Notes under the pieces: model-generated | The model's database searches: none | What the model was told of the DNA's origin: nothing | The model's input: only the letters and a program-made list of their open reading frames with translations | Shown: positions 1 to 64,000 of the stretch, piece after piece | How positions within the stretch are numbered: position 1 is the first letter of the stretch | Layout: every line of letters begins with the position of its first letter | Program-made: the position numbers and the translations under genes | Source of the DNA: an uncultured Alistipes sp. | GTDB taxonomy: Bacteria; Bacteroidota; Bacteroidia; Bacteroidales; Rikenellaceae | Length of the DNA: 64,000 nt | Reading direction: 5' to 3' | Assembly (NCBI GenBank): GCA_944321945.1 | Contig: CALUNE010000003.1 | Coordinates: 124,001-188,000, forward strand

Positions 1-2
1 CC

Positions 3-2192
3 GCTCCGCAGAGCATCCCGCTGACGATGAAACCCTACAGCGCGGTCATGGAGCTGATCCTTCCCGGCACGGGCCAGCATGTCCGGAGCCTCGACATCGC
101 CCCCGTCACGGAGAGTGATCTGACGGGCGGCTTCTCGGCCGAACTGACCATCTCGACCGACGGAAGTTCGACGACGAAGAGCGCCGGCAAGAGCCTGCAC
201 CTCGACTTCTCGGGCGACGAGGGCGACTTTCTGGCCCTGACCTCGAGCCAGAAGATCCTCATCCCGATGGGCGACTTCCAGCTCGCGGCGGGCGACGGCC
301 TGCGCCTGACCTTCACCATGGAGGACGGCGCCACGAAAAACCGCACGATCTGCGCCGGCGAAGCCTTCAACTCCTGGACCGAACTCGAGGGCGTGAAGTA
401 CTACCAGCACATGACCCTGCAGCTCACCTCGCTCGAGCAGATGGAGAGCATCCTCTACGAGACGTTCGGCAACGAGGGCAACTCCTCGCCGCTCGAATCG
501 ACCGGCGCCGGAAGCCTCTATCAGCTGGCCAAATACTACACGGGATACCAGCCGACGGGCGTCGGTTCGAAGAGCGTGGCCTACTGGTCGGGCATGCGCG
601 TGGATCTGCGCCAGAACGCCTTCCGCACCGACGATTCGCAGCCCGACGACAGCTACATGTACTTCGGCAACACGAACAACAACGTCGTCGGCGGATCGGG
701 AACGATCACCGACATCGCCGGCTACACCGCCTGTGCCGACGTCAACGGGCGTCTGAGCTTCTACCTCTGCAACGTCAACATCGGCAAGGGGTGCGAAAAG
801 GCCCAGCTGAGTTTCGACGTCAAGACCTCGGGTCACACCAACGTCGTGGCCAGCTGCGGCGAGCAACCCTTCTACGACGCGCTGAAGAACCTCATCCGGG
901 TGGAATACACGCTCGACTACGGCAAAACGTGGCAGGATATGACCAACCTGAGCGGCACGTCGACTTCGTCGGAGATCTGGCGCTACTCGACCGAAACGAT
1001 CGACCTGTCGGGCTACAACGACGAATTCATCACCTTCCGCATCCGGGCCACGATGAAGCAGACGCTCAACATCGACAACCTTTCGGTCGAGACCATCGGC
1101 GGCACGCCGACCGAAAACACGGCCCCCTCGGTTGTCGAAGTCTACCGCCAGACCCCGACGACGGCCTATCTCGTCTGCCGTCCGGCCGCCTCGACGAAGA
1201 TGACCGCGGCCGACATGCAGAGCGTCGTCCCCTACGTGGGCAACGCCAACCAGTCGCTGAACGCCTGGCCGGATTTCGAGGTCCGCAACATCGACGAAAC
1301 CTACCAGGTCTTCGAGATCCTGCTCCGGGGGCTCGAAACCTACGGCAACGAACTCCACGTGGCGCTGAACTGGAACGGTCAGACCGGCGGCCGGAAATCC
1401 TTCTACGAATCCTTCTCGAACGAGATCTTCAGCGTCAACTTCGACCGCTTCACCAACGGCGCGAACCCCGTGAAGTCGATCGAACTGGGCTGGCAGCTCA
1501 GCGGCAGCATCTCGACCTTCGCCTCGCCGAACGGCTCCGGATCGAAGGATTACGACACCAAGTACAGCCGCCAGTTCGACACCCATAACCCGGCCCGCCG
1601 TCAGGAGGTCTTCGCCTCCTACAAGACCGCTCCCGAGGGCGGTATCATGGCCGGAGGCACGGTTCACCGCGGCACGAACAACATGGAAGCCTGGTTCCGC
1701 AACACGGAGGGCATCACCACCAGTCCCGACGTCACGACCGACGGCGCCATCTCGGCCGGCAAGTTCTTCAAATACGACTGCGAGATGGACGGCTGGACCG
1801 GCCAGCTGATCTACGAACTCGAGGGCTACATCCAGCTCGGCACCGGCTCGACGAAGGGCTGGGACGAGGCCGTGGAGAGCAACCGCACGTTCCTCTGCAC
1901 ACCGAAGATCGGCACGGCTGCCATTCCGGAGGGTTCGACCGCCGCCGTCGAATTCTCGTTCGAGGTGGCCAAATACGACAGTTCGTCGGTCAACGAGGTG
2001 GAGGTGATCCGCATCGAGGGCGACACGAAGAGTTCGCTCGGCCGCTTCCCGAACGGCAGCTACGGAGCCTTCAAGAAGAATACGGTGATGATCCCCGACG
2101 CCACGAGCGAGACCCGACTGCTCATCGGCGCCCCGTCGGGAACGACCTCCGGCGGCCGCTTCTTTGTCGACAACATCACCCTGCGCAAATAG
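3..2192 (+). CDS. Surface protein with two jelly-roll (choice-of-anchor-like) modules, 5' end cut by window
   Basis: The frame is open from base 3, upstream of the first in-window ATG at 27, so the gene almost certainly starts outside the window. At least 729 residues are visible. The first ~110 are beta-rich and Thr/Ser-rich, like fimbrillin-type adhesin domains. Two segments, roughly residues 165-365 and 490-721, look like jelly-roll modules: each begins with aromatic-rich strands and ends in a D-N-[IL]-[ST] strand (IDNLSVETIGG and RFFVDNITLRK), typical of Bacteroidota choice-of-anchor domains. No catalytic motif is visible. A secreted or surface-anchored adhesin or glycan-binding protein is inferred. 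A lipoprotein gene follows on the same strand, but a strong hairpin (2220-2250) separates them. Confidence 0.6.
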   Translation, partial: APQSIPLTMKPYSAVMELILPGTGQHVRSLDIAPVTESDLTGGFSAELTISTDGSSTTKSAGKSLHLDFSGDEGDFLALTSSQKILIPMGDFQLAAGDGLRLTFTMEDGATKNRTICAGEAFNSWTELEGVKYYQHMTLQLTSLEQMESILYETFGNEGNSSPLESTGAGSLYQLAKYYTGYQPTGVGSKSVAYWSGMRVDLRQNAFRTDDSQPDDSYMYFGNTNNNVVGGSGTITDIAGYTACADVNGRLSFYLCNVNIGKGCEKAQLSFDVKTSGHTNVVASCGEQPFYDALKNLIRVEYTLDYGKTWQDMTNLSGTSTSSEIWRYSTETIDLSGYNDEFITFRIRATMKQTLNIDNLSVETIGGTPTENTAPSVVEVYRQTPTTAYLVCRPAASTKMTAADMQSVVPYVGNANQSLNAWPDFEVRNIDETYQVFEILLRGLETYGNELHVALNWNGQTGGRKSFYESFSNEIFSVNFDRFTNGANPVKSIELGWQLSGSISTFASPNGSGSKDYDTKYSRQFDTHNPARRQEVFASYKTAPEGGIMAGGTVHRGTNNMEAWFRNTEGITTSPDVTTDGAISAGKFFKYDCEMDGWTGQLIYELEGYIQLGTGSTKGWDEAVESNRTFLCTPKIGTAAIPEGSTAAVEFSFEVAKYDSSSVNEVEVIRIEGDTKSSLGRFPNGSYGAFKKNTVMIPDATSETRLLIGAPSGTTSGGRFFVDNITLRK

Positions 2193-2219
2193 GACGCACT
2201 CACCCGGAATCCGCGCTGG

Positions 2220-2250
2220 AAGGGTACCCCGTTCGGACGGGGTACCCTTT
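2220..2250 (+). terminator. Hairpin terminator after the first surface protein gene
   Basis: An 11-bp perfect stem (AAGGGTACCCC with GGGGTACCCTT) around an 8-base loop, 28 bases after the stop codon, ending in a short T run. The T tract is weak, so termination may be partial. Confidence 0.6.
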
Positions 2251-2318
2251 GCGGCGGAATGATCCGGCCTCCGGACCCGGTCCGCGGTCCATGTACGATT
2301 CATTCAAAAACACAGATT

Positions 2319-3734
2319 ATGTCTACACGAAACAACCTTCTCACATTCAGCGCCCTGCTCGCGGCAATCCTGCTGTCGTGCGTGTCGTGCAAGGGCGACG
2401 AACCCACGGACGAGCCCACCGTTCCTCCCGTTCAGCACACCGTCGAATCGCTCGTTCTTTCGGTCGAACAACTGCGGCTGATCCAGGGAAGCCGGGCCAC
2501 GATCACCGTGACGGCCGTGCGGTACGACGACGGCACGACCGGCACGATCGATCCCGGCGAGGTAAGCTGGGAATCCGACGATCCGCAGATCGCGTCGGTC
2601 ACGCAGTCGGGCGAGGTGACGGGGCTCCAGGCGGGCGAAACCCGCATCACGGCCCGCGCGGCCGAAATCACGGCCTCGGTCCCGGTGACGGTCAAGGCCG
2701 GTGAAAGCACCACGGGGCTCGACGCGCCGTTCTCGGCCTCGAACATCTACTCCATGGGGCAGTATCTGACCAGCAACACGGTGATCCAGGGCTTCGACAT
2801 CGTCGACGACGGCACGATCTACTACATGCAGATCGCCGGCAACTACGCCCATCGGCTGTCGGTCATCCCGGCATCGCCGAATGCCTCGGGCTTTGAAAAC
2901 GTCTACAGCGAGAGCATGTCGCTGGACTACTTCGGCCACGGCACGAACTATGCCATCGAACAGGCCGACGACGGTCTCTACATCTGGACGGGCTGCTACG
3001 CCTCGAAGAATGCGAGCGGCCAGTACTGGAACAGCCAGACCATCGCCCGGGTGAAGTTCGAGGCCGGGAAGCGGGTCACCCCGAAGGAGTGCACCACGCA
3101 GTTCTACATGGGGCCGTTCAAGGAGCTGCATCCGGCCATCGACGTGGAGAACGACGTGCTGGCGATCAACTACCCGACGTCGCACCCCACCGAACCGCGC
3201 CGGTTCCGGATGTATCGTCTGAGCGAGGCCATGGCCCTGCCGATGTCGGCCGTGACGCTTCAGTCGCTGACCTACGGCGGCGGTGCGGCGGACGATCCGC
3301 AGGTGACCGAATCCCCGAAGATCTACGCCCGGGATCTGCGGAAGCTGACCCCGCTGGGCGAGTTCGGCATCCCGAACCAATCGCTGGCCGAGACGCCCGA
3401 CGACGTCTCCTACTACGCCTGGCAGGGTTTCGAGGTCAACGACGGGCTGATCTACTACTTCGAGGGCGAGGGCAAGAACGACGGAACCCCTTCGGCGGCC
3501 TACGTGACGATCTACGATTTTGCGGGCAATGTGGTCGAGCGCCGCACGGCCGTCACGGCCGCCTCGGATCTGCAGACGCTGGCCTCGCTGGGGATCACCG
3601 CCTCGGGATACATGGAGGCCGAAGGGATCAAGGTCCGCAACGGGAAACTCTACCTGGGATTCGCCTCGCGGGATTCGAAAACCGACGGTTCGAAATACCG
3701 GGCCAACGTCTTCGAATACGCCCGCGTCGAATAA
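2319..3734 (+). CDS. Lipoprotein with BIG2 Ig-like domain and beta-propeller-like domain
   Basis: 471 residues from the ATG at 2319. An earlier in-frame ATG at 2259 would put 20 charged residues before the signal peptide. The N-terminus is a lipoprotein signal (hydrophobic LLTFSALLAAILLSC, then CVSCKGDEP). Residues ~30-125 match a bacterial Ig-like group 2 domain (ends with GEVTGLQAGETRITARA). The remainder has regularly spaced aromatic/Gly beta-strands with phrases such as GTIYYMQIAG, LYIWTGCYA and WQGFEVNDGLIYYFEG, resembling the TagC/helveticin-type propeller found in some Firmicutes and phage proteins. That family call is from memory of the pattern and tentative. Likely outer-membrane anchored and surface exposed; substrate unknown. 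Confidence 0.65.
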   Translation: MSTRNNLLTFSALLAAILLSCVSCKGDEPTDEPTVPPVQHTVESLVLSVEQLRLIQGSRATITVTAVRYDDGTTGTIDPGEVSWESDDPQIASVTQSGEVTGLQAGETRITARAAEITASVPVTVKAGESTTGLDAPFSASNIYSMGQYLTSNTVIQGFDIVDDGTIYYMQIAGNYAHRLSVIPASPNASGFENVYSESMSLDYFGHGTNYAIEQADDGLYIWTGCYASKNASGQYWNSQTIARVKFEAGKRVTPKECTTQFYMGPFKELHPAIDVENDVLAINYPTSHPTEPRRFRMYRLSEAMALPMSAVTLQSLTYGGGAADDPQVTESPKIYARDLRKLTPLGEFGIPNQSLAETPDDVSYYAWQGFEVNDGLIYYFEGEGKNDGTPSAAYVTIYDFAGNVVERRTAVTAASDLQTLASLGITASGYMEAEGIKVRNGKLYLGFASRDSKTDGSKYRANVFEYARVE

Positions 3735-4067
3735 GGAGGAGGGCACGCACCGACGATCAGACGGGGAGGGGCATGCGGCGTGTGCGCAACCGATTTCACC
3801 CGTCCGATCGGCAACAACCTCCGGCATGCGATCGGTAACAGGATTGTTTCCCGCCGGATTTCAGGCGCAAACGCATACCGACCCGGAGTGAAGAGCGGGT
3901 CGATCCAGATTCCGGACCCGAATCGTCCCCTATCGAGACACTCCACGCGGCGGTATCCGGCGACATCCGCCCCATCCTCTACACGATGAAAGGCCCCAAA
4001 TGGAGACGGCAATCACACCACAGTGCGATTGCCGTCTTCTCATAATCGATTATTCCTCAAGAGCCAA
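3735..4067. other. Intergenic region between convergent genes
   Basis: 333 bases between a plus-strand lipoprotein gene and the minus-strand end of the PUL. No supported ORF or RNA gene. Only the inverted repeat at 4002-4039 stands out. Composition changes here from GC-rich to the more AT-rich PUL block. Confidence 0.6.
4002..4039. terminator. Inverted repeat between convergent genes, probable bidirectional terminator
   Basis: A 13-bp stem, AGACGGCAATC pairing with GATTGCCGTCT plus flanking pairs, with a 12-base loop. It sits between the plus-strand lipoprotein gene and the minus-strand PUL lipoprotein. Flanking T runs are short. Confidence 0.6.
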
Positions 4068-5378
4068 TCACTCAGAGACCTTGACCGTTACCGATGCCGT
4101 ACTCCGTTTGGCCGGATAATTGTCCGGAGAATTTCCCCGGTCCTCGGAATAGTCGATACCGGAATGCTGCTTGTTCCCGACATTCGTTGCAAGGGCCGTT
4201 ATGGTAAATTCACCAGCCTCCGTATATACGTACTCATAAACCTGGGAGATGCCGCTCGTCGAATAGACCGAACCCAGATTGACTCCGGTATTCCAGGGTT
4301 CATATTCATTGGTTCCCATCTCCAGGAAGGAGATGTAGACATCGCCCTGGAAACCCGTATAGTTCACATAATCGGCCTCTTTTACGGGAAGTCCGGTATC
4401 CGGGTCCAGTTCGCAGTTATAGGTCTCCTGAACGCCGTCTCCATCCAGGTCATACTTCCAGGGAGAATCCGCGGCTCCCTCCTGTGCGCACCGATAGGTC
4501 GAATACAGATCGATCTGACGGATCACCAGTTTTTCTCCGCAATCGAGGAACGGTTTTAAATAAGAGTCATTATTATACAGGTCAGCCAGCTGATAGAAGC
4601 CTTCGGTCGGGCGGCCCGACAACGGATCATTGGTCTGGGTAACGGCCCAATAGCGATCCGAAACCTGTGCACACCGCTCGTATTGATACCCGGCAGGGGT
4701 TCCGTTGTAATCTTCGAGCTGTTCCGTGTGCAGACCGAAGTAGGCCGGGACCTTGATATTATTGGCATATTTCCGCACGGCCTTGTCCTCGTCACAAGCG
4801 ACATACCGCGATTCGATGATCGAAAAACCCGGTTGATTCTCCAATCCTCCGAAAAGATGGATATCCGGCTTGATCCGGAATCCCGACGGTATTCGTCGAT
4901 CCGTCACCGTGAATTTCAACTGATTGGTACCCGGATAACTCATCAGCATCAAGGCCTCGGGGAAATCATCCTTTTCATACCGGACGAGCTGGACATTCTC
5001 AACAGCCCCGAAGAATTCAAAATCACGATAGACCTCATCCATCGTATTATAGTCCTTGAAGTACTTGTAATACAAGGTCTTCTCTCCATTCTTCGCGTAC
5101 GACACCCGGTAGCAGGTATCGCTGAAGGACTCCCAGTCATGATCCATTATGGCCTTGATCCGCGACCGTTCAAAACGATGTCCTTCATCTCCCGTATACA
5201 ACGAAACATACTGTCCATTGGATTGTACCGTAATCCTTACCACATCCCCTACCGAGGGATTGGCCGGTTCCACGGAAATTGTAACCGAGGGTGCGGAGAT
5301 ATCATCCCCGTATTTCTGGCAAGACGGCAGAAACAACACACCCGCCGAAATAATCAACCCTGAAATGATCTTTTTCAT
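4068..5378 (-). CDS. PUL-associated surface lipoprotein (SusE/F position), function unassigned
   Basis: 436 residues from the ATG at 5378; a TTG three codons upstream is a weaker start. The lipoprotein signal is MKKIISGLIISAGVLFLPSC, followed by QKYGDD. Residues ~30-120 look like an Ig/PKD-type fold (VTISVEPANPSVGDVVRITV). The C-terminus is also beta-rich and ends in a strand resembling a second Ig-like domain (AGEFTITALATN ... STASVTVKVSE). A Ca-binding-like stretch DLDGDGVQE occurs near residue 310. Gene position, directly downstream of SusD, is where surface glycan-binding proteins usually sit, and that is the inferred role. I do not recognise a named family with certainty (possibly DUF5017-like). 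Confidence 0.6.
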   Translation of the reverse strand: MKKIISGLIISAGVLFLPSCQKYGDDISAPSVTISVEPANPSVGDVVRITVQSNGQYVSLYTGDEGHRFERSRIKAIMDHDWESFSDTCYRVSYAKNGEKTLYYKYFKDYNTMDEVYRDFEFFGAVENVQLVRYEKDDFPEALMLMSYPGTNQLKFTVTDRRIPSGFRIKPDIHLFGGLENQPGFSIIESRYVACDEDKAVRKYANNIKVPAYFGLHTEQLEDYNGTPAGYQYERCAQVSDRYWAVTQTNDPLSGRPTEGFYQLADLYNNDSYLKPFLDCGEKLVIRQIDLYSTYRCAQEGAADSPWKYDLDGDGVQETYNCELDPDTGLPVKEADYVNYTGFQGDVYISFLEMGTNEYEPWNTGVNLGSVYSTSGISQVYEYVYTEAGEFTITALATNVGNKQHSGIDYSEDRGNSPDNYPAKRSTASVTVKVSE

Positions 5379-5434
5379 GATTATCAACTTTTATTCGACA
5401 TTCTTAAAATTGGTATGGCTGCAAAATGCCTCTG

Positions 5435-7447
5435 CTAAAAATAACCGGGATTTTGCGGCATTTCGGGGTAGAAGGTCAGTTCCGTATAGGGTATTGGCAT
5501 CAATACCTTGTATATCAGTTCGTCATTGAACATGTGCCACATGTATTCATTCCGCGCGGGGTCTCCGTAAAACGCCTCCCCCTGAAGCGGATCGTGATAA
5601 CGGCAGATATCGTTCATATCCTCCATCAAAACGTCCGGATAACGGGCAAGATCCAGCCATCCGCAGTCATCCTCCATGGCAAGCTCCCTCAACCGTTCAT
5701 AGAGCAGCTCCTTGATGGCATGGTCCTGAGTGATGGTTTCGGGGATGGCCAGAACAGAGCCCGGAATATAGGTATAGGCCGCATCCCCCTGATTGACGAA
5801 CATGTCCCGGGTCGTACTCTGATTGCAGGCACGGTCTCTCAACACATTGATGGAGCGAATTCCTTCCACCACGGAGCCGGACATGATCTGTGCCTCGGCC
5901 TTCAGAAGATACACTTCGGCCAGTCGGAGAATCGGATAATCAACACCTCCGTAGGAGATATCGAACGTCGAGGAGAGTTCCGACGGGTTGGGATTCCGGA
6001 ACTTGCCCATCTTCCACCAGTTACATTTCCACAGACCGGGAGCATCCAGTCCGTTCTTCTGCGAGGTCCACCACTCCAGTTCGTGGGTTTCAAGGGTCCT
6101 GGCCATCACCTTTTTCTGATCACTCGTGTAATCTTGTACACGACCCGGCTCGATATAGAACTCCGGACCGAGAAAACGTCCGGCCGGTTCAAACACCCAA
6201 AGGCCGTTGGGATCTCCGTCGGCAGAACCCGTCACCCAACCCTTGACCGAAGACCACATGCGTCTCGTCGAATCTCCGGTCAATGTATATTTCTGATTGA
6301 TTTCATACAGATTTATCAAATCATTCGGAGTTGTTCCCGGTTTCGGAGAGACATCGTTGAATCGGTCCACCTGGCCATAGTCCAGACAAACATCCTTGAG
6401 CGAATAATCATGATCCCACATGGGAATGTCATAAAGCAGCGTCAGCCAGGATGTCAGATCCTTGCCGCCCGGAGCACCGTTCTTGCCGGGGCCCGGAAAC
6501 CCGATGGGAATCATGTTGCCGGTTCCCTTGCCCTCGAAAGCGACGGCACTGAGAATCATTTCATCGGTCTGTTTGGTGAACACCGCGGGATAATAGTCCT
6601 CCAGCTTATAACTGCCATACTCTCCGGAGATGATATCATCCGCCATCTCGATCGCATCGGCATACAACTGGGAAATCTCATACTGGCTCGATGCCGTCTC
6701 GTTGATTTTGTCTCCGATTCTCTCCGCACGCCGCAAATAAGAAGCGTGGAAAACCTTCACCTTCACGGTCAAAGCGGCCACGGCGCCCTGCGTCACGCGT
6801 CCATAACCAATTCCGGAGGTATTCTTTTCACAATGCGTCAAGGCAAAGTCCAGCTCTTCATACAGGAATTTGAACATCTCCTCTCGGGTCGCCCGGGGAA
6901 CATATTCGGGAGTCGGTCCCGTCGGCTTGAGGATAAGAGGAACGCCTCCGAAATACCGGTAGAGATTGAAATAGGCATACGCCCGCAGAAAACGGGTCTC
7001 GGCCTCCAGTCGATCGGCCGGCTGGATGGATGAGTCGAAATTGTCAAACCCCGAACTGGAATAGGTCGAGTTCAGGTTGTCCCGGTGCAATTCCATATTT
7101 TCCAGGATGGCATTGGCCTGGGCGATAAAGCTATAATGCGTCGACCAGATGCTGCGCGGCGTACTCGACTGATTGTTCAGATCGAACGGGCCGACATTGA
7201 TTATGGACGGCATGTCGAACCGTGCGCTTCCGTTCAATCCATTGTCATTATTACCAAGTCTGGCATACAGGATGGCAACATTGCGCAGTGCGCCGTCGTA
7301 AGTCTCATATACGGTCTCTACCGGAAGCTCCGTCTTGGGCATCTGGTTGAAAAAGTCCTCGCATGAAGTCAAAAATGCAAAGGATGCAAGCATTGCCCAA
7401 AAACCAGGCTGCAGCTTCTTGTATATTGATTTCATATTCCGTATCAT
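5435..7447 (-). CDS. SusD/RagB family outer-membrane glycan-binding lipoprotein
   Basis: 670 residues. ATG codons at 7447 and 7435 are both possible; 7435 (MKSIYKK) gives the tidier signal peptide. The lipobox is FLTSC followed by EDFFNQMPKTEL, the classic start of SusD proteins. Helical TPR-like segments (LEAETRFLRAYAYFNLYRYFGGVPLI), the downstream PILRLAEVYLLKAEA motif and the C-terminal ELTFYPEMPQNPGY are family hallmarks. SusD proteins cap the SusC transporter at the cell surface and bind oligosaccharide. The gene follows susC with at most 20 bases between them, indicating one transcript. The size is large for the family, consistent with a complex glycan; the ligand cannot be read from sequence. 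Confidence 0.93.
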   Translation of the reverse strand: MIRNMKSIYKKLQPGFWAMLASFAFLTSCEDFFNQMPKTELPVETVYETYDGALRNVAILYARLGNNDNGLNGSARFDMPSIINVGPFDLNNQSSTPRSIWSTHYSFIAQANAILENMELHRDNLNSTYSSSGFDNFDSSIQPADRLEAETRFLRAYAYFNLYRYFGGVPLILKPTGPTPEYVPRATREEMFKFLYEELDFALTHCEKNTSGIGYGRVTQGAVAALTVKVKVFHASYLRRAERIGDKINETASSQYEISQLYADAIEMADDIISGEYGSYKLEDYYPAVFTKQTDEMILSAVAFEGKGTGNMIPIGFPGPGKNGAPGGKDLTSWLTLLYDIPMWDHDYSLKDVCLDYGQVDRFNDVSPKPGTTPNDLINLYEINQKYTLTGDSTRRMWSSVKGWVTGSADGDPNGLWVFEPAGRFLGPEFYIEPGRVQDYTSDQKKVMARTLETHELEWWTSQKNGLDAPGLWKCNWWKMGKFRNPNPSELSSTFDISYGGVDYPILRLAEVYLLKAEAQIMSGSVVEGIRSINVLRDRACNQSTTRDMFVNQGDAAYTYIPGSVLAIPETITQDHAIKELLYERLRELAMEDDCGWLDLARYPDVLMEDMNDICRYHDPLQGEAFYGDPARNEYMWHMFNDELIYKVLMPIPYTELTFYPEMPQNPGYF

Positions 7448-7454
7448 AACTCAA

Positions 7455-10400
7455 TCAAAACTTAAAATTCAACGTGAAGGTATGGGTCCTTGCGTAGGGA
7501 TACGACGAAATATCCACACCGGAAAGGATTCTGTTGTCGATGGAACTTCCGCTGCTGACTTCAGGATCATATCCGGAATAGTTCGTCAGGCAAAATACGT
7601 TGTTCACCGAATAGGTGAGCGAGAGATCCCGGATTCTCCACTTGTTCAACAGCGAAGAGGGAAGATGGAACGTGACCGCAAGATTGTTCATCTTGAAGAA
7701 GGAGCCGTCCTCCACCATCTCCGAGGTGCTTGCCGCCCACATGTAGCCCGACCAGTCCATGGCTCCAGGGCCGGTAAAGGTCCCCGAGGTGTTGTTTGCA
7801 AACCATTCATTTTTATAGTAGGAAGCGACCTTGTTGCGGATGTCTCCATGATTCATCAGTTCATAGAAATTGCCGTTGATGATGTCATTCCCGTATGACC
7901 AGGAGAAATCCATCGCCACATCAATGAACCGCCACGAGAAGAAGGTATTGAAACCTCCGATAAACTTCGGATTCACACATCCGATCACCGTTCGGTCCTC
8001 GATGGTGATCTGGCCGTCGCCGTTTACATCGACAAAGGAGGGGAATCCGTAGGGAGCCTCCCGCTCGGTCGCATACCACCAGCTTGAATCGGTACTTCCC
8101 ACGCCGTTATTGTCCAGATACCAGTTGCTGCGGATTCCCTCCATCTGCAGGCCGTAAAACAGGCCCAACGGAAGCCCCTCCTTGATAAGGACATTCTCCG
8201 AACTGGAGGCCGAACCCACGTCCCGACTCTCGAGCATCATGTCATCATTGCCGAGGCTGAGCACCTTGGAGACATTGGAACTGAAATTGACAGAGGCCGT
8301 CCACAGAATATCCTTCGTCTCCAGAATCCGTCCTCCGAGACTGACCTCAAAGCCCCTGTTCCGTACCGAACCCACGTTCCTTGTTACCGTCTCATATCCC
8401 GAAAGCATCGGAAGGTGCTGATTCAGCAGCATATCCCAGGTCGTCTTGGTATAGAGGTCCATGGTAAAGTTAAGCCGGCCGCCAAACATGTCGAGATCGA
8501 TACCGCCATTGAACTCCTCGGTTGTTTCCCAGCCCACGTAGGGATTCACCATCCGGTTCAGATACAGAGACGGGATATTGGTCGTGCCGAACACCCCGTA
8601 ACGGTCTCCGGACTCCAGCGTATTCACGTATCCATACGAGGAGATCTGATCATTGCCGACCTGTCCATAACTCAAACGAAGTTTCAGATTGGAAACGTTG
8701 CGGGACAGCCATCCGGAGTTCTTGAAGAAGGACTCTTCCGAGACTCTCCACGCAAAGGCCCCCGACGGGAAGAAGCCCCAGCGGTTGGAGGGCGCGAACT
8801 TGGATGAGGCGTCGGCTCGGAGCGAAGCCTTGAAAAGATACTTGTCGGCATAGGAATAATTGGCCATCAGCACACCCGACATCATGGCCACCTTCTCATA
8901 CTCCACCGTGGGAGGCGTAACGTGAGAACCGCTTTCCGCGGCATAGATGCCGTGCCAGCCAAGATCCGTATTGAAATGGGTGAAATCCTGACTGTACAAG
9001 TTATACTCATTGGTATTGACCTCATAAACGGCATTGACACTGACCCGGTGTTTGCCGTTAAAGGTCTTGTTGAAGCCGACCTGCCCCATTCCGCGCAATG
9101 TCAGTCCGGATTCGGTTCCGTACGTAGCCTTTCCGCCATTGTCGTATCCGGCCTGTATCGTTTCGGGGATGAAATGCTTCGTCTCGGATTTTGGGATTCG
9201 TATGCCGAAGCTGCCCTTCACAAACCAGTTCTCGTGAAGATTCCAGACCAGCTCCGCCTGCCCCGAGAGATTGTCATTGATCTTTTGATAATCGATATCC
9301 GTCAGTTTGCGCCACGGATTATCCATTTTCCCCGTATAGTACAGGTTGTCGTCTATATCCTGGAAGGTCCACTCCCTGGGAATCAGCGGCGAGAAGGTCT
9401 GGATCTCATTGAACAGATTGTCTTCAATCCAGAAAGCGCCCGTGCGGATACCCCTGTCAAATGCAAGATTGGTATTGAGGCTCAGGTTTTTCAGGATCTT
9501 GAACGTCGTATTGGTCTGGAAATAGAACTTGTTGAAGCCGGTATTGATGGCAATACCATCCTCATTCGTATAGGAGAATGTCGTGGCATTCTGGATCTTA
9601 TCGGTACCTCCCCGGTAGGAGACCTCATAATTCTGTTTTACGGCATTGCGCAGACAGAAATCCGGATAAAACTGGAATCGTCCCGGATCCGTTTCCCATA
9701 TCCGGTTTTTATACTCTTCATAGAAATCGGTATTCTCCCAATGCTGATTCATGACCTGCGAACGCATGTATGCCCGCATATAGTCTTCAGCGCCAAGCAT
9801 CTCTATCTCATTGGCGATTGAACTGACACCCACGGAAGCCTTGAACGAAACCTCACTCATGCCCTCAGATCCTTTCTTGGTGGTAATCAGCACGACGCCA
9901 TTTGCGCCCTGGGCACCATAGATGGCCGTGGAAGAGACATCCTTCAGGATGGATATACTCTCAATCGCATCCGGCGAGATCGTGGAGAGCGGACTGTCAT
10001 ACGGATTGTCGGAAATCGGATATGGGAAACCGTCCACCACATACAAGGGGGCGCTGCCGGCCGTAATGGAGCTGGCTCCGCGAATCTTCACCGTTATACC
10101 GCCACCCGGCGCGCCGTCGTTGTTCATCACCTGCACGCCGGCGAATTTTCCTTTCAGGGCCTGTTCCGTACTGAACGGATTCGTTTTCATCAGATTGTCG
10201 GACGAAATGCTGGCCACCGAACCGGTCAGATCCACCTTCCGCTGACTCTGATAACCGGTCACGACAACCTCATCGAGCGCCAGATTGTCCGACGTCATCA
10301 CCACATCGACAACAGAGCGGCTTCCGACCGTTTTTTCCAGGGACTTCATGCCGATCATGGTAAAAACGAGAACGTCTTTGTCCGAGACCTTTCTCAGTTC

Positions 10401-10628
10401 ATATTGCCCCTTGACATCCGTCGTCGTTCCGTCAAACGACCCTTTCACAATCACGGCAACTCCCGCCAAGGGAGCTCCGGATTCATCACAGACTGTTCCG
10501 GATACACTGCGTCCATCGTTACTCTGCGCAAAACATACCGATGCACCCGAAACCACAAATAAAAACACAAGCAGATACCTGTACAGATCCTTGCCTTTCT
10601 TTTTGCATTGGGTTGAAATACTTAGCAT
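7455..10628 (-). CDS. SusC/RagA family TonB-dependent outer-membrane glycan transporter
   Basis: 1057 residues. The signal peptide ends near SVCFAQS. A carboxypeptidase-D regulatory-like domain (residues ~40-125, [22 protein letters not shown]) is followed by the SusC-specific region [20 protein letters not shown], the plug ([38 protein letters not shown]) and a ~800-residue 22-stranded barrel ending in the aromatic TFTLNFKF. It imports glycan fragments captured by SusD using TonB energy. About 200 bases separate it from the upstream GH127 gene, so it may have its own promoter, though no perfect TAnnTTTG box was found there. Confidence 0.96.
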   Translation of the reverse strand: [1057 protein letters not shown]

Positions 10629-10834
10629 AATACGGTTAATTTAGGTTAATAGTAAGTACATATTTTCAAGTACCACAGGGGAACATACTCATTCTCAATG
10701 CTGTATAATGACGCACCCCGGCACTTCAGCCGTCGGTGGAGGCGGTCGCTTCGGCGAGCAGCGGTCACTCTCACCGACATCGGAATGCGCAGGGACCGAC
10801 TTGAGACCACCCATTGACATCCTATCTTTCACCA
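10629..10834 (-). other. Intergenic region upstream of susC
   Basis: 206 bases between the GH127 C-terminal half and susC. The susC-proximal ~100 bases are AT-rich, as expected for a promoter or leader, but I see no exact -7 box and no convincing terminator. Confidence 0.4.
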
Positions 10835-13293
10835 TTATTCGAGAATTATTTCTCCGACACCAAACTTTCCTCCACCCGATTCCACCTGAAGCCGGATGGC
10901 GTCACAAGAAAAGACCGCAGCGGGATGGACGACATTGAGCTTGTCCGGTTCGACACCATAGCTATCGGTCACATAAAGCGCCAAAGGCTTCCAGGATCCA
11001 TCCTTGCGATACTCCATCCTCCATTTGGCGGGAAGCCGGCAGTCTCCACAAGTCATCCAATAGATACCGATGGAGGACAAGCTCACTTCGGTATCGAACG
11101 TAAGGACCAGACTCTCCTCTCCCTGCGAACGGGATGACACCCAGAATCCGGAAGCAGCATCCGTCGAAGACGCCGGAATCTCTCCGTCGACGATACACTC
11201 CATGTCGGGATTGCCGACGTTATAGTCGGGTCCGATTGTCCGGATAGATGCAGAAAGGGCATCGGATGAATTCTCAGACTGACGCGACAATCCGCAATCG
11301 GCATCGTGCATCCACACCATCATGGTTTCATCGTCACCCCGGTTGCACCAGGCATAATACGGCACCATCACGATATCCGTATCATCGACTCCGGAGGTTG
11401 CCACTCTTCTGCCGGGAACCGATATGAAAGGAATGCCGTCCATGATACCGCCCCGGAACTTCGAGACCTCACCAGGAGCTTCGTGCCTGTTTACGGCCAG
11501 ATTCTGAACCCGACAACCGTTATCGACCTCCTCCGCACAATAGACAAGAGGCCCCCGGACAACGGCCACAGCCCCCCGGTCATCCTCGACCCGGCTGTCG
11601 CAGGTGACATACGCAGCCTCGAACGGCAAGATCAGTTCGACTTCATCTCCGGAGGTCCATTTCCGGTCCACCACGGCAAATCCCCGATCCATTCGATAGT
11701 CCACCGGCTCACCGTTCACCCGAATCTCCGGAGCCCCATCTTTTCGGGAGTCCGTATAGCGATACAGGCCCCCCGGAACGAATTCGGACGAACCCGCCCA
11801 TGTCGGAATCCGCATCTTGAGTTTGAAACAGGAGGGGGTTTCCGGCCGGAGAACGACCTTCACATTCCCCCCAAACGGATAGTCGGAGGTCTCCTCCACC
11901 CCTACATCACCCCCTTGAGCGGGATCGTAGTCCGGCTGTCGCCATACAGGGTCAGATAGATCTCATCATCCGAACAGGCATACATATATCCCGCAACCTG
12001 AAGGATCAACCTTGAAATATTGGGAGGACAGCAGGCACAATTGAACCATTCGGCCCGTCCGCCCGTTCCATGATTGAATTTGCGACGGCCGTCCGCCTCC
12101 AGCGGATTGACATAGAAGAAGCGGTTTCCGCCAAGGCTTATCCCGGCCAATGCATTGTTGAACAGGGACAATTCAGCGATATCCAGATATTGGGCATCCT
12201 TCTCGGCAAGAAACATTCCATAATTGAAGAAGACATTGGCGACGGCTGCACAGGTTTCATTGTAGGCGATCTTGTTGGGCAGATAATACTCCGGGCCAAA
12301 ACCTTCGATTCCTTCGGTCGCGCCAAGTCCTCCCGTGATGTGCATCCGCGTACTCACGAGATTGTTCCAGATGGATTTCAGAGCCTGTTCATAATCGTGT
12401 CGACCCGTCAGGGCATCGACCTGAGCCATTGCCGTATACAGATAAGCGGCTCGCACGGCATGGCCCACGGGTTTTCGCTGCTCTCTCACCGGGAGATGCT
12501 GCTGCGCATAGGATGGAGACATAACGCCTTCGCCGTCAGGAACATATGTAACACCTCTTATATCAAGGAACCGTTTGGCCATATCCAGATACTTGCTGTT
12601 TCCCGTCACCCGGTAGAGTTTGCACAAGGCCAGTTCAATCTCTTCGTGCCCCGGAGCCTGATTGACCGGCTTGCCCCCATTGTAAGCCGGATCCCCCTCA
12701 AAAAACACGCGGTTGACATGATCCGCATTCTTGATGGCCACATCCAGCAGGTTTCTCTTCCCGGTTGCCTGATAATAGGCTACCGCCGCCTCATAAAGAT
12801 GCCCCACGTTATACAGTTCATGGCTATGAACCACCCATGAATAGGGACGATCCCCCATCTCATCGACATTGGGATTCCCGCAGATATGCGAGATGTACAG
12901 ATATCCATCCGGAAGCTGGGAGGCCGCAATCAGATGTATGGTCGAATCCATGAACTTCTCCAGTTCGGGATTCCGCTCCTGCATCAAGGAGTAGGCAACA
13001 CCTTCCATGACCTTGTACAGGTCGGAACTGATAAAGCGATGCGGCTCGGGAAGTTCCGTCGACCGCCCGGCCAGATAGTCCGCACACCGCCGAAACCGTT
13101 CAACCGCAGGAGCGCTCTGCTCCACGGAAAACGGGACGGTGACGTCAAGTTCAGTTCTCATTCTCTCTTCCCAGAAACCTCCGGTCAGCTCCACACGATC
13201 GAACGGGACAGGATTCACCGCCTGCCGATCCGAATAACAAGAGGACGACATGCACAGAATCGCCCACAACACAAATAGTTTCCTCATTGGCAT
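10835..13293 (-). pseudogene. GH127-type beta-L-arabinofuranosidase, split by one-base frameshift
   Basis: Two ORFs together make one enzyme: 11902-13293 (463 residues, signal peptide plus catalytic domain) and 10835-11899 (354 residues, beta-sandwich domains). Family GH127 hydrolyses terminal beta-L-arabinofuranose using a Zn-bound Cys nucleophile. The key residues are visible: E330 (general acid, in IEGFGPEY), E346 and C348 (in NETCAA), and C421/C422 (in CACCPPN), matching the Bifidobacterium HypBA1 pattern. The frame breaks at codon 461 in a run of five C on the plus strand (11910-11914). One extra base there reads K-G-G-D-V-G-V-E-E-T and fuses the halves. The far C-terminus (~residues 200-350 of the second ORF) resembles an F5/8-type sandwich. 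The start overlaps the upstream stop (TGATG), implying coupling. It could be a true pseudogene, a slippage-prone gene or a sequencing error. Confidence 0.85.
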
Positions 13294-16019
13294 CAGTTTC
13301 TCTTTTTTATTTCAAGGTTAAAACAATCCTGACCACATCCGACATTCACGTCGGTCCATTCGGAATCAACCCGGAAGCTCCCGGCATTCCGACCGTCAAT
13401 GCGGATCTCATACCCGCCGGCCGGCAGATTCCGGAAGGAGATCTTCTGAGAATCGCACGTCCCCCGTTTCTCCAGATTCAAAACCATCCGATCGAGATTC
13501 TCCGCAAAAATCTGATCCCTGGAATCGTCCATCCCGTTATTGTACAGCCTCATTTCGAAACCTCCGGCCTCGGGAATTGCCAGATACCTCCCGGCTCCAT
13601 CGTATGGTCTTATCCGATAGGCTTTGTCCTCCGCCGTCAGGTCTCCACCATAACATATCGTTCCGAAAACCGGATCATTGACAACATAGATTCCGGCACC
13701 GTGTACACCCCCCGTAAAACCATGATCGATCTCTCCGTCATATCTCCAGGGGCCTCGCCCCGTATCAAGATACCGCATATAAGGATGGGAATGCTGAAAG
13801 ATACAGAATGCCCAACCGGCCGCTCCATCCCGCTCCTTTCCCGGATACCAGTAGCCATAATTCGAAGCTTCATTCCCGACATTCATGAGCGCCCAGGAGG
13901 ACAATATGGAGTTGTATCCATATCTCACATACTTGTAAGGCTCATCCGAAAATCTGACGGCATAGTCGAGCAATGCAACACCCCCCATCTGCGACATGTA
14001 GTCGAGAGCCGCCCCGTTGCCGGTCCAGGCCGTACCGCAGCGGCTGTACCCCGGCTCATAGATACCTCGCAGGGCAAGATTGGCTTCCAACTGCATCTGC
14101 ATGAAATCCCGCTCCGCGGACTCATCGAACGCCGTATACGAATACCACCTTCTCCGGTTCTTGTCATACCAGAACTGCTCCCGGGGAACCATCTCGGTCT
14201 CCAAGGCATATTCGCCGATGTAATAGGAAGATTCGAAGGCCGTCCTGTCTACAAACATTTCCGACCCGAAGGGCCATTCATCTTCATAAATCATATAGGT
14301 CACCTTCTTTTCCCACTCCCGGCGCAGCCGATCGGCCTCCTTTTGCCGGCCCCGGTCCTGAAGGGCATCGATCAGATCAAGAATATATCGTTCATGGAAA
14401 TTCCCCTGCTTGTAGGCCCAGTCACACCATCCGTGGAATGCCCACTGCTCCCCCATGAGAATATTGTAAGGCACCTCGAAGAAGGCCATTGCCGTATGGT
14501 AGGCCCGGTCCAGATAACCGTCAGCATCCAGATAATTCACCCACTGCGGATTGTTCTCCGCAATTCTGAACAGATTGTAATATATGGCGATGTGCGTCGT
14601 ATAGTCAAACGTCCGCCACATCCGCCCCTTCCCGGAGCCGCCGGCATCGTAATCACCATCCATTCCCGACCGGTTCCTGTACCAGTTTTCACTCCCGTAG
14701 ATCCCGTAAGGATACGGGTACTCCTCCCCGGTTCGCTGCAACTTTCCCCAGACAAAGTTCTTTTCGTAATATTCGAGTGAGGCGATCTCGAGCGAATCGG
14801 GATACAGCACGTTCTTCTCACTCACAAAAACCGGTTTGCTGTTCGATGGGTCATCGGAACCCCCGACCATAAAATCCTCCCTCAGATCCTGAAGATAATC
14901 CGGCGACAGAAGTTCGCCGCGCTCCATGTCGTACAGACTGTAGAGGCCATCATACCACTTGGAGGCATCCCGGTGCTGCTGTTTCGTGGTGATGAAGGCA
15001 GCCCTCTTGCAGATCAGCTCCCGGAGCGGTCGGGTGACAAAAAAATCGAGATAACAGGTCTTTCCGTCTCCATAGCTCACCGTCAGCCGGTTCTCTCCCA
15101 GCCGGTCGAATTCGACGTTCCAGAGTTCGTACTCCCCCTTGTCCGCCCCCCTGGTCAGGACGGTGGATTCGGGATACTCGGCCGTAATCCCGGCGATATT
15201 GTGTCTGGTTCTCACCGCAAAAGCCGCCTTGACACCCTCCGGAACCACCATCCCGGGGACAAATTCGAAAAGCAAACCTCCGTTCTCACAGATGGATTCC
15301 GCCACGGCCTCTCGCCCGTCCGCCTTGAACAACCGGAATGCATATCTCACCTTCTCATACGGCCGCAGCATCCGGGTCGTCGAGGGTTGACGCCAGGTAT
15401 CCTTTTCCCGGTCCACGGAGGTGGAGGAATGGATAAAAAACCAATTATCATCCGTCACATACTCGAGCGAGGTTCCATCCTCGGGAAGCATGACGACATG
15501 CTCTCCGTACCCGTCCAGCGGAGCCCAATAGAACCAGGAAGCATCGCGGTTCACCGACACATGACGGTTGAAATTATCCCTGGGAGCCACCGCCTCGTCC
15601 ACGCCACAGACCGGCAGCCAAAACGACAGATCCAGAATCTCCGTCGGTCTGTTCCGTCTGTTGAAGAGGACAAATTCCCAGGTAAACTCTTCGCCGCGAA
15701 GAAAAAAGTTCTGGTACAGCCTCAACCCGGACTCCAGCTGCCAGAAAAGCCGGGCGGAATCCCCGTTGTTGAACAAAACCCGGGCCGGAACGTTTCGCGT
15801 GTCACACTCCCGGATGGCCGCTCCGGACCTGTATTTGATGACGGCCGGGCCCAGCGACGCTCCGCAGTCGATCAGATTTCGCGGCCGCCCGTCCACCTCC
15901 ATTTCGAGTCTGGAAATGCCGTCCGACGATGAAGAGATCTCCAGCGGTGCCGCTGCAAACCCCACCCCAGGAATCCATCCGCAACAGATTATCAAACCGT
16001 AAAACAATATCCGCTTCAT
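13293..16019 (-). CDS. DUF5695-like secreted protein, probable glycan-active enzyme of the PUL
   Basis: 908 residues from the ATG at 16019; another ATG lies three codons earlier at 16028. The signal peptide is MKRILFYGLIICCGWIPGVGFAAAP with no lipobox at the cleavage site, so it is periplasmic. The first ~300 residues are beta-rich (LYQNFFLRGEEFTWEF). The middle ~400 are helical with aromatic-rich repeats (IYGSENWYRNRSGMDGDYD, EQWAFHGWCDWAYKQGNFHERYILDLIDAL), suggesting an (alpha/alpha)6 barrel as in many lyases and hydrolases. A C-terminal sandwich follows. The whole resembles the DUF5695 family; that call is from memory. Conserved-looking Asp/Glu/Trp clusters could be catalytic but are unproven. 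First gene of the minus-strand PUL transcript, translationally coupled to GH127. Confidence 0.6.
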   Translation of the reverse strand: MKRILFYGLIICCGWIPGVGFAAAPLEISSSSDGISRLEMEVDGRPRNLIDCGASLGPAVIKYRSGAAIRECDTRNVPARVLFNNGDSARLFWQLESGLRLYQNFFLRGEEFTWEFVLFNRRNRPTEILDLSFWLPVCGVDEAVAPRDNFNRHVSVNRDASWFYWAPLDGYGEHVVMLPEDGTSLEYVTDDNWFFIHSSTSVDREKDTWRQPSTTRMLRPYEKVRYAFRLFKADGREAVAESICENGGLLFEFVPGMVVPEGVKAAFAVRTRHNIAGITAEYPESTVLTRGADKGEYELWNVEFDRLGENRLTVSYGDGKTCYLDFFVTRPLRELICKRAAFITTKQQHRDASKWYDGLYSLYDMERGELLSPDYLQDLREDFMVGGSDDPSNSKPVFVSEKNVLYPDSLEIASLEYYEKNFVWGKLQRTGEEYPYPYGIYGSENWYRNRSGMDGDYDAGGSGKGRMWRTFDYTTHIAIYYNLFRIAENNPQWVNYLDADGYLDRAYHTAMAFFEVPYNILMGEQWAFHGWCDWAYKQGNFHERYILDLIDALQDRGRQKEADRLRREWEKKVTYMIYEDEWPFGSEMFVDRTAFESSYYIGEYALETEMVPREQFWYDKNRRRWYSYTAFDESAERDFMQMQLEANLALRGIYEPGYSRCGTAWTGNGAALDYMSQMGGVALLDYAVRFSDEPYKYVRYGYNSILSSWALMNVGNEASNYGYWYPGKERDGAAGWAFCIFQHSHPYMRYLDTGRGPWRYDGEIDHGFTGGVHGAGIYVVNDPVFGTICYGGDLTAEDKAYRIRPYDGAGRYLAIPEAGGFEMRLYNNGMDDSRDQIFAENLDRMVLNLEKRGTCDSQKISFRNLPAGGYEIRIDGRNAGSFRVDSEWTDVNVGCGQDCFNLEIKKRN

Positions 16020-16040
16020 ATCATTCATTAAAGTCTATTG

Positions 16041-16048
16041 CAAATTTA
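16041..16048 (-). promoter_or_regulatory. -7 box of the PUL transcript (TAAATTTG)
   Basis: Minus-strand TAAATTTG matches the Bacteroidota -7 consensus TAnnTTTG and lies 22 bases before the ATG of the DUF5695-like gene. No clear -33 TTTG, as expected if an activator is needed. Confidence 0.5.
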
Positions 16049-16113
16049 GACGCTTAAACGGCATATCCGGTTCCTGATATTCATATCTTGTAAACAGATA
16101 AACCAAATCTTCA

Positions 16114-16171
16114 AATTTGAACAATAGTTCACGTTTTTGAATATTCCTGCACGCGCACAATTGTTCAAATT
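16114..16171. promoter_or_regulatory. 12-bp perfect inverted repeat, candidate operator of the PUL regulator
   Basis: AATTTGAACAAT (16114-16125) and its exact reverse complement ATTGTTCAAATT (16160-16171) are separated by 34 bases between the divergent regulator and PUL genes. A shorter dyad GAAC-AATA-GTTC overlaps the left arm. AraC-type regulators bind such half-sites; assignment to the adjacent regulator is inference. Confidence 0.5.
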
Positions 16172-16174
16172 ACG

Positions 16175-16182
16175 TATATTTG
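16175..16182 (+). promoter_or_regulatory. -7 box of the hybrid two-component gene (TATATTTG)
   Basis: TATATTTG lies 21 bases before the GTG start at 16204 and immediately after the right arm of the 12-bp inverted repeat, so binding there could affect this promoter. Confidence 0.55.
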
Positions 16183-16203
16183 ACAAAGAGATAACCCTTA
16201 GAA

Positions 16204-19200
16204 GTGAAAACAAAGCCCATTTCCCGCTCCATCTTATCCATGGCCATCTCCGTATCTGCATTTATATTCAACGGGATGGAAGGCCTCTGCGCCGACAGAA
16301 TTCAGTCTCTGCCCCCTACAAAAGCGCAGAATTTCAGCCAGATCGAGCACAATTCGGAGCTTTCGAACATGTCCGTAATGGATATCGTACAAGATGCAAG
16401 GGGCTTCCTGTGGATAGCGACGCTCAAAGGTCTCAACCGATACGACGGAAATTCCATCACACAATACTACGAAACTCCGGGCGGCATACCGTCCAACGAT
16501 ATCACCTCGCTGCTTTCCGTCGGCAACAACCTGTGGATAGGGACCGGCAAAGGATTGTCCGTCTACGATTCCGAAACGGACAAATTCACGCATATCGACT
16601 CGCTGGACACCGGAGGAATTCACGGGATCAGCCCAATCGGAGAAGAAAGTATCGTTTTCGGATCCGAACTCGGATTATACCTCCTCAACACCCGGACAAG
16701 GGTTTCCGAAAAGGTCGACGACTGCAATATCTATAAACTGACAGCCGACAAGTATGGCACCATTTGGGCCATAACCGGCTCCAACGTGAAGACCTACTCC
16801 GCCAGCGGGAAGGAAAAGATGATCGTATACGACCAGTCATCGTCCAGCGACAAAATATCCCCATCGGAGATCTATTCGGATTCCCAGGGCACGATCTGGT
16901 TGGGAACCATGAATGACGGGATTTATAAATACGACAAAGAGGCGGCCTCCTTCATCCCCTACGAAATCCCCGGTTATACCAAAAAGGAGATCAAATACGT
17001 CCGATGCATGAACGAGGATCTGCTCGGGAACCTCTGGATCGGAACTGAAAACGGGCTGTTCATCCACGACATGAATTCCGGAACCTGCAAGCACTATACC
17101 AAAGAGAAGAAATCCTCGGTATTCAGCAGCATAAACGACAATGCCCTTTACACCATCTTTCTAAGCAGGGAGGGGATCATGTGGATCGGAACATTCTTCG
17201 GAGGCGTGAACTGCTCCAACACCATCAATTCGCACTTCAAGGAGATAACCGACGAAAACGGAGAACGTTTTCTCGACGGAGCGGCCGTCAGCCACATATT
17301 CTGTGATTCCAGAAAAAGGCTGTGGTTCGCCACCGAAAACGAAGGCGTATATGTGCATGACCTGAAAACTCGTCAAACCCGGGCCCTGAATACTCAAACC
17401 CGGCCCGGGCTGAAAGGAAACAACACCCATGCCATCGCCGAAGATCCGTATGGAAATATCTGGATCGGTAATTTTGTAGACGGATTGCACCGCTTTTCAC
17501 TCGATCTGGATCAAAGCCCGGATCTTTTCCAGGCCGGAGGGCAAAAATATGCTCTCCCGGAAAACTCGATATACAGCTTGCTGGCCGACAACAAGGACTC
17601 GCTGTTTATCGGGCTGGAATACGGCCTGGCCACATACAACTACCACACCGGACGATTTCGCAGCCTGGAGCATGACGTCCTGAACAGCGAAAGGATCGAT
17701 GACATCCACAGAGATCGCGATGGCAATGTCTGGCTGGCAACTCATTTCAACGGTATCTTCAGATACGACTCCCTGAATCGGATCCGGCACTATTCAAAGA
17801 GGAGTCACAAAAACATGTCAAGCGATCTGATATTCTGCTGTTTCGAGGATTCGGCCGGAGACATGTGGTTCGGGACGAATAACGGAGGCCTGCTGAAATA
17901 CGATAAAACAAACCAGGATTTTCTATCTTTCGGCGCTCGGGATGCCCTGAAGCAACGGAACGTCTATTTCATTGAAGAGGATTCGTTCGGCAACCTGTGG
18001 TTGAGCACCGACAGAGGCATTTTCTCGTTCGACCCCTCAAGCGGCACATTCAACAACTACAAACTGAAAAACAGCCCTGTCTCAAACCAGTTCAATTACA
18101 ATGCGGGATACAAGAATCCCGTTCAGGGAATGATCTATCTCGGGAGTATCAACGGGGCATGCTGCTTCCAGCCCGAAGAGATCATCATGGATAAAACGGA
18201 GAATTTCCCGAAAATCATCTTTTCCGATTTTAAAATACACAACAACAGCATCGTCCCCGGAGAAGACGCCCCCCTGAAGCAGGCCATCGACTACACCTCG
18301 GACATTGTACTCCGGCACAACGAAAATTCCGTATCCTTCGAATTCAAGTACATCGACTTCGGAATCTTCATGCCCAATTCATTCGTATGCGAATACAGGC
18401 TCGACAACGAGGATGCGGAATGGATCACGGCGGGGAATCCCCAGATCTGCAATTACAGCAAACTGGCTCCGGGGAAATATACGTTCAAGACCCGCGTGGT
18501 CGACAACGACGGCAACACACTGGAGGCCAGAACCATCAGATTCAGAATAAAGCCCCACATTCTGCTGAGTCCGGGTTTCTATCTGATCTATACGCTCTTG
18601 GGGCTGGCCATGCTGTTTCTCATTCTCAAAATATACCGGAATCGCATGAACGACAAGCTGGCTCTGCAGATCGAACAGATCGAGAAGCAGAATCTGGAAA
18701 CGATCAACAGACACCGGATCAATTTCTTCACATACATTTCCCACGAATTCAAGTCACCGCTCACCATTCTCCTGGCCATTCTGGAAGATATTGAAAAAAG
18801 CGGGAATGAAAGAAGGATCAGCTCGCAGGAGACTGAAATTATCACGCACAATACGAGAAGACTCATTTTCCTCATAAATCAACTGATGGAGTTCCGATCC
18901 ATCGAAACCAACCATGAAAAGATGAACTACATCAAGGGAGACATCATTAATTTCTGCAACAAGATTTTCGAGATGTTCATCCCGTTGTTCCGGCAGAATG
19001 GGCTGCGCCATGAATTCCGCTCATCCCACCCGACCTTCATAACGACCTTTGACAACGACAAAATCGAAAAGATCATAAGCAATCTCTTGAGCAATGCCGT
19101 AAAGCACTCGATTCCAATGGAGAATGAGGTTTCGGTCTCCTTCAACGTTCTCATCGACGAAGAGAGGCAAACCCTGACCTTCTCCTGCCACAACAAGGGA

Positions 19201-20307
19201 TCATACATCTCCAAAGAGCAGCGAGAAACCATCCTGCAACCGTTCTTCAAGACGGAGGCCACGAAGGCATACAGCTACAACAACGGAATCGGACTCGCCC
19301 TGGTCAAGGAGCTTGTCGACCTGTTGAAGGGCGAAATCGTGATCGACAGCGACATGGAGAAAGGAACAACTTTCACCGTCACCATGCCTTTCGTATCAGA
19401 GATTGCAGAAATTGAGGTCTCTCCCATCGAATCGGTCAATACGAAAAACACCAGCGAGATAATCGGGAACACGATATACGACGTAAAGAATCTGATACAG
19501 ATCCAAAACGAAAATGGATCGGGATCCACGTCGGACAATCAGAGGACATACACGATTCTTATCGTAGACGATGATGTCGAGATGGGACAGATGTTGAAAT
19601 CCAGACTGAAAGGGGGTTATCACATCAAACGGGCCAACAACGGCCTCGAAGCTCTTGAAATCGTAAAAGACACAGATATAGACATGATAATCTGCGACAT
19701 CTTCATGCCGGGAATGAACGGATTCGAAGTCTGTCTGAGAATAAAGGGCAACGCGAAGACAAAACACATTCCGGTCATCCTCATGACATCTGAAGATTCG
19801 AAGGAGAGTGAAATAAAAGGGCTTCAAATGGGAGCGGACGAGTACCTGCGGAAACCGTTCTCCATAGAGGAGCTCAACCTGAGAATCACCAACCTGCTGA
19901 ATTCCAAAAGATCCATTAAAGAGTACTACAACAGCATATCCCACAACATAGAGACAGGCGGCAACTCATCCAACAAGGACGAGAACTTCATCAACCAACT
20001 CACCAACTTGATTGTTGAAAACATGACGGACAGCAGTCTCAATGTCGATTTTCTGGCGGACAACATGAACATCAGCCGGACAAAACTGTATATGCGGTTA
20101 AAAGGCATCACGGGAATGAGTGCGACAGAATTCATCAACAAGGTCAAGATCGACATCGCCATGGAGAAGCTCATGAATGACGAATCGTCCATTAACGAGA
20201 TTGCCTGGAGATCAGGATACAATTCGCCCAATTATTTTTCCAGAATATTCAGAAAATATGCAGGATGTTCGCCCTCTGAATTTTTGAAAAACCGGAGAAA
20301 AAATTGA
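16204..20307 (+). CDS. Hybrid two-component system sensor/regulator (HTCS) of the PUL
   Basis: 1367 residues from a GTG start; the next ATG (residue 13) would shorten the signal peptide. In order: signal peptide (1-30); periplasmic two-propeller sensor built of Reg_prop blades (about 45-660; repeated DxxGxLWIGT-type motifs such as QGTIWLGTMNDGIYKYD); Y_Y_Y domain (~700-775); one membrane helix (~789-811); HisKA with phospho-acceptor H847 (ISHEFKSPLT); HATPase (N box near 960, NLLSNAVKHS); receiver with D1165 (MIICDIFMPG); AraC-type HTH (~1280-1367). Such regulators sense an oligosaccharide in the periplasm and switch on the neighbouring PUL. It is divergent from the DUF5695/GH127/susCD transcript, which it presumably controls. 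Confidence 0.97.
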   Translation: MKTKPISRSILSMAISVSAFIFNGMEGLCADRIQSLPPTKAQNFSQIEHNSELSNMSVMDIVQDARGFLWIATLKGLNRYDGNSITQYYETPGGIPSNDITSLLSVGNNLWIGTGKGLSVYDSETDKFTHIDSLDTGGIHGISPIGEESIVFGSELGLYLLNTRTRVSEKVDDCNIYKLTADKYGTIWAITGSNVKTYSASGKEKMIVYDQSSSSDKISPSEIYSDSQGTIWLGTMNDGIYKYDKEAASFIPYEIPGYTKKEIKYVRCMNEDLLGNLWIGTENGLFIHDMNSGTCKHYTKEKKSSVFSSINDNALYTIFLSREGIMWIGTFFGGVNCSNTINSHFKEITDENGERFLDGAAVSHIFCDSRKRLWFATENEGVYVHDLKTRQTRALNTQTRPGLKGNNTHAIAEDPYGNIWIGNFVDGLHRFSLDLDQSPDLFQAGGQKYALPENSIYSLLADNKDSLFIGLEYGLATYNYHTGRFRSLEHDVLNSERIDDIHRDRDGNVWLATHFNGIFRYDSLNRIRHYSKRSHKNMSSDLIFCCFEDSAGDMWFGTNNGGLLKYDKTNQDFLSFGARDALKQRNVYFIEEDSFGNLWLSTDRGIFSFDPSSGTFNNYKLKNSPVSNQFNYNAGYKNPVQGMIYLGSINGACCFQPEEIIMDKTENFPKIIFSDFKIHNNSIVPGEDAPLKQAIDYTSDIVLRHNENSVSFEFKYIDFGIFMPNSFVCEYRLDNEDAEWITAGNPQICNYSKLAPGKYTFKTRVVDNDGNTLEARTIRFRIKPHILLSPGFYLIYTLLGLAMLFLILKIYRNRMNDKLALQIEQIEKQNLETINRHRINFFTYISHEFKSPLTILLAILEDIEKSGNERRISSQETEIITHNTRRLIFLINQLMEFRSIETNHEKMNYIKGDIINFCNKIFEMFIPLFRQNGLRHEFRSSHPTFITTFDNDKIEKIISNLLSNAVKHSIPMENEVSVSFNVLIDEERQTLTFSCHNKGSYISKEQRETILQPFFKTEATKAYSYNNGIGLALVKELVDLLKGEIVIDSDMEKGTTFTVTMPFVSEIAEIEVSPIESVNTKNTSEIIGNTIYDVKNLIQIQNENGSGSTSDNQRTYTILIVDDDVEMGQMLKSRLKGGYHIKRANNGLEALEIVKDTDIDMIICDIFMPGMNGFEVCLRIKGNAKTKHIPVILMTSEDSKESEIKGLQMGADEYLRKPFSIEELNLRITNLLNSKRSIKEYYNSISHNIETGGNSSNKDENFINQLTNLIVENMTDSSLNVDFLADNMNISRTKLYMRLKGITGMSATEFINKVKIDIAMEKLMNDESSINEIAWRSGYNSPNYFSRIFRKYAGCSPSEFLKNRRKN

Positions 20308-20370
20308 CATTCCGCCAAGAACAGGACAAAGAAGGAGATCGCACTCATCCCGCGGTCGCGAGCCAACAAA

Positions 20371-20679
20371 TCAATGTCCAACATCGGCCATCACAGCTCT
20401 TCGCCCATCAGCGGCCAAATAAAGGTTCATATCCTTTCTGCCGCGGCATTTTCGGTAGGCTTTTCCGTTTGCCGGGTTCCAGGCGTGCGGCTCGATGAAG
20501 CGCTTGATCGAGGCGTCAGCGCGTTCACCGTTGATTGTCAGACGCATAAACACGGAAGCTTCGCCTCGCTTGTTGATCTTGTCCCGCCGAATGTAAAACA
20601 ACAGTCCGCATGTCGTCCCTTCCATAAGGACACCGAATAGGCCACAGGTAACCTGCTTTTCGATGCTTTTTTTCTGCAT
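20371..20679 (-). pseudogene. Remnant of a tyrosine-recombinase (integrase), N-terminal part only
   Basis: 102 residues. Residues ~25-90 (LLFYIRRDKINKRGEASVF, RLTINGERADASIKRFI, WNPANGKAYRK) match the arm-type DNA-binding N-terminus of Bacteroidota mobile-element integrases, normally ~400 residues. The SAM-like and catalytic R-H-R-Y domains are absent, so it is non-functional. It sits 72 bases beyond the 3' end of tRNA-Ser, a classic integration site, and next to the PUL block. This suggests an old integration event with later decay. Confidence 0.65.
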
Positions 20680-20691
20680 TTCGACCCAAAT

Positions 20692-20727
20692 AAAAATCCC
20701 CGTAAATTCAAGATTTACAGGGATTTG
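20692..20727 (-). terminator. Terminator of tRNA-Ser
   Basis: On the minus strand AAATCCCTGTAAAT pairs with ATTTACGGGGATTT around a short loop and runs into TTTTT, about 25 bases after the tRNA. Confidence 0.75.
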
Positions 20728-20751
20728 CTATTATTTTCAGTATTATCTCAG

Positions 20752-20836
20752 CGGAAAGTGAGGGATTCGAACCCCCGGAACCTTGCAGTTCAACGGTTTT
20801 CAAGACCGCCGCGATCGACCACTCCGCCAACTTTCC
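20752..20836 (-). tRNA. tRNA-Ser (anticodon TGA)
   Basis: 85 nt. The acceptor GGAAAGT pairs with ACTTTCC, discriminator G. The anticodon loop CT-TGA-AA sits in stem GGCGG/CCGTT. The long variable arm is typical of class II serine tRNAs, and the T loop TTCGAAT is canonical. CCA is not encoded. Confidence 0.95.
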
Positions 20837-20933
20837 GTCGACAAAAGTAGCACCCTTTTTCCATTCCGCCAAATCTTTGATCCGAAAATCGCACGGCCGC
20901 ATCCCTCAGAACCTCAAAAAATTCGCCCCAGCT

Positions 20934-20963
20934 TTTGCATTCAATAAAATTTGCCTATCTTTG
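20934..20963 (+). promoter_or_regulatory. Promoter of the HU gene
   Basis: TTTG at 20934-20937, an 18-base spacer, then TATCTTTG at 20956-20963, matching the Bacteroidota -33/-7 pattern. The start codon is 41 bases further. Confidence 0.7.
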
Positions 20964-21004
20964 TCAACAAGTTAGGTTATTTCCTTTACGCTTACGCTTA
21001 CGTC

Positions 21005-21265
21005 ATGAACAAAGCCCAGTTGGTCGAAGCCGTCGCTCTCGACGCAAACCTCACGAAAATCGAAGCCCGCAAGGCGGTCGACGCCCTGATACGGGTCACC
21101 GTCCAGTCGCTCCGCGAAGGCGAACGGCTCACGATTACGGGCCTCGGAACGTTCAGTGTACAACAGAAAGCCGAACGCGTGGGGCGTAATCCCCGCACGG
21201 GCGCTCCCGTGAAGATCCCTCCCCGCAAGGTCATCAAATTCCGCCCCACGGTCGACATCGAATAA
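21005..21265 (+). CDS. HU-family DNA-binding protein
   Basis: 86 residues from the ATG at 21005 (MNKAQLVEAV). Upstream in-frame codons lie in the promoter region and are rejected. The sequence carries the HU signature GLGTFSVQQKAERVGRNPRTG and the arm motif with PPRKVIKFRP, spanning the whole short protein. HU dimers bend and compact DNA as nucleoid proteins. Monocistronic by position, 31 bases before an aminotransferase gene. Confidence 0.95.
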   Translation: MNKAQLVEAVALDANLTKIEARKAVDALIRVTVQSLREGERLTITGLGTFSVQQKAERVGRNPRTGAPVKIPPRKVIKFRPTVDIE

Positions 21266-21296
21266 CCCGACCTGCAAAAATCAGTTTATTCCAGTC

Positions 21297-22499
21297 ATGC
21301 CAAAAATCGCACTTCGGGCCGTCGAGATGCCGGCCTCCCCGATACGAAAACTGGTGCCGCTGGCCGACGCCGCACGTGCCCGGGGTATCAAAATCTATCA
21401 CCTGAACATCGGTCAGCCCGACCTGCCGACCCCGCAGATCGGACTCGATGCCCTGAAACACATCGACCGCAAGGTCCTCGAATACAGCCCCAGCGACGGC
21501 TACCGCTCGCTGCGCGAAAAACTGGTCTCCTACTACGACCAGTACCAGATCAAACTCTCGCCCGAGGAGATCATCGTCACCACGGGCGGTTCCGAAGCGG
21601 TGCTCTTCGCCTTCATGTCGTGCCTCAATCCGGGCGACGAGATCATCGTCCCCGAACCGGCCTATGCCAACTACATGGCCTTCGCCATCTCGGCCGGCGC
21701 CGTGATCCGCCCCGTCGTCTCGTCGATCGAGAACGGATTCGCCCTGCCCCCCATCGAGGAGTTCGAGAAACTGATCAACGAACGCACGCGCGGCATCCTG
21801 ATCTGCAACCCCAACAACCCGACCGGTTACCTCTACACCCGCCGCGAGATGAACCGCATCCGCGACATCGTCAAGAAATACGACCTGTTCCTCTTCTCGG
21901 ACGAGGTCTACCGCGAATTCATCTACACGGGGTCGCCCTACATCTCGGCCTGCCATCTGGAAGGCATCGAACAGAATGTCGTGCTGATCGACTCGGTGTC
22001 GAAACGCTACTCGGAGTGCGGCATCCGCATCGGCGCGCTGATCACGAAGAACCGCCAGCTGCGCGACGCGGTGATGAAGTTCTGCCAGGCCCGCCTCTCG
22101 CCGCCGCTCATCGGTCAGATCATCGCCGAAGCCTCGATCGATGCCCCGCGGTCGTACAGCACCGAGGTCTACGAAGAGTACATCGAGCGACGCAAGTGCC
22201 TGATCGACGGACTGAACCGCATTCCGGGCGTCTATTCGCCCATCCCGATGGGCGCCTTCTACACGGTGGCGCGCCTGCCGGTCGACGACAGCGACCGGTT
22301 CTGCGCTTGGTGCCTCGAACACTTCGAATACGAGGGCGAAACGGTAATGTTGGCTCCGGCATCGGGTTTCTACTCCGATCCGGGCTGCGGCCGTAACGAG
22401 GTGCGCATCGCCTACGTTCTGAAGAAGGAGGATCTGGAGCGGGCGCTCTTTATCCTGAGCAAGGCTCTCGACGCCTACAACAGCCGGTCGCAGGAGTAG
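21297..22499 (+). CDS. PLP-dependent class I/II aminotransferase (aspartate aminotransferase-like)
   Basis: 400 residues, full length for fold-type I aminotransferases. Visible motifs: NIGQPDLPTP near the N-terminus, TTGGSEAVLFAF (cofactor phosphate contact), CNPNNPTGYLYTRREM, SDEVYREFIY (the Asp binding the pyridine N), the SVSKRYSECGIRIG motif with the Schiff-base Lys, and the C-terminal RNEVRIAYV with the carboxylate-binding Arg. It transfers amino groups between amino acids and 2-oxo acids in the cytoplasm; exact specificity (Asp, Ala or aromatic) is not readable. A terminator follows at 22623. Confidence 0.92.
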   Translation: MPKIALRAVEMPASPIRKLVPLADAARARGIKIYHLNIGQPDLPTPQIGLDALKHIDRKVLEYSPSDGYRSLREKLVSYYDQYQIKLSPEEIIVTTGGSEAVLFAFMSCLNPGDEIIVPEPAYANYMAFAISAGAVIRPVVSSIENGFALPPIEEFEKLINERTRGILICNPNNPTGYLYTRREMNRIRDIVKKYDLFLFSDEVYREFIYTGSPYISACHLEGIEQNVVLIDSVSKRYSECGIRIGALITKNRQLRDAVMKFCQARLSPPLIGQIIAEASIDAPRSYSTEVYEEYIERRKCLIDGLNRIPGVYSPIPMGAFYTVARLPVDDSDRFCAWCLEHFEYEGETVMLAPASGFYSDPGCGRNEVRIAYVLKKEDLERALFILSKALDAYNSRSQE

Positions 22500-22622
22500 G
22501 CTACGAACGCCGCAACGTCCCGCGGAACAAAGCCCCCAACGGATCCGGCGGGAGTCCGCCCGAAGATCCGGATCGCCCCGGAACAGCGGACGGGAAATCC
22601 TCCGAACAATCTTCTCCCCATG

Positions 22623-22653
22623 AATCGGCCTCCACCCGGAGGTCGATTTTTTT
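22623..22653 (+). terminator. Rho-independent terminator
   Basis: Stem AATCGGCCTCC with GGAGGTCGATT (one G-U), ACCC loop, then a T7 run. Confidence 0.85.
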
Positions 22654-22741
22654 CGTGCAAAACAACCGGAGAACCGCAACCGGCCAATTCGGCCAAACTT
22701 CTACCATATAGTCCAATTTTTGCGAATTTCAGACCAGAAAG

Positions 22742-22773
22742 TTTGGCCCTCGGAGATAGTTTTTCTACATTTG
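22742..22773 (+). promoter_or_regulatory. Promoter of the FadL-type porin gene
   Basis: TTTG (22742-22745), a 20-base spacer, TACATTTG (22766-22773): a full match to the Bacteroidota consensus, 54 bases before the ATG. Confidence 0.75.
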
Positions 22774-22827
22774 CCCCCGATTTTGCGTGTCGGGAGACAC
22801 GCCAGGTACAAACCAAACCAATATGTT

Positions 22828-24348
22828 ATGAAAAAACTTCTTCTTGTTTTGGCCTGTGCAGCCGCCGTTGCGGGCGCCCGCGCCGAAGGTTATCAGGTCA
22901 ACAACATGTCGGCCAAACAGACCGGTATGGGTCACGTGGGTACGGCCATGAAGCTCAATTCGGAATCGATCTACTTCAACCCCGCCGCCACGGCCTTCCA
23001 GAAGAGCCGGTTCAACATCTCGGCCGGATTCACGGGCATCCTCTCCGACGTAAGCTACCGTCCGCTCCCGACCAAAGAAAACAACTACCAGAGCGGCCCG
23101 GCCGAAAAGTCGGACAACAAACTCTCGACACCGCTGCACGTCTATTTCAACTACAAACCCACCGAACGGCTGGCCGTCGGCGTGGGATTCTATACGCCCG
23201 ACGGTTCGTCGATGAACTGGGGCGGCAACTGGTCGGGTTCGCATCTGATCCAGGAGATCAATCTGGCGGCCTACACCGTACAGCCGACCGTCTCGTACAA
23301 GATCTGTGACCGTCTCTCGATCGGTGCCGGACTGATGATCACGTGGGGCAACTTCGACCTGTCGCGCTCGCTGCTCTCGAAGACCACCCGCCAGGGGATC
23401 ATCTCCGGGATGATCGACCCGAACATCACCAAGGCCCAGGAGGGCATCGCCCAACTGGAGGGGGTCATCGCCCAACTCCCCGACGGAGCCGACAAGACGG
23501 CCTACCAGCAGCAGCTCGCCCAGGCGCAGGGGGCCCTCCAACTGCTCCAGAACGGCAAGGGATACCTCGAAAGCACGATGGATCAGTCGATCGTGGCGGC
23601 ACGCCTCGAGGGATCGGCCGACGTGGCCGTGGGCGTGAATGCCGGCATTCTGTGGGACATCACCGACCAGTGGTCCGTGGCGATGAGCTACCGCTCGCGC
23701 ATGAACATGAAGGTCGGAAGCGGCCGCGCCACGATGAACATCGCTCCGGAGGCCGCCGCCATGATCCAGCAGCTGGGCCAGTTGAGCCCCGGCACGGAAT
23801 TGATCCCGGCCCTGGACAAGGGGACGTTCCGCACCGAACTGCCGCTGCCGACGACGGTGACGTGGGGCGTGTCGTTCCGTCCGACGCCGAAGTGGGAACT
23901 GGCCGTCGATCTGCAATGGGTCGGCTGGTCGGCCTACAAGGATCTGAACGTGTCGTTCAACGAGAAGGAGCTCGGCATCAAGGACATCTACTCGGTGAAG
24001 AACTACTCCAACACGCTTGCGTTCCGCTTCGGCGGTCAGTATCGCGCCACGAACTTCCTGACGGCCCGCATGGGTATGTACGTCGACGAGAGCCCCGTGA
24101 GCAGCGATTACCTCAATCCCGAGACGCCGTCAATGACCAAGGTGGCCTATACGGCCGGTCTGAGCCTGCGTCCGACGCGCTTCATGTCGGTCGATCTGGC
24201 CTACTGCTACGTCTCGTCGGCCGACCCCGAACGGACGGGCTCCTACCCCGTCTACGGCTACACGAGCGGCGCACTCGAGGAGGTCTTCTCGGGCAACTAC
24301 CGCCTCCATGCCCATGTCTTCTCGGTCGGTGTGGGATTCAGTTTCTGA
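22828..24348 (+). CDS. FadL/OmpP1/TodX-type outer-membrane transport protein
   Basis: 506 residues from the ATG at 22828; the longer ORF reading from 22720 runs through the promoter and is rejected. The signal peptide is MKKLLLVLACAAAVAGARA. The mature N-terminus (EGYQVNNMSAKQTGMGHVGTA) and NSESIYFNPAATAF match the FadL hatch region; the rest is a beta barrel ending FSVGVGFSF, with a terminal Phe suited to BAM insertion. FadL proteins let hydrophobic compounds such as fatty acids cross the outer membrane. Residues ~190-265 contain a Gln/Ala-rich helical insertion (AQEGIAQLEGVIAQL, QQQLAQAQGALQLLQ) that looks like a coiled coil inserted in an extracellular or hatch loop. Substrate unknown. Confidence 0.9.
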   Translation: MKKLLLVLACAAAVAGARAEGYQVNNMSAKQTGMGHVGTAMKLNSESIYFNPAATAFQKSRFNISAGFTGILSDVSYRPLPTKENNYQSGPAEKSDNKLSTPLHVYFNYKPTERLAVGVGFYTPDGSSMNWGGNWSGSHLIQEINLAAYTVQPTVSYKICDRLSIGAGLMITWGNFDLSRSLLSKTTRQGIISGMIDPNITKAQEGIAQLEGVIAQLPDGADKTAYQQQLAQAQGALQLLQNGKGYLESTMDQSIVAARLEGSADVAVGVNAGILWDITDQWSVAMSYRSRMNMKVGSGRATMNIAPEAAAMIQQLGQLSPGTELIPALDKGTFRTELPLPTTVTWGVSFRPTPKWELAVDLQWVGWSAYKDLNVSFNEKELGIKDIYSVKNYSNTLAFRFGGQYRATNFLTARMGMYVDESPVSSDYLNPETPSMTKVAYTAGLSLRPTRFMSVDLAYCYVSSADPERTGSYPVYGYTSGALEEVFSGNYRLHAHVFSVGVGFSF

Positions 24349-24371
24349 AAACGAAAAAAATTGTTACCTTT

Positions 24372-24406
24372 GTGGCGCACTTCCCGGGAGGTGCGCCACC
24401 ATTTTT
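24372..24406 (+). terminator. Terminator between porin gene and tRNA-Arg
   Basis: GTGGCGCAC and GTGCGCCAC form a 9-bp perfect stem, extended inward through CTTCC/GGAGG, followed by TTTTT. TACCTTTG directly before it (24365-24372) resembles a -7 box, which would put a transcription start inside the hairpin; the terminator reading is preferred. Confidence 0.8.
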
Positions 24407-24410
24407 ACCG

Positions 24411-24485
24411 GGCTCCATAGTTCAAGGGATAGAACGAGGGTTTCCTAAACCCTAAATTCGCGTTCGAGTCGCGGTGGAGCTACCA
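24411..24485 (+). tRNA. tRNA-Arg (anticodon CCT)
   Basis: 75 nt including the encoded CCA. The acceptor GGCTCCA pairs with TGGAGCT (one G-U). Anticodon loop TT-CCT-AA, T loop TTCGAGT. A terminator follows three bases later. Confidence 0.93.
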
Positions 24486-24487
24486 CG

Positions 24488-24516
24488 GAGAGGATCGAAA
24501 GATTCTCTCTTTTTTT
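24488..24516 (+). terminator. Terminator of tRNA-Arg
   Basis: GAGAGGATC-GAAA-GATTCTCTC with a GNRA-type tetraloop and a T7 tract, beginning three bases after the tRNA CCA end. Confidence 0.85.
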
Positions 24517-24527
24517 GGAATTTTACG

Positions 24528-24535
24528 TATCTTTG
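24528..24535 (+). promoter_or_regulatory. -7 box of sdaA (TATCTTTG)
   Basis: Exact TAnnTTTG match 22 bases before the ATG; no well-spaced -33 TTTG. Confidence 0.6.
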
Positions 24536-24557
24536 CCGGGCAAGAAAACGATGAATC

Positions 24558-25760
24558 ATGGAATCGCTCAAAGAACTCTATAAAATCGGCAACGGCCCCT
24601 CGAGCAGCCACACGATGGGCCCCAAACGGGCCGCCGAACGCTTCGTGGACCGCTGCCGCGACGTCGATGCCTACCGCGTCACCCTCTACGGATCGCTGGC
24701 CGCCACGGGCAAGGGCCACCTCACGGACGTGGCCATCTGCTCGGTACTCAATCCGGTCGCCTCGACCGAGATCGTCTGGCGCCCCGACATCGTCCTCCCG
24801 TTCCACCCCAACGGCATGCTCTTCGAGGGGTTGAAAGAGGGCCAGGTGGTCGATTCGTGGACCATCTACAGCATCGGCGGCGGCGCGCTGGCCAACGAAA
24901 CCTCACGGCTCGAAGTTCCCAAAAGCATCTATCCGCTGACGACCATCTCCGAGATCAAGGCCTGGTGCTACCGCGAAGGCAAAACCTACTGGGAGTATGT
25001 CAACGACTGCGAGGGCCCCGAAATCTGGGATTATCTCGATACGATCTGGACCTCGATGTGCGAAACCATCCGCCGCGGACTGAACAACGACGGCGTGCTG
25101 CCCGGCGGACTGAAGGTGGCCCGCAAGGCCGCCACCTATTTCGTCAAGTCGAAGAGCTATGCCGATTCGCTTTCGTCACGGGCCAAGATCTACGCCTATG
25201 CGCTGGCCACCTCCGAGGAGAATGCCTCGGGCGGTGTGGTGGTGACGGCACCGACGTGCGGATCGAGCGGTGTGGTGCCGGCCGTGCTCTACCATCTGGC
25301 CACCTCGCGCGACTTCCTGCGCGTCCGCATCCTGCGGGCGCTGGCCACGGCCGGGTTGTTCGGCAACGTCGCCAAGACCAATTCATCGATCTCGGGTGCC
25401 GAGGTCGGCTGTCAGGGTGAGGTCGGCGTGGCGTGTGCCATGGCGGCGGCCGCAGCCTGCCAGCTCTTCGGCGGAACCCCCTCGCAGATCGAGTATGCCG
25501 CCGAGATGGGGCTCGAACACCATCTCGGACTGACGTGCGATCCGGTCTGCGGACTGGTGCAGGTGCCCTGCATCGAACGCAATGCCATTGCGGCGGCCCG
25601 CGCGCTGGATGCCAACATCTACGCCACGCTCTCCGACGGCACGCATCTGGTCTCCTACGACAAGGTGGTCAAGGTGATGGCCGAAACGGGTCACGACCTG
25701 CCGAGCCTCTACCGCGAGACCTCCGAAGGCGGTCTGGCCCGCAACTACGACCGAAAATAG
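24558..25760 (+). CDS. sdaA: L-serine ammonia-lyase (L-serine dehydratase), iron-sulfur type
   Basis: 400 residues, single-chain form with beta and alpha domains fused. The N-terminal GNGPSSSHTMGPKRAAERF is the family signature. Catalytic-domain motifs TAPTCGSSGVVPAVLYHL and CDPVCGLVQVPCIERNAIAA supply the Cys ligands of the 4Fe-4S cluster. It converts L-serine to pyruvate and ammonia in the cytoplasm; the cluster makes it oxygen-sensitive, fitting an anaerobe. Single gene with its own promoter and terminator. Confidence 0.96.
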   Translation: MESLKELYKIGNGPSSSHTMGPKRAAERFVDRCRDVDAYRVTLYGSLAATGKGHLTDVAICSVLNPVASTEIVWRPDIVLPFHPNGMLFEGLKEGQVVDSWTIYSIGGGALANETSRLEVPKSIYPLTTISEIKAWCYREGKTYWEYVNDCEGPEIWDYLDTIWTSMCETIRRGLNNDGVLPGGLKVARKAATYFVKSKSYADSLSSRAKIYAYALATSEENASGGVVVTAPTCGSSGVVPAVLYHLATSRDFLRVRILRALATAGLFGNVAKTNSSISGAEVGCQGEVGVACAMAAAAACQLFGGTPSQIEYAAEMGLEHHLGLTCDPVCGLVQVPCIERNAIAAARALDANIYATLSDGTHLVSYDKVVKVMAETGHDLPSLYRETSEGGLARNYDRK

Positions 25761-25785
25761 GAACCGGAAGTCTACCTCCCGTTCG

Positions 25786-25817
25786 AAAAGCCGTCTCCTC
25801 GTGGCGACGGCTTTTTC
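25786..25817 (+). terminator. Terminator of sdaA
   Basis: AAAAGCCGTC and GACGGCTTTT pair around a ~10-base loop, followed by T residues, 26 bases after the stop. Confidence 0.8.
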
Positions 25818-25984
25818 ATGCAGGCCCTGTATCAGGACTATCGGGTCCTGCATAAGGATTGTTTTCCGGTTTCCGGACCAGCAACGAAGGTGAGTTGAGA
25901 TTCCCCACTCCTGGTTGAGGCTTCCGCCTCGGTTCAGCTCCTCATCCAGCATTTTGAATCACCTGCCCCACACACCACACTCAC

Positions 25985-26022
25985 GAAAAAGCCTCCTCCC
26001 CGCTTGGGGAGGAGGCTTTTTT
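25985..26022. terminator. Terminator of the rpoC end of the ribosomal/RNAP cluster
   Basis: AAAAAGCCTCCTCCCC and GGGGAGGAGGCTTTTTT form a near-perfect stem with a 4-base loop; T runs on both strands make it bidirectional. Confidence 0.88.
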
Positions 26023-26088
26023 CCATTCGGTTGGATCCGAGAGGTCCGTGGCACCCGAAGTGATGCCCGGATCGGGACCCGTATGCGA

Positions 26089-29000
26089 CTACTGGGCCTG
26101 CTGCTTGAGCGTCTCCAGATCGGCCTTGGCTCCGACGACGAGATCCTCGTATTCGCGAAGTCCCGTACCACCCGGAATCAGGTGTCCGCAGATGACGTTC
26201 TCCTTCAGGTTCTCCAGCGGGTCGACCTTGGCCTGGATGGCGGCCTCGTTGAGGACCTTGGTCGTCTCCTGGAACGATGCCGCGGAGATGAAGCTCGAGG
26301 TCTGCAGCGCGGCGCGGGTGATACCCTGCAGCACCTGCGTCGAGGTGGCCGGTACGATGTCACGCACCTGAACCGGACGCAGATCACGACGCTTGAGGCT
26401 CGAATTCTCGTCACGCAGCTTGCGCAGCGAGACGATCTGACCGGGTTGCAGGGCCGTCGAATCGCCGGCATCCGTGACAACCACCTTGTCGTAGAGTTCG
26501 TCGTTCACGTCCATGAACTCCCACTTGTCGACCACCTGATCCTCGAAGAAGCGCGTATCGCCCGGATCCTCGATCTTGACCTTCGACATCATCTGACGTA
26601 CGATAACCTCGAAGTGTTTGTCGTTGATCTTCACACCCTGCATGCGGTAGACCTCCTGCACCTCGTTGACGATGTACTCCTGTACCTTCGTCGGACCGAG
26701 GATGTTGAGGATGTCGCTCGGCGTGATGGCGCCGTCCGACAGCGGGCTGCCCGCCTTGACGTAGTCGTTCTCCTGCACGATGATCTGACGCGACAGCGGC
26801 ACCAGATAACGTTTCACATCGCCCTGTTTCGAGGTGATGATGATCTCGCGGTTACCGCGCTTGATCTTGCCGAACGATACCTCGCCGTCGATCTCCGAAA
26901 CGATGGCGGGATTCGACGGGTTGCGGGCCTCGAAGAGCTCCGTAACACGCGGAAGACCACCGGTGATATCGCCGCCCGACTTGCCCACGGCACGCGGGAT
27001 CTTGATCAGAATATCGCCGGCCTTGATCTTGGCGTTGTCCTTGATGACGATGTGGGCCGAAACGGGCAGGTTGTACTGCTTGACCTCCTCGCCCTCCTTG
27101 TTCTGGATCTTGATGACGGGGTTCTTCGTCTTGTCCTTCGACTCGATGACCACCTTCTCCGAGAGGCCCGTCTGTTCGTCGCGTTCGTCGCGGTAGGTGA
27201 CGCCCTCGATGATATTCTCGTAGACGGCGCGACCCTCGTATTCCGAGATGATCACGGCGTTGTAGGGATCCCACTCGCAGATCAGATCGCCCTTCTTGAC
27301 CTCGGCGCCGTCCTCCATGTAGAGCGTGGCACCGTAGGGCAGGTTGTGCGTATAGAGGACGATTTCGGTCTTCGGGTCGACGATGCGGAACTCCGACTGG
27401 CGCGAGATGACGATATTGATCGGTTCGCCGGCAGCGTTCTTGCCCTTGACCGTACGCAGTTCGTCGATCTCCAGACGACCCTCGTACTTCGAGATGACGT
27501 TGGTCTCGACGGCCGTGCCTCCGGCCACACCACCGACGTGGAACGTACGCAGCGTCAGCTGGGTACCCGGCTCGCCGATCGACTGGGCGGCGATCACGCC
27601 GACCACCTCGCCCTTCTGGACCATGCGGGCCGTAGCCAGGTTGCGGCCGTAGCACTTGGCGCACACGCCGCGGCGCGACTCGCAGGTCAGCACCGAACGG
27701 ATCTCGACCGATTCGAGCGGCGACTTTTCGATGGCCTCGGCAATGGGTTCGGTGATCTCCTCACCGGCCTTGCAGAGCACCTCGCCCGTCAGCGGGTGAA
27801 TCACGTCGTTCAGGGCCACACGACCCAGAATGCGGTCATAGAGCGTCTGTACGACGTCGTCGTTGCGCTTGATGGCCGTAGCCGTCAGACCGCGCAGCGT
27901 ACCGCAGTCCTCTTCGTTGATGATCACGTCCTGAGCCACATCGACCAGACGACGCGTCAGATAACCGGCATCGGCCGTCTTCAGGGCCGTATCGGCCAGA
28001 CCCTTACGGGCACCGTGCGTCGAGATGAAGTACTCCAGCACCGAAAGTCCCTCCTTGAAGTTCGAGAGGATCGGGTTCTCGATGACCTGCTGGCCACCCT
28101 CGACACCCGACTTCTGCGGCTTGGCCATCAGACCACGCATACCGCTCAGCTGACGGATCTGCTCCTTCGAACCACGGGCTCCCGAGTCGAGCATCATGTA
28201 GACCGGGTTGAAACCGTCGTCGTCCTTGACCAGCGTATCGATCACGGCCTTCGTCAGCTTGGTGTTGATGTTGGTCCACACGTCGATGATCTGGTTGTAA
28301 CGCTCGTTGTTGGTGATCAGACCCATGTTGTAGTCGTCCATGATGGCATCGGCGCGCTCGTAACCCTCCTGGACGAGTTTCTCCTTCTCTTCGGGGATGA
28401 TCACGGCATCGAGGTTGAACGACAGACCGCCCTGGAAGGCCATCTTGTAACCCATGTCCTTGATGTCGTCGAGGAAGTTGGCCACCTTGTCGGCACCGGC
28501 CTTCTTCATCACCACGGCGATGATGTCACGCAGCGAACGCTTCGTGAGAACTTCGTTGATATATCCGACCTCCTTCGGAACGACCTGGTTGAAGAGGATA
28601 CGTCCGATGGTGGTCTCCTTCAGCACGCGGACCGGATTGCCCTGCTCGTCCAGATCGTCGACCAGACACTTGACGATGGCATGCAGATCGGCGCGCTTCT
28701 CGTTGTAGGCGATGATGGCCTCTTCGGGGCCGTAGAAGACCTGACCCTCACCCTTGACACCCTTGCGGGGTTTGGTGATGTAGTACAGACCGAGGACCAT
28801 GTCCTGCGACGGCACCGTAATCGGGGCCCCATTGGCGGGGTTGAGCACGTTGTGCGAACCCAACATCAGCAGCTGGGCCTCGAGGATGGCGGCATTGCCC
28901 AGCGGCAGGTGGACGGCCATCTGGTCACCGTCGAAGTCGGCGTTGAAGGCCGTACAGGCCAGCGGGTGCAGCTGCATGGCCTTGCCCTCGATCAGTTTGG

Positions 29001-30351
29001 GCTGGAAGGCCTGGATACCCAGACGGTGCAGCGTCGGGGCGCGGTTCATCAGCACGGGGTGACCCTTGATGACATTCTCCAGAATGCCCCAGATGACGGG
29101 ATCCTTGCGGTCGATGATCTTCTTGGCCGACTTGACCGTCTTGACGATGCCGCGCTCGATGAGCTTGCGGATCACGAACGGCTTGTACAGCTCGGCGGCC
29201 ATGTCCTTCGGAATACCCATCTCGTGCATCTTCAGCTCGGGGCCGACGACGATCACCGAACGGGCCGAATAGTCGACACGCTTACCCAGCAGGTTCTGAC
29301 GGAAACGTCCCTGCTTGCCCTTGAGCGAATCGGAGAGCGACTTGAGCGGGCGGTTCGATTCGTTCTTCACGGCATTCGACTTGCGCGAGTTGTCGAACAG
29401 CGAATCGACGGCCTCCTGCAGCATGCGCTTCTCGTTGCGCAGAATCACCTCCGGGGCCTTGATCTCGATCAGACGCTTCAGACGGTTGTTGCGGATGATG
29501 ACGCGGCGGTAGAGGTCATTGAGGTCCGACGTGGCGAAGCGGCCGCCGTCCAGCGGAACCAGCGGGCGCAGTTCGGGCGGGATGACCGGGATGACGCTCA
29601 GCACCATCCATTCGGGTTTGTTCTTGCCCTGCGAGGCGCGGAACGACTCGATGACGTTCAGACACTTCAGGGCTTCGGACTTACGCTGCTGCGAGGTCTC
29701 GGTCGAGGCCTTGTGGCGCAGGGCGTACGACATCGAGTCGAGATCGACCTGCTTGAGCAGCGTGTAGATGGCCTCGGCACCCATCTGGGCGACGAACTTG
29801 TTGGGGTCCGAATCGTCCAGCGCCTGGTTGCCCTTCGGCAGGGCGGCCAGTACGTCGAGGTACTCCTTCTCCGAAAGGGTCGCAAGACGCTCGATACCCT
29901 GCTCCGAAGCGGCTCCCGGGTTGATCACCACGTAACGTTCGTAGTAGATGATCGCCTCGAGTTTCTTCGACGGAATGCCCAGCAGATAGCCGATCTTCGA
30001 CGGCAGCGAGCGGAAATACCAGATGTGAACCACCGGCACCACGAGCGAGATGTGACCCATCCGCTCACGACGTACCTTCTTTTCGGTGACCTCGACGCCG
30101 CAGCGGTCGCAGACGATGCCCTTGTAGCGGATGCGCTTGTACTTACCGCAGTGGCACTCGTAGTCCTTGACCGGGCCGAAGATCCGTTCGCAGAACAGAC
30201 CGTCGCGTTCGGGCTTGTAGGTACGGTAGTTAATGGTTTCGGGCTTCAGCACCTCGCCGCTCGACTGGGCCAGGATCTCCTCCGGGGAGGCCAGGCCGAT
30301 CGAGATACGGCTGTAACCATTATTCGGTTTATTGTCTTTGGTAATTGACAT
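26089..30351 (-). CDS. rpoC: DNA-directed RNA polymerase subunit beta'
   Basis: 1420 residues, full length. The N-terminal zinc site ([20 protein letters not shown]), the catalytic [15 protein letters not shown] with three Mg-binding Asp, the second Cys cluster ([13 protein letters not shown]) and the [19 protein letters not shown] trigger-loop region are all present. The N-terminal residues [21 protein letters not shown] are standard. It forms the active centre with beta. It lies 36 bases after rpoB and is the last gene of the cluster, with a strong terminator behind it. The long opposite-strand ORF over this gene is a codon-bias shadow. Confidence 0.99.
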
Positions 30352-30387
30352 ATCTGTTTTCGTTTATCTTGTCCTCTTAAACAAACC

Positions 30388-33300
30388 TTACTCGAGTTTC
30401 ACCGACAGGGCCAGACCGCGCAACTCGTGCAGCAGGACGTTCATGGCCTCCGGGATACCGGGTTTGGGCAGGTTCTCGCCCTTGACGATGGCCTCGTAAG
30501 CCTTGGCGCGGCCCATGACGTCGTCGGACTTGATGGTCAGGATCTCCTGCAGGATATTGGCGGCGCCGAATCCCTCCAGGGCCCAGACCTCCATCTCTCC
30601 GAAACGCTGGCCACCGAACTGGGCCTTACCGCCCAGCGGCTGCTGCGTGATGAGCGAGTACGGACCGATCGAACGGGCGTGCATCTTGTCGTCGATCATG
30701 TGGCCCAGCTTGAGCATGTAGGTCACACCCACCGTAGCCGGCTGGTCGAAACGTTCGCCCGTACCGCCGTCGTAGAGGTACGTACGGCCGCTGTGCGGCA
30801 GACCTGCCTTGGCCGTGTAGTCGTTGATCTGGTCGAGCGAGGCACCGTCGAAGATCGGCGTGGCGAATTTCACGCCCAGTTCGCGGCCGGCCCAGCCCAG
30901 AACGGCCTCGTAGATCTGTCCGAGGTTCATTCGCGAAGGCACACCCAGCGGGTTCAGACAGATGTCGACGATCGTACCGTCCTCGAGGAACGGCATGTCC
31001 TCGTCGCGGACGATCTTGGCCACGATACCCTTGTTACCGTGACGTCCGGCCATCTTGTCACCCACCTTCAGCTTACGCTTCTTGGCGATGTAGACCTTGG
31101 CCATCTGGATGACGCCCGTCTGCGGGAGTTCGTCGCCGTTCGTATAGTTGTACTTCTCGCGCTTGATGGCGGCATCGGCCTTCTTCCACTCGATCGTATA
31201 GTTGTTGACCGTAGCCTCGATCAGACCGTCGACATGCGCGTCGCCGGTCCAGTTGCACGTGCCGAGGTTCAGATAGCCCATCTCCACGCCGGTCTTCTCG
31301 TCGGTGGTCTTGCGGGCGATCTCCTCGAGCATCTTCTGCGAGAACTTCGTGCCGGCCGGATAGAGCTCCACGCCGAAGTAGTCCGTAATACCCGTGGTGG
31401 TCTTGCCCTGGAGCAGTGTCCAGAGCTTGCCGACCAGGCGCTTCGTCAGCTCCGAGATCTCGGCGGCGAACTTCTCGTCGAGTTTGTCGAGCTGGGCCTT
31501 TTCGGCGCTCTTGCTCCGCTTGCCCTCCTTGTTGGCGCGGCTGTAGAGCTTCGTGTCGATGACCACGCCGTGCAGCGACGGCTGGGCCTTCAGCGAAGCA
31601 TCCTTCACGTCGCCGGCCTTGTCGCCGAAGATGGCGCGCAGCAGCTTCTCCTCGGGCGAAGGATCGCTCTCGCCCTTCGGGGTGATCTTGCCGATGAGGA
31701 TGTCTCCCGGGTGGATATTGGCACCCACGCGGACGATACCGTTGGCATCGAGGTCCTTGGTGGCGTCCTCCGAGACGTTCGGAATATCCGACGTGAGCTC
31801 CTCGACGCCGCGCTTCGTGTCGCGCACCTCCATGATGTACTCGTCGACGTGCACCGACGTGAAGATGTCCTCACGCTGGATACGCTCCGAGATCACGATG
31901 GCATCCTCGAAGTTGTAACCCTTCCAGGGCATGTAGGCCACCTTCAGGTTGCGGCCCAGAGCCAGCTCGCCGTTCTGCGTCGAGTAGCCCTCGGTGATGA
32001 TCTGACCTTTGGTCACGTGATCGCCCGTGAGGACCGTCGGGCGCAGCGTCACCGACGTATTCTGGTTCGTGCGGCGGTAACGCGGCAGCGTGTAGGTCGT
32101 GATTTCCGGGGCGAACGAGGCGAGGATTTCGTCCTCCGTACGCTCGTACTTGATCTGGATCTTCGTGGCATCGGCGAAGACCACCTCGCCGTCGCCTTCG
32201 GCCACAATCTGGATGCGGCTGTCGGAGATCATGTCCTTCTCGATACCCGTGCCGACGATCGGGGCTTCGCACGTCACCAGGGGCACGGCCTGGCGCATCA
32301 TGTTCGAACCCATCAGCGCACGGTTGGCGTCGTCGTGCTCCAGGAAGGGGATCAGACTGGCGGCAATCGAGGCGATCTGGTTCGGCGCAACGTCCATGAG
32401 GTTGACCTCGCTGGCCGTCACCACGGGGAAATCGGCACCCTCACGCGCCTTGACACGGTCGGGCTCCAGGAACGAGCCGTCGTCGCCGAGCGGCACGTTC
32501 GACTGTGCGACGATCTTGCCCTCCTCCTCTTCGGCCGAGTAGTAGCGGATGTGCGAATTGTCCAGGTCGACCTTTCCGTTCTCGACCGTGCGGTAGGGGG
32601 TCTCGATGAATCCCATGGGCGAGATCTTCGCGTAGACGCACAGCGACGAGATCAGACCGATGTTCGGGCCTTCCGGCGACTCAATCGGGCAGAGACGTCC
32701 GTAGTGGGTATAGTGCACGTCGCGGACCTCGAAGCCGGCGCGGTCACGCGACAGACCGCCGGGGCCCAGGGCCGACAGACGGCGCTTGTGGGTGATTTCG
32801 GCCAGCGGGTTGATCTGGTCCATGAACTGCGACAGCTGCGAGGTGCCGAAGAAGGAGTTGATCACCGACGAGAGCGTCTTGGCGTTGATCAGTTCGACGG
32901 GCGTGAAGACCTCGTTGTCGCGTACGTTCATGCGTTCGCGGATGGTCCGGGCCATGCGCACGAAACCCACCGAGAACTGGTTCGACAGCTGCTCACCGAC
33001 CGTACGCACGCGACGGTTCGACAGGTGGTCGATATCGTCGACGTCAGCCTTGGAGTTGATCAGCTGGATGAGGTATTTGATGATGGCGATGATGTCCTCG
33101 CGCGTCAGCGTACGGATGGCCGGATCGATGTCCAGACCCAGCTTCTTGTTGATGCGGTAGCGGCCCACGTCGCCCAGGTCGTAACGCTTGTCCGAGAAGA
33201 AGAGCTTCTCGATGACATCGCGGGCAGTGGCCTCATCGGGCGGCTCCGAAGCGCGCAACTGCCTGTATATGTAAACCACAGCCTCCTTTTCGGAGTTGCA

Positions 33301-34248
33301 GGGGTCTTTCTGAAGGGTGTTGTAGATGATCGAGAAGTCGATACCCGACTGGTTCTCCTTGTGCAGGAGGATAGTCTTGGCACCGCTTTCGATGATCTGG
33401 TCGATGTGCTCCTCCTCGAGGACGGTTTCGCGGTCGACGATGACGTTGTTACGCTCGATCGAGACCACCTCGCCGGTATCCTCGTCGACGAAGTCCTCGA
33501 CCCACGTCGACAGCACACGCGCAGCCAGTTTGCGGCCCACGGCCTTCTTCAAGTTGGCCTTGGTGACCTTCACCTCGTCGGCCAGGTCGAAGATCTCGAG
33601 GATCTGCTGGTCGGCCTCGTAGCCGATGGCGCGCAGCAGCGTGGTGACGGGCAGCTTCTTCTTGCGGTCGATGTAGGCATACATGACGTTGTTGATGTCC
33701 GTAGCGAACTCGATCCACGAACCCTTGAAGGGGATGATACGGGCCGAATAGAGTTTCGTACCGTTGGTGTGCATGCTCTGACCGAAGAAGACGCCGGGCG
33801 AACGGTGCAGCTGCGACACGATGACACGCTCCGCGCCGTTGATGACGAACGTACCGCGTTCGGTCATGTAGGGAATCGTACCGAAATAGACGTCCTGGAC
33901 CACGACCCCGAAATCCTCGTGTTCATCGTCCGTGCAGTAAAGTTTCAGTTTTGCCTTGAGGGGCACGCTGTATGTGAGTCCGCGCTCGAGACACTCTTCG
34001 ATCGAGTAGCGGGGCGGGTCGATATAGTAGTCGATAAACTCCAGAACGAAGTTGTTCCGGGTATCCGTAATGGGGAAATTTTCCTGAAAGACCTTGTAAA
34101 GTCCCTCGTTCTTACGGTTTTCGGCCGTGGTGTCCATCTGGAAAAAGTCCCGGAATGATTTAAGCTGTACCTCCAGCAGATCCGGATACGGGACCCGGTT
34201 CTTGACCGTGGAAAAGCTAATTCTCTGTTGTGTTTTTGCTGCGGACAT
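30388..34248 (-). CDS. rpoB: DNA-directed RNA polymerase subunit beta
   Basis: 1286 residues from the ATG at 34248 ([12 protein letters not shown]). A codon-15 upstream start at 34293 is possible but lies in the rplL-rpoB leader. The rifampicin pocket reads [29 protein letters not shown], keeping the residues equivalent to E. coli Q513, D516, H526 and S531, so the core is the sensitive type; I replaces N at the 518 equivalent. The C-terminal [20 protein letters not shown] and the [18 protein letters not shown] end are intact. The gene follows rplL after 240 bases that contain strong hairpins (34315-34355 and 34415-34450). Confidence 0.99.
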
Positions 34249-34315
34249 CGTAAAATCCAAATTAGTTGAATTGTAATGGGTTACGCTCCCCAAAATGTGC
34301 GGGTATTATCCCGGC

Positions 34316-34355
34316 AATGCTCCCGCAAGAAGGCAATCCGCGCCCCGGGAGCATT
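34316..34355 (-). promoter_or_regulatory. 10-bp inverted repeat in the rpoB leader
   Basis: AATGCTCCCG (34316-34325) and CGGGAGCATT (34346-34355) are exact reverse complements around a 20-base loop, just upstream of rpoB. No T tract follows, so it is a leader structure rather than a terminator. A small GGGTATTATCCC dyad lies even nearer the start codon. Confidence 0.5.
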
Positions 34356-34414
34356 CATCCGCCAAAGACTGGACACAGCTCCTGCTCGGCACTTCCAGCC
34401 TTTAGACCAAGAAA

Positions 34415-34450
34415 AGGCATAGAGCCTACACCGTGGTAAGCCCTATACCT
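34415..34450 (-). terminator. Attenuator-like hairpin between rplL and rpoB
   Basis: On the minus strand AGGTATAGGGCTTAC pairs with GTGTAGGCTCTATGCCT (about 15 pairs including G-U) and continues into TTTTCTT. It sits 39 bases after the rplL stop. Partial termination at this place reduces rpoBC relative to ribosomal proteins in E. coli; the same role here is inferred. Confidence 0.6.
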
Positions 34451-34488
34451 GTTCGTGTTTTATCGCGGCTTAAGCAGCAATGCGATTG

Positions 34489-34866
34489 CTACTTCAGCTC
34501 AACTTCAGCACCTGCCTCCTCGAGCTGGCCCTTGATCTGCTCAGCCTCTTCCTTGGAAACACCCTCCTTAACGGCCTTCGGAGCACCGTCTACGAGAGCC
34601 TTGGCATCGCCCAGCGAGAGACCTGCGATATCCTTCACAGCCTTGATAACCTGCAGTTTGGCCTGGCCGGCGTTCTTCAGGATCACGTCGAACGTCGATT
34701 TCTCGGCAGCAGCGGCCTCACCAGCACCTGCAGCGGGAGCTGCAACGGCAACAGCGGCAGCAGCCGGCTCAATGCCATACTCCTCCTTGAGGATCTGAGC
34801 GAGTTCGTTTACCTCGGTAACCTTCAGGTTTACCAGTTCTTCAGCGAGTTTCTTTACGTCTGCCAT
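34489..34866 (-). CDS. rplL: Large ribosomal subunit protein bL12 (L7/L12)
   Basis: 125 residues. N-terminal dimerisation domain ([23 protein letters not shown]), Ala/Gly-rich hinge (~38-55), C-terminal domain with KTEFDVIL-type strand ([20 protein letters not shown]) and the [20 protein letters not shown] factor-binding helix region. Forms the stalk with L10 and recruits EF-Tu and EF-G. 42 bases after rplJ. Confidence 0.98.
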
Positions 34867-34908
34867 AATTGTAAGCTTATTAATTTGTTTTTGATTCTTG
34901 TTTGTGAA

Positions 34909-35433
34909 TTAGTTGTTTCTCGATTCGAGCGTCTTCACGAGGCCCGCAATCTTTTGGCCTGCATTAGCCTGCAGAGCCGAAATAACATTCTTGGCCGGGG
35001 ACTGCAGCAGTGCAACGATATCTGCGATGAGTTCCTCCTTGCTCTTGATGTTGCAGAGGGCGTCCAGCTTGTCGTCGCCGATGTAGACGCATCCCTCGGC
35101 GAAAGCGGCCTTCAGGACGGGCTTTTCGGACTTCTTGCGGAACTCCTTGATCACCACCGCCGGGGCCTTGGCCACGTTGGTGAACATGATCGAGGTGGGA
35201 CCCTCCAGAACCTTTACCAGATCAGCGTCGGCCTTCTCCACCTTCTCGAGGGCTTTGCCCAGAAGCGTGTTCTTGACGACCACCAGCTTCACATCGCTTT
35301 CGAAGCACTTGCGGCGCAGGGCAGCGGTCTGCTCGGCGTTGAGCGACTCGATGTCGGCGATGTAGAAGTGAGGATAAGCCTGGAGCTGCTCGGCGAGGCT
35401 GTTAATTACAACCAGTTTTTCTTCCTTAGTCAT
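34909..35433 (-). CDS. rplJ: Large ribosomal subunit protein uL10
   Basis: 174 residues. The N-terminal rRNA-binding domain (TKEEKLVVINSLAEQL, VVVKNTLLGKALEKV) is followed by the C-terminal helix that binds L12 dimers. The start is fixed by an unusually strong Shine-Dalgarno, AGGAGG, 8 bases before the ATG, in a lineage that normally lacks them. Lies 17 bases after rplA. Confidence 0.97.
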   Translation of the reverse strand: MTKEEKLVVINSLAEQLQAYPHFYIADIESLNAEQTAALRRKCFESDVKLVVVKNTLLGKALEKVEKADADLVKVLEGPTSIMFTNVAKAPAVVIKEFRKKSEKPVLKAAFAEGCVYIGDDKLDALCNIKSKEELIADIVALLQSPAKNVISALQANAGQKIAGLVKTLESRNN

Positions 35434-35441
35434 CTCTGTTA

Positions 35442-35448
35442 TCCTCCT
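35442..35448 (-). promoter_or_regulatory. Strong Shine-Dalgarno before rplJ
   Basis: Minus-strand AGGAGGA, 8 bases before the ATG at 35433, in the 17-base rplA-rplJ gap. Bacteroidota genes seldom carry one. Confidence 0.8.
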
Positions 35449-35450
35449 AC

Positions 35451-36149
35451 TTATTTGGTTTCTACTGATTTGGCATCAATCTGCACGCCGGGGCTCATCG
35501 TGGTCGAGAGATAGATACTCTTCACATAAGAACCTTTGGCAGCGGCCGGTTTGAGTTTGATGATCGTATTGAGCACCTCCTTGGCGTTTTCTACGATCTG
35601 CTCGGCCGTGAACGAGACCTTGCCTACCGTGGTGTGGATGATACCGAACTTGTCGACCTTGAAGTCGATCTTACCGGCCTTCACCTCGCCGACGGCTTTT
35701 CCGACCTCCATCGTAACCGTACCGGTCTTGGGGTTCGGCATCAGACCGCGGGGACCCAGAATACGGCCCAGCGCTCCGACCTTGCCCATCACGTTGGGAG
35801 TACAGATGATCACGTCAACGTCGGTCCAACCGCCCTTGATCTTGTCGACATACTCGTCCAGACCCACGAAATCGGCACCGGCGGCCTTGGCCTCAGCCTC
35901 CTTTTCGGGGGAGCAGAGTACCAGCACGCGAACGGTCTTTCCCGTACCGTGAGGCAGCGTCACCACGCCGCGGACCATCTGATTGGCCTTGCGGGGGTCG
36001 ACGCCCAGACGGACATCGATATCCACGGAAGCGTCGAATTTCGTGAACGTAATTTCCTTCAGAAGAGCGGCAGCCTCCGGAAGTTTGTAGGCCTTACCGG
36101 CCTCCACCTTTGCGTAGGCGATCTTTTGATTTTTTGTCAACTTACTCAT
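35451..36149 (-). CDS. rplA: Large ribosomal subunit protein uL1
   Basis: 232 residues. Family signatures: [20 protein letters not shown] in domain I and the [10 protein letters not shown] loop in domain II. Binds 23S rRNA at the L1 stalk and, in many bacteria, represses its own rplKA mRNA. 12 bases after rplK. Confidence 0.98.
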
Positions 36150-36161
36150 CTTCTTCTGTCA

Positions 36162-36602
36162 TTACAAGTTAGGAAATTCTCCGACGACACTGATACCCAT
36201 ACTGCGAGCGGTACCGGCGACCATGCGCATAGCCGATTCCAGCGTAAAGCAGTTCATATCGGCCATCTTGTCCTGAGCGATCTCACGGATCTGATCCCAG
36301 GTGACCTGTCCAACCTTGTTACGGTTAGGCTGAGCGGAACCGCTCTTGATTTTGGCTGCTTCCTTGAGCTGGATCGCTACGGGCGGCTGTTTTACAACGA
36401 ACTCGAAGGACTTGTCGCTGTAAACGGTGATGATGACCGGAAGAACCTTACCCGCCTTGTCCTGCGTACGAGCGTTGAATTGCTTGCAGAAGTCCATGAT
36501 ATTGACTCCCTTGGAACCCAACGCGGGACCAACCGGGGGCGAAGGATTGGCGGCACCACCTTTGATCTGCAATTTAATAAATGCAGCAACCTCTTTTGCC
36601 AT
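36162..36602 (-). CDS. rplK: Large ribosomal subunit protein uL11
   Basis: 146 residues. N-terminal proline-rich segment ([32 protein letters not shown], abbreviated) and the C-terminal rRNA-binding domain with [10 protein letters not shown]. Forms the GTPase-associated centre with L10/L12. 16 bases after nusG. Confidence 0.98.
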
Positions 36603-36618
36603 AGTTTTCCTTGGTTAA

Positions 36619-37179
36619 TTATTCTTTTTCGACTTGTGTGAAACCCAACTCCATAGGAGTTTTGCGCCCGAATATCTTCACCGATACCGTGAGTTTCTTG
36701 CGCTCGTTGTCGACTGCCTCGATAGTACCTTGGAAGCTCGAGAAAGGACCGTCCGTAACCTTTACGGTCTCGCCGACAAAGAATGGTATTTCGTTTTCCT
36801 CCTCCATGGCGTTCATTTCGTCGACGCGGCCGAGGATCCGGGCGACCTCCTGTGGACGGAGAGGCGTCGCGATCATCTTCCGGCTGTCCTCCTTGGTATC
36901 GCCCAGGAAACCCAGCACATTGGGAGTATTACGAATCAGAATGGGAATTTGCCCTACGAAGGCTGCCTCCACCAACACGTAACCCGGGTAAGAAACCTTC
37001 TCCTTGGAGACCTTCTTACCGTTGCGGATCGTGTAGACTTTCTCGGTGGGGATCAGCACCTGGGAGATGTAGTCTTCGAGATGGTTGTGGCGTACTTCGG
37101 CCTCGATGTACTCCTTGACCTTTGCCTCCTTGCCGCCGATGGCACGGACTACATACCACTGTTTCTTAATCTCGCTCAT
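36619..37179 (-). CDS. nusG: Transcription antitermination/elongation factor NusG
   Basis: 186 residues. NGN domain (KQWYVVRAIGGKEAKVKEYI, PGYVLVEAAF) and a C-terminal KOW domain (VGETVKVTDGPFSSFQG, KKLTVSVKIFGRKTPMELGF). Binds RNA polymerase and couples it to ribosomes or Rho. It lies between secE and rplK in the universally conserved order. Confidence 0.98.
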   Translation of the reverse strand: MSEIKKQWYVVRAIGGKEAKVKEYIEAEVRHNHLEDYISQVLIPTEKVYTIRNGKKVSKEKVSYPGYVLVEAAFVGQIPILIRNTPNVLGFLGDTKEDSRKMIATPLRPQEVARILGRVDEMNAMEEENEIPFFVGETVKVTDGPFSSFQGTIEAVDNERKKLTVSVKIFGRKTPMELGFTQVEKE

Positions 37180-37195
37180 TGCTAACTACAGACTA

Positions 37196-37393
37196 TTAAC
37201 GACCAAGATTACCCAGGGTCTTGTAGATGACGGCCATCAGGTTCTCGAACGTCAGGTCCATGGCCAATACGACGATGGCGAAGATGACCGAAGCCACCAT
37301 CACGACGATCGTAGAGCTCTGGAGCTGCGGGAACGTGGGCCACGTCACCTTGTTGACAAGCTCGTTGTAGGACTCTTTAAAGTAGTTGAACAT
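37196..37393 (-). CDS. secE: Preprotein translocase subunit SecE
   Basis: 65 residues, the short single-membrane-helix form. The amphipathic helix FKESYNELVNKVTWPTF contains the conserved V-[TS]-W-P motif, followed by one TM segment (TIVVMVASVIFAIVVLAMDL). Clamps SecY in the inner membrane. 17 bases after tRNA-Trp, 16 bases before nusG. Confidence 0.96.
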   Translation of the reverse strand: MFNYFKESYNELVNKVTWPTFPQLQSSTIVVMVASVIFAIVVLAMDLTFENLMAVIYKTLGNLGR

Positions 37394-37410
37394 AACTTTA
37401 CTGTTTACTT

Positions 37411-37484
37411 TGGCAGGAGCAGAGAGATTCGAACTCCCATCAACGGTTTTGGAGACCGCTATTCTACCCTTGAACTATGCTCCT
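37411..37484 (-). tRNA. tRNA-Trp (anticodon CCA)
   Basis: 74 nt including encoded CCA. The acceptor AGGAGCA pairs with TGCTCCT, discriminator G; loop CT-CCA-AA; T loop TTCGAAT. It sits between tuf and secE, directly behind the tuf terminator T run. Confidence 0.95.
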
Positions 37485-37512
37485 AAAAAGAGGCGGTGCG
37501 GAACACCGCCTC
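37485..37512 (-). terminator. Terminator between tuf and tRNA-Trp
   Basis: Minus strand GAGGCGGTG-TTCCG-CACCGCCTC, then TTTTT ending at the first base of tRNA-Trp. The 9-bp stem is perfect. Readthrough or a promoter overlapping it must supply tRNA-Trp and secE onward. Confidence 0.85.
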
Positions 37513-37532
37513 GGAATCTGTTCCGGTCCGGA

Positions 37533-38720
37533 TTACTTGAGAACCTTCAGGATCTGACCGGCACCTACCGTACGGCCACCCTCGCGGATTGCGAAACGCA
37601 GACCCTCGTTCAGGGCTACCGGGTAGATCAGCTTCACGGTGATGGTCACGTGGTCACCGGGCATTACCATGTCGACACCGGCGGGCAGGTGAACTTCACC
37701 CGTTACGTCCATCGTACGCAGATAGAACTGGGGACGATAGTTGTTGTGGAACGGCGTGTGGCGGCCACCCTCCTCTTTCTTCAGGATGTAGACCTCAGCC
37801 TCGAACTCGGTGTGCGGGGTGATCGAACCGGGTTTGGCAACGACCATACCACGCTTAACCTCCTTCTTGTCGATACCGCGGAGCAGCAGACCTACGTTGT
37901 CACCGGCCTCACCTTCGTCGAGCAGCTTGCGGAACATCTCGACGCCCGTGCAGGTCGAAGTCAGGGTCTTCTCCTCCAGACCGATGATCTCGACGGGATC
38001 ACCCACGTGGATGACGCCGGTCTCGATACGGCCCGTTACAACGGTACCACGACCCGTGATCGAGAATACGTCCTCGATAGGCATCAGGAAGGGCTTCTCG
38101 TTGTCACGCTGCGGCAGCGGAATGTAGTTGTCTACGGCATCCATGAGCTCCATGATCTTCTCCTCCCATTTGGGCTCTCCGTTCAGAGCGCCGAGGGCCG
38201 AACCACGGATTACGGGGGCGTTGTCGCCATCGTAGTCGTACTTCGAAAGCAGGTCACGAACCTCCATTTCGACCAGGTCGAGCATCTCGGGGTCGTCTAC
38301 CATGTCGCACTTGTTCAAGAAGACAACGATCTTCGGCACGTTCACCTGACGGGCGAGCAGCACGTGCTCGTTGGTCTGGGGCATCGGACCGTCGGTAGCG
38401 GCAACAACCAGGATGGCACCGTCCATCTGAGCGGCACCCGTTACCATGTTCTTCACATAGTCGGCGTGTCCCGGGCAGTCCACGTGAGCGTAGTGACGCT
38501 TTGCGGTCTGGTACTCAACGTGTGCGGTGTTGATCGTGATACCGCGCTCTTTCTCCTCCGGAGCGTTGTCGATGGAGTCGAACGAGCGAAGCTCCGAAAG
38601 ACCCTGCTTTGCCAGAACGGTCGTGATAGCGGCCGTAAGGGTCGTCTTACCGTGGTCAACGTGACCGATGGTACCGATGTTCACGTGCGGTTTCGACCGG
38701 TCGAATTTTTCTTTTGCCAT
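37533..38720 (-). CDS. tuf: Translation elongation factor EF-Tu
   Basis: 395 residues. GTPase motifs [14 protein letters not shown] (P loop), [12 protein letters not shown] (G3), [10 protein letters not shown] (G4) and SALGALNG (G5) are intact, as are domains 2 and 3 ([12 protein letters not shown]). Delivers aminoacyl-tRNA to the ribosome. Preceded by three tRNA genes and followed by a terminator. Confidence 0.99.
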
Positions 38721-38852
38721 AGTATTAAGTATTTTAAAGTATTGTTAAAAATTACTTCAAGTTTTAAAATTCATCCTATTCCGCAGAACAAGCGGGCAAC
38801 ACAAATCTCCGGTTCCCGGACCGGAGTCTCTGCATCACACGCTGTTTTGCGT

Positions 38853-38928
38853 TGGAGCGGAAGACGAGGCTCAAACTCGCGACCCTCAGCTTGGAAGGCT
38901 GATGCTCTATCAACTGAGCTACTTCCGC
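38853..38928 (-). tRNA. tRNA-Gly (anticodon TCC)
   Basis: 76 nt including encoded CCA. The acceptor GCGGAAG pairs with CTTCCGC; loop CT-TCC-AA. T loop TTTGAGC has T instead of C at the usual C56 position. Confidence 0.92.
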
Positions 38929-38995
38929 AAAAATGTCCCGTATCGGAGTGAATTCCTCTTTGCAGTCGGACGAGGCTCCAATCGGTTTTCTGATG

Positions 38996-39078
38996 TGGGA
39001 AGTGATGGATTCGAACCACCGAAGGCGTACGCCAGCAGATTTACAGTCTGCCCCATTTGGCCACTCTGGTAACTTCCC
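38996..39078 (-). tRNA. tRNA-Tyr (anticodon GTA)
   Basis: 83 nt. The acceptor GGGAAGT pairs with ACTTCCC, discriminator A; loop CT-GTA-AA; long variable arm; T loop TTCGAAT. CCA not encoded. Confidence 0.95.
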
Positions 39079-39168
39079 AAGTTTTGTCGCTCACGCCGTG
39101 AGAGACCGGGCCGTCGATTTGCCGGTTCCCGATCAGCCGCCGGGCAGGCTCCTCGAAATCGGCATCCG

Positions 39169-39242
39169 AGCCGATGGAGGGATTCGAACCCACGACCAGC
39201 TGATTACAAATCAGCTGCTCTGGCCAACTGAGCTACATCGGC
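39169..39242 (-). tRNA. tRNA-Thr (anticodon TGT)
   Basis: 74 nt. The acceptor GCCGATG pairs with CATCGGC, discriminator T; loop TT-TGT-AA; T loop TTCGAAT. First gene of the tRNA-tuf cluster. Confidence 0.95.
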
Positions 39243-39263
39243 AAATTCCACCGTTTTGGATTG

Positions 39264-39295
39264 CAAAGGTAGTCATAAAAAATTTACCAACCAAA
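39264..39295 (-). promoter_or_regulatory. Promoter of the tRNA-Thr/Tyr/Gly-tuf unit
   Basis: Minus strand TTTG (39295-39292), a 20-base spacer, TACCTTTG (39271-39264): full consensus, 21 bases upstream of tRNA-Thr. Confidence 0.8.
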
Positions 39296-39379
39296 TATTT
39301 CGATGATAAATTTTCTACTTTTTCACTCTTCTCAAAGAACGGCGCCCGATCGTCTGGACTTCAGGGGCGAAATCGGGTG

Positions 39380-39387
39380 CAAAGATA
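39380..39387 (-). promoter_or_regulatory. Second, upstream -7 box for the tRNA-tuf unit
   Basis: Minus strand TATCTTTG, with GTTG about 19 bases upstream. A transcript from here would carry a ~130-base leader including a CCCGAT/ATCGGG dyad. Tandem promoters would suit a highly expressed unit. Confidence 0.5.
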
Positions 39388-39739
39388 GGAAAAGTTTTGG
39401 ATAACGCAACAGGTTCTGCAAAAAATATCGTCTCCGACAGTCAACTCTCCCCCTCAATCGGACGTCAGACAATCTCGACACCACATCGACCGGGGCTCAC
39501 AGCCTCCGGAAAACCATCTCATCTTCAGCATTGTTCCCGACACGGCTCAGGCCCTCGAGGCTCCACACTCTCCCGATCCGGACCCCACACCCGGAAATTC
39601 ACGTCTGCCCGGCCGGGACACAACTCCGAAACTACTGCCCCCGGCACGGTTCCCCGAGCCCGATGTCCCGCAGGTGCACACACCGGGCCGACAGGCCCTT
39701 CAGACAGTCCCGCGGTCCGGAGAGCGCTCCGCCCTGCCG

Positions 39740-40654
39740 TCACTTTTTCCGCACCGAGGAGATCAGCTGAGCGGGAGTGGCCTGCAGGTAATTCTTGCAG
39801 AAGCGGCTGAATTGCGTATAGTGGCGAAAACCGTACTTGTTCATCAGCACCTTGGTGCTGTCTTCGCCATCGCGGATGTCGGAATAGATCTTCAGTGCCT
39901 TCTGACGCATCATCCAATGATAGACGCTGTCGTTGAAATGCTCGGCGAAACGCCGCTTGAAGACCGAAAGGCTCATTCCGGCCAGCGACGCGAGCTCCGT
40001 AACGCCCTGCGCCTTCTCGTAGTTGCTGCAGACAAAGGCGCGGAAATTATCACGCGGCTGCACCATCGACTGGAAGAAATAGGCATGTTCGGTCGGGGTG
40101 TAGAGCACCTTGATCATCATGAACAGCTCGGTGGTCTTCATGCGGTGATAACGGTTGCAGTCGACCAGTTGCGGAATGGCGAAGATCGAAACGAGCAATT
40201 GCTCGATAGCGGGATGGATCGACAGAATGGGTGCGGATTCGGAGGGGATCGTCGAATCGAAGGGTGTGATCCGGTCGAAGATATCCTGCTCGCAGAATTC
40301 GACGCGATGGATCAGCGACAGAACGACGATGCGCGTTTCGACATCCTGAGCCGTGACGACGAACTGCTCGTTGCGGCCCAGACAGACGCACTGTTTCGAG
40401 GTGACAAGGCGGATCGTATCGGCGCCGTGCTCCAGGCGGAGCGATCCGGAGAGGACGAAGACGATGCGCACGATCCGATCGGCGGGGAAGGTCACGCCCT
40501 CGCCCGCGGCGAATGCAAGCTGGGAGAATCGGCAGTACGAAGAGTCGCCGATGCGCCTGAACGGCGCCGGAAAGGTAGGACAACTACTACAATCCGCAGA
40601 ACAACTCTCCTTCAGATCCGGCTCCACAAACTGCGGTTGGGGTTGGAAATCCAT
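39740..40654 (-). CDS. AraC-family transcriptional regulator
   Basis: 304 residues. The N-terminal ~150 residues form a cupin-like sensor domain (FVLSGSLRLEHGADTIRLVT). The C-terminal ~100 hold the double HTH: ELASLAGMSLSVFKRRFAEHF is the first helix-turn-helix and VLMNKYGFRHYTQFSRFCKNYLQATPAQ (abbreviated) is the family-defining second, with P-x-x near the end. A Cys cluster (CSADCSSC) lies near residue 20, possibly redox or metal related. No operon partner, so the target is unknown. Confidence 0.9.
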   Translation of the reverse strand: MDFQPQPQFVEPDLKESCSADCSSCPTFPAPFRRIGDSSYCRFSQLAFAAGEGVTFPADRIVRIVFVLSGSLRLEHGADTIRLVTSKQCVCLGRNEQFVVTAQDVETRIVVLSLIHRVEFCEQDIFDRITPFDSTIPSESAPILSIHPAIEQLLVSIFAIPQLVDCNRYHRMKTTELFMMIKVLYTPTEHAYFFQSMVQPRDNFRAFVCSNYEKAQGVTELASLAGMSLSVFKRRFAEHFNDSVYHWMMRQKALKIYSDIRDGEDSTKVLMNKYGFRHYTQFSRFCKNYLQATPAQLISSVRKK

Positions 40655-40672
40655 ACACGAGTGAAGTTTTCA

Positions 40673-40703
40673 CAAAGTTACAAAAAAAGTCCGGAAAAGC
40701 AAA
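40673..40703 (-). promoter_or_regulatory. Promoter of the AraC-family gene
   Basis: Minus strand TTTG (40703-40700), a 19-base spacer, TAACTTTG (40680-40673), 18 bases before the ATG. Confidence 0.7.
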
Positions 40704-40728
40704 CAAAAAGACTTTCGCCACCATCAAA

Positions 40729-40758
40729 AAGGCTCCTCTCCGTAAGGAGAAGAGCCTT
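40729..40758 (-). terminator. Terminator of the coiled-coil lipoprotein gene
   Basis: Minus strand AAGGCTC-T-TCTCC and GGAGA-G-GAGCCTT around a TTAC loop, then TTTTT. Confidence 0.8.
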
Positions 40759-40791
40759 GGGGCAAGAGATGGAAAGCGCGCTTCCTCGATT

Positions 40792-41661
40792 CTATTTATA
40801 GCTTATGATCAGCACTTTGGACGATTCCCAAAAACGGGCCGGGTCCGTAATGAGCAGTTTCTCGACCACCTTGTCGGCACCGGTCACCAGTTCGTAAGCA
40901 TCCTCGGGATGCGCCGAGACGACGGTCACCCTCTTCTGGCCCAGCGGAATTTCGGTCAGCAGGCGCGAATCGGCTGCCGTAAAGCTGTCGAGATTGGCCG
41001 TCGAACCGACGGTCAGCGTCCGTCCGATGAATCCCTGCTTGTTGATGATCTGGGCATCGAGCAGCTCCTTCTCCGAGCCGACGATATAATAGACCGTATG
41101 GAGTTGGTTCTGGAGTTCGACCTTTTCGTCACTGAGACTTTCGACCCGGGCTTCGCTCTGGGCGACCTCTTCGGTGAGGGTTGCGACCTCGATTCCCTTT
41201 TGCGCGAGTTCATCGCGGAGTTGTTCGACTTCGGATTTCTTCTCGGCGAGCTGGCCGTTCAGGTCGGCAATCATCTTTTCGAGGCCTTCGATCCGCAGGT
41301 TGGCCTTGCGCAGCTGGGCGGCGGTCCGCTGCAGCGAGGCGATCTTGGCGCGGTTTTCCTGCAACAGACGGTCGATGGCAGCAATATCGTTGTTGATCTC
41401 CTCAATCGGGCGTCTTGCGCCCTCGTTGGTTCCGGCAACGGTAATCAGGTTTTCACGCGACTTGATCAGGGCCAGGTTTTCCGAGATGGCATTGATGTCG
41501 GCGAAGACCAGATTGATGAGCGAATCCTTTTCACCGACCACGACCGAAAGCGAGTCGCGCTGGTTTTCGGCCTGCAGAGCCACCTGACGGCTGACACAGG
41601 AGGTAAAGGCACCCGCGACAAAGAGCGCGGCGGCGATCATCATTTTGAATCCGTTTTTCAT
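40792..41661 (-). CDS. Coiled-coil lipoprotein, function unknown
   Basis: 289 residues from the ATG at 41661 (MKNGFKMMIAAALFVAGAFTSC), giving a clean lipoprotein signal with Cys at the lipobox. Residues ~30-185 are a long predicted coiled coil with heptads rich in Leu/Ile/Glu/Lys (RIEGLEKMIADLNGQLAEKK, VEQLRDELAQKGIEVATLTE). The C-terminal ~90 residues form a compact domain (VYYIVGSEKELLDAQIINKQ, RLLTEIPLGQKRVTVVSAHPED). This pattern is common among Bacteroidota envelope lipoproteins of unknown role. An envelope spacer or scaffold is inferred. Single gene with its own promoter and terminator. Confidence 0.75.
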   Translation of the reverse strand: MKNGFKMMIAAALFVAGAFTSCVSRQVALQAENQRDSLSVVVGEKDSLINLVFADINAISENLALIKSRENLITVAGTNEGARRPIEEINNDIAAIDRLLQENRAKIASLQRTAAQLRKANLRIEGLEKMIADLNGQLAEKKSEVEQLRDELAQKGIEVATLTEEVAQSEARVESLSDEKVELQNQLHTVYYIVGSEKELLDAQIINKQGFIGRTLTVGSTANLDSFTAADSRLLTEIPLGQKRVTVVSAHPEDAYELVTGADKVVEKLLITDPARFWESSKVLIISYK

Positions 41662-41710
41662 GACACACACTAAATTAAGAGTTCACACTATTCATGTTTG
41701 CCTTCGGCAG

Positions 41711-41718
41711 CAAATATA
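41711..41718 (-). promoter_or_regulatory. -7 box of the coiled-coil lipoprotein gene (TATATTTG)
   Basis: Exact TAnnTTTG match ~50 bases before the ATG; a TTTG lies 23 bases upstream, slightly long spacing. Confidence 0.55.
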
Positions 41719-41763
41719 GGAATAAAACGATAATCGTGTAGCAAAAATCGACAATACCGGGCA

Positions 41764-41800
41764 AAAAAAAGGCGGGCCGCATTCCAGGAATGCGACCCGT
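41764..41800 (-). terminator. Terminator of rpmE2
   Basis: Minus strand CGGGTCGCATTCC and GGAATGCGGCCCG form a long stem, followed by T8. Confidence 0.85.
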
Positions 41801-41825
41801 CGGAGGTAAATGCCGATGCGACGAT

Positions 41826-42092
41826 TTACTTGGCGTTTTTCTTATCGTAGCGTTTTGCGTAGCGGCTCATAAACTTATCGACGCGACCGGCGGTGTCAAC
41901 CAACTTCATCTTGCCCGTATAGAACGGGTGGGAGGTGTTGGAGATTTCCATCTTATACACGGGATAGGTTTCGCCGTTCACTTCAATGGTCTCTTTTGTC
42001 GAAACGGCGGACCGGCACAAAAACACGTGGTCGTTGGACATGTCCTTGAACGCCACTAAACGATAATTTTCCGGATGAATACCCTTTTTCAT
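41826..42092 (-). CDS. rpmE2: Large ribosomal subunit protein bL31, type B (zinc-independent)
   Basis: 88 residues, starting MKKGIHPENYRLVAFKDMSND with the type B loop and TSHPFYTGKMKLVDTAGRVDKF. The CxxC zinc ribbon of type A L31 is absent (one Cys only). Type B L31 replaces the zinc form under zinc limitation in many bacteria; in Bacteroidota it is often the sole copy, so a regulatory meaning is not assured. Stand-alone gene. Confidence 0.95.
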   Translation of the reverse strand: MKKGIHPENYRLVAFKDMSNDHVFLCRSAVSTKETIEVNGETYPVYKMEISNTSHPFYTGKMKLVDTAGRVDKFMSRYAKRYDKKNAK

Positions 42093-42130
42093 TTCGCTGT
42101 TTTTGTTAAATGATTAATGCTTAAGCGGGA

Positions 42131-42138
42131 CAAAGGTA
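42131..42138 (-). promoter_or_regulatory. -7 box of rpmE2 (TACCTTTG)
   Basis: Exact TAnnTTTG on the minus strand, 38 bases before the ATG. Confidence 0.55.
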
Positions 42139-42224
42139 CGAATTTATTTGCAACAAACAAGAGCCGGGCCGATTTTTTTCGTCCCGACGGGGAATCCGAT
42201 GTTGCGGAATACGGATTGTTTTTC

Positions 42225-42232
42225 TATCTTTG
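42225..42232 (+). promoter_or_regulatory. -7 box of the CAT tRNA (TATCTTTG)
   Basis: Exact TAnnTTTG 30 bases before the tRNA, with GTTG ~20 bases upstream. Confidence 0.6.
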
Positions 42233-42262
42233 CCCTCGCAAACGGGCACGAAGGTGCCGAAA

Positions 42263-42336
42263 GGGCCCATAGCTCAGTCGGTCAGAGCAGCGGACTCATA
42301 ATCCGAAGGTCGTGGGATCATGCCCCTCTGGGCCCA
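42263..42336 (+). tRNA. tRNA with anticodon CAT (elongator Met or Ile2)
   Basis: 74 nt. The acceptor GGGCCCA pairs with TGGGCCC, discriminator A; loop CT-CAT-AA. It lacks the initiator C1-A72 mismatch, so it is not the initiator. Met versus lysidine-modified Ile2 cannot be settled by eye. The T loop is ATCATGC rather than TTCRANY, and the T stem has a T-T mismatch. CCA not fully encoded. Confidence 0.85.
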
Positions 42337-42380
42337 CCTGCCGCGCGGGTTGCCGGACGACAAGCCATCCGCCGGGACCG

Positions 42381-42414
42381 AAAAAAGGACTGCCATTCGG
42401 GCAGTCCTTTTTTT
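42381..42414. terminator. Bidirectional terminator between tRNA and acyl-CoA synthetase gene
   Basis: AAAAAAGGACTGCC and GGCAGTCCTTTTTT form a perfect 14-bp stem with a 5-base loop, with T runs on both strands. Confidence 0.9.
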
Positions 42415-42466
42415 GATGTCGCGAACGTCCGGTCAGGACCATACGGTCCGCGCCGACACATCCGGA

Positions 42467-44137
42467 TCAACCCTTTTTGGCGGCATCGTCGCGGCGGATC
42501 TCAGTACGGCGGATCTTGCCGCTGATGGTCTTGGGCAGCGCATCGACGAACTCGATCACGCGCGGATACTTGTAGGGAGCCGTCACACGTTTGACATGAT
42601 CCTGCAACTCCTTGATCAACGCGGCGCCGGCGCGTTCGCGCCACTCGGCCGCCAGGACGATCGTCGCCTTGACCACCTGTCCGCGAATCTCGTCCGGAAC
42701 GCCCGTGATGGCACACTCCACGACGGCCGGATGGGTCATCAGCGCACTCTCGACCTCGAAGGGGCCGATCCGGTATCCGGAGCTCTTGATGACGTCGTCG
42801 GCCCGGCCCACAAACCAGTAGTAACCGTCCTCGTCGCGCCAGGCCACGTCGCCCGTATAGTAGACGCCGTCGTGCCAGACTTCGCGCGTACGCTCCCCGT
42901 TGCGATAGTACTCCTTGAAGAGACCGATGGGTTTCCCGCCGTCGGTGCGGATGACGATCTGCCCCTGTTCGCCATCCTCGGCCGAGCGGCCGTCGGGCGT
43001 CAGCAGATCGATCCGGTACTGGGGATTGGGCACGCCCATGCTGCCGGGTTTGGGCTCCATCCAGGGGAAGGTGCCGAGCGTCAGCGTCGTTTCGGTCTGC
43101 CCGAATCCCTCCATCAGCCGGATGCCGGTCTGCGCCAGGAAGGTGTCGTAGACCGAACCGTTGAGCGCCTCGCCGGCCGTCGTGCAGTACTCGAGCGACG
43201 AGAGGTCGAAACGCGACAGATCCTCGCGGATCAGGAAGCGGTAGATCGTCGGAGGGGCGCAGAGCGAGGTGATGCGGTACTGTTCGATCTTGTGCAGGAT
43301 GTCGGCCGGCGTAAACTTCTCGTGGTCGTAGACGAAGAGCGTCGCCCCGGCAAACCACTGTCCGTAGAGTTTGCCCCAGGCAGCTTTGGCCCAGCCCGTA
43401 TCGGCGATGGTCAGATGGAGGCTTCCCTCGTGGAGATTGTGCCAGTAGCGGGCCGTGACGATGTGACCGAGCGGATAGGTGAAGTCGTGAGCCACCATCT
43501 TCGGTTCGCCGGTGGTTCCCGAGGTGAAGTACATGAGCATGATGTCGTCGTTGCGGTTCGGGTGTTCGGGCCGCACGAAGGGGGCGGCCTGTTCGATGCC
43601 GCGGTGGAAGTCGAGGAAGCCCTCGGGCACCTCGGGACCGACGCTGATGAGGGCCTGCACCGTGGGGCTGTCGGGCATGGCCGCGGCGACGTGGTCGGTA
43701 ATGACGCGTTCGCCGGCCACGACGATCGCCTTGATCGAGGCCGTATTGCAGCGATAGACGACATCCTTGCGGGTGAGCAGGTGGGTGGCCGGGATCACCA
43801 CGGCCCCCAGTTTGTGGAGCGCCAGCACCGAGAACCAGAATTCGTAGCGGCGCTTGAGAATCAGCATCACGGGGTCGCCCTTCCCGATGCCGAGGCTCTG
43901 GAAATAGGCGGCCGTGCGGTCGCTTTCGCGCTTCATGTCGGCGAACGTAAAGCGGGCCACGTGATCCTTGTCGTCGGTCCAGACCATGGCCAGCTGATCG
44001 GGCTGCTCGGCAGCGTAGCAGTCGACGACGTCGTAAGCGAAATTGAACGGCTCGGGCACCCGGATACGGAGGTGCTGTCGGAACTCCTCCTGCGAGGAGA
44101 AGTCGGTCCGGGCCAGATAACGATCTACCAGATTCAT
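42467..44137 (-). CDS. AMP-forming acyl-CoA synthetase
   Basis: 556 residues of the ANL superfamily. Core motifs: MYFTSGTTGEPKM (P loop), TTAGEALN, GFGQTETT, YYTGDVAWRDEDGYYWFVGR with the hinge Asp, RIGPFEVESAL, and PKTISGKIRR with the catalytic Lys near residue 540. The overall pattern resembles the medium-chain/acetyl-type acyl-CoA synthetases. Activates a carboxylic acid with ATP and CoA in the cytoplasm; chain length unknown. Starts 5 bases after the XRE-cupin regulator gene, so the two form an operon. Confidence 0.92.
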   Translation of the reverse strand: MNLVDRYLARTDFSSQEEFRQHLRIRVPEPFNFAYDVVDCYAAEQPDQLAMVWTDDKDHVARFTFADMKRESDRTAAYFQSLGIGKGDPVMLILKRRYEFWFSVLALHKLGAVVIPATHLLTRKDVVYRCNTASIKAIVVAGERVITDHVAAAMPDSPTVQALISVGPEVPEGFLDFHRGIEQAAPFVRPEHPNRNDDIMLMYFTSGTTGEPKMVAHDFTYPLGHIVTARYWHNLHEGSLHLTIADTGWAKAAWGKLYGQWFAGATLFVYDHEKFTPADILHKIEQYRITSLCAPPTIYRFLIREDLSRFDLSSLEYCTTAGEALNGSVYDTFLAQTGIRLMEGFGQTETTLTLGTFPWMEPKPGSMGVPNPQYRIDLLTPDGRSAEDGEQGQIVIRTDGGKPIGLFKEYYRNGERTREVWHDGVYYTGDVAWRDEDGYYWFVGRADDVIKSSGYRIGPFEVESALMTHPAVVECAITGVPDEIRGQVVKATIVLAAEWRERAGAALIKELQDHVKRVTAPYKYPRVIEFVDALPKTISGKIRRTEIRRDDAAKKG

Positions 44138-44142
44138 ACCTC

Positions 44143-44700
44143 TTATAATATAATGGCCAGGAAACGGACCGTTTTACCATTCAGCGCCTTCATGCCGTGG
44201 GGCAGCGAGGAGTCGAAATAGAGGCTGTCGCCGGGGTCGAGTTCGATCTGCCGGCCGTCGAGCTCGATCAGCAGACGCCCCTCCAGCACGTAGTTCATCT
44301 CCTGCCCGGGGTGGGTATTGAGGTGCATCGGGGCGTCGTCGGGCGCAGGTTCGACGGTCACGATGAAGGGATCGATGCGCCGGTCGCGGAATCCGGCGGC
44401 CAGCGCCTCGTAGCGGTAGGCCTTGCGGCGTTCGACGGCAACGCCCTTGCCGGCGCGGGTGATGAAATAGGCGTTCATGCGGGGCTCCTCGCCGAACATC
44501 AGCACGTCGAGCGGGATGCCGTAACGGCGGGAGATCGTCTGCAGGAGATTGACCGAGATGTCGGACCGGCCGCTTTCGAGCGCCCGGTACTCGTCGAGGG
44601 AGATGTGGCAGCAGTCGGCCAGCTCCTGTTCCGACAATTCGAGGACTTCGCGCAGCCCGCGCAGACGGGTTGCGATCGAGAGAATGGGGTCGTCACACAT
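44143..44700 (-). CDS. XRE-type HTH regulator with cupin sensor domain
   Basis: 185 residues from the ATG at 44700 (MCDDPILSIATRL); the longer open frame upstream runs through the promoter. Residues ~8-65 are an XRE helix-turn-helix (ELSEQELADCCHISLDEYRALE). Residues ~110-180 form a cupin (HPGQEMNYVLEGRLLIELDG, PGDSLYFDSSLPHGM) with the two cupin motifs. Such proteins usually bind a small metabolite and control a neighbouring catabolic gene. Its position 5 bases before the acyl-CoA synthetase suggests autoregulation of that pair. Confidence 0.92.
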   Translation of the reverse strand: MCDDPILSIATRLRGLREVLELSEQELADCCHISLDEYRALESGRSDISVNLLQTISRRYGIPLDVLMFGEEPRMNAYFITRAGKGVAVERRKAYRYEALAAGFRDRRIDPFIVTVEPAPDDAPMHLNTHPGQEMNYVLEGRLLIELDGRQIELDPGDSLYFDSSLPHGMKALNGKTVRFLAIIL

Positions 44701-44754
44701 GGCGTTTCGTTTTTTGGGTGGGAACCGCCGCCCTAACCACGCGGCGATTTCCGG

Positions 44755-44762
44755 TAAAGATA
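44755..44762 (-). promoter_or_regulatory. -7-like box (TATCTTTA) of the regulator/acyl-CoA synthetase operon
   Basis: One mismatch from TAnnTTTG, 54 bases before the ATG on the minus strand. Confidence 0.4.
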
Positions 44763-44888
44763 CGAAAAATTTTTCAAAACTACCAATCTGTCGGTAAAAA
44801 ACGCCGGCAGAGCAGATCCCGCCGCTGCCCGACAACCGTCCGACAACGAGTTCGGAACACCCTTGCAACACAAAAAACGCCCCTGGAA

Positions 44889-44920
44889 TTTGGTTTTTCC
44901 ATTTCGAAACGCTATATTTG
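44889..44920 (+). promoter_or_regulatory. Promoter of the histidine operon
   Basis: TTTG (44889-44892), a 20-base spacer, TATATTTG (44913-44920): full consensus. The leader peptide ATG is 18 bases further, leaving a very short 5' untranslated stretch. Confidence 0.85.
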
Positions 44921-44938
44921 CATCCAACGAGTTCAACC

Positions 44939-45013
44939 ATGATGCAGTTCATCCATATCCATCATCATCACCACCACTTCGACCAAGGGGCGGCGATCGT
45001 GTATGGAGCATGA
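44939..45013 (+). CDS. hisL: Histidine operon leader peptide (attenuator)
   Basis: 24 codons from ATG-ATG to TGA. The peptide begins MMQFIHI, continues with six consecutive His (codons 8-13, CAT and CAC mixed), and ends FDQGAAIVYGA: 7 His in 24 residues. It sits between a consensus promoter and an intrinsic terminator, ahead of hisG. By analogy with enterobacterial hisL, ribosome stalling on His codons when charged tRNA-His is scarce would favour an antiterminator. The mixed codons and native signals argue against a cloning tag. Confidence 0.88.
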   Translation: MMQFIHIHHHHHHFDQGAAIVYGA

Positions 45014-45072
45014 ACGGCAGACTGAACCAGGGATCCGGAAACGGAGCCGGACAGACCGGAAAACGATACATG

Positions 45073-45103
45073 AAGCTCACCCCTCGACGGGTGGGCTTTT
45101 TTA
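45073..45103 (+). terminator. Attenuator terminator of the histidine operon
   Basis: AGCTCACCC and GGGTGGGCT (one G-U) around CTCGAC, followed by TTTTTTAT. It ends ~50 bases before hisG and 60 bases after the leader-peptide stop. One competing pairing seen by eye is 44997-45004 with 45066-45073 (8 pairs), touching its 5' flank. Confidence 0.85.
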
Positions 45104-45114
45104 TTGGCCCATGC

Positions 45115-45123
45115 GGGGGGGGG
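45115..45123 (+). repeat. G9 homopolymer upstream of hisG
   Basis: Nine consecutive G between the attenuator terminator and hisG. Non-coding if hisG starts at 45130 or 45154. Confidence 0.9.
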
Positions 45124-45153
45124 CGAAAAATGACAATCAAACACACACCCGAC

Positions 45154-46005
45154 ATGTTGAGAATAGCAATCCAGGCCAAGGGCCGACTGAACGAACAAAG
45201 CACAAGCCTGCTGGCCGAAGCGGGCATCCAGGTAGCCGAAAGCAAACGCAAACTGATCTCCCGTGCGGAGGGATTCCCGCTGGAGGTGCTCTACCTGCGC
45301 GACGACGACATACCGCAGGCCGTGACGATGGGCGTAGCGGATCTGGGGATCGTGGGGCTGAACGAGGTGGCCGAGAAGGGCTTCCGCGTCGACCAGCTCA
45401 TGGATCTCGGATTCGGCGGCTGCCGTCTCTCGCTGGCCGTGCCGAAGGGCACGGCCTACGACGGCCCCGACTTCTTCCGCGGCAAACGCATCGCCACCTC
45501 CTACCCCAACATCCTCACGCGCTACTTCGCCGAGCGGGGCATCGAGGCCGAAATCCACCGCATCGAGGGTTCGGTCGAGATTGCGCCGGCGGTCGGCATG
45601 TCGGACGCCATCTTCGACATCGTCTCGTCGGGCGGCACACTCATCTCCAACGGACTGGTGGAGGTCGAGAAGGTGCTCTTCTCGGAGGCGGTGCTGATTG
45701 CCAACCCGGATCTGGACCCGGCAAAACGCCGCGAATGCGAGCAGCTGACCTTCCGCTTCAACTCGATTCTGGAGAGCCGCGGCATGAAGTACGTGCTGAT
45801 GAACCTGCCTCAGGAGCGGCTGCAGGAGGCGATCCGCATCCTGCCGGGGATGCGCAGTCCAACGGTGCTGCCGCTGGCGCAGGAGGGGTGGTGCTCGATC
45901 CACGCCGTCATCGCGCAGGAGCAGCTCTGGGAGCGCATCGAACGCCTGAAGGAGATCGGCGCCGAGGGCATTCTGGTCCTGGCTCTCGAAAACATGATCC
46001 GATAA
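45154..46005 (+). CDS. hisG: ATP phosphoribosyltransferase, long form
   Basis: 283 residues from the ATG at 45154 (MLRIAIQAKGRLNEQ), the usual start; an ATG at 45130 would add eight residues. First step of histidine synthesis: joins ATP and PRPP. Motifs GVADLGIVGLNEVAEKG and the PRPP loop VSSGGTLISNGL are present. The C-terminal ~75 residues (LPGMRSPTVLPLAQEGWCSI) are the ACT-like regulatory domain that marks the long, histidine-inhibited form needing no HisZ. First gene of the operon, under the attenuator. Confidence 0.96.
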   Translation: MLRIAIQAKGRLNEQSTSLLAEAGIQVAESKRKLISRAEGFPLEVLYLRDDDIPQAVTMGVADLGIVGLNEVAEKGFRVDQLMDLGFGGCRLSLAVPKGTAYDGPDFFRGKRIATSYPNILTRYFAERGIEAEIHRIEGSVEIAPAVGMSDAIFDIVSSGGTLISNGLVEVEKVLFSEAVLIANPDLDPAKRRECEQLTFRFNSILESRGMKYVLMNLPQERLQEAIRILPGMRSPTVLPLAQEGWCSIHAVIAQEQLWERIERLKEIGAEGILVLALENMIR

Positions 46006-46030
46006 ACCGACCCCGAAAAACGCAGAAATC

Positions 46031-47365
46031 ATGCAGATGCTGAAGATATACGACAATCCGCCCCGCAGTGAGTGGGGCCGGCTGAGCGAACGCTGCACGC
46101 GCAGCGAAGAGGAGATCACCGAACAGGTGGCCGCCATCCTGGCGGAGGTGCGCACGGGCGGCGACCGGGCCCTGCGCGAGATTACGCAACGCATCGAAGG
46201 GTACCGTCCCGAACGGTTCGAGATTCCGGCCGAGGAGCTGGAGGCCGCCGCGCGTGCGCTTCCCGAAGCGATGAAGGAGGCACTCCGCACGGCCAAGTCC
46301 CAGATCGAGGCCTTCCACCGCGCCCAGCTGCCCGCCGAGGTCCGCGTCGAGACCCTGCCCGGCGTGCGATGCCTGCAGCGGGCGGTGGCGATCGACCGCG
46401 TGGGACTCTACATTCCGGGGGGCAAGGCGCCGCTCTTCTCGACGGTGCTGATGCTGGCCGTACCGGCGCGGGTGGCGGGCTGCCGCGAGGTGATCCTCTG
46501 CACCCCGGCACGTGCCGACGGGAGCATCGCCCCCGAAATCGCCTGTGCCGCACGGCTCTGCGGCGTCGACCGGGTCTTCGCCGTGGGCGGTGCCCAGGCC
46601 ATTGCCGCCATGGCCTACGGCACGGAGAGCATCCCGCGCGTGGAGAAGATCTTCGGCCCCGGAAACCGCTACGTAACGAAGGCCAAACAGCTGACCGGCG
46701 CCCGTGACGTGGCGATCGACCTCCCGGCCGGGCCGTCGGAGGTGCTGGTGCTGGCCGACGAGGGGGCTTCGCCCGCCTTCGCGGCTGCCGACCTGCTCTC
46801 GCAGGCCGAACACGGCGGCGACAGCCAGGCGGTGCTGGTCTGCCAGACGGCGGACTTCGCCCGGGCCGTACAACGGGCCGTCGAGAAGCAGCTGTCGCAG
46901 CGCCGCCGCGGAGCGATCATCCACGAAGCGCTGCAGCAGAGCCGGATCATCGTGCTGACGGAGCGTGCCGACCGCATCGCCTTCTCGAACACCTACGCCC
47001 CGGAGCACCTGATTCTGTCGATGCGCGATCCGTGGGAGGCGGCCTCGCAGATCACCGCCGCCGGCAGCGTCTTCATCGGGCCGTGGTCGCCCGAGAGCGC
47101 CGGCGACTACGCCTCGGGGACGAACCACACGCTTCCGACCGGAGGCTGGGCCCGTTCGTACAGCGGTGTGAACACCGACTCGTTCCTGCGCAAGATCACC
47201 TTCCAGGAGCTGACGCGCGAGGGGCTTGCCCGCCTGGCCCCGACCATCGAGACAATGGCCCTCGGCGAGGGGCTCGACGCCCATGCCGCCGCCGTGCGCA
47301 TCCGGCTCGAGAGCCCCGAAACACAAGACGAAACCTCCCCGCTGCAAAATCCGAAGCAATCATGA
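46031..47365 (+). CDS. hisD: Histidinol dehydrogenase
   Basis: 444 residues (a second ATG two codons in is equally possible). Oxidises histidinol to histidine with NAD in two steps. Motifs: VGLYIPGGKAPLFSTVLMLAVPA, the GPGNRYVTKAK signature, EHGGDSQAVL with Zn ligand region, and the EHLIL and NHTLPTGGWAR sites. 25 bases after hisG; overlaps hisC by 4 bases (ATGA), implying translational coupling. Confidence 0.97.
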   Translation: MQMLKIYDNPPRSEWGRLSERCTRSEEEITEQVAAILAEVRTGGDRALREITQRIEGYRPERFEIPAEELEAAARALPEAMKEALRTAKSQIEAFHRAQLPAEVRVETLPGVRCLQRAVAIDRVGLYIPGGKAPLFSTVLMLAVPARVAGCREVILCTPARADGSIAPEIACAARLCGVDRVFAVGGAQAIAAMAYGTESIPRVEKIFGPGNRYVTKAKQLTGARDVAIDLPAGPSEVLVLADEGASPAFAAADLLSQAEHGGDSQAVLVCQTADFARAVQRAVEKQLSQRRRGAIIHEALQQSRIIVLTERADRIAFSNTYAPEHLILSMRDPWEAASQITAAGSVFIGPWSPESAGDYASGTNHTLPTGGWARSYSGVNTDSFLRKITFQELTREGLARLAPTIETMALGEGLDAHAAAVRIRLESPETQDETSPLQNPKQS

Positions 47366-48396
47366 GACCCCTTGAAGAGCTGATCCGCCCGAACATCCGG
47401 GCCCTGCAACCCTACTCGACGGCGCGCGACGAATACGCCGGCGGTGCAATCTCGACGTGGCTCGATGCCAACGAGAACCCCTACGACAACGGTGTGAACC
47501 GCTACCCGGATCCGCACCAGCGCGAACTGAAACGCCTCGTCGCCCGGCTGAAGGGGGTGCGCGAGGGGCAGATCTTTCTGGGCAACGGCAGCGACGAGGC
47601 GATCGACCTGGCCTACCGGATCTTCTGCACGCCGGGGCGCGACAACGCCGTCTCGATCGCCCCGACCTACGGCATGTACCGCGTGGCGGCCGACACGAAC
47701 GACATCGAAATGCGCGAAGTGGCGCTCGATGCGGATTACGCCCTGCGGCCCGATGCCCTGCTCGCCGCCGCGGACGAACGCACGAAACTGCTGTGGCTCT
47801 GCTCGCCGAACAACCCCACGGGCAACCGGTTCCCGACCGTGGAGATCGAACGACTGCTGCGGACCTTCCCGGGAATGGTCGTCCTGGATGAGGCCTACAT
47901 CGACTTCGCCTCGGAGCCGGGGTTTCTGGGGCGTCTCGACGAATTTCCGAACCTCATCATCCTGCAGACGCTCTCCAAGGCGTGGGGCATGGCCGGACTG
48001 CGCCTCGGTATGGCCTTTGCCGCAGAGCCCGTGGCCGAGCTCTTCGCCCGGGTGAAATACCCCTACAACATCAACGGCCCGACGCAGGCGGAGGTGATCC
48101 GCCGGCTGGCCCGGCCGGTCGACGCCCAGGTCGCGGAGCTGCGCCGCGAACGGGAACGCACGGCCCGTGCGCTGGCCGAATGCCGGGCCATCGAGCGGGT
48201 CTACCCCTCCGACGCCAACTTCCTGCTGGTACGCACCCCGGCTCCCGATGCACTCTACGAGGCGCTGATCAAGGCGGGAGTCATCGTCCGCAACCGTTCG
48301 CGCGTGCGGGGTTGCGCGGGGTGTCTGCGCATCACCGTCGGCCGTCCCGAGGAGAACGACCTCCTGTTACGAACCGTCCAAAATTTCCACCCATGA
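47362..48396 (+). CDS. hisC: Histidinol-phosphate aminotransferase
   Basis: 344 residues from the ATG overlapping the hisD stop. PLP enzyme: WLDANENPYDNGVNRYPDP (N-terminal family signature), NGSDEAIDL, CSPNNPTGN, VVLDEAYIDFA, LSKAWGMAGLRLG with the Schiff-base Lys, and C-terminal LRITVGRPEEN. Converts imidazole-acetol phosphate to histidinol phosphate. Overlaps hisB by ATGA. Confidence 0.97.
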   Translation: MRPLEELIRPNIRALQPYSTARDEYAGGAISTWLDANENPYDNGVNRYPDPHQRELKRLVARLKGVREGQIFLGNGSDEAIDLAYRIFCTPGRDNAVSIAPTYGMYRVAADTNDIEMREVALDADYALRPDALLAAADERTKLLWLCSPNNPTGNRFPTVEIERLLRTFPGMVVLDEAYIDFASEPGFLGRLDEFPNLIILQTLSKAWGMAGLRLGMAFAAEPVAELFARVKYPYNINGPTQAEVIRRLARPVDAQVAELRRERERTARALAECRAIERVYPSDANFLLVRTPAPDALYEALIKAGVIVRNRSRVRGCAGCLRITVGRPEENDLLLRTVQNFHP

Positions 48397-49520
48397 AAAA
48401 AGCCCTCTTCATCGACCGCGACGGCACGATCCTCGCGGAACCCGCCGACGAACAGATCGACAGCCTCGAGAAAATGGAGTTTATCCCCGGGGTGATTTCG
48501 GCGCTCAAGGCCCTTTCGGCGCTCGATTTCGAGTTGGTCCTGGCCTCGAACCAGGACGGACTGGGAACCCCCGCCTTTCCGGAGGAGACGTTCCTTCCGC
48601 CCCACGAAAAGATGCTCGCGACGCTGCGCGGCGAAGGCGTCATCTTCGACGACCAGCTCATCGACCGCACCTTCGAGCACGACAACGCCCCGACGCGCAA
48701 ACCCCGCACGGGGATGTTCGCCCGCTACCTGGACGGGTCGTACGACCTGGCTGCAAGCTACGTCATCGGCGACCGCGTGACGGATCTCCAACTGGCCCGC
48801 AACCTCGGTGCACGCGGCATTCTGCTCCGTCCGTCGGACGAAGGCCGCCGGATGGTGGCCGAGGCGGGACTGGAGGCCGTCTGCGCTCTGGTGACCGATT
48901 CGTGGGCCGAAGCGGCCGAGTTTATCCGCCGTCCGGAACGGTGTGTCGACCTGCGGCGCCAGACGCGCGAGACGCAGATCCGCGTACGGCTGGACCTCGA
49001 CGGCCGCGGCGACTTCAACGACCGCATCTCGACCGGACTGCGCTTTCTGGACCACATGCTCTCGCAGATCGCCCACCACGGCGGCGTATCGCTGGCCGTC
49101 GAGGCGCAGGGCGATCTGGACATCGACGAGCACCACACCATGGAGGATGTGGCCCTGACGCTGGGCGAGGCCATCGACCGGGCGCTGGGCTCGAAGGCCG
49201 GAATCGCCCGTTACGGATTCGCCCTGCCGATGGACGACAGCTGCGCGCTGGTGCTCCTCGACTTCGGCGGCCGGATCGACTTCGAATGGGAGGTCGCGTT
49301 CCGCCGCGAACGGATCGGCGACGTCCCGACCGAGATGTTCCGCCACTTCTTCCAGTCGCTCTGCTGCGCCGCACGCTGCAACCTGCGGATCGCGGCCCGC
49401 GGCGAGAACGACCACCACAAGGCCGAAGCCATCTTCAAGGCCTTTGCCCGGGCCCTGCGGATGGCCGTCATGCGGCAAGGTTTCGGATACGACATACCCA
49501 GCAGCAAAGGAGTCCTATGA
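48393..49520 (+). CDS. hisB: Bifunctional histidinol-phosphatase / imidazoleglycerol-phosphate dehydratase
   Basis: 375 residues. The N-terminal ~165 residues are a HAD phosphatase ([12 protein letters not shown] with two catalytic Asp, ASNQDGLG). The C-terminal ~200 are IGP dehydratase ([30 protein letters not shown], abbreviated, plus [17 protein letters not shown] and [19 protein letters not shown] Mn-binding His motifs). The fused form is known from Enterobacteria and Bacteroidota. Starts inside the hisC stop (ATGA) and overlaps hisH likewise. Confidence 0.97.
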
Positions 49521-50275
49521 TAGCCGTCGTCGATTATGCCACGGGCAACCTGCGATCGGTTGCCAATGCCCTGCGGCGGGCCGGTGCGGAGTTCACGCTC
49601 ACGGCCGATGCCGCGCTGCTGCGCCGGGCCGAACGGGTGATCCTCCCGGGTGTGGGCGAAGCGTCGAGTGCCATGGCCCGGCTCCGCGAGCGGGGGCTGG
49701 ACGAAGTGCTGCCGACGCTGACCTGCCCCGTGCTGGGAATCTGCATCGGGATGCAGCTGCTGTGCCTTTCGAGCGAGGAGGGCGATGCCGAATGTCTGGG
49801 GCTCTTCCCCACGCGGGTCCGACGCCTGCCCTCCGATGCCGAATCGGGGGCTGGAACCGAGGCTGGAATCCGGGCTGTCGAGGAGATCGGCGGCTCCCCT
49901 TCGGCCGGGTGCCTTCTCGCCGCCGAGACCTTTCCCGCAGTGGGCGGTCTTCTCGCCGGAGGGCCTCTTCCCGCAGGCGGCGGAGGTCTGGCCGGAGAGT
50001 CCCCGACACACCTCCGGCTGAAGATTCCCCACGTCGGTTGGGACACGATCGAGGAATTGCGCTCGCCGCTCTTCGAGGGGGTTCCCGAACAGAGCTACGT
50101 CTACTACGTCCACTCCTACGCGGCGGACCCCTGTCCGGCGACGATCGCCACGACCGACTACGGCCGCCGCTTCAGTGCAGCCCTCCAACGCGACAACTTC
50201 TTCGGCACCCAGTTCCACCCCGAGAAGAGCGGCGCGGTAGGGGCCCGGATCCTGCAGAATTTCCTCAACCTGTAA
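49517..50275 (+). CDS. hisH: Imidazole glycerol phosphate synthase, glutaminase subunit, with repeat insertion
   Basis: 252 residues versus ~200 usual. Class I glutamine amidotransferase: GVGEASSAM oxyanion region, nucleophile C75 ([10 protein letters not shown]), H234 and E236 ([10 protein letters not shown]). Supplies ammonia to HisF. Between VRRLPSDA (~107) and LKIPHVGW (~168) lies an extra ~55-residue Gly/Ala/Pro-rich segment with three imperfect 12-residue repeats ([33 protein letters not shown]). The frame stays open and the catalytic triad is intact, so function is probably kept. Overlaps hisB by ATGA; a 102-base gap follows before hisA, unusually long in this operon. Confidence 0.95.
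49908..50000 (+). repeat. Imperfect ~38-bp tandem repeat inside hisH
   Basis: Units begin at about 49908, 49946 and 49985. The first two share CTTCTCGCCG and TTCCCGCAG blocks; the third is partial. Encodes the 12-residue repeats of the HisH insertion. Confidence 0.7.
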
Positions 50276-50377
50276 CAAACCCACCGCCCGGAAGCGCCGT
50301 AAAACTCCGCAGCCCAACCCGCCGGAAATCCGTCGCACAATCCGGGCCCAACCCCGACAAACAACCGACTTTTACCC

Positions 50378-51109
50378 ATGAAAATCACCATCATACCCGC
50401 CACGGACCTCATCGAAGGCCACTGCGTGCGCCTCACACAGGGCGACTACGCGCGACAGACGATCTACTACCGGGATCCGCTCGAGGCGGCGCTGCGCTTC
50501 GAGGGGGCCGGCATCCGCCGCCTGCATCTGGTCGATCTCGACGGTGCGAAGGCCTCCGAGCCGTGCAACCTACGCACGCTGGAGCGCATCGCCACCCGCA
50601 CGTCGCTCGAGATACAGTACGGCGGCGGCATCAAGAGCCGCGAGGCGTTGCACAGCGTCTTCGACGCCGGAGCCCGACGTGCCATCTGCGGCAGCATCGC
50701 CGTCAGCCGCCCGGAACTCTTCGCCGCCTGGCTGACGGAGTTCGGACCCGAACGGCTGATCCTCGGCGCCGACATCCGCGACGGCCGGGTCGCCGTGAAG
50801 GGGTGGCTCGAAACCTCCCCGACAACGGCCGACGCATTGATCCGCCAATTCCTGCCCCACGGCCTCGAACAGGTCATCTGCACCGACATCTCGCGCGACG
50901 GCATGCTCTGCGGCCCCTCGGCCGAACTCTACGCCGATCTGCAACGACAGTTCCCCACGGTCGAAATCACCGTCAGCGGCGGCATCTCGTCGATGGACGA
51001 CATCCGCCGCCTCGACCGACAGCAACTGCGGAGCGTCATCGTCGGAAAGGCGCTCTACGAAGGACGTATCACCCTCCAGGAACTCGAACGATGCTTGCAA
51101 AACGAATAA
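50378..51109 (+). CDS. hisA: ProFAR isomerase
   Basis: 243 residues, TIM barrel. Isomerises the amino sugar of ProFAR to PRFAR. Starts [20 protein letters not shown]; the first catalytic Asp is kept in PATDL, and the second phosphate-binding half carries [13 protein letters not shown] and VTVSGGISS. Overlaps hisF by 19 bases. Confidence 0.96.
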
Positions 51110-51843
51110 TACCCTGTCTGGACATCCGCGACGGTCAGACCGTCAAGGGCATCCACTTCGAGGGGCTGCGCCGGGTCGGCGACCCCGTGGAACTGGGCGC
51201 CAAATACGCCGCGCAGGGGGCCGACGAACTGGTCTACCTCGACATCAGCGCCACGCAGCAGGGGCGCCGCACCTTCACCGACCTGGTCACGCGCATCGCC
51301 GCGCGCATCGACATTCCGTTCACCGTCGGCGGCGGGATCTCGTCGGTCGAGGATGCCGGACGGCTGCTCGAGGCCGGCGCCGACAAGGTGACGGTCAACA
51401 GCGCCGCCGTGCGCAACCCCGCGCTGATCGACGCCATTGCCGCCCGCTACGGTTCGCAGTTCGTCGTGGCGGCGATCGACGCCCGGCTCGTCGACGGACG
51501 CCGCGTGGTCACGACCCACGGCGGCACCCGCCCCACCGACCGCGAACTCTTCACCTGGGCACACGAATGCGTCGAGCGCGGCGCCGGCGAGATTCTCTTC
51601 ACCTCGATGGACCACGACGGCACGAAGAACGGCTATCCGTGCGAGGTCTTTGCGCGGCTGGCCGAGCTGCCCGTGCCGATCATCGCCTCGGGAGGCGCCG
51701 GCACGGTGGCCCACATCGCCGAGGTCCTCACCCGCGGAGGCGCCGACGCCGCACTGGCCGCCAGCATCTTCCACTACGACGAGATCCCCATCCCGACGCT
51801 CAAGCGCGAACTCCACCGTGCCGGCATTCCGGTCCGGCTCTGA
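51091..51843 (+). CDS. hisF: Imidazole glycerol phosphate synthase, cyclase subunit
   Basis: 250 residues from the ATG at 51091, inside the end of his[21 protein letters not shown] is the family start with catalytic Asp; [38 protein letters not shown] (second catalytic Asp) and ASGGAGT complete the barrel. Partner of HisH: closes the imidazole ring using channelled ammonia. Confidence 0.98.
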
Positions 51844-51896
51844 ACCCGGCAACCCCGGCGACAAAAGAAAGCAAAACTCAAAAATTCATCCATACC

Positions 51897-52517
51897 ATGA
51901 AGATTCAAGCCATTCCGTTTACGGACCTCAACCTCGAAAAACTCCCCGGCGGGCTGGTTCCCGCCATCATCCAGGACGACCGCACGCTGCAGGTGCTGAT
52001 GCTGGGCTACATGAACCGCGAAGCCTACGAGAAGAGTCTCGCCGAGGGTCGCGTCACCTTCTACAGCCGCACGCGGCAATGCCTCTGGACCAAGGGCGAA
52101 ACCAGCGGTCACTGGCTGGAGATCGTCTCCGTGGCCGCGGACTGCGACGCCGACACGCTGCTGGTGCGGGTCATCCCCCACGGCCCGACCTGCCACACGG
52201 GATCGAAAACCTGCTTCGGGGCGGCCATCCCCGAGAGCGAAGGGTTCATCCGCTACCTGCAGAGCATCATCCAGGGCCGCCACGCCGAGATGCCCGAAGG
52301 CTCCTACACCTCGAAGCTCTTCACGCGCGGCGTGAACAAGATTGCCCAGAAGGTCGGCGAGGAGGCCGTCGAGACGGTCATCGAGGCCGTGGCCCGCAAC
52401 CGCGACGCCATGATCTACGAAGCCTCGGATCTCATCTACCACCTGCTCGTGCTGCTCGAGGCCACCGGTTGTTCGATCGCCGATCTCGAGCGCGAACTGG
52501 CCCGCCGCCACTCCTGA
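51897..52517 (+). CDS. hisIE: Bifunctional phosphoribosyl-AMP cyclohydrolase / phosphoribosyl-ATP pyrophosphatase
   Basis: 206 residues. N-terminal HisI (LQVLMLGYMNREAYEKSL, VTFYSRTRQCLWTKGETSGH, CDADTLL with Zn/Mg ligands, CHTGSKTCF). C-terminal HisE from ~115 (SYTSKLFTRGVNKIAQKVGEEAVETVIEA, abbreviated, with the acidic metal site). Catalyses steps 2 and 3. Last gene of the operon, 53 bases after hisF. Confidence 0.97.
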   Translation: MKIQAIPFTDLNLEKLPGGLVPAIIQDDRTLQVLMLGYMNREAYEKSLAEGRVTFYSRTRQCLWTKGETSGHWLEIVSVAADCDADTLLVRVIPHGPTCHTGSKTCFGAAIPESEGFIRYLQSIIQGRHAEMPEGSYTSKLFTRGVNKIAQKVGEEAVETVIEAVARNRDAMIYEASDLIYHLLVLLEATGCSIADLERELARRHS

Positions 52518-52594
52518 CCTTCCGGACGGCCTTCCGATCCCCGCCCGAAAGGTGATTTTTCGATCCGCAGGCTGCCGGAATCGCAAATTTTCCC

Positions 52595-52602
52595 TATCTT
52601 TG
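52595..52602 (+). promoter_or_regulatory. -7 box of the DUF3127 gene (TATCTTTG)
   Basis: Exact TAnnTTTG, 70 bases before the ATG. Confidence 0.55.
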
Positions 52603-52672
52603 CAGGAAAACGGCGGCAGAAACGATACGTCGCCCGCGAAGGAATCAATCACCAAAAAATCGATACGTCACT

Positions 52673-53038
52673 ATGGAATTCGAAGGAACCGTCTACAAAA
52701 TACTGCCGGTCACGAAGGGCACTTCGGCCCGCGGTGAATGGCAGCGTCAGGATGTGGTTTTCGAGATGAACGAAGGTTCGTTCACCCGCAAGATCTGCGT
52801 CACGTTCTTCAACAAGCCCGACGATGTGGCCCGCCTGAAGGAGGGTGCCGCCTACAACGTCTCGGTCAACATCGAGTCGCGCGAGTACAACGGGCGCTGG
52901 TACACCGACGTCCGCGCCTGGCGCATTCAGCCCAAGCAGGAGGCAGCTCCGGCTCCGGCACCCGAGATGCCGCCCATCGTCGAGGAGCCCGCATACGCCT
53001 CGACTCCCTCGCAGGAGGTTGACGATCTGCCCTTCTGA
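52673..53038 (+). CDS. DUF3127-family protein with SSB-like C-terminal tip
   Basis: 121 residues. Residues 1-85 (EFEGTVYKILPVTKGTSARGEWQRQDVVFE, abbreviated; VTFFNKPDDVARL; GAAYNVSVNIESREYNGRWYTDVRAWRI) are the DUF3127 domain, an OB-like beta fold widespread in Bacteroidota. A Pro/Ala/Glu linker leads to the acidic tip EVDDLPF, which mirrors the DDDIPF tip by which single-stranded-DNA-binding protein recruits repair proteins. A role in nucleic-acid metabolism is inferred. Single gene. Confidence 0.88.
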   Translation: MEFEGTVYKILPVTKGTSARGEWQRQDVVFEMNEGSFTRKICVTFFNKPDDVARLKEGAAYNVSVNIESREYNGRWYTDVRAWRIQPKQEAAPAPAPEMPPIVEEPAYASTPSQEVDDLPF

Positions 53039-53105
53039 TCGGTCTCCGACCCATTGAAGGCCCCGTTGCCGGGAAAGATCCGCCCGAAAAAGCAGGGAGG
53101 GGATC

Positions 53106-53243
53106 GGGAATCCGACACGGCCTAAGGCCCCCGACCGCAGAGAGCCGGTCGTCCTCAAGAGCCGGAATCCGTCGGGAACCCGACACAATCAAGAGGTTCC
53201 CCGACCGCAGGGAGCCGGTCGTCCTCAAGACCCGGATCCGCCA
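53106..53243. repeat. Two-copy imperfect direct repeat with hairpin core
   Basis: GACCGCAGRGAGCCGGTC followed by GTCCTCAAGA occurs twice, 80 bases apart, each preceded by a GGGAAYCCGACAC block 68 bases apart. The core can fold: CGACCG with CGGTCG. Confidence 0.7.
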
Positions 53244-53286
53244 AAATCCCATCCGTCCGACGGAAGAGGCGCCCGACGACAAACGA

Positions 53287-53320
53287 AAAATCCCGGAATG
53301 CCGCGGCATTCCGGGATTTT
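53287..53320. terminator. Bidirectional terminator for DUF3127 and FKBP genes
   Basis: Perfect palindrome, AAAATCCCGGAATGCCG with its reverse complement, A/T runs on both sides. Confidence 0.88.
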
Positions 53321-53343
53321 CGTATTTGCTGTTCAGCGTCGGC

Positions 53344-54456
53344 TTACTTGGCGGGCTCGACGGCGGGAGTCTCGGCCGTAGCCGTCGAATCGGCGGGAGC
53401 CGGCTCCACATAGGGCGTTACGTCGATCAGTTCGACCTCGAACTCCAGAGCCTCGTTGGGACCGATGTCACGACCGGCGCCACGCGGACCGTAAGCCAGG
53501 TCGGAGGGGATCCAGAGCGTAATCGTACCGCCCTTGCCCACGAGCTGCATGCCCTCGGTCCATCCGGGGATCACGCGATTGAGCGGGAATTCGACGGGTT
53601 CGTCCTTGTCGTAGCTGTCGGGGCGCTGCTTCTTGAGCATCTCCTGCTGCTCCTTCGGGCGGTTGGCAAACTTCGACGTATCGAAGACCTTGCCCTCACG
53701 CGTGCGGCCCGTGTAATGGACCTTCACCACGTCGCGCGGATCCTTGGCCATGACCGTCGTATCACCCATTTTGGTCACCTTGTAGAGCAGACCCGACTCG
53801 GTCTTCTTCACGCCCGACTTCTTCTCGATCTTCTCCAGCCAGGCCTTCGAAGCGGCGGCATTCTCGGCCGGACGCTTTACCATGAAATAGTACTGCAGAT
53901 ACTGGTTGACGGCATCCTCGTCCATCTTGGCATTCTTGTCGCGGACGTTCTGCATGGCCTCGCAAACCCATACCAGCTGAATCGGCATGCCGCTCTGGGC
54001 GATGTTGAAGCCGATGTCGTTACCGAAGGCATAGGAGAGATCCGTCCGCTCCTCTTCGGTTTCGAACATCTCGGGATCGGCAGCCGGATACTCGACCTTC
54101 GTCGAATCGCCGCCGGCCAGACGCACGCTGTCGGCCTGGGCACGCTTCTTGGCGATGGCCTGGGCACGTTCGCCGCGCTTCGACATGAAGTATTCGCGCA
54201 GCATGTTCAGCGACTCGTCATGCGGCTGCGAGGCCTTGCCGAGCGCTCCCTCGCGGATACCCTGATCCACGGCCTTGAAGTCGAACGGAATGTCCTTCAT
54301 CTCATAGCTGATTCCGTAGCCGATGTTGGCACCCAGGGCGTACGACAACGAGTCGAACTCCGAGAGGCTGCCCATCTGAACTCCGGTTTTGTTGCCTCCG
54401 CAGGAGGCAAGCATGGCTGCACCCGCAAGTGCTGCGGCAAAAAAGAGTTTTTTCAT
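53344..54456 (-). CDS. FKBP-type peptidyl-prolyl cis-trans isomerase lipoprotein
   Basis: 370 residues. Lipoprotein signal MKKLFFAAALAGAAMLASC. Residues ~25-215 hold one or two copies of the N-terminal FkpA-type helical dimerisation domain (SLSYALGANIGYGIS and DLSYAFGNDIGFNIA). The FKBP domain spans ~225-350 (VVKVHYTGRTREGKVFDTS, VIPGWTEGMQLVGKGG, LAYGPRGAG, LEFEVELIDV). An Ala/Pro/Glu/Thr tail ends the protein. Assists folding of envelope proteins. Own promoter. Confidence 0.93.
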   Translation of the reverse strand: MKKLFFAAALAGAAMLASCGGNKTGVQMGSLSEFDSLSYALGANIGYGISYEMKDIPFDFKAVDQGIREGALGKASQPHDESLNMLREYFMSKRGERAQAIAKKRAQADSVRLAGGDSTKVEYPAADPEMFETEEERTDLSYAFGNDIGFNIAQSGMPIQLVWVCEAMQNVRDKNAKMDEDAVNQYLQYYFMVKRPAENAAASKAWLEKIEKKSGVKKTESGLLYKVTKMGDTTVMAKDPRDVVKVHYTGRTREGKVFDTSKFANRPKEQQEMLKKQRPDSYDKDEPVEFPLNRVIPGWTEGMQLVGKGGTITLWIPSDLAYGPRGAGRDIGPNEALEFEVELIDVTPYVEPAPADSTATAETPAVEPAK

Positions 54457-54499
54457 GGTTGTTTTTGAGTATGTTAGATGTTTGCTTTTTTCGTACGCG

Positions 54500-54507
54500 C
54501 AAAGATA
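54500..54507 (-). promoter_or_regulatory. -7 box of the FKBP lipoprotein gene (TATCTTTG)
   Basis: Exact TAnnTTTG on the minus strand, 43 bases before the ATG. Confidence 0.55.
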
Positions 54508-54546
54508 GTAAAATATTGTATAAACCCTTGATTTTATTTCGGCAAA

Positions 54547-55251
54547 TTACCGGCGGCGGAACCGATTCGAGTATTTGTCCAGATCGAGCAGTTCGATTTC
54601 GTAGTAGAGCGTGGTGTTGGGGGCGATTCCGAGTTTCTTGTCGCCATCGGCGCCGTAGGTCACCGACGAGGGCATCCAGGCATTGATGCGGCCGCCCACG
54701 CCGATGAGCTTGAGACTCTCCTGCACGCCCCGGTTGAGGTCGCGCATGACAGAACGCACCGTATCGCCGCGCTCGTACGAGGAGGTGATCTGCTGCCCGT
54801 CGGCCGTGCGGATCAACCACCGCAGCGCCACGCTGTCGCGCTCCGACAGCGGGATGCGCTCCTGATCGCCGACCTCCTCGACCGTATAGGTCACGCCCGA
54901 CGACGTACGTGCATACGAGCGGTTCGACTTGGCGATATCCGCCAGGAACTGCTCCTCGTAGGCGCGGGCCTTCTCCGGGAGGGTATAGTTCACATAGCTC
55001 AGGTAGAAGGTCTCGGCCTCGTCGAATGTCAGGCGGGTCTGCCCCTCGAAGGCATCGCGCAGCCCCTCGCACACGGCCTCGACGTTGAGCGTCGAATCCA
55101 TGCGCAGCAGATTCTGTCCCACGTTCATGCCGATCACGTAGGCCACCGAATCGACGTCGTTCTTGAGTTTCACGCCCCCGCCGCCCGACTTTTTCGAGCA
55201 CGAGGCCCCCAGCAGGGCCACCGCCGGGAGAATCAGCCACAGGTTTTTCAT
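54547..55251 (-). CDS. Second FKBP-type peptidyl-prolyl isomerase lipoprotein
   Basis: 234 residues from the ATG at 55251; an ATG at 55263 lies inside nhaA. Lipoprotein signal (MKNLWLILPAVALLGASC). Helical N-domain (VDSVAYVIGMNVGQNL) then an FKBP-like domain (VALRWLIRTADGQQITSSY, LKLIGVGGRINAWMPSSVTYG, LYYEIELLDLDKY). Several canonical aromatic active-site residues look replaced, so it may be mainly a chaperone. It follows nhaA with four bases between, as the last gene of an arginase-family/nhaA/FKBP operon. Confidence 0.85.
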   Translation of the reverse strand: MKNLWLILPAVALLGASCSKKSGGGGVKLKNDVDSVAYVIGMNVGQNLLRMDSTLNVEAVCEGLRDAFEGQTRLTFDEAETFYLSYVNYTLPEKARAYEEQFLADIAKSNRSYARTSSGVTYTVEEVGDQERIPLSERDSVALRWLIRTADGQQITSSYERGDTVRSVMRDLNRGVQESLKLIGVGGRINAWMPSSVTYGADGDKKLGIAPNTTLYYEIELLDLDKYSNRFRRR

Positions 55252-55255
55252 CGTA

Positions 55256-56638
55256 TTATCCATTTTTTTGTCGTTTCGAGAAGAGGAGGATCAGCAGCGA
55301 GCCCACGACGGCTGCGGCGACCGAACCCATGAGGATCGAGATCTTGCCGCGATCGATGAGCGCCGGATCGTCGAAGGCCAGCGAATCCACGAAGATGGCC
55401 ATCGTGAAGCCGATGCCGCCCAGACAGGCCACCGCCAGCAGCATCCTCCACGAGGTTCCCTCGGGGCGTTCGGCCAGTCCCAGACGCACGGCCCCCCAGC
55501 TCGCGAGGAAGATACCCAGCGGTTTGCCCGCGAGCAGTCCGAAGAAGACGCCCATGCCGACGGATCCCGCCTCGGCCGAGCGGTGGAAGATGTCGAGATA
55601 CTCCGCCGACGAGATCTCCACACCGGCATTGGCCAGGGCGAAGACCGGCATCACCACGAAGGCGACATAGGGAGCCAGCGCATGTTCGAGCCGGTAGCTC
55701 ATGCCGACCGAGCGGGTTGTCAGGTCGTGGATGCGGCGCAGGTAGAAGCGCTGCTCCTCGTTGGGGAAATCCTCGTGCGTGGCGGCCCGCAGCACCCGGG
55801 CGTTGAGCCAGCGCATCTTGTGGGCGAAGTACTCACGGCTGTAACGCGGCTGCATGGGGATCAGCAGCGCCATGGCCACGCCCGAGATCGTCGAATGCAC
55901 GCCCGAATAGTAGAAGAGACCCCACACCACAATGGCCGGGATCAGATAGGCGAAGATGCGTTTCTCGCCCAGCCGGTTCATCAGATAGACGCCGGCCATG
56001 ATGAGCAGGGCCAGGATCAGACATGTCAGCTCGACATGCCCGCCGTAGAAGAGTGCGATGACCAGCACGGCGCCCAGATCGTCGGCCACGGCCAGTGCCG
56101 TGAGGAAGATCTTGAGCGAGGCGGGGACCCGGTCGCCCAGCATCGACAGCACGCCGATGGCGAAGGCGATATCCGTGGCCGTGGGGATTCCCCAACCGTT
56201 GACGGCCGCCGTACCGTGGTTGAAAGCCAGGAAGATGAGCGCCGGGGCCAGCATGCCGCCCGCGGCCGCCACCACCGGAAGAATCGCCCGGCGGAAGCTC
56301 GACAGCTGGCCGCAGACCACCTCACGCTTGATCTCCAGCCCCACGGCGAAGAAGAAGATGACCATCAGACCGTCGTTGACGAACTTCTCGACGGTCATTC
56401 CGCGCGGGAAGAGCCAGTTGATCACGCCGTCCGGCGAACGGACCAGCAGCGAAAGGTCGGTCTCGAGCAGGTGGTGGTAGTAGACCTTCGTGGCCGGGAG
56501 GTTGGCCAGCAGCATGGCCACGACCACGCAGACCAGCAGCACCGCCCCGCCGGCCCAGGGGGCTTCGAGAATCAGTTGTCCGCGCAGGCTCATCAGGTGT
56601 CGCCGGCGGACCCAGCGGAACATCGAAAAGAGTCTCAT
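55256..56638 (-). CDS. nhaA: Na+/H+ antiporter NhaA
   Basis: 460 residues with ~12 hydrophobic helices. Diagnostic stretches: VNDGLMVIFFFAVGLEIKRE, GWGIPTATDIAFAIGVLSMLG, ALAVADDLGAVLVIALFY (paired Asp of the cation site), and the C-terminal CLGGIGFTMAIFVDSLAF. Exchanges sodium for protons in the inner membrane, for sodium and alkaline tolerance. Starts 4 bases after the arginase-family gene. Confidence 0.97.
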   Translation of the reverse strand: MRLFSMFRWVRRRHLMSLRGQLILEAPWAGGAVLLVCVVVAMLLANLPATKVYYHHLLETDLSLLVRSPDGVINWLFPRGMTVEKFVNDGLMVIFFFAVGLEIKREVVCGQLSSFRRAILPVVAAAGGMLAPALIFLAFNHGTAAVNGWGIPTATDIAFAIGVLSMLGDRVPASLKIFLTALAVADDLGAVLVIALFYGGHVELTCLILALLIMAGVYLMNRLGEKRIFAYLIPAIVVWGLFYYSGVHSTISGVAMALLIPMQPRYSREYFAHKMRWLNARVLRAATHEDFPNEEQRFYLRRIHDLTTRSVGMSYRLEHALAPYVAFVVMPVFALANAGVEISSAEYLDIFHRSAEAGSVGMGVFFGLLAGKPLGIFLASWGAVRLGLAERPEGTSWRMLLAVACLGGIGFTMAIFVDSLAFDDPALIDRGKISILMGSVAAAVVGSLLILLFSKRQKNG

Positions 56639-56642
56639 CGTC

Positions 56643-57695
56643 TTATTTCCGGCTTTCGGGATCGTTTGAATGAAGGGTCAGCGAACAGAGTTTCCACAGC
56701 ATGCGGGCACCGGTGATGGCATCGATGCGCCCCTCGGGCGAGGGGCATACCTCCACCAGGTCGAAGCCGATGATCCGGCGGCCCGACGCAACCAGCGTGC
56801 GGAGCAGCCAGACGGCCTCGTTGAAGCTCATCCCGCCGCAGACGGGCGTACCCGTATGGGGACAGTTGTCGAAACTCAGGCCGTCGATGTCGAAGCTCAC
56901 ATAGACCTCGTCGGGCAGTTCCGCAACGATGCGGCGGCACTGTTCGTCCCACGTCTCGCCGCGGAAGCGTGCGCCGGCCAGCTCCAGATCCTCGAACGAG
57001 ACCACACGCTCGTCCGCTGCGGCCAGTGCCGCCTCGCCGGCGCTGAAGTCGCGCACGGCAACCTGCACCAGGCGGCGCACCGACGCCACGTCGCGCAGGA
57101 CGTTGTACATGATCGAAGCGTGGGAGTATTCGAATCCTTCGTAGGCGCAGCGCAGATCGCGGTGGGCATCGACGTGCAGGATTCCGAACGCCTTGTGGCG
57201 GGCCCCCAGCGCACGGATCAGTCCGTAGGGGGTCGAATGGTCGCCGCCGACCAGCCCCACCAGCCGGCCCCGGTCGAGCCACTGCGCGGCCTGCGCCTCG
57301 ATGTTGGCATTCATGGCCCGACACCCCTCGTTCACGCGGCGGATCTTGCGCACGACATAGTCGTCGTCGATGCTGCCGCCCCCTTCGAGGTGGTCGATCA
57401 CGCGTTCGGCATCGCTGCGCAGCCGCTGCGACTGCTCCTGGATCGAATAGTCGATGTCGGCCGTGGCGATTCCCCGGCGCCAGGCTCCGGGAGCGAGCGG
57501 TTCGTGGAAGTCGAGCTGCGTGGAGGCCTCGATGACGGCATCCGGCGCATAGGCCGTGCCTGCGCCGTAGGAGACCGTCACGTCCCACGGTGCCGAGATC
57601 AGCACCAGAGCCGCATTCTCGGGTTCGAACGGAAGTCCGAAATAGGTCCCGGTGGCGACGCCTACGCCGTCCGGATCGAAGGTTTTCTGTTCCAT
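56643..57695 (-). CDS. Arginase/agmatinase-family hydrolase
   Basis: 350 residues from the ATG at 57695; the GTG at 57713 overlaps the promoter and is rejected. The binuclear Mn site is present: GGDHSTPYG, HVDAHRDLR and SFDIDGLS. The fold is the ureohydrolase fold, but the length and the C-terminal SPEGRIDAITGARMLWKL are atypical for classic arginase, and the substrate (agmatine, arginine, formimidoyl-glutamate or another guanidine) is not certain. First gene of an operon with nhaA and an FKBP gene. Confidence 0.88.
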   Translation of the reverse strand: MEQKTFDPDGVGVATGTYFGLPFEPENAALVLISAPWDVTVSYGAGTAYAPDAVIEASTQLDFHEPLAPGAWRRGIATADIDYSIQEQSQRLRSDAERVIDHLEGGGSIDDDYVVRKIRRVNEGCRAMNANIEAQAAQWLDRGRLVGLVGGDHSTPYGLIRALGARHKAFGILHVDAHRDLRCAYEGFEYSHASIMYNVLRDVASVRRLVQVAVRDFSAGEAALAAADERVVSFEDLELAGARFRGETWDEQCRRIVAELPDEVYVSFDIDGLSFDNCPHTGTPVCGGMSFNEAVWLLRTLVASGRRIIGFDLVEVCPSPEGRIDAITGARMLWKLCSLTLHSNDPESRK

Positions 57696-57712
57696 AGCCT
57701 GTTTTTGAATCA

Positions 57713-57720
57713 CAAAGGTA
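57713..57720 (-). promoter_or_regulatory. -7 box of the arginase-family/nhaA operon (TACCTTTG)
   Basis: Exact TAnnTTTG on the minus strand, 17 bases before the ATG at 57695. Confidence 0.6.
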
Positions 57721-57794
57721 TGAATTTTTACCTATATTTAACGTCCCAGCGGGAGCATCCGTGCAAAAAACAGCACGCAAACCCGTTTTTTCAC

Positions 57795-57802
57795 TATCTT
57801 TG
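57795..57802 (+). promoter_or_regulatory. -7 box of pdxB (TATCTTTG)
   Basis: Exact TAnnTTTG, 51 bases before the ATG. Confidence 0.6.
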
Positions 57803-57853
57803 CGCGCCCGCAGGAAGATCGACGGATCTTTATTCTGCGGCCTCACGAATCTC

Positions 57854-58849
57854 ATGAAGATCATTGCCGATCAAGCCATTCCCTTTCTGAAGGGTGTTCT
57901 GGAGCCCTTCGCCGAAGTTTGCTACCGCCCCGGGCGGGAGTTCACGCCCGAGGAGGTCCGCACGGCCGACGCTCTGATCATCCGCACGCGGACACACTGC
58001 GACAGCCGCCTGCTCGAAGGTTCCCGCGTCGGGATGATCGCCACGGCCACCATCGGGTTCGACCATATCGACCGGGCGTGGTGCGCCGCCCACGGCATCG
58101 AGGTGGCGACGGCCGCCGGATGCAACGCCCGCGGCGTGCTGCAATGGGTGGCCGCCGTGCTGACAACGCTCGCACGCCGCGAAGGATGGCACCCCGAGGA
58201 GCGGACGCTCGGCATCATCGGCGTGGGACACGTCGGCTCGCTGGTCAAAAGCTATGCCGAAGCGTGGGGATTCCGGGTTCTGTGCTGCGACCCGCCGCGC
58301 GAAGAGCGCGAACACATCGGATTCCTTCCGCTCGAGGAGGTGGCCCGCCAGGCCGATCTGCTCACCTTCCACACGCCGCTCGACGATACGACCCGCCACA
58401 TGGCTTCGCAGCCGCTTTTCGACCGGATGAAGCCCGGGGCCGTCCTCATCAACTCCTCGCGCGGCGAGGTGGTCGACGGCGAGGCGCTTCGCCGCAGCCG
58501 TCAGCGATGGGTTCTCGACGTCTGGGAGCACGAACCGGCGCTCGACCCCGAACTGCTCAAACGCGCCCTGCTCGCCACCCCCCACATCGCCGGATACTCC
58601 CAGCAGGGCAAGGCCAACGCCACGGCCATGGCCGTAGCCGCCGTAAGCCGCCGCTTCCAGCTCCCGCTCGAGGGGTGGTATCCGCCCGAAGTCGAACGTT
58701 CGGCCCCCCGTCCGATCAGCTGGCCGGAGCTCTGCCGCACCATGCCGCAGCACTACGACATCGAGGCCGAAAGCTCCCGTCTGAAGCACCATCCCGACAC
58801 GTTCGAGGCCCTGCGCGACAACTATGCCTATCGGCATGAGTATTTTTGA
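57854..58849 (+). CDS. pdxB: 4-phosphoerythronate dehydrogenase
   Basis: 331 residues from the ATG at 57854 (MKIIADQAIPFLKGVLEPFAEV), the family start; the longer frame covers the promoter. D-2-hydroxyacid dehydrogenase fold: TATIGFDHID, GIIGVGHVGSLV (NAD loop), FHTPLDD, NSSRGEVVDGEAL and VLDVWEHEP with catalytic Arg/Glu/His region. Second step of the DXP-dependent vitamin B6 route. The C-terminal dimerisation domain (~265-331) is present but short. Confidence 0.94.
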   Translation: MKIIADQAIPFLKGVLEPFAEVCYRPGREFTPEEVRTADALIIRTRTHCDSRLLEGSRVGMIATATIGFDHIDRAWCAAHGIEVATAAGCNARGVLQWVAAVLTTLARREGWHPEERTLGIIGVGHVGSLVKSYAEAWGFRVLCCDPPREEREHIGFLPLEEVARQADLLTFHTPLDDTTRHMASQPLFDRMKPGAVLINSSRGEVVDGEALRRSRQRWVLDVWEHEPALDPELLKRALLATPHIAGYSQQGKANATAMAVAAVSRRFQLPLEGWYPPEVERSAPRPISWPELCRTMPQHYDIEAESSRLKHHPDTFEALRDNYAYRHEYF

Positions 58850-58883
58850 CTTAACGACCCGTTCAGCGTATTCGTTTTTTCAT

Positions 58884-58891
58884 TACCTTTG
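58884..58891 (+). promoter_or_regulatory. -7 box of pyrD/cinA (TACCTTTG)
   Basis: Exact TAnnTTTG, only 8 bases before the pyrD ATG, so the transcript may be nearly leaderless. Confidence 0.55.
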
Positions 58892-58899
58892 CCCGCGAT

Positions 58900-60225
58900 A
58901 TGTACCGTAAGTTCATAAAACCCCTGCTGTTCTCGCTCTCCATCGAGCGGGCTCACCGGGTCGTCATTCTGTTCCTGCGCATCGTCGGGCTGATCCCCGG
59001 AGGACGCTGGCTGCTGCACAAGTGCTACGCCGTGGAAAACCCCTCGCTCGAACGCGAAGTCTTCGGCCTGCACTTTCCGAACCCCGTGGGGCTCGCCGCC
59101 GGATTCGACCGCAACGGCGAAGCCTGCCGCGAACTGGGCGCCCTGGGATTCGGATTCGTCGAGATCGGGACCGTGACGCCGCAGCCCCAGTCCGGCAATC
59201 CGCGGCCGCGGGTCTTCCGTCTGCCCAAGGACCATGCCATCGTTCAGCGCATCGGCCTGGCCAACCGCGGCCTGGCCGTCACCATCCGCCACCTGCGCCG
59301 CCCGCACGAAGGCGTAATCATCGGCTGCAACATCGGCAAAAATACCGCCACACCCCCCGAACAGGCTCCGGCCGACTACCTGAAGGTCTTCCGAAACCTC
59401 TACCAGTATGCGGACTACTTCACCGTCAACATCAACTGCGACAACGCCTGCCGCGAAGGAACGGCCTACACGCGCGATCACATTCTGAAGATTCTCGAAC
59501 CGCTGTTCGACTTCCGCCGCGGCCAGAACCAGTATCGCCCGATCATGCTCAAGGTCTCGCCCGACATGCCCGACGAGGTGATCGACCGCGTAACGGACAT
59601 CCTGCTCGAAACACCCCTCGACGGCATCGTCGCCACGAACGGCACCAACCGCCGCGACGGATTGCAGACCAGCCGGCTGTCGCTCGAGAAGATCGGCAGC
59701 GGCCGCATCAGCGGAGCCCCGCTCACCCGTCGCGCCGTCGAGATCGTCCGCCGCATCCATACGCGTTCGGGCGGCACCTACCCGATTATCGGCGTGGGCG
59801 GACTGATGACCCCCGACGACGTGCGGGCCATGCTCGAGGCCGGCGCCGACCTCGTCCAGCTCTACACGGGCTACATCTACGATGGGCCGGGCCTTGTGGG
59901 CGACATCTGCCGGGCACTGATCACCGACGAAGTGCAGCGCCTGCAAGAAGCCGCAAAAGCCGTTGCAGAACCAACCGCCGCAAAAACAACCGAAGCCGCC
60001 GCGGAGAAGGCCGCAGAACCGACCGCTGTCTCCGCCGAAACACCGGCCACCGCCGAGGATCCGACCTCCAGACCGACTGCAGAACCGGCTGCCGCCGAGG
60101 AGGCTGCAACCACCCCCGAACCATCCGAACCATCCGATTCCGGACTTCCGGCGACGGACCCCGGTGCGGAGACGACATCCGCCCGGCCGGAACCCGCTCC
60201 GCACAAGCCCGGCGAACAGGCATAA
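58900..60225 (+). CDS. pyrD: Dihydroorotate dehydrogenase (class 2), with C-terminal low-complexity tail
   Basis: 441 residues against ~330-350 usual. The N-terminal ~45 residues form the membrane-associating helices of the quinone-dependent class. FMN-barrel motifs: NPVGLAAGFDRNGE, FVEIGTVTPQPQ, LKVSPD (K218), TNGT, GVGGLMTPDD, LYTGYIYDGPGLV. The catalytic loop reads VNINCDNACREG (C180), where class 2 enzymes usually have N-[IV]-S-[SC]-P-N. Residues ~352-441 are a disordered Ala/Glu/Pro/Thr repeat tail. Oxidises dihydroorotate to orotate in pyrimidine synthesis. Four bases before cinA. Confidence 0.9.
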   Translation: MYRKFIKPLLFSLSIERAHRVVILFLRIVGLIPGGRWLLHKCYAVENPSLEREVFGLHFPNPVGLAAGFDRNGEACRELGALGFGFVEIGTVTPQPQSGNPRPRVFRLPKDHAIVQRIGLANRGLAVTIRHLRRPHEGVIIGCNIGKNTATPPEQAPADYLKVFRNLYQYADYFTVNINCDNACREGTAYTRDHILKILEPLFDFRRGQNQYRPIMLKVSPDMPDEVIDRVTDILLETPLDGIVATNGTNRRDGLQTSRLSLEKIGSGRISGAPLTRRAVEIVRRIHTRSGGTYPIIGVGGLMTPDDVRAMLEAGADLVQLYTGYIYDGPGLVGDICRALITDEVQRLQEAAKAVAEPTAAKTTEAAAEKAAEPTAVSAETPATAEDPTSRPTAEPAAAEEAATTPEPSEPSDSGLPATDPGAETTSARPEPAPHKPGEQA

Positions 60226-60229
60226 ATCC

Positions 60230-61483
60230 ATGAAAGCATCGATCATTACCATCGGCGATGAGATTCTCATCGGCCAGATCGTGGACACCAATTCGGTATC
60301 CATTGCCAAACACCTCAATTCGGCGGGCATCGTCGTCCGCGAAAAGATCTCGATCGGCGACGACCGTGAACAGATCCAGCAGTGCGTGACGCGTGCGATG
60401 GAGAACTTCGAGGTGACGATCATCACCGGCGGCCTCGGCCCCACGAAGGACGACATCACCAAAAAGACCCTCGCCGAACTCTTCCACAGCGGCATGCACT
60501 ACGACCCGACCGTGGCCGGCCACGTCGAACGGATGCTCACGGCCCGCGGCATCGACTTCAACGAACTCAACCGCTCGCAGGCGATGGTCCCCGACTGCTG
60601 CACGGTGCTCTTCAACGTCCACGGCACGGCCCCCGGCATGTGGTTCGAACACGACGGCCATGTGGTGGTTTCGCTGCCCGGCGTACCGTTCGAAATGGAG
60701 CACCTGATGCAGGACGAGGTCATGCCCCGGCTCAAGGCCCACTTCTCGCTGCGGCAGATCGTCCACCGCACGATGATCACCGCCGGGCTGGCCGAATCGA
60801 TGCTCGCCAAACGCATCGAAAGCTGGGAAAACGCCCTCCCGCCCTATCTCAAGCTGGCCTATCTGCCCAACCCGGGTGCCGTACGGCTGCGGCTGTCGGC
60901 CTACGAGGTCGAGGGCGAAAGCGTCGCCCGCGAAATCGACCGTCAGTTCGAGAAGCTGCGCCAGCTGATCCCCCACAACGTCATCGGCTTCGAGACGGCC
61001 TCGATGCAGGAGCTCGTCCACGAAATCCTCACGCGGCGCGGTCTGACCCTGGCCACGGCCGAGAGCTGCACGGGCGGAACCATCGCCTCGCGCTTCACGG
61101 CCATGCCGGGCGCCTCGGCCTACTTCCTCTGCGGAGTGGTCTCCTACAGCAACGAGGCCAAGGCCGACGTGCTGGGCGTCAACCCCGACGACATCGCCCG
61201 CTACGGCGCCGTAAGCGAGCAGGTGGCCCGCCAGATGGCCGAAGGCGCCCGCCGCATCGCCCACGCCGACTACGCCGTGGCGACGACCGGCATCGCCGGC
61301 CCGACGGGCGGATCGGCCGAAAAACCCGTCGGTACGGTCTGGATCGCCGTGGCAACCCCGTGCGGCACCACCGCCGTGGTGAAACAGTGCGGCACCGACC
61401 GCGGCCAGGTCATCGACCGCGCCAGCGCCTTCGCCATCTCGCTGCTGCGCGACGCCCTGGACGACGGATCCGCCGAGGCTTAA
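60230..61483 (+). CDS. cinA: CinA-family protein (nicotinamide mononucleotide deamidase type)
   Basis: 417 residues. N-terminal MoCF-type domain (SIITIGDEILIGQIVDTNSVSIAK; ITGGLGPTKDDITKKTLAE) and C-terminal CinA amidase domain (TLATAESCTGGTIASRFTAMPGAS; ATTGIAGPTGGSAEKPVGTVWIAV). The amidase deamidates NMN in pyridine-nucleotide recycling; the N-domain is an ADP-ribose pyrophosphatase in some members. Forms an operon with pyrD. Confidence 0.96.
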   Translation: MKASIITIGDEILIGQIVDTNSVSIAKHLNSAGIVVREKISIGDDREQIQQCVTRAMENFEVTIITGGLGPTKDDITKKTLAELFHSGMHYDPTVAGHVERMLTARGIDFNELNRSQAMVPDCCTVLFNVHGTAPGMWFEHDGHVVVSLPGVPFEMEHLMQDEVMPRLKAHFSLRQIVHRTMITAGLAESMLAKRIESWENALPPYLKLAYLPNPGAVRLRLSAYEVEGESVAREIDRQFEKLRQLIPHNVIGFETASMQELVHEILTRRGLTLATAESCTGGTIASRFTAMPGASAYFLCGVVSYSNEAKADVLGVNPDDIARYGAVSEQVARQMAEGARRIAHADYAVATTGIAGPTGGSAEKPVGTVWIAVATPCGTTAVVKQCGTDRGQVIDRASAFAISLLRDALDDGSAEA

Positions 61484-61525
61484 ACCCCGAAAACCACCCG
61501 CGGAACCGAAAAAAAGTCAAGGCTT

Positions 61526-61556
61526 TTTGCGTTTTGACGAAAAGGTTGTATATTTG
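61526..61556 (+). promoter_or_regulatory. Promoter of the rpmB-rpmG-DUF4295 operon
   Basis: TTTG (61526-61529), a 19-base spacer, TATATTTG (61549-61556): full consensus, 36 bases before rpmB. Confidence 0.8.
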
Positions 61557-61592
61557 CAAGCCCGAAAAGGGTCTTAACAAAATTTTAGAAAC

Positions 61593-61826
61593 ATGAAAGT
61601 TTGCGAAATCACAGGCAAGGTGGCCGTCGTGGGCAACAACGTCTCGCACTCCCACCACAAGACCAAACGCAAATTCAGCCCCAATCTGAAAACCAAGCGT
61701 TTCTGGTCCGAGCAGGAAGGCCGCTGGATCACCCTGAAGGTATCCGCCGCCGGCATGAAAACCATCAACAAGAAAGGGCTTGCAGTAGCCATGCGTGAGG
61801 CTGCCGCTCCCAAAAGCGTCTACTAA
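61593..61826 (+). CDS. rpmB: Large ribosomal subunit protein bL28
   Basis: 77 residues. MKVCEITGKVAVVGNNVSHSHHKTKR and KFSPNLKTKRFWSEQ are diagnostic. First gene of a three-gene ribosomal operon. Confidence 0.98.
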   Translation: MKVCEITGKVAVVGNNVSHSHHKTKRKFSPNLKTKRFWSEQEGRWITLKVSAAGMKTINKKGLAVAMREAAAPKSVY

Positions 61827-61841
61827 AAACCACTGTAATCC

Positions 61842-62024
61842 ATGGCAAAGAAAGGCAACCGAGTGCAGGTCATCCTCGAATGCACCGAGCAGAAAGAGAG
61901 CGGCGTTGCGGGAATGTCCCGTTACATCACCACCAAAAACAAGAAAAACACGCCCGAACGTCTCGAACGCAAAAAGTACAACCCGTTCCTCAAGCGTGTA
62001 ACGTTACACCGTGAAATCAAATAG
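61842..62024 (+). CDS. rpmG: Large ribosomal subunit protein bL33
   Basis: 60 residues, without the Cys pairs of the zinc form (one Cys, in [10 protein letters not shown]). [20 protein letters not shown] and [14 protein letters not shown] are typical. 15 bases after rpmB. Confidence 0.98.
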
Positions 62025-62037
62025 TTAGAACAGCTCT

Positions 62038-62196
62038 ATGGCAAAGAAAGTAGTCGCAACACTGAAAACCGGTACCGGCAAGCAGTTCACCAAGTGCATC
62101 AAAATGGTCAAGTCCGAAAAGACGGGAGCCTACATGTTCAAGGAGGGTGTGATCGCCAACGACCAGGTGAAGGATTTCTTCGAAGGCAAGAAATAA
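62038..62196 (+). CDS. DUF4295 small basic protein, probable Bacteroidota-specific ribosomal protein
   Basis: 52 residues: starts MAKKVVATLKTGTGKQF, contains KMVKSEKTGAYMFKEG, ends DQVKDFFEGKK. Lys-rich, 13 bases after rpmG. DUF4295 is restricted to Bacteroidota and always sits here; I recall that a Flavobacterium ribosome structure named such a protein bL38, but that link is from memory. Same operon as rpmB and rpmG. Confidence 0.88.
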   Translation: MAKKVVATLKTGTGKQFTKCIKMVKSEKTGAYMFKEGVIANDQVKDFFEGKK

Positions 62197-62197
62197 C

Positions 62198-62262
62198 GTA
62201 TTTTAAGAGCCGGACTCTTAAATACAAAGGGCATCTTCTGCGAAGGTGCCCTTTGTGTTTGT
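62198..62262 (+). terminator. Double hairpin terminator after the rpmB operon
   Basis: First hairpin TTTAAGAG-CCGGA-CTCTTAAA with flanking pairs, then AAAGGGCA and TGCCCTTT (62227-62254) ending in a short T-rich stretch. Confidence 0.75.
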
Positions 62263-62362
62263 GTGGAGAAAGGCGAAGAGGGGGAGGGCAACCCGACCGG
62301 GATCCGGGAAGCGAACGATTCGGGATTCGGAGTTTCCGTTTGGCGGTCTCGGCAAAAAAGCC

Positions 62363-62370
62363 TATCTTTA
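62363..62370 (+). promoter_or_regulatory. -7-like box (TATCTTTA) of the glycosyltransferase genes
   Basis: One mismatch from TAnnTTTG, 27 bases before the ATG. Confidence 0.45.
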
Positions 62371-62397
62371 ACACAATTATCCGAAGCAGCAAACAAC

Positions 62398-63597
62398 ATG
62401 GACATCAAGACCATCGCTTTTCTGAACTGGCGATACCCGGGAGGGGGCGGTGAAACGGTAACCCACCACCTGGGACACTTCTTTCTGAAACACGGCTATC
62501 GGATTGTGGTCTACGGCGACCAACTCTACGAGGAGCTTATCACCCGAGAGGACAGGCAAGCCTTTTCGATCCACGCCGTACCCCATCTGCCCGGCACCGA
62601 AACGGTCGACAAACAGGCTTTCTGCGAATCGCTCAAGGACGAGAAGGTCGACTGTCTGATCGTTCAGGGCATCACCAACGCTCCGTTCGAGGAGATCCGC
62701 CGCCAGGTGGGCTGCAAGATGATCTTCTGCCTGCACAGCATCCCGCTGTGGGAGGTCTACGCCATCCGCAACAAACGGGTGAGGGATCTGCAGCGCAAGG
62801 ATCTCGGCTTCCGGCTGGAGTTCCTGCTGATCCGTCGTCCGCTCAACCGGTTTACCGACAAGCCCAAACGGCGAACGCTGAAGACCTATGCCGGCATTCT
62901 CCCCTACGTCGACCGGATGATCATGCTCTGTCCCGAATACCGCCAGCAGATGGAACAGCTGCTGCGGGACTATCTCGGGCCGAAAGGCGATGTTCCGGCC
63001 TCACGTTTTCTGTCGATTTCGAATCCGCTGCTTCCCCCCGAAGAACCGGTGCACACACCCAAGGAGAAGATCGTCCTCTATGTCGGGCGGCTGTGCTACG
63101 AGGACAAACGCGTAGACCGGCTGATCCGCATCTGGCACCACATCGAGCAAACGGTTCCCGACTGGAAACTGCAGATCCTCGGCCAGGGCGCCGAAAAGGC
63201 CAGGCTGGAGGAGATGACCCGGCGGCTGCAGCTCCGACGCGTCGAGTTTCTGGGACACCAGACCGACGTGGCACCCTACTACCGGCGAGCCACGTTCGTC
63301 TGCCTGACCTCCAACTTCGAAGGGCTCCCGATGTCGCTGCTCGAAGGGCAACAATACGGCGTGATCCCCGTCTCGTTCGACTCCTTTGCCTCGATTCACA
63401 GCATCACCTGCCATGGCAAGGCCGGCATCGAGGTTCCGGCCTTCAACGAACGGCAGTATGCCCGGCGGCTGAAGGAGGCCATGCTCGACGAAGAGGCCCA
63501 GGCCCGGATGCGCGAGCAGTGTTACCGGCAGTCGGCAAACTACGATCTGGAGCGGATCGGGGCAGCCTGGCTCCGGCTCTTCGCGGAACTGGACTGA
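62398..63597 (+). CDS. Glycosyltransferase, GT4-like (GT-B fold)
   Basis: 399 residues from the ATG at 62398 (MDIKTIAFLNWRYPGGGGE); the longer frame upstream covers the promoter. The N-terminal Rossmann domain has the Gly-rich acceptor-side loop RYPGGGGETV. The C-terminal donor domain has IVLYVGRLCYEDKRVDRLI, QILGQGAEKARLEEM, RVEFLGHQTDVAPYYRRA and the E-x7-E type motif FEGLPMSLLEGQQYG. Transfers a sugar from a nucleotide donor, probably for capsule or LPS. No membrane segment. 19 bases before the next glycosyltransferase gene. Confidence 0.9.
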   Translation: MDIKTIAFLNWRYPGGGGETVTHHLGHFFLKHGYRIVVYGDQLYEELITREDRQAFSIHAVPHLPGTETVDKQAFCESLKDEKVDCLIVQGITNAPFEEIRRQVGCKMIFCLHSIPLWEVYAIRNKRVRDLQRKDLGFRLEFLLIRRPLNRFTDKPKRRTLKTYAGILPYVDRMIMLCPEYRQQMEQLLRDYLGPKGDVPASRFLSISNPLLPPEEPVHTPKEKIVLYVGRLCYEDKRVDRLIRIWHHIEQTVPDWKLQILGQGAEKARLEEMTRRLQLRRVEFLGHQTDVAPYYRRATFVCLTSNFEGLPMSLLEGQQYGVIPVSFDSFASIHSITCHGKAGIEVPAFNERQYARRLKEAMLDEEAQARMREQCYRQSANYDLERIGAAWLRLFAELD

Positions 63598-63616
63598 CCC
63601 CCCGACAAGACGCCTC

Positions 63617-64000
63617 ATGGAAAAGATCGCATTCGTCATCATCCGTTACGGCCGCGACGTGAACGGCGGAGCCGAAGCCCACTGCCGGATGCTGGCCCGG
63701 CGTCTGGCCGCGGACTACCGCGTCGAGGTGCTGACCACGACCCTGCGGGTGTTCGACGACCGCCAGCAGGATTTCCCCGAAGGGGTGAGCGTCGAGGAGG
63801 GCATCACCGTGCGCCGCTTCACGCCGCAGCCGATCGACGGCCAACGGCACGAGGCGCTTTACCGCCGGAGCAAACTCACGCGGCGGATCCGCCGGTGGCT
63901 CGACCGGGTGGGGCTGCTCGGCATCGTCTCGACCCTGCACCCGCGCTGGAGCCTCGGCCGCGAAGCCGAGCGCCGCGCCATCGAATCCCAGCCAGGCCAC
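63617..64000 (+). CDS. Glycosyltransferase, GT4-like, cut by window end
   Basis: The first 128 residues are visible: MEKIAFVIIRYGRDVNGGAEAHCRML, abbreviated, with the GGAE motif of GT-B acceptor domains, then LAADYRVEVLTTTLRV and GVSVEEGITVRRFTPQP. The frame is open to the last base. Same orientation as the previous glycosyltransferase and 19 bases behind it, so both likely belong to a surface polysaccharide cluster that continues beyond the window. Confidence 0.85.
   Translation, partial: MEKIAFVIIRYGRDVNGGAEAHCRMLARRLAADYRVEVLTTTLRVFDDRQQDFPEGVSVEEGITVRRFTPQPIDGQRHEALYRRSKLTRRIRRWLDRVGLLGIVSTLHPRWSLGREAERRAIESQPGH

Follow-up and report, generated by a model that had tools for sequence, protein, structure and literature searches.

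How does a bacterium of the phylum Bacteroidota adjust the transcription of its histidine operon to the supply of histidine? The question is raised by the 64,000-nucleotide stretch of DNA analysed here (the window), taken from a 2.23-Mb assembly (24 contigs, 77.65% complete), in which a his operon is preceded by a short His-rich open reading frame and a terminator. Attenuation by a leader peptide is a textbook mechanism whose known cases are mostly from Proteobacteria, and Bacteroidota hardly use Shine-Dalgarno sequences. A sequence-only reading had taken the region for a complete attenuation control region of the his operon. The conservation of leader and terminator and a competing antiterminator, predicted from the sequence, support this proposal, and we conclude that the element is, in all likelihood, a ribosome-mediated transcription attenuator sensing charged tRNA-His.

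Promoter, leader and terminator in front of hisG

The promoter, the 24-codon leader, the terminator and hisG were all found where the sequence-only reading had placed them (Table 1), as judged by re-reading of the sequence, a terminator scan and a profile match for hisG. The TTTG and TATATTTG boxes, which we take to be of the Bacteroidota primary sigma type, are 20 bases apart, and 18 more bases lead to the ATG of the leader (44939). Transcription would thus start at about 44926, ~13 bases 5' of the leader. The motif TAnnTTTG was present 5' of 107 of 127 leaders of the sample described below, as compared with 5.1% of mononucleotide shuffles, and 87 of these 107 also had TTG or TTTG 14-26 bases farther 5'.

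Table 1. Positions in the window of the control region and of the his genes
Feature	Position	Strand	Evidence or remark
Promoter -33 box TTTG	44889..44892	+	Sequence; Bacteroidota primary sigma type (presumed)
Promoter -7 box TATATTTG	44913..44920	+	Sequence and conservation of the box 5' of leaders
Leader peptide ORF MMQFIHIHHHHHHFDQGAAIVYGA*, 24 codons	44939..45013	+	ATG 44939, stop TGA 45011-45013; conserved in relatives
Regulatory His codons	44954..44977	+	Codon 6 and codons 8-13: seven His, six consecutive; modelled switch at codons 12-14
Segment 1: His codons, 5' half of protector hairpin	44958..44979	+	Pairs with 44986-45007 in minimum-energy fold
Segment 2: 5' strand of antiterminator	44986..45004	+	44986-44994 and 44997-45004; fold with ribosome stalled
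Segment 3: 3' strand of antiterminator	45066..45084	+	Overlaps 5' arm of terminator
Intrinsic terminator	45074..45102	+	9-bp stem 45074-45082/45089-45097, loop 45083-45088, T6 45097-45102
hisG, ATP phosphoribosyltransferase, first structural gene	45154..46005	+	TIGR00070, 199.2 bits (cut-off 75.75)
hisD	46031..47365	+	TIGR00069, 515 bits
hisC, start approximate	47335..48396	+	TIGR01141, 322.9 bits
hisB (bifunctional), start approximate	48402..49520	+	NF003937, 465.6 bits
hisH, start approximate	49652..50275	+	TIGR01855, 146 bits
hisA	50378..51109	+	TIGR00007, 248.9 bits
hisF, start approximate	51091..51843	+	TIGR00735, 310.9 bits
hisIE, start approximate	51918..52517	+	NF002747, 266.1 bits

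The leader stop lies 60 bases from the terminator stem and 140 bases from hisG. A run of five His codons (CAYx5) has four matches in the assembly of 2.23 Mb. Two of them overlap and correspond to the leader itself, and the remaining two sit within longer open frames. Four consecutive His codons gave many matches in the four genomes reached via named loci. The scan scored the terminator as an 11-pair terminator-like site. The surrounding 12-kb region contained 9 such sites for 10.0 expected, and the site count is therefore no proof by itself. The fold of 44927-45110 beat all 200 shuffles (z -3.21).

The genes 3' of the attenuator are, in order, hisG, hisD, hisC, hisB, hisH, hisA, hisF and hisIE. 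Among the best 80 of 132 relatives, the nearest named match of HisG (99%) was an uncultured Alistipes sp., followed by more Alistipes records. A divergent neighbour on the - strand (44143-44949) weakly matched helix-turn-helix regulators (PuuR model, 37.5 bits, cut-off 211). The window carries seven tRNA genes (Ser, Arg, Trp, Gly, Tyr, Thr, Met), and tRNA-His is not among them. In the same genome, no Leu-rich leader was seen by eye 5' of leuA, and trpE gave no match in this incomplete assembly.

Conservation of the leader and its absence from part of the order

The search for HisG gave a match in 45 of 180 genomes of the genus, 70 of 150 from the family, 144 of 295 from the order and 87 of 198 from the class, the samples overlapping and including the genome of the window. 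From these we took 159 upstream regions, chosen mostly by HisG score and not by the presence of a leader: 44 of the 45 from the genus, 39 of 52 from other genomes of the family, 49 found in the order search and, from the class search, 27 more that were new (three of the same order). Two were too short, leaving 157. G155, where hisG is cut by a contig end, was left out; the attenuator covariance model matches there.

A leader was scored as an ORF of 8-60 amino acids, located within 300 bases, in which a stretch of 8 residues holds at least four His. Such a leader was found in 133 of the 157 regions (that of the window included), as compared with 1/157 on the antisense strand and 3/471 dinucleotide shuffles, and in 127 of these 133 the leader was separated from hisG by a terminator, versus 9/399 shuffles. 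The conservation expected by the sequence-only reading was therefore found. At equal density, the next residues were Ile (23/157) and Ser (20/157). Inspection by eye of the 24 regions without such a leader indicated that about 11 had a weaker leader or had kept the terminator, that 2 (L059 and L094) had a leader about 400 bases 5', and that about 11 had none near hisG, some of these hisG genes being seemingly inside an operon. In L059, L094 and L258, a locus of the second sample below, the His-rich leader is 330-470 bases 5' of hisG, with extra DNA in between.

Could the terminator be real but governed by something other than a ribosome, e.g. a T-box, a riboswitch for His or a protein that binds RNA, with the His codons being incidental? 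Many relatives share the terminator core GGCTTACC/GGTARGCC, which could serve any sensor. However, the enrichment is specific for His, as indicated by the figures above, and the leaders diverge widely in length and in sequence outside the His run, yet remain His-rich. In the leader core of the window's clade, minority letters numbered 8, 23 and 30 at codon positions 1, 2 and 3, the third position being the most variable with the second not far behind. Furthermore, no T-box or riboswitch family of Rfam matched the window or 20 related loci. A non-ribosome switch is therefore improbable. In some distant relatives the terminator differs (CCCCGGC/GCCGGGG, AACCCGTTTGAG) and the end of the leader shifts along with it (by eye, uncounted).

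The variation in length and in sequence outside the His run also argues against a gene for a small His-rich, metal-binding peptide with its own terminator, standing by chance before hisG. Poly-His peptides do bind metals, and the leader has a promoter and a terminator of its own. However, when the covariance model of the attenuator was run over the 180 genus genomes, the 37 top-ranking matches (E values up to 1.2e-7), which include 20 of the model's own sequences, were all beside hisG, and a peptide gene would leave the alternative pairings described below unexplained. We give this explanation hardly any weight. With the same model, 87/180 genus genomes reached E 0.01. Ten weaker matches away from hisG, picked non-randomly and inspected by eye, looked like the ends of genes, or like other DNA, with a terminator behind, and none looked like a leader before a his gene; in three (L220, L221, L224) an HHHY stretch ended an open frame. 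A hisG match was missing from 135 of the 180 genus genomes, including 50 of 70 near-complete ones, indicating that histidine synthesis is often absent in the genus.

A second sample consisted of the best 80 of 132 HisG relatives on named genome contigs, of which 2 were too short and 32 already covered, leaving 46 new loci. Only 10/46 had a leader with at least four His (12 with at least three; 0/46 on the antisense strand with at least four). The HisG proteins of the other 36 (within L250-L311) were 65-73% identical, and the loci carried labels such as Muribaculaceae, Bacteroidaceae, Porphyromonadaceae and Bacteroidales; an example is Duncaniella muris (L310), where 1000 bases 5' of hisG contained no leader by the His criterion. 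L258 had a leader 328 bases 5', and the other 35 had none in the upstream DNA examined. In several leaderless loci a TTTGC-like promoter box was seen by eye directly 5' of hisG. These loci may have lost the leader, or their operon may have a different history. Thus, the leader is widespread but absent from a considerable group within the same order, and is not universal. The first sample, drawn from many families, gives a kinder picture, while the second is dense in the leaderless group.

We also examined 46 further regions across the phylum, in some of which the start of hisG is uncertain. At least four His in 8 residues were found in 14/19 new regions of the same class, in 11/19 of other classes (HisG 42-56% identical) and in 0/8 with a divergent HisG. 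Three loci of one family of another class (L191, L192 and L200, family f197) had nine or ten His codons 5' of hisG with no evident terminator by eye, and are possibly a translational or Rho-dependent variant. They lend something to the idea that the leader acts on translation, by reinitiation at hisG or by access to its start, with no regulated termination. Reinitiation has been proposed for gene-proximal leaders in a passage of Korolev et al. (PMC4833913), with a peak at 11-14 bp in Bacteroidetes. In the window, however, the leader stop is 140 bases from hisG with a terminator in between, and such a terminator accompanies 127/133 leaders, which makes a purely translational role very improbable.

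Alternative pairings and the position of the ribosome

Transcription attenuation by the ribosome requires alternative structures. When the His codons were occupied by a ribosome and the terminator still had no 3' arm, folding predicted two blocks of pairing, 44986-44994 with 45075-45084 and 44997-45004 with 45066-45073. A competing antiterminator is thus predicted, and it includes the one pairing that the sequence-only reading had pointed out (44997-45004 with 45066-45073). That reading had expected an effect on the base of the terminator; the reach is in fact greater, as the other half involves the 5' arm of the terminator and the first loop bases. In the model, segment 2 has two mutually exclusive partners, the His-codon strand and the 5' arm of the terminator. 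In the equilibrium fold of the full-length RNA, the terminator won in every state folded, stalled ribosome included, so that antitermination would need segment 3 to be captured before the 3' arm is synthesized.

Segment 2 paired with the terminator arm so well that at most 5/100 shuffles were as good in 58/127 relatives, for 6.4 expected. Native arms paired better than those of other genomes (mean -9.09 versus -8.15 kcal/mol, p 1.4e-4). Individually, only 78/127 beat their own swapped mean, because the sequence of the arm is largely shared. In the window, the duplex of segments 2 and 3 was not better than with shuffles of its spacer (z 0.27), and for 22 clade members the mean z was -0.57 (p 0.02), the GGGG block being outside the cut of the test in both cases. 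An antiterminator formed via the terminator arm only was no better than shuffles in the window's clade, and extending the arm improved the pairing for some relatives, not for the window. The antiterminator is therefore present in the fold of the window, while its statistical support comes from relatives, the window's own clade giving none.

Further evidence was sought in covariation. Alignment A3 comprised 35 of the 127 sequences, from the second group of the genus and from other genera, hand-picked for a clear GGTAGG-like element, a choice that favours the pairing percentages: 95.6% of the antiterminator cells were paired, as compared with 29-54% in slid controls. Cells changed on both sides numbered 18 versus 5.7 in shuffles (0/500 shuffles as high), though these changes were confined to 2 of 9 pairs (1.7 expected), and the count of additional pair types was 11 versus 10.1. 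The terminator had 94.9% of cells paired in these 35 sequences, with 19 two-sided-changed cells versus 7.0 in shuffles, in 6 pairs versus 2.9. The protector hairpin was paired in 77.7%, a weak signal. In the window's clade (20 of 22 sequences), no measure of covariation of the antiterminator exceeded shuffles, and 80.2% of cells were paired versus 79.4% in shuffles and 36-57% in slid controls. This missing covariation in the window's own clade is the weak point of the case for an attenuator.

The dependence on the ribosome was modelled for the 127 leaders with a footprint of 15 bases from the A-site codon, the stall being placed on the penultimate clustered His codon. Mean sequestration of the terminator arm was 0.70 with the ribosome stalled, 0.22 with it at the stop, 0.46 with it stalled and the spacer shuffled, and 0.33 without ribosome. 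It was higher stalled than at the stop in 123/127 and higher than with a shuffled spacer in 118/127; a ribosome at the stop shortens the spacer, which alone reduces pairing, an effect covered in part by the shuffles. When the ribosome was moved codon by codon, the steepest single-codon drop in sequestration occurred at the last clustered His codon or up to three codons past it (0 to +3) in 86/127, versus 33/127 for shuffled sequences. For the window, sequestration stood at 0.72 with the ribosome on codons 4-12, fell to 0.45 on codon 13 and did not exceed 0.36 farther on, so that the modelled change coincides with the end of the His run. In these modelled folds, the position of the ribosome thus decides the structure.

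The stop codon of the 127 leaders is TAG in 74, TGA in 32 and TAA in 21. It often lies within the antiterminator strand (GGTAGGT in 27/127, GGTAGGC in 18/127, e.g. L024), indicating that it is under pairing constraint. The species of the window and L002 have GGGGCGG in place of GGGGTAG and so do not have the TAG common to most of the clade; their leaders are thus seven codons longer and read across the antiterminator strand (44985-45013).

From these data we infer the following course of events for an attenuator of this type. Transcription would begin ~13 bases before the leader, and a ribosome would translate the leader ORF behind RNA polymerase. Given ample His-tRNA, the ribosome would clear the His codons and, while moving towards the stop (45011-45013), cover segment 2 (44986-45004), leaving segment 3 free, so that the terminator would form and transcription end near 45102. 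With scarce His-tRNA, it would stall at codons 6-13 and open the protector hairpin of segments 1 and 2; the freed segment 2 would pair with segment 3, block the terminator and allow transcription of the his operon from hisG to hisIE. If no ribosome loads, the protector hairpin would form and termination be favoured.

Relation to known attenuators and significance

Passages of PMC8305728 and PMC9413887 describe attenuation of the his operon as classical in enterobacteria. Like the hisL of E. coli and Salmonella (RF00514), the window has a run of His codons in a short leader, alternative RNA structures and a terminator before hisG, in front of a whole his operon. The sequence-only reading had spoken of exactly the enterobacterial layout; this holds for the succession of leader, terminator and hisG, but the details differ. 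A single set of protector, antiterminator and terminator is enough in the window, the promoter is of Bacteroidota type, no Shine-Dalgarno-like sequence was seen by eye before the ATG of the leader, and the stop codon is often inside the antiterminator strand in relatives. In addition, RF00514 gave no match in the window, either at the gathering score or at E up to 5. At a permissive threshold, Rfam gave seven sub-threshold matches in the window, the top leader model being Thr_leader (25.1 bits, gathering 55). Membership of Thr_leader or Phe_leader, the only two leader families among the seven, was rejected, these sub-threshold matches aligning via the terminator and, for Thr_leader, also via the CAY run. 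No Rfam leader family reached its gathering score in the window or in 20 relatives. Thus, the type of switch is already known, and the one described here is in no Rfam family.

The Bacteroid-trp motif is a Trp-codon attenuator before trp genes. Like the present element it is a cis-regulatory RNA of Bacteroidetes, as listed in a table of Weinberg 2010 (RF01692, PMC2864571), but amino acid and sequence differ, and RF01692 had no gathering-score match in the window or 20 related loci. Leader-peptide attenuation is mentioned for Flavobacterium psychrophilum, of the same phylum, in PMC9723704, in a passage that names no amino acid and in an article whose main text does not contain 'histidine'. The his attenuators of Firmicutes (Rodionov 2022, PMC9413887) are described, in the passage concerned, as similar in having three to five consecutive His codons and a terminator and antiterminator before his operons, and in being missed by RF00514; they belong to another phylum, in three small lineages, and 'Bacteroid' is absent from the main text. 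In the relevant passages, a 2021 study of the his genes of this superphylum (PMC8305728) uses 'attenuation' once, for enterobacteria, and a 2010 terminator survey (PMC2965389) states that, before its Firmicutes case, leader-peptide systems were known only in Proteobacteria and Actinobacteria, ermC aside. Among the matches listed in our literature search, titles and abstract openings contained no his attenuation in Bacteroidota; a 2004 study by Vitreschak et al., which reportedly predicted attenuators also in Bacteroidetes/Chlorobi, may hold priority.

It is conceivable that a single ancient his attenuator was the ancestral histidine control of Bacteroidota, passed on together with the operon, with losses in lineages such as those labelled Muribaculaceae, rather than rebuilt repeatedly, and that it reveals synchrony of transcription and translation in the leader. 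We had leaned slightly towards this view; after the second sample (10/46) we lean slightly against it. If it is true, transcription and translation would have to be synchronous at least in this leader, because the switch works only with a ribosome that keeps pace from the first codons, on a leader without Shine-Dalgarno sequence; the leader would then offer an assay to prove such synchrony in Bacteroidota. The geometry of the attenuator is intact before many his operons of the phylum, which could make it a natural reporter of the joint movement of ribosome and RNA polymerase. The element also points to an RNA family missing from Rfam. For the bacterium itself, leader and terminator would very probably serve to turn on the histidine genes only under histidine shortage. 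This suggests a way in which such bacteria fit the synthesis of histidine to its supply, for which close relatives that have no leader are a natural comparison.
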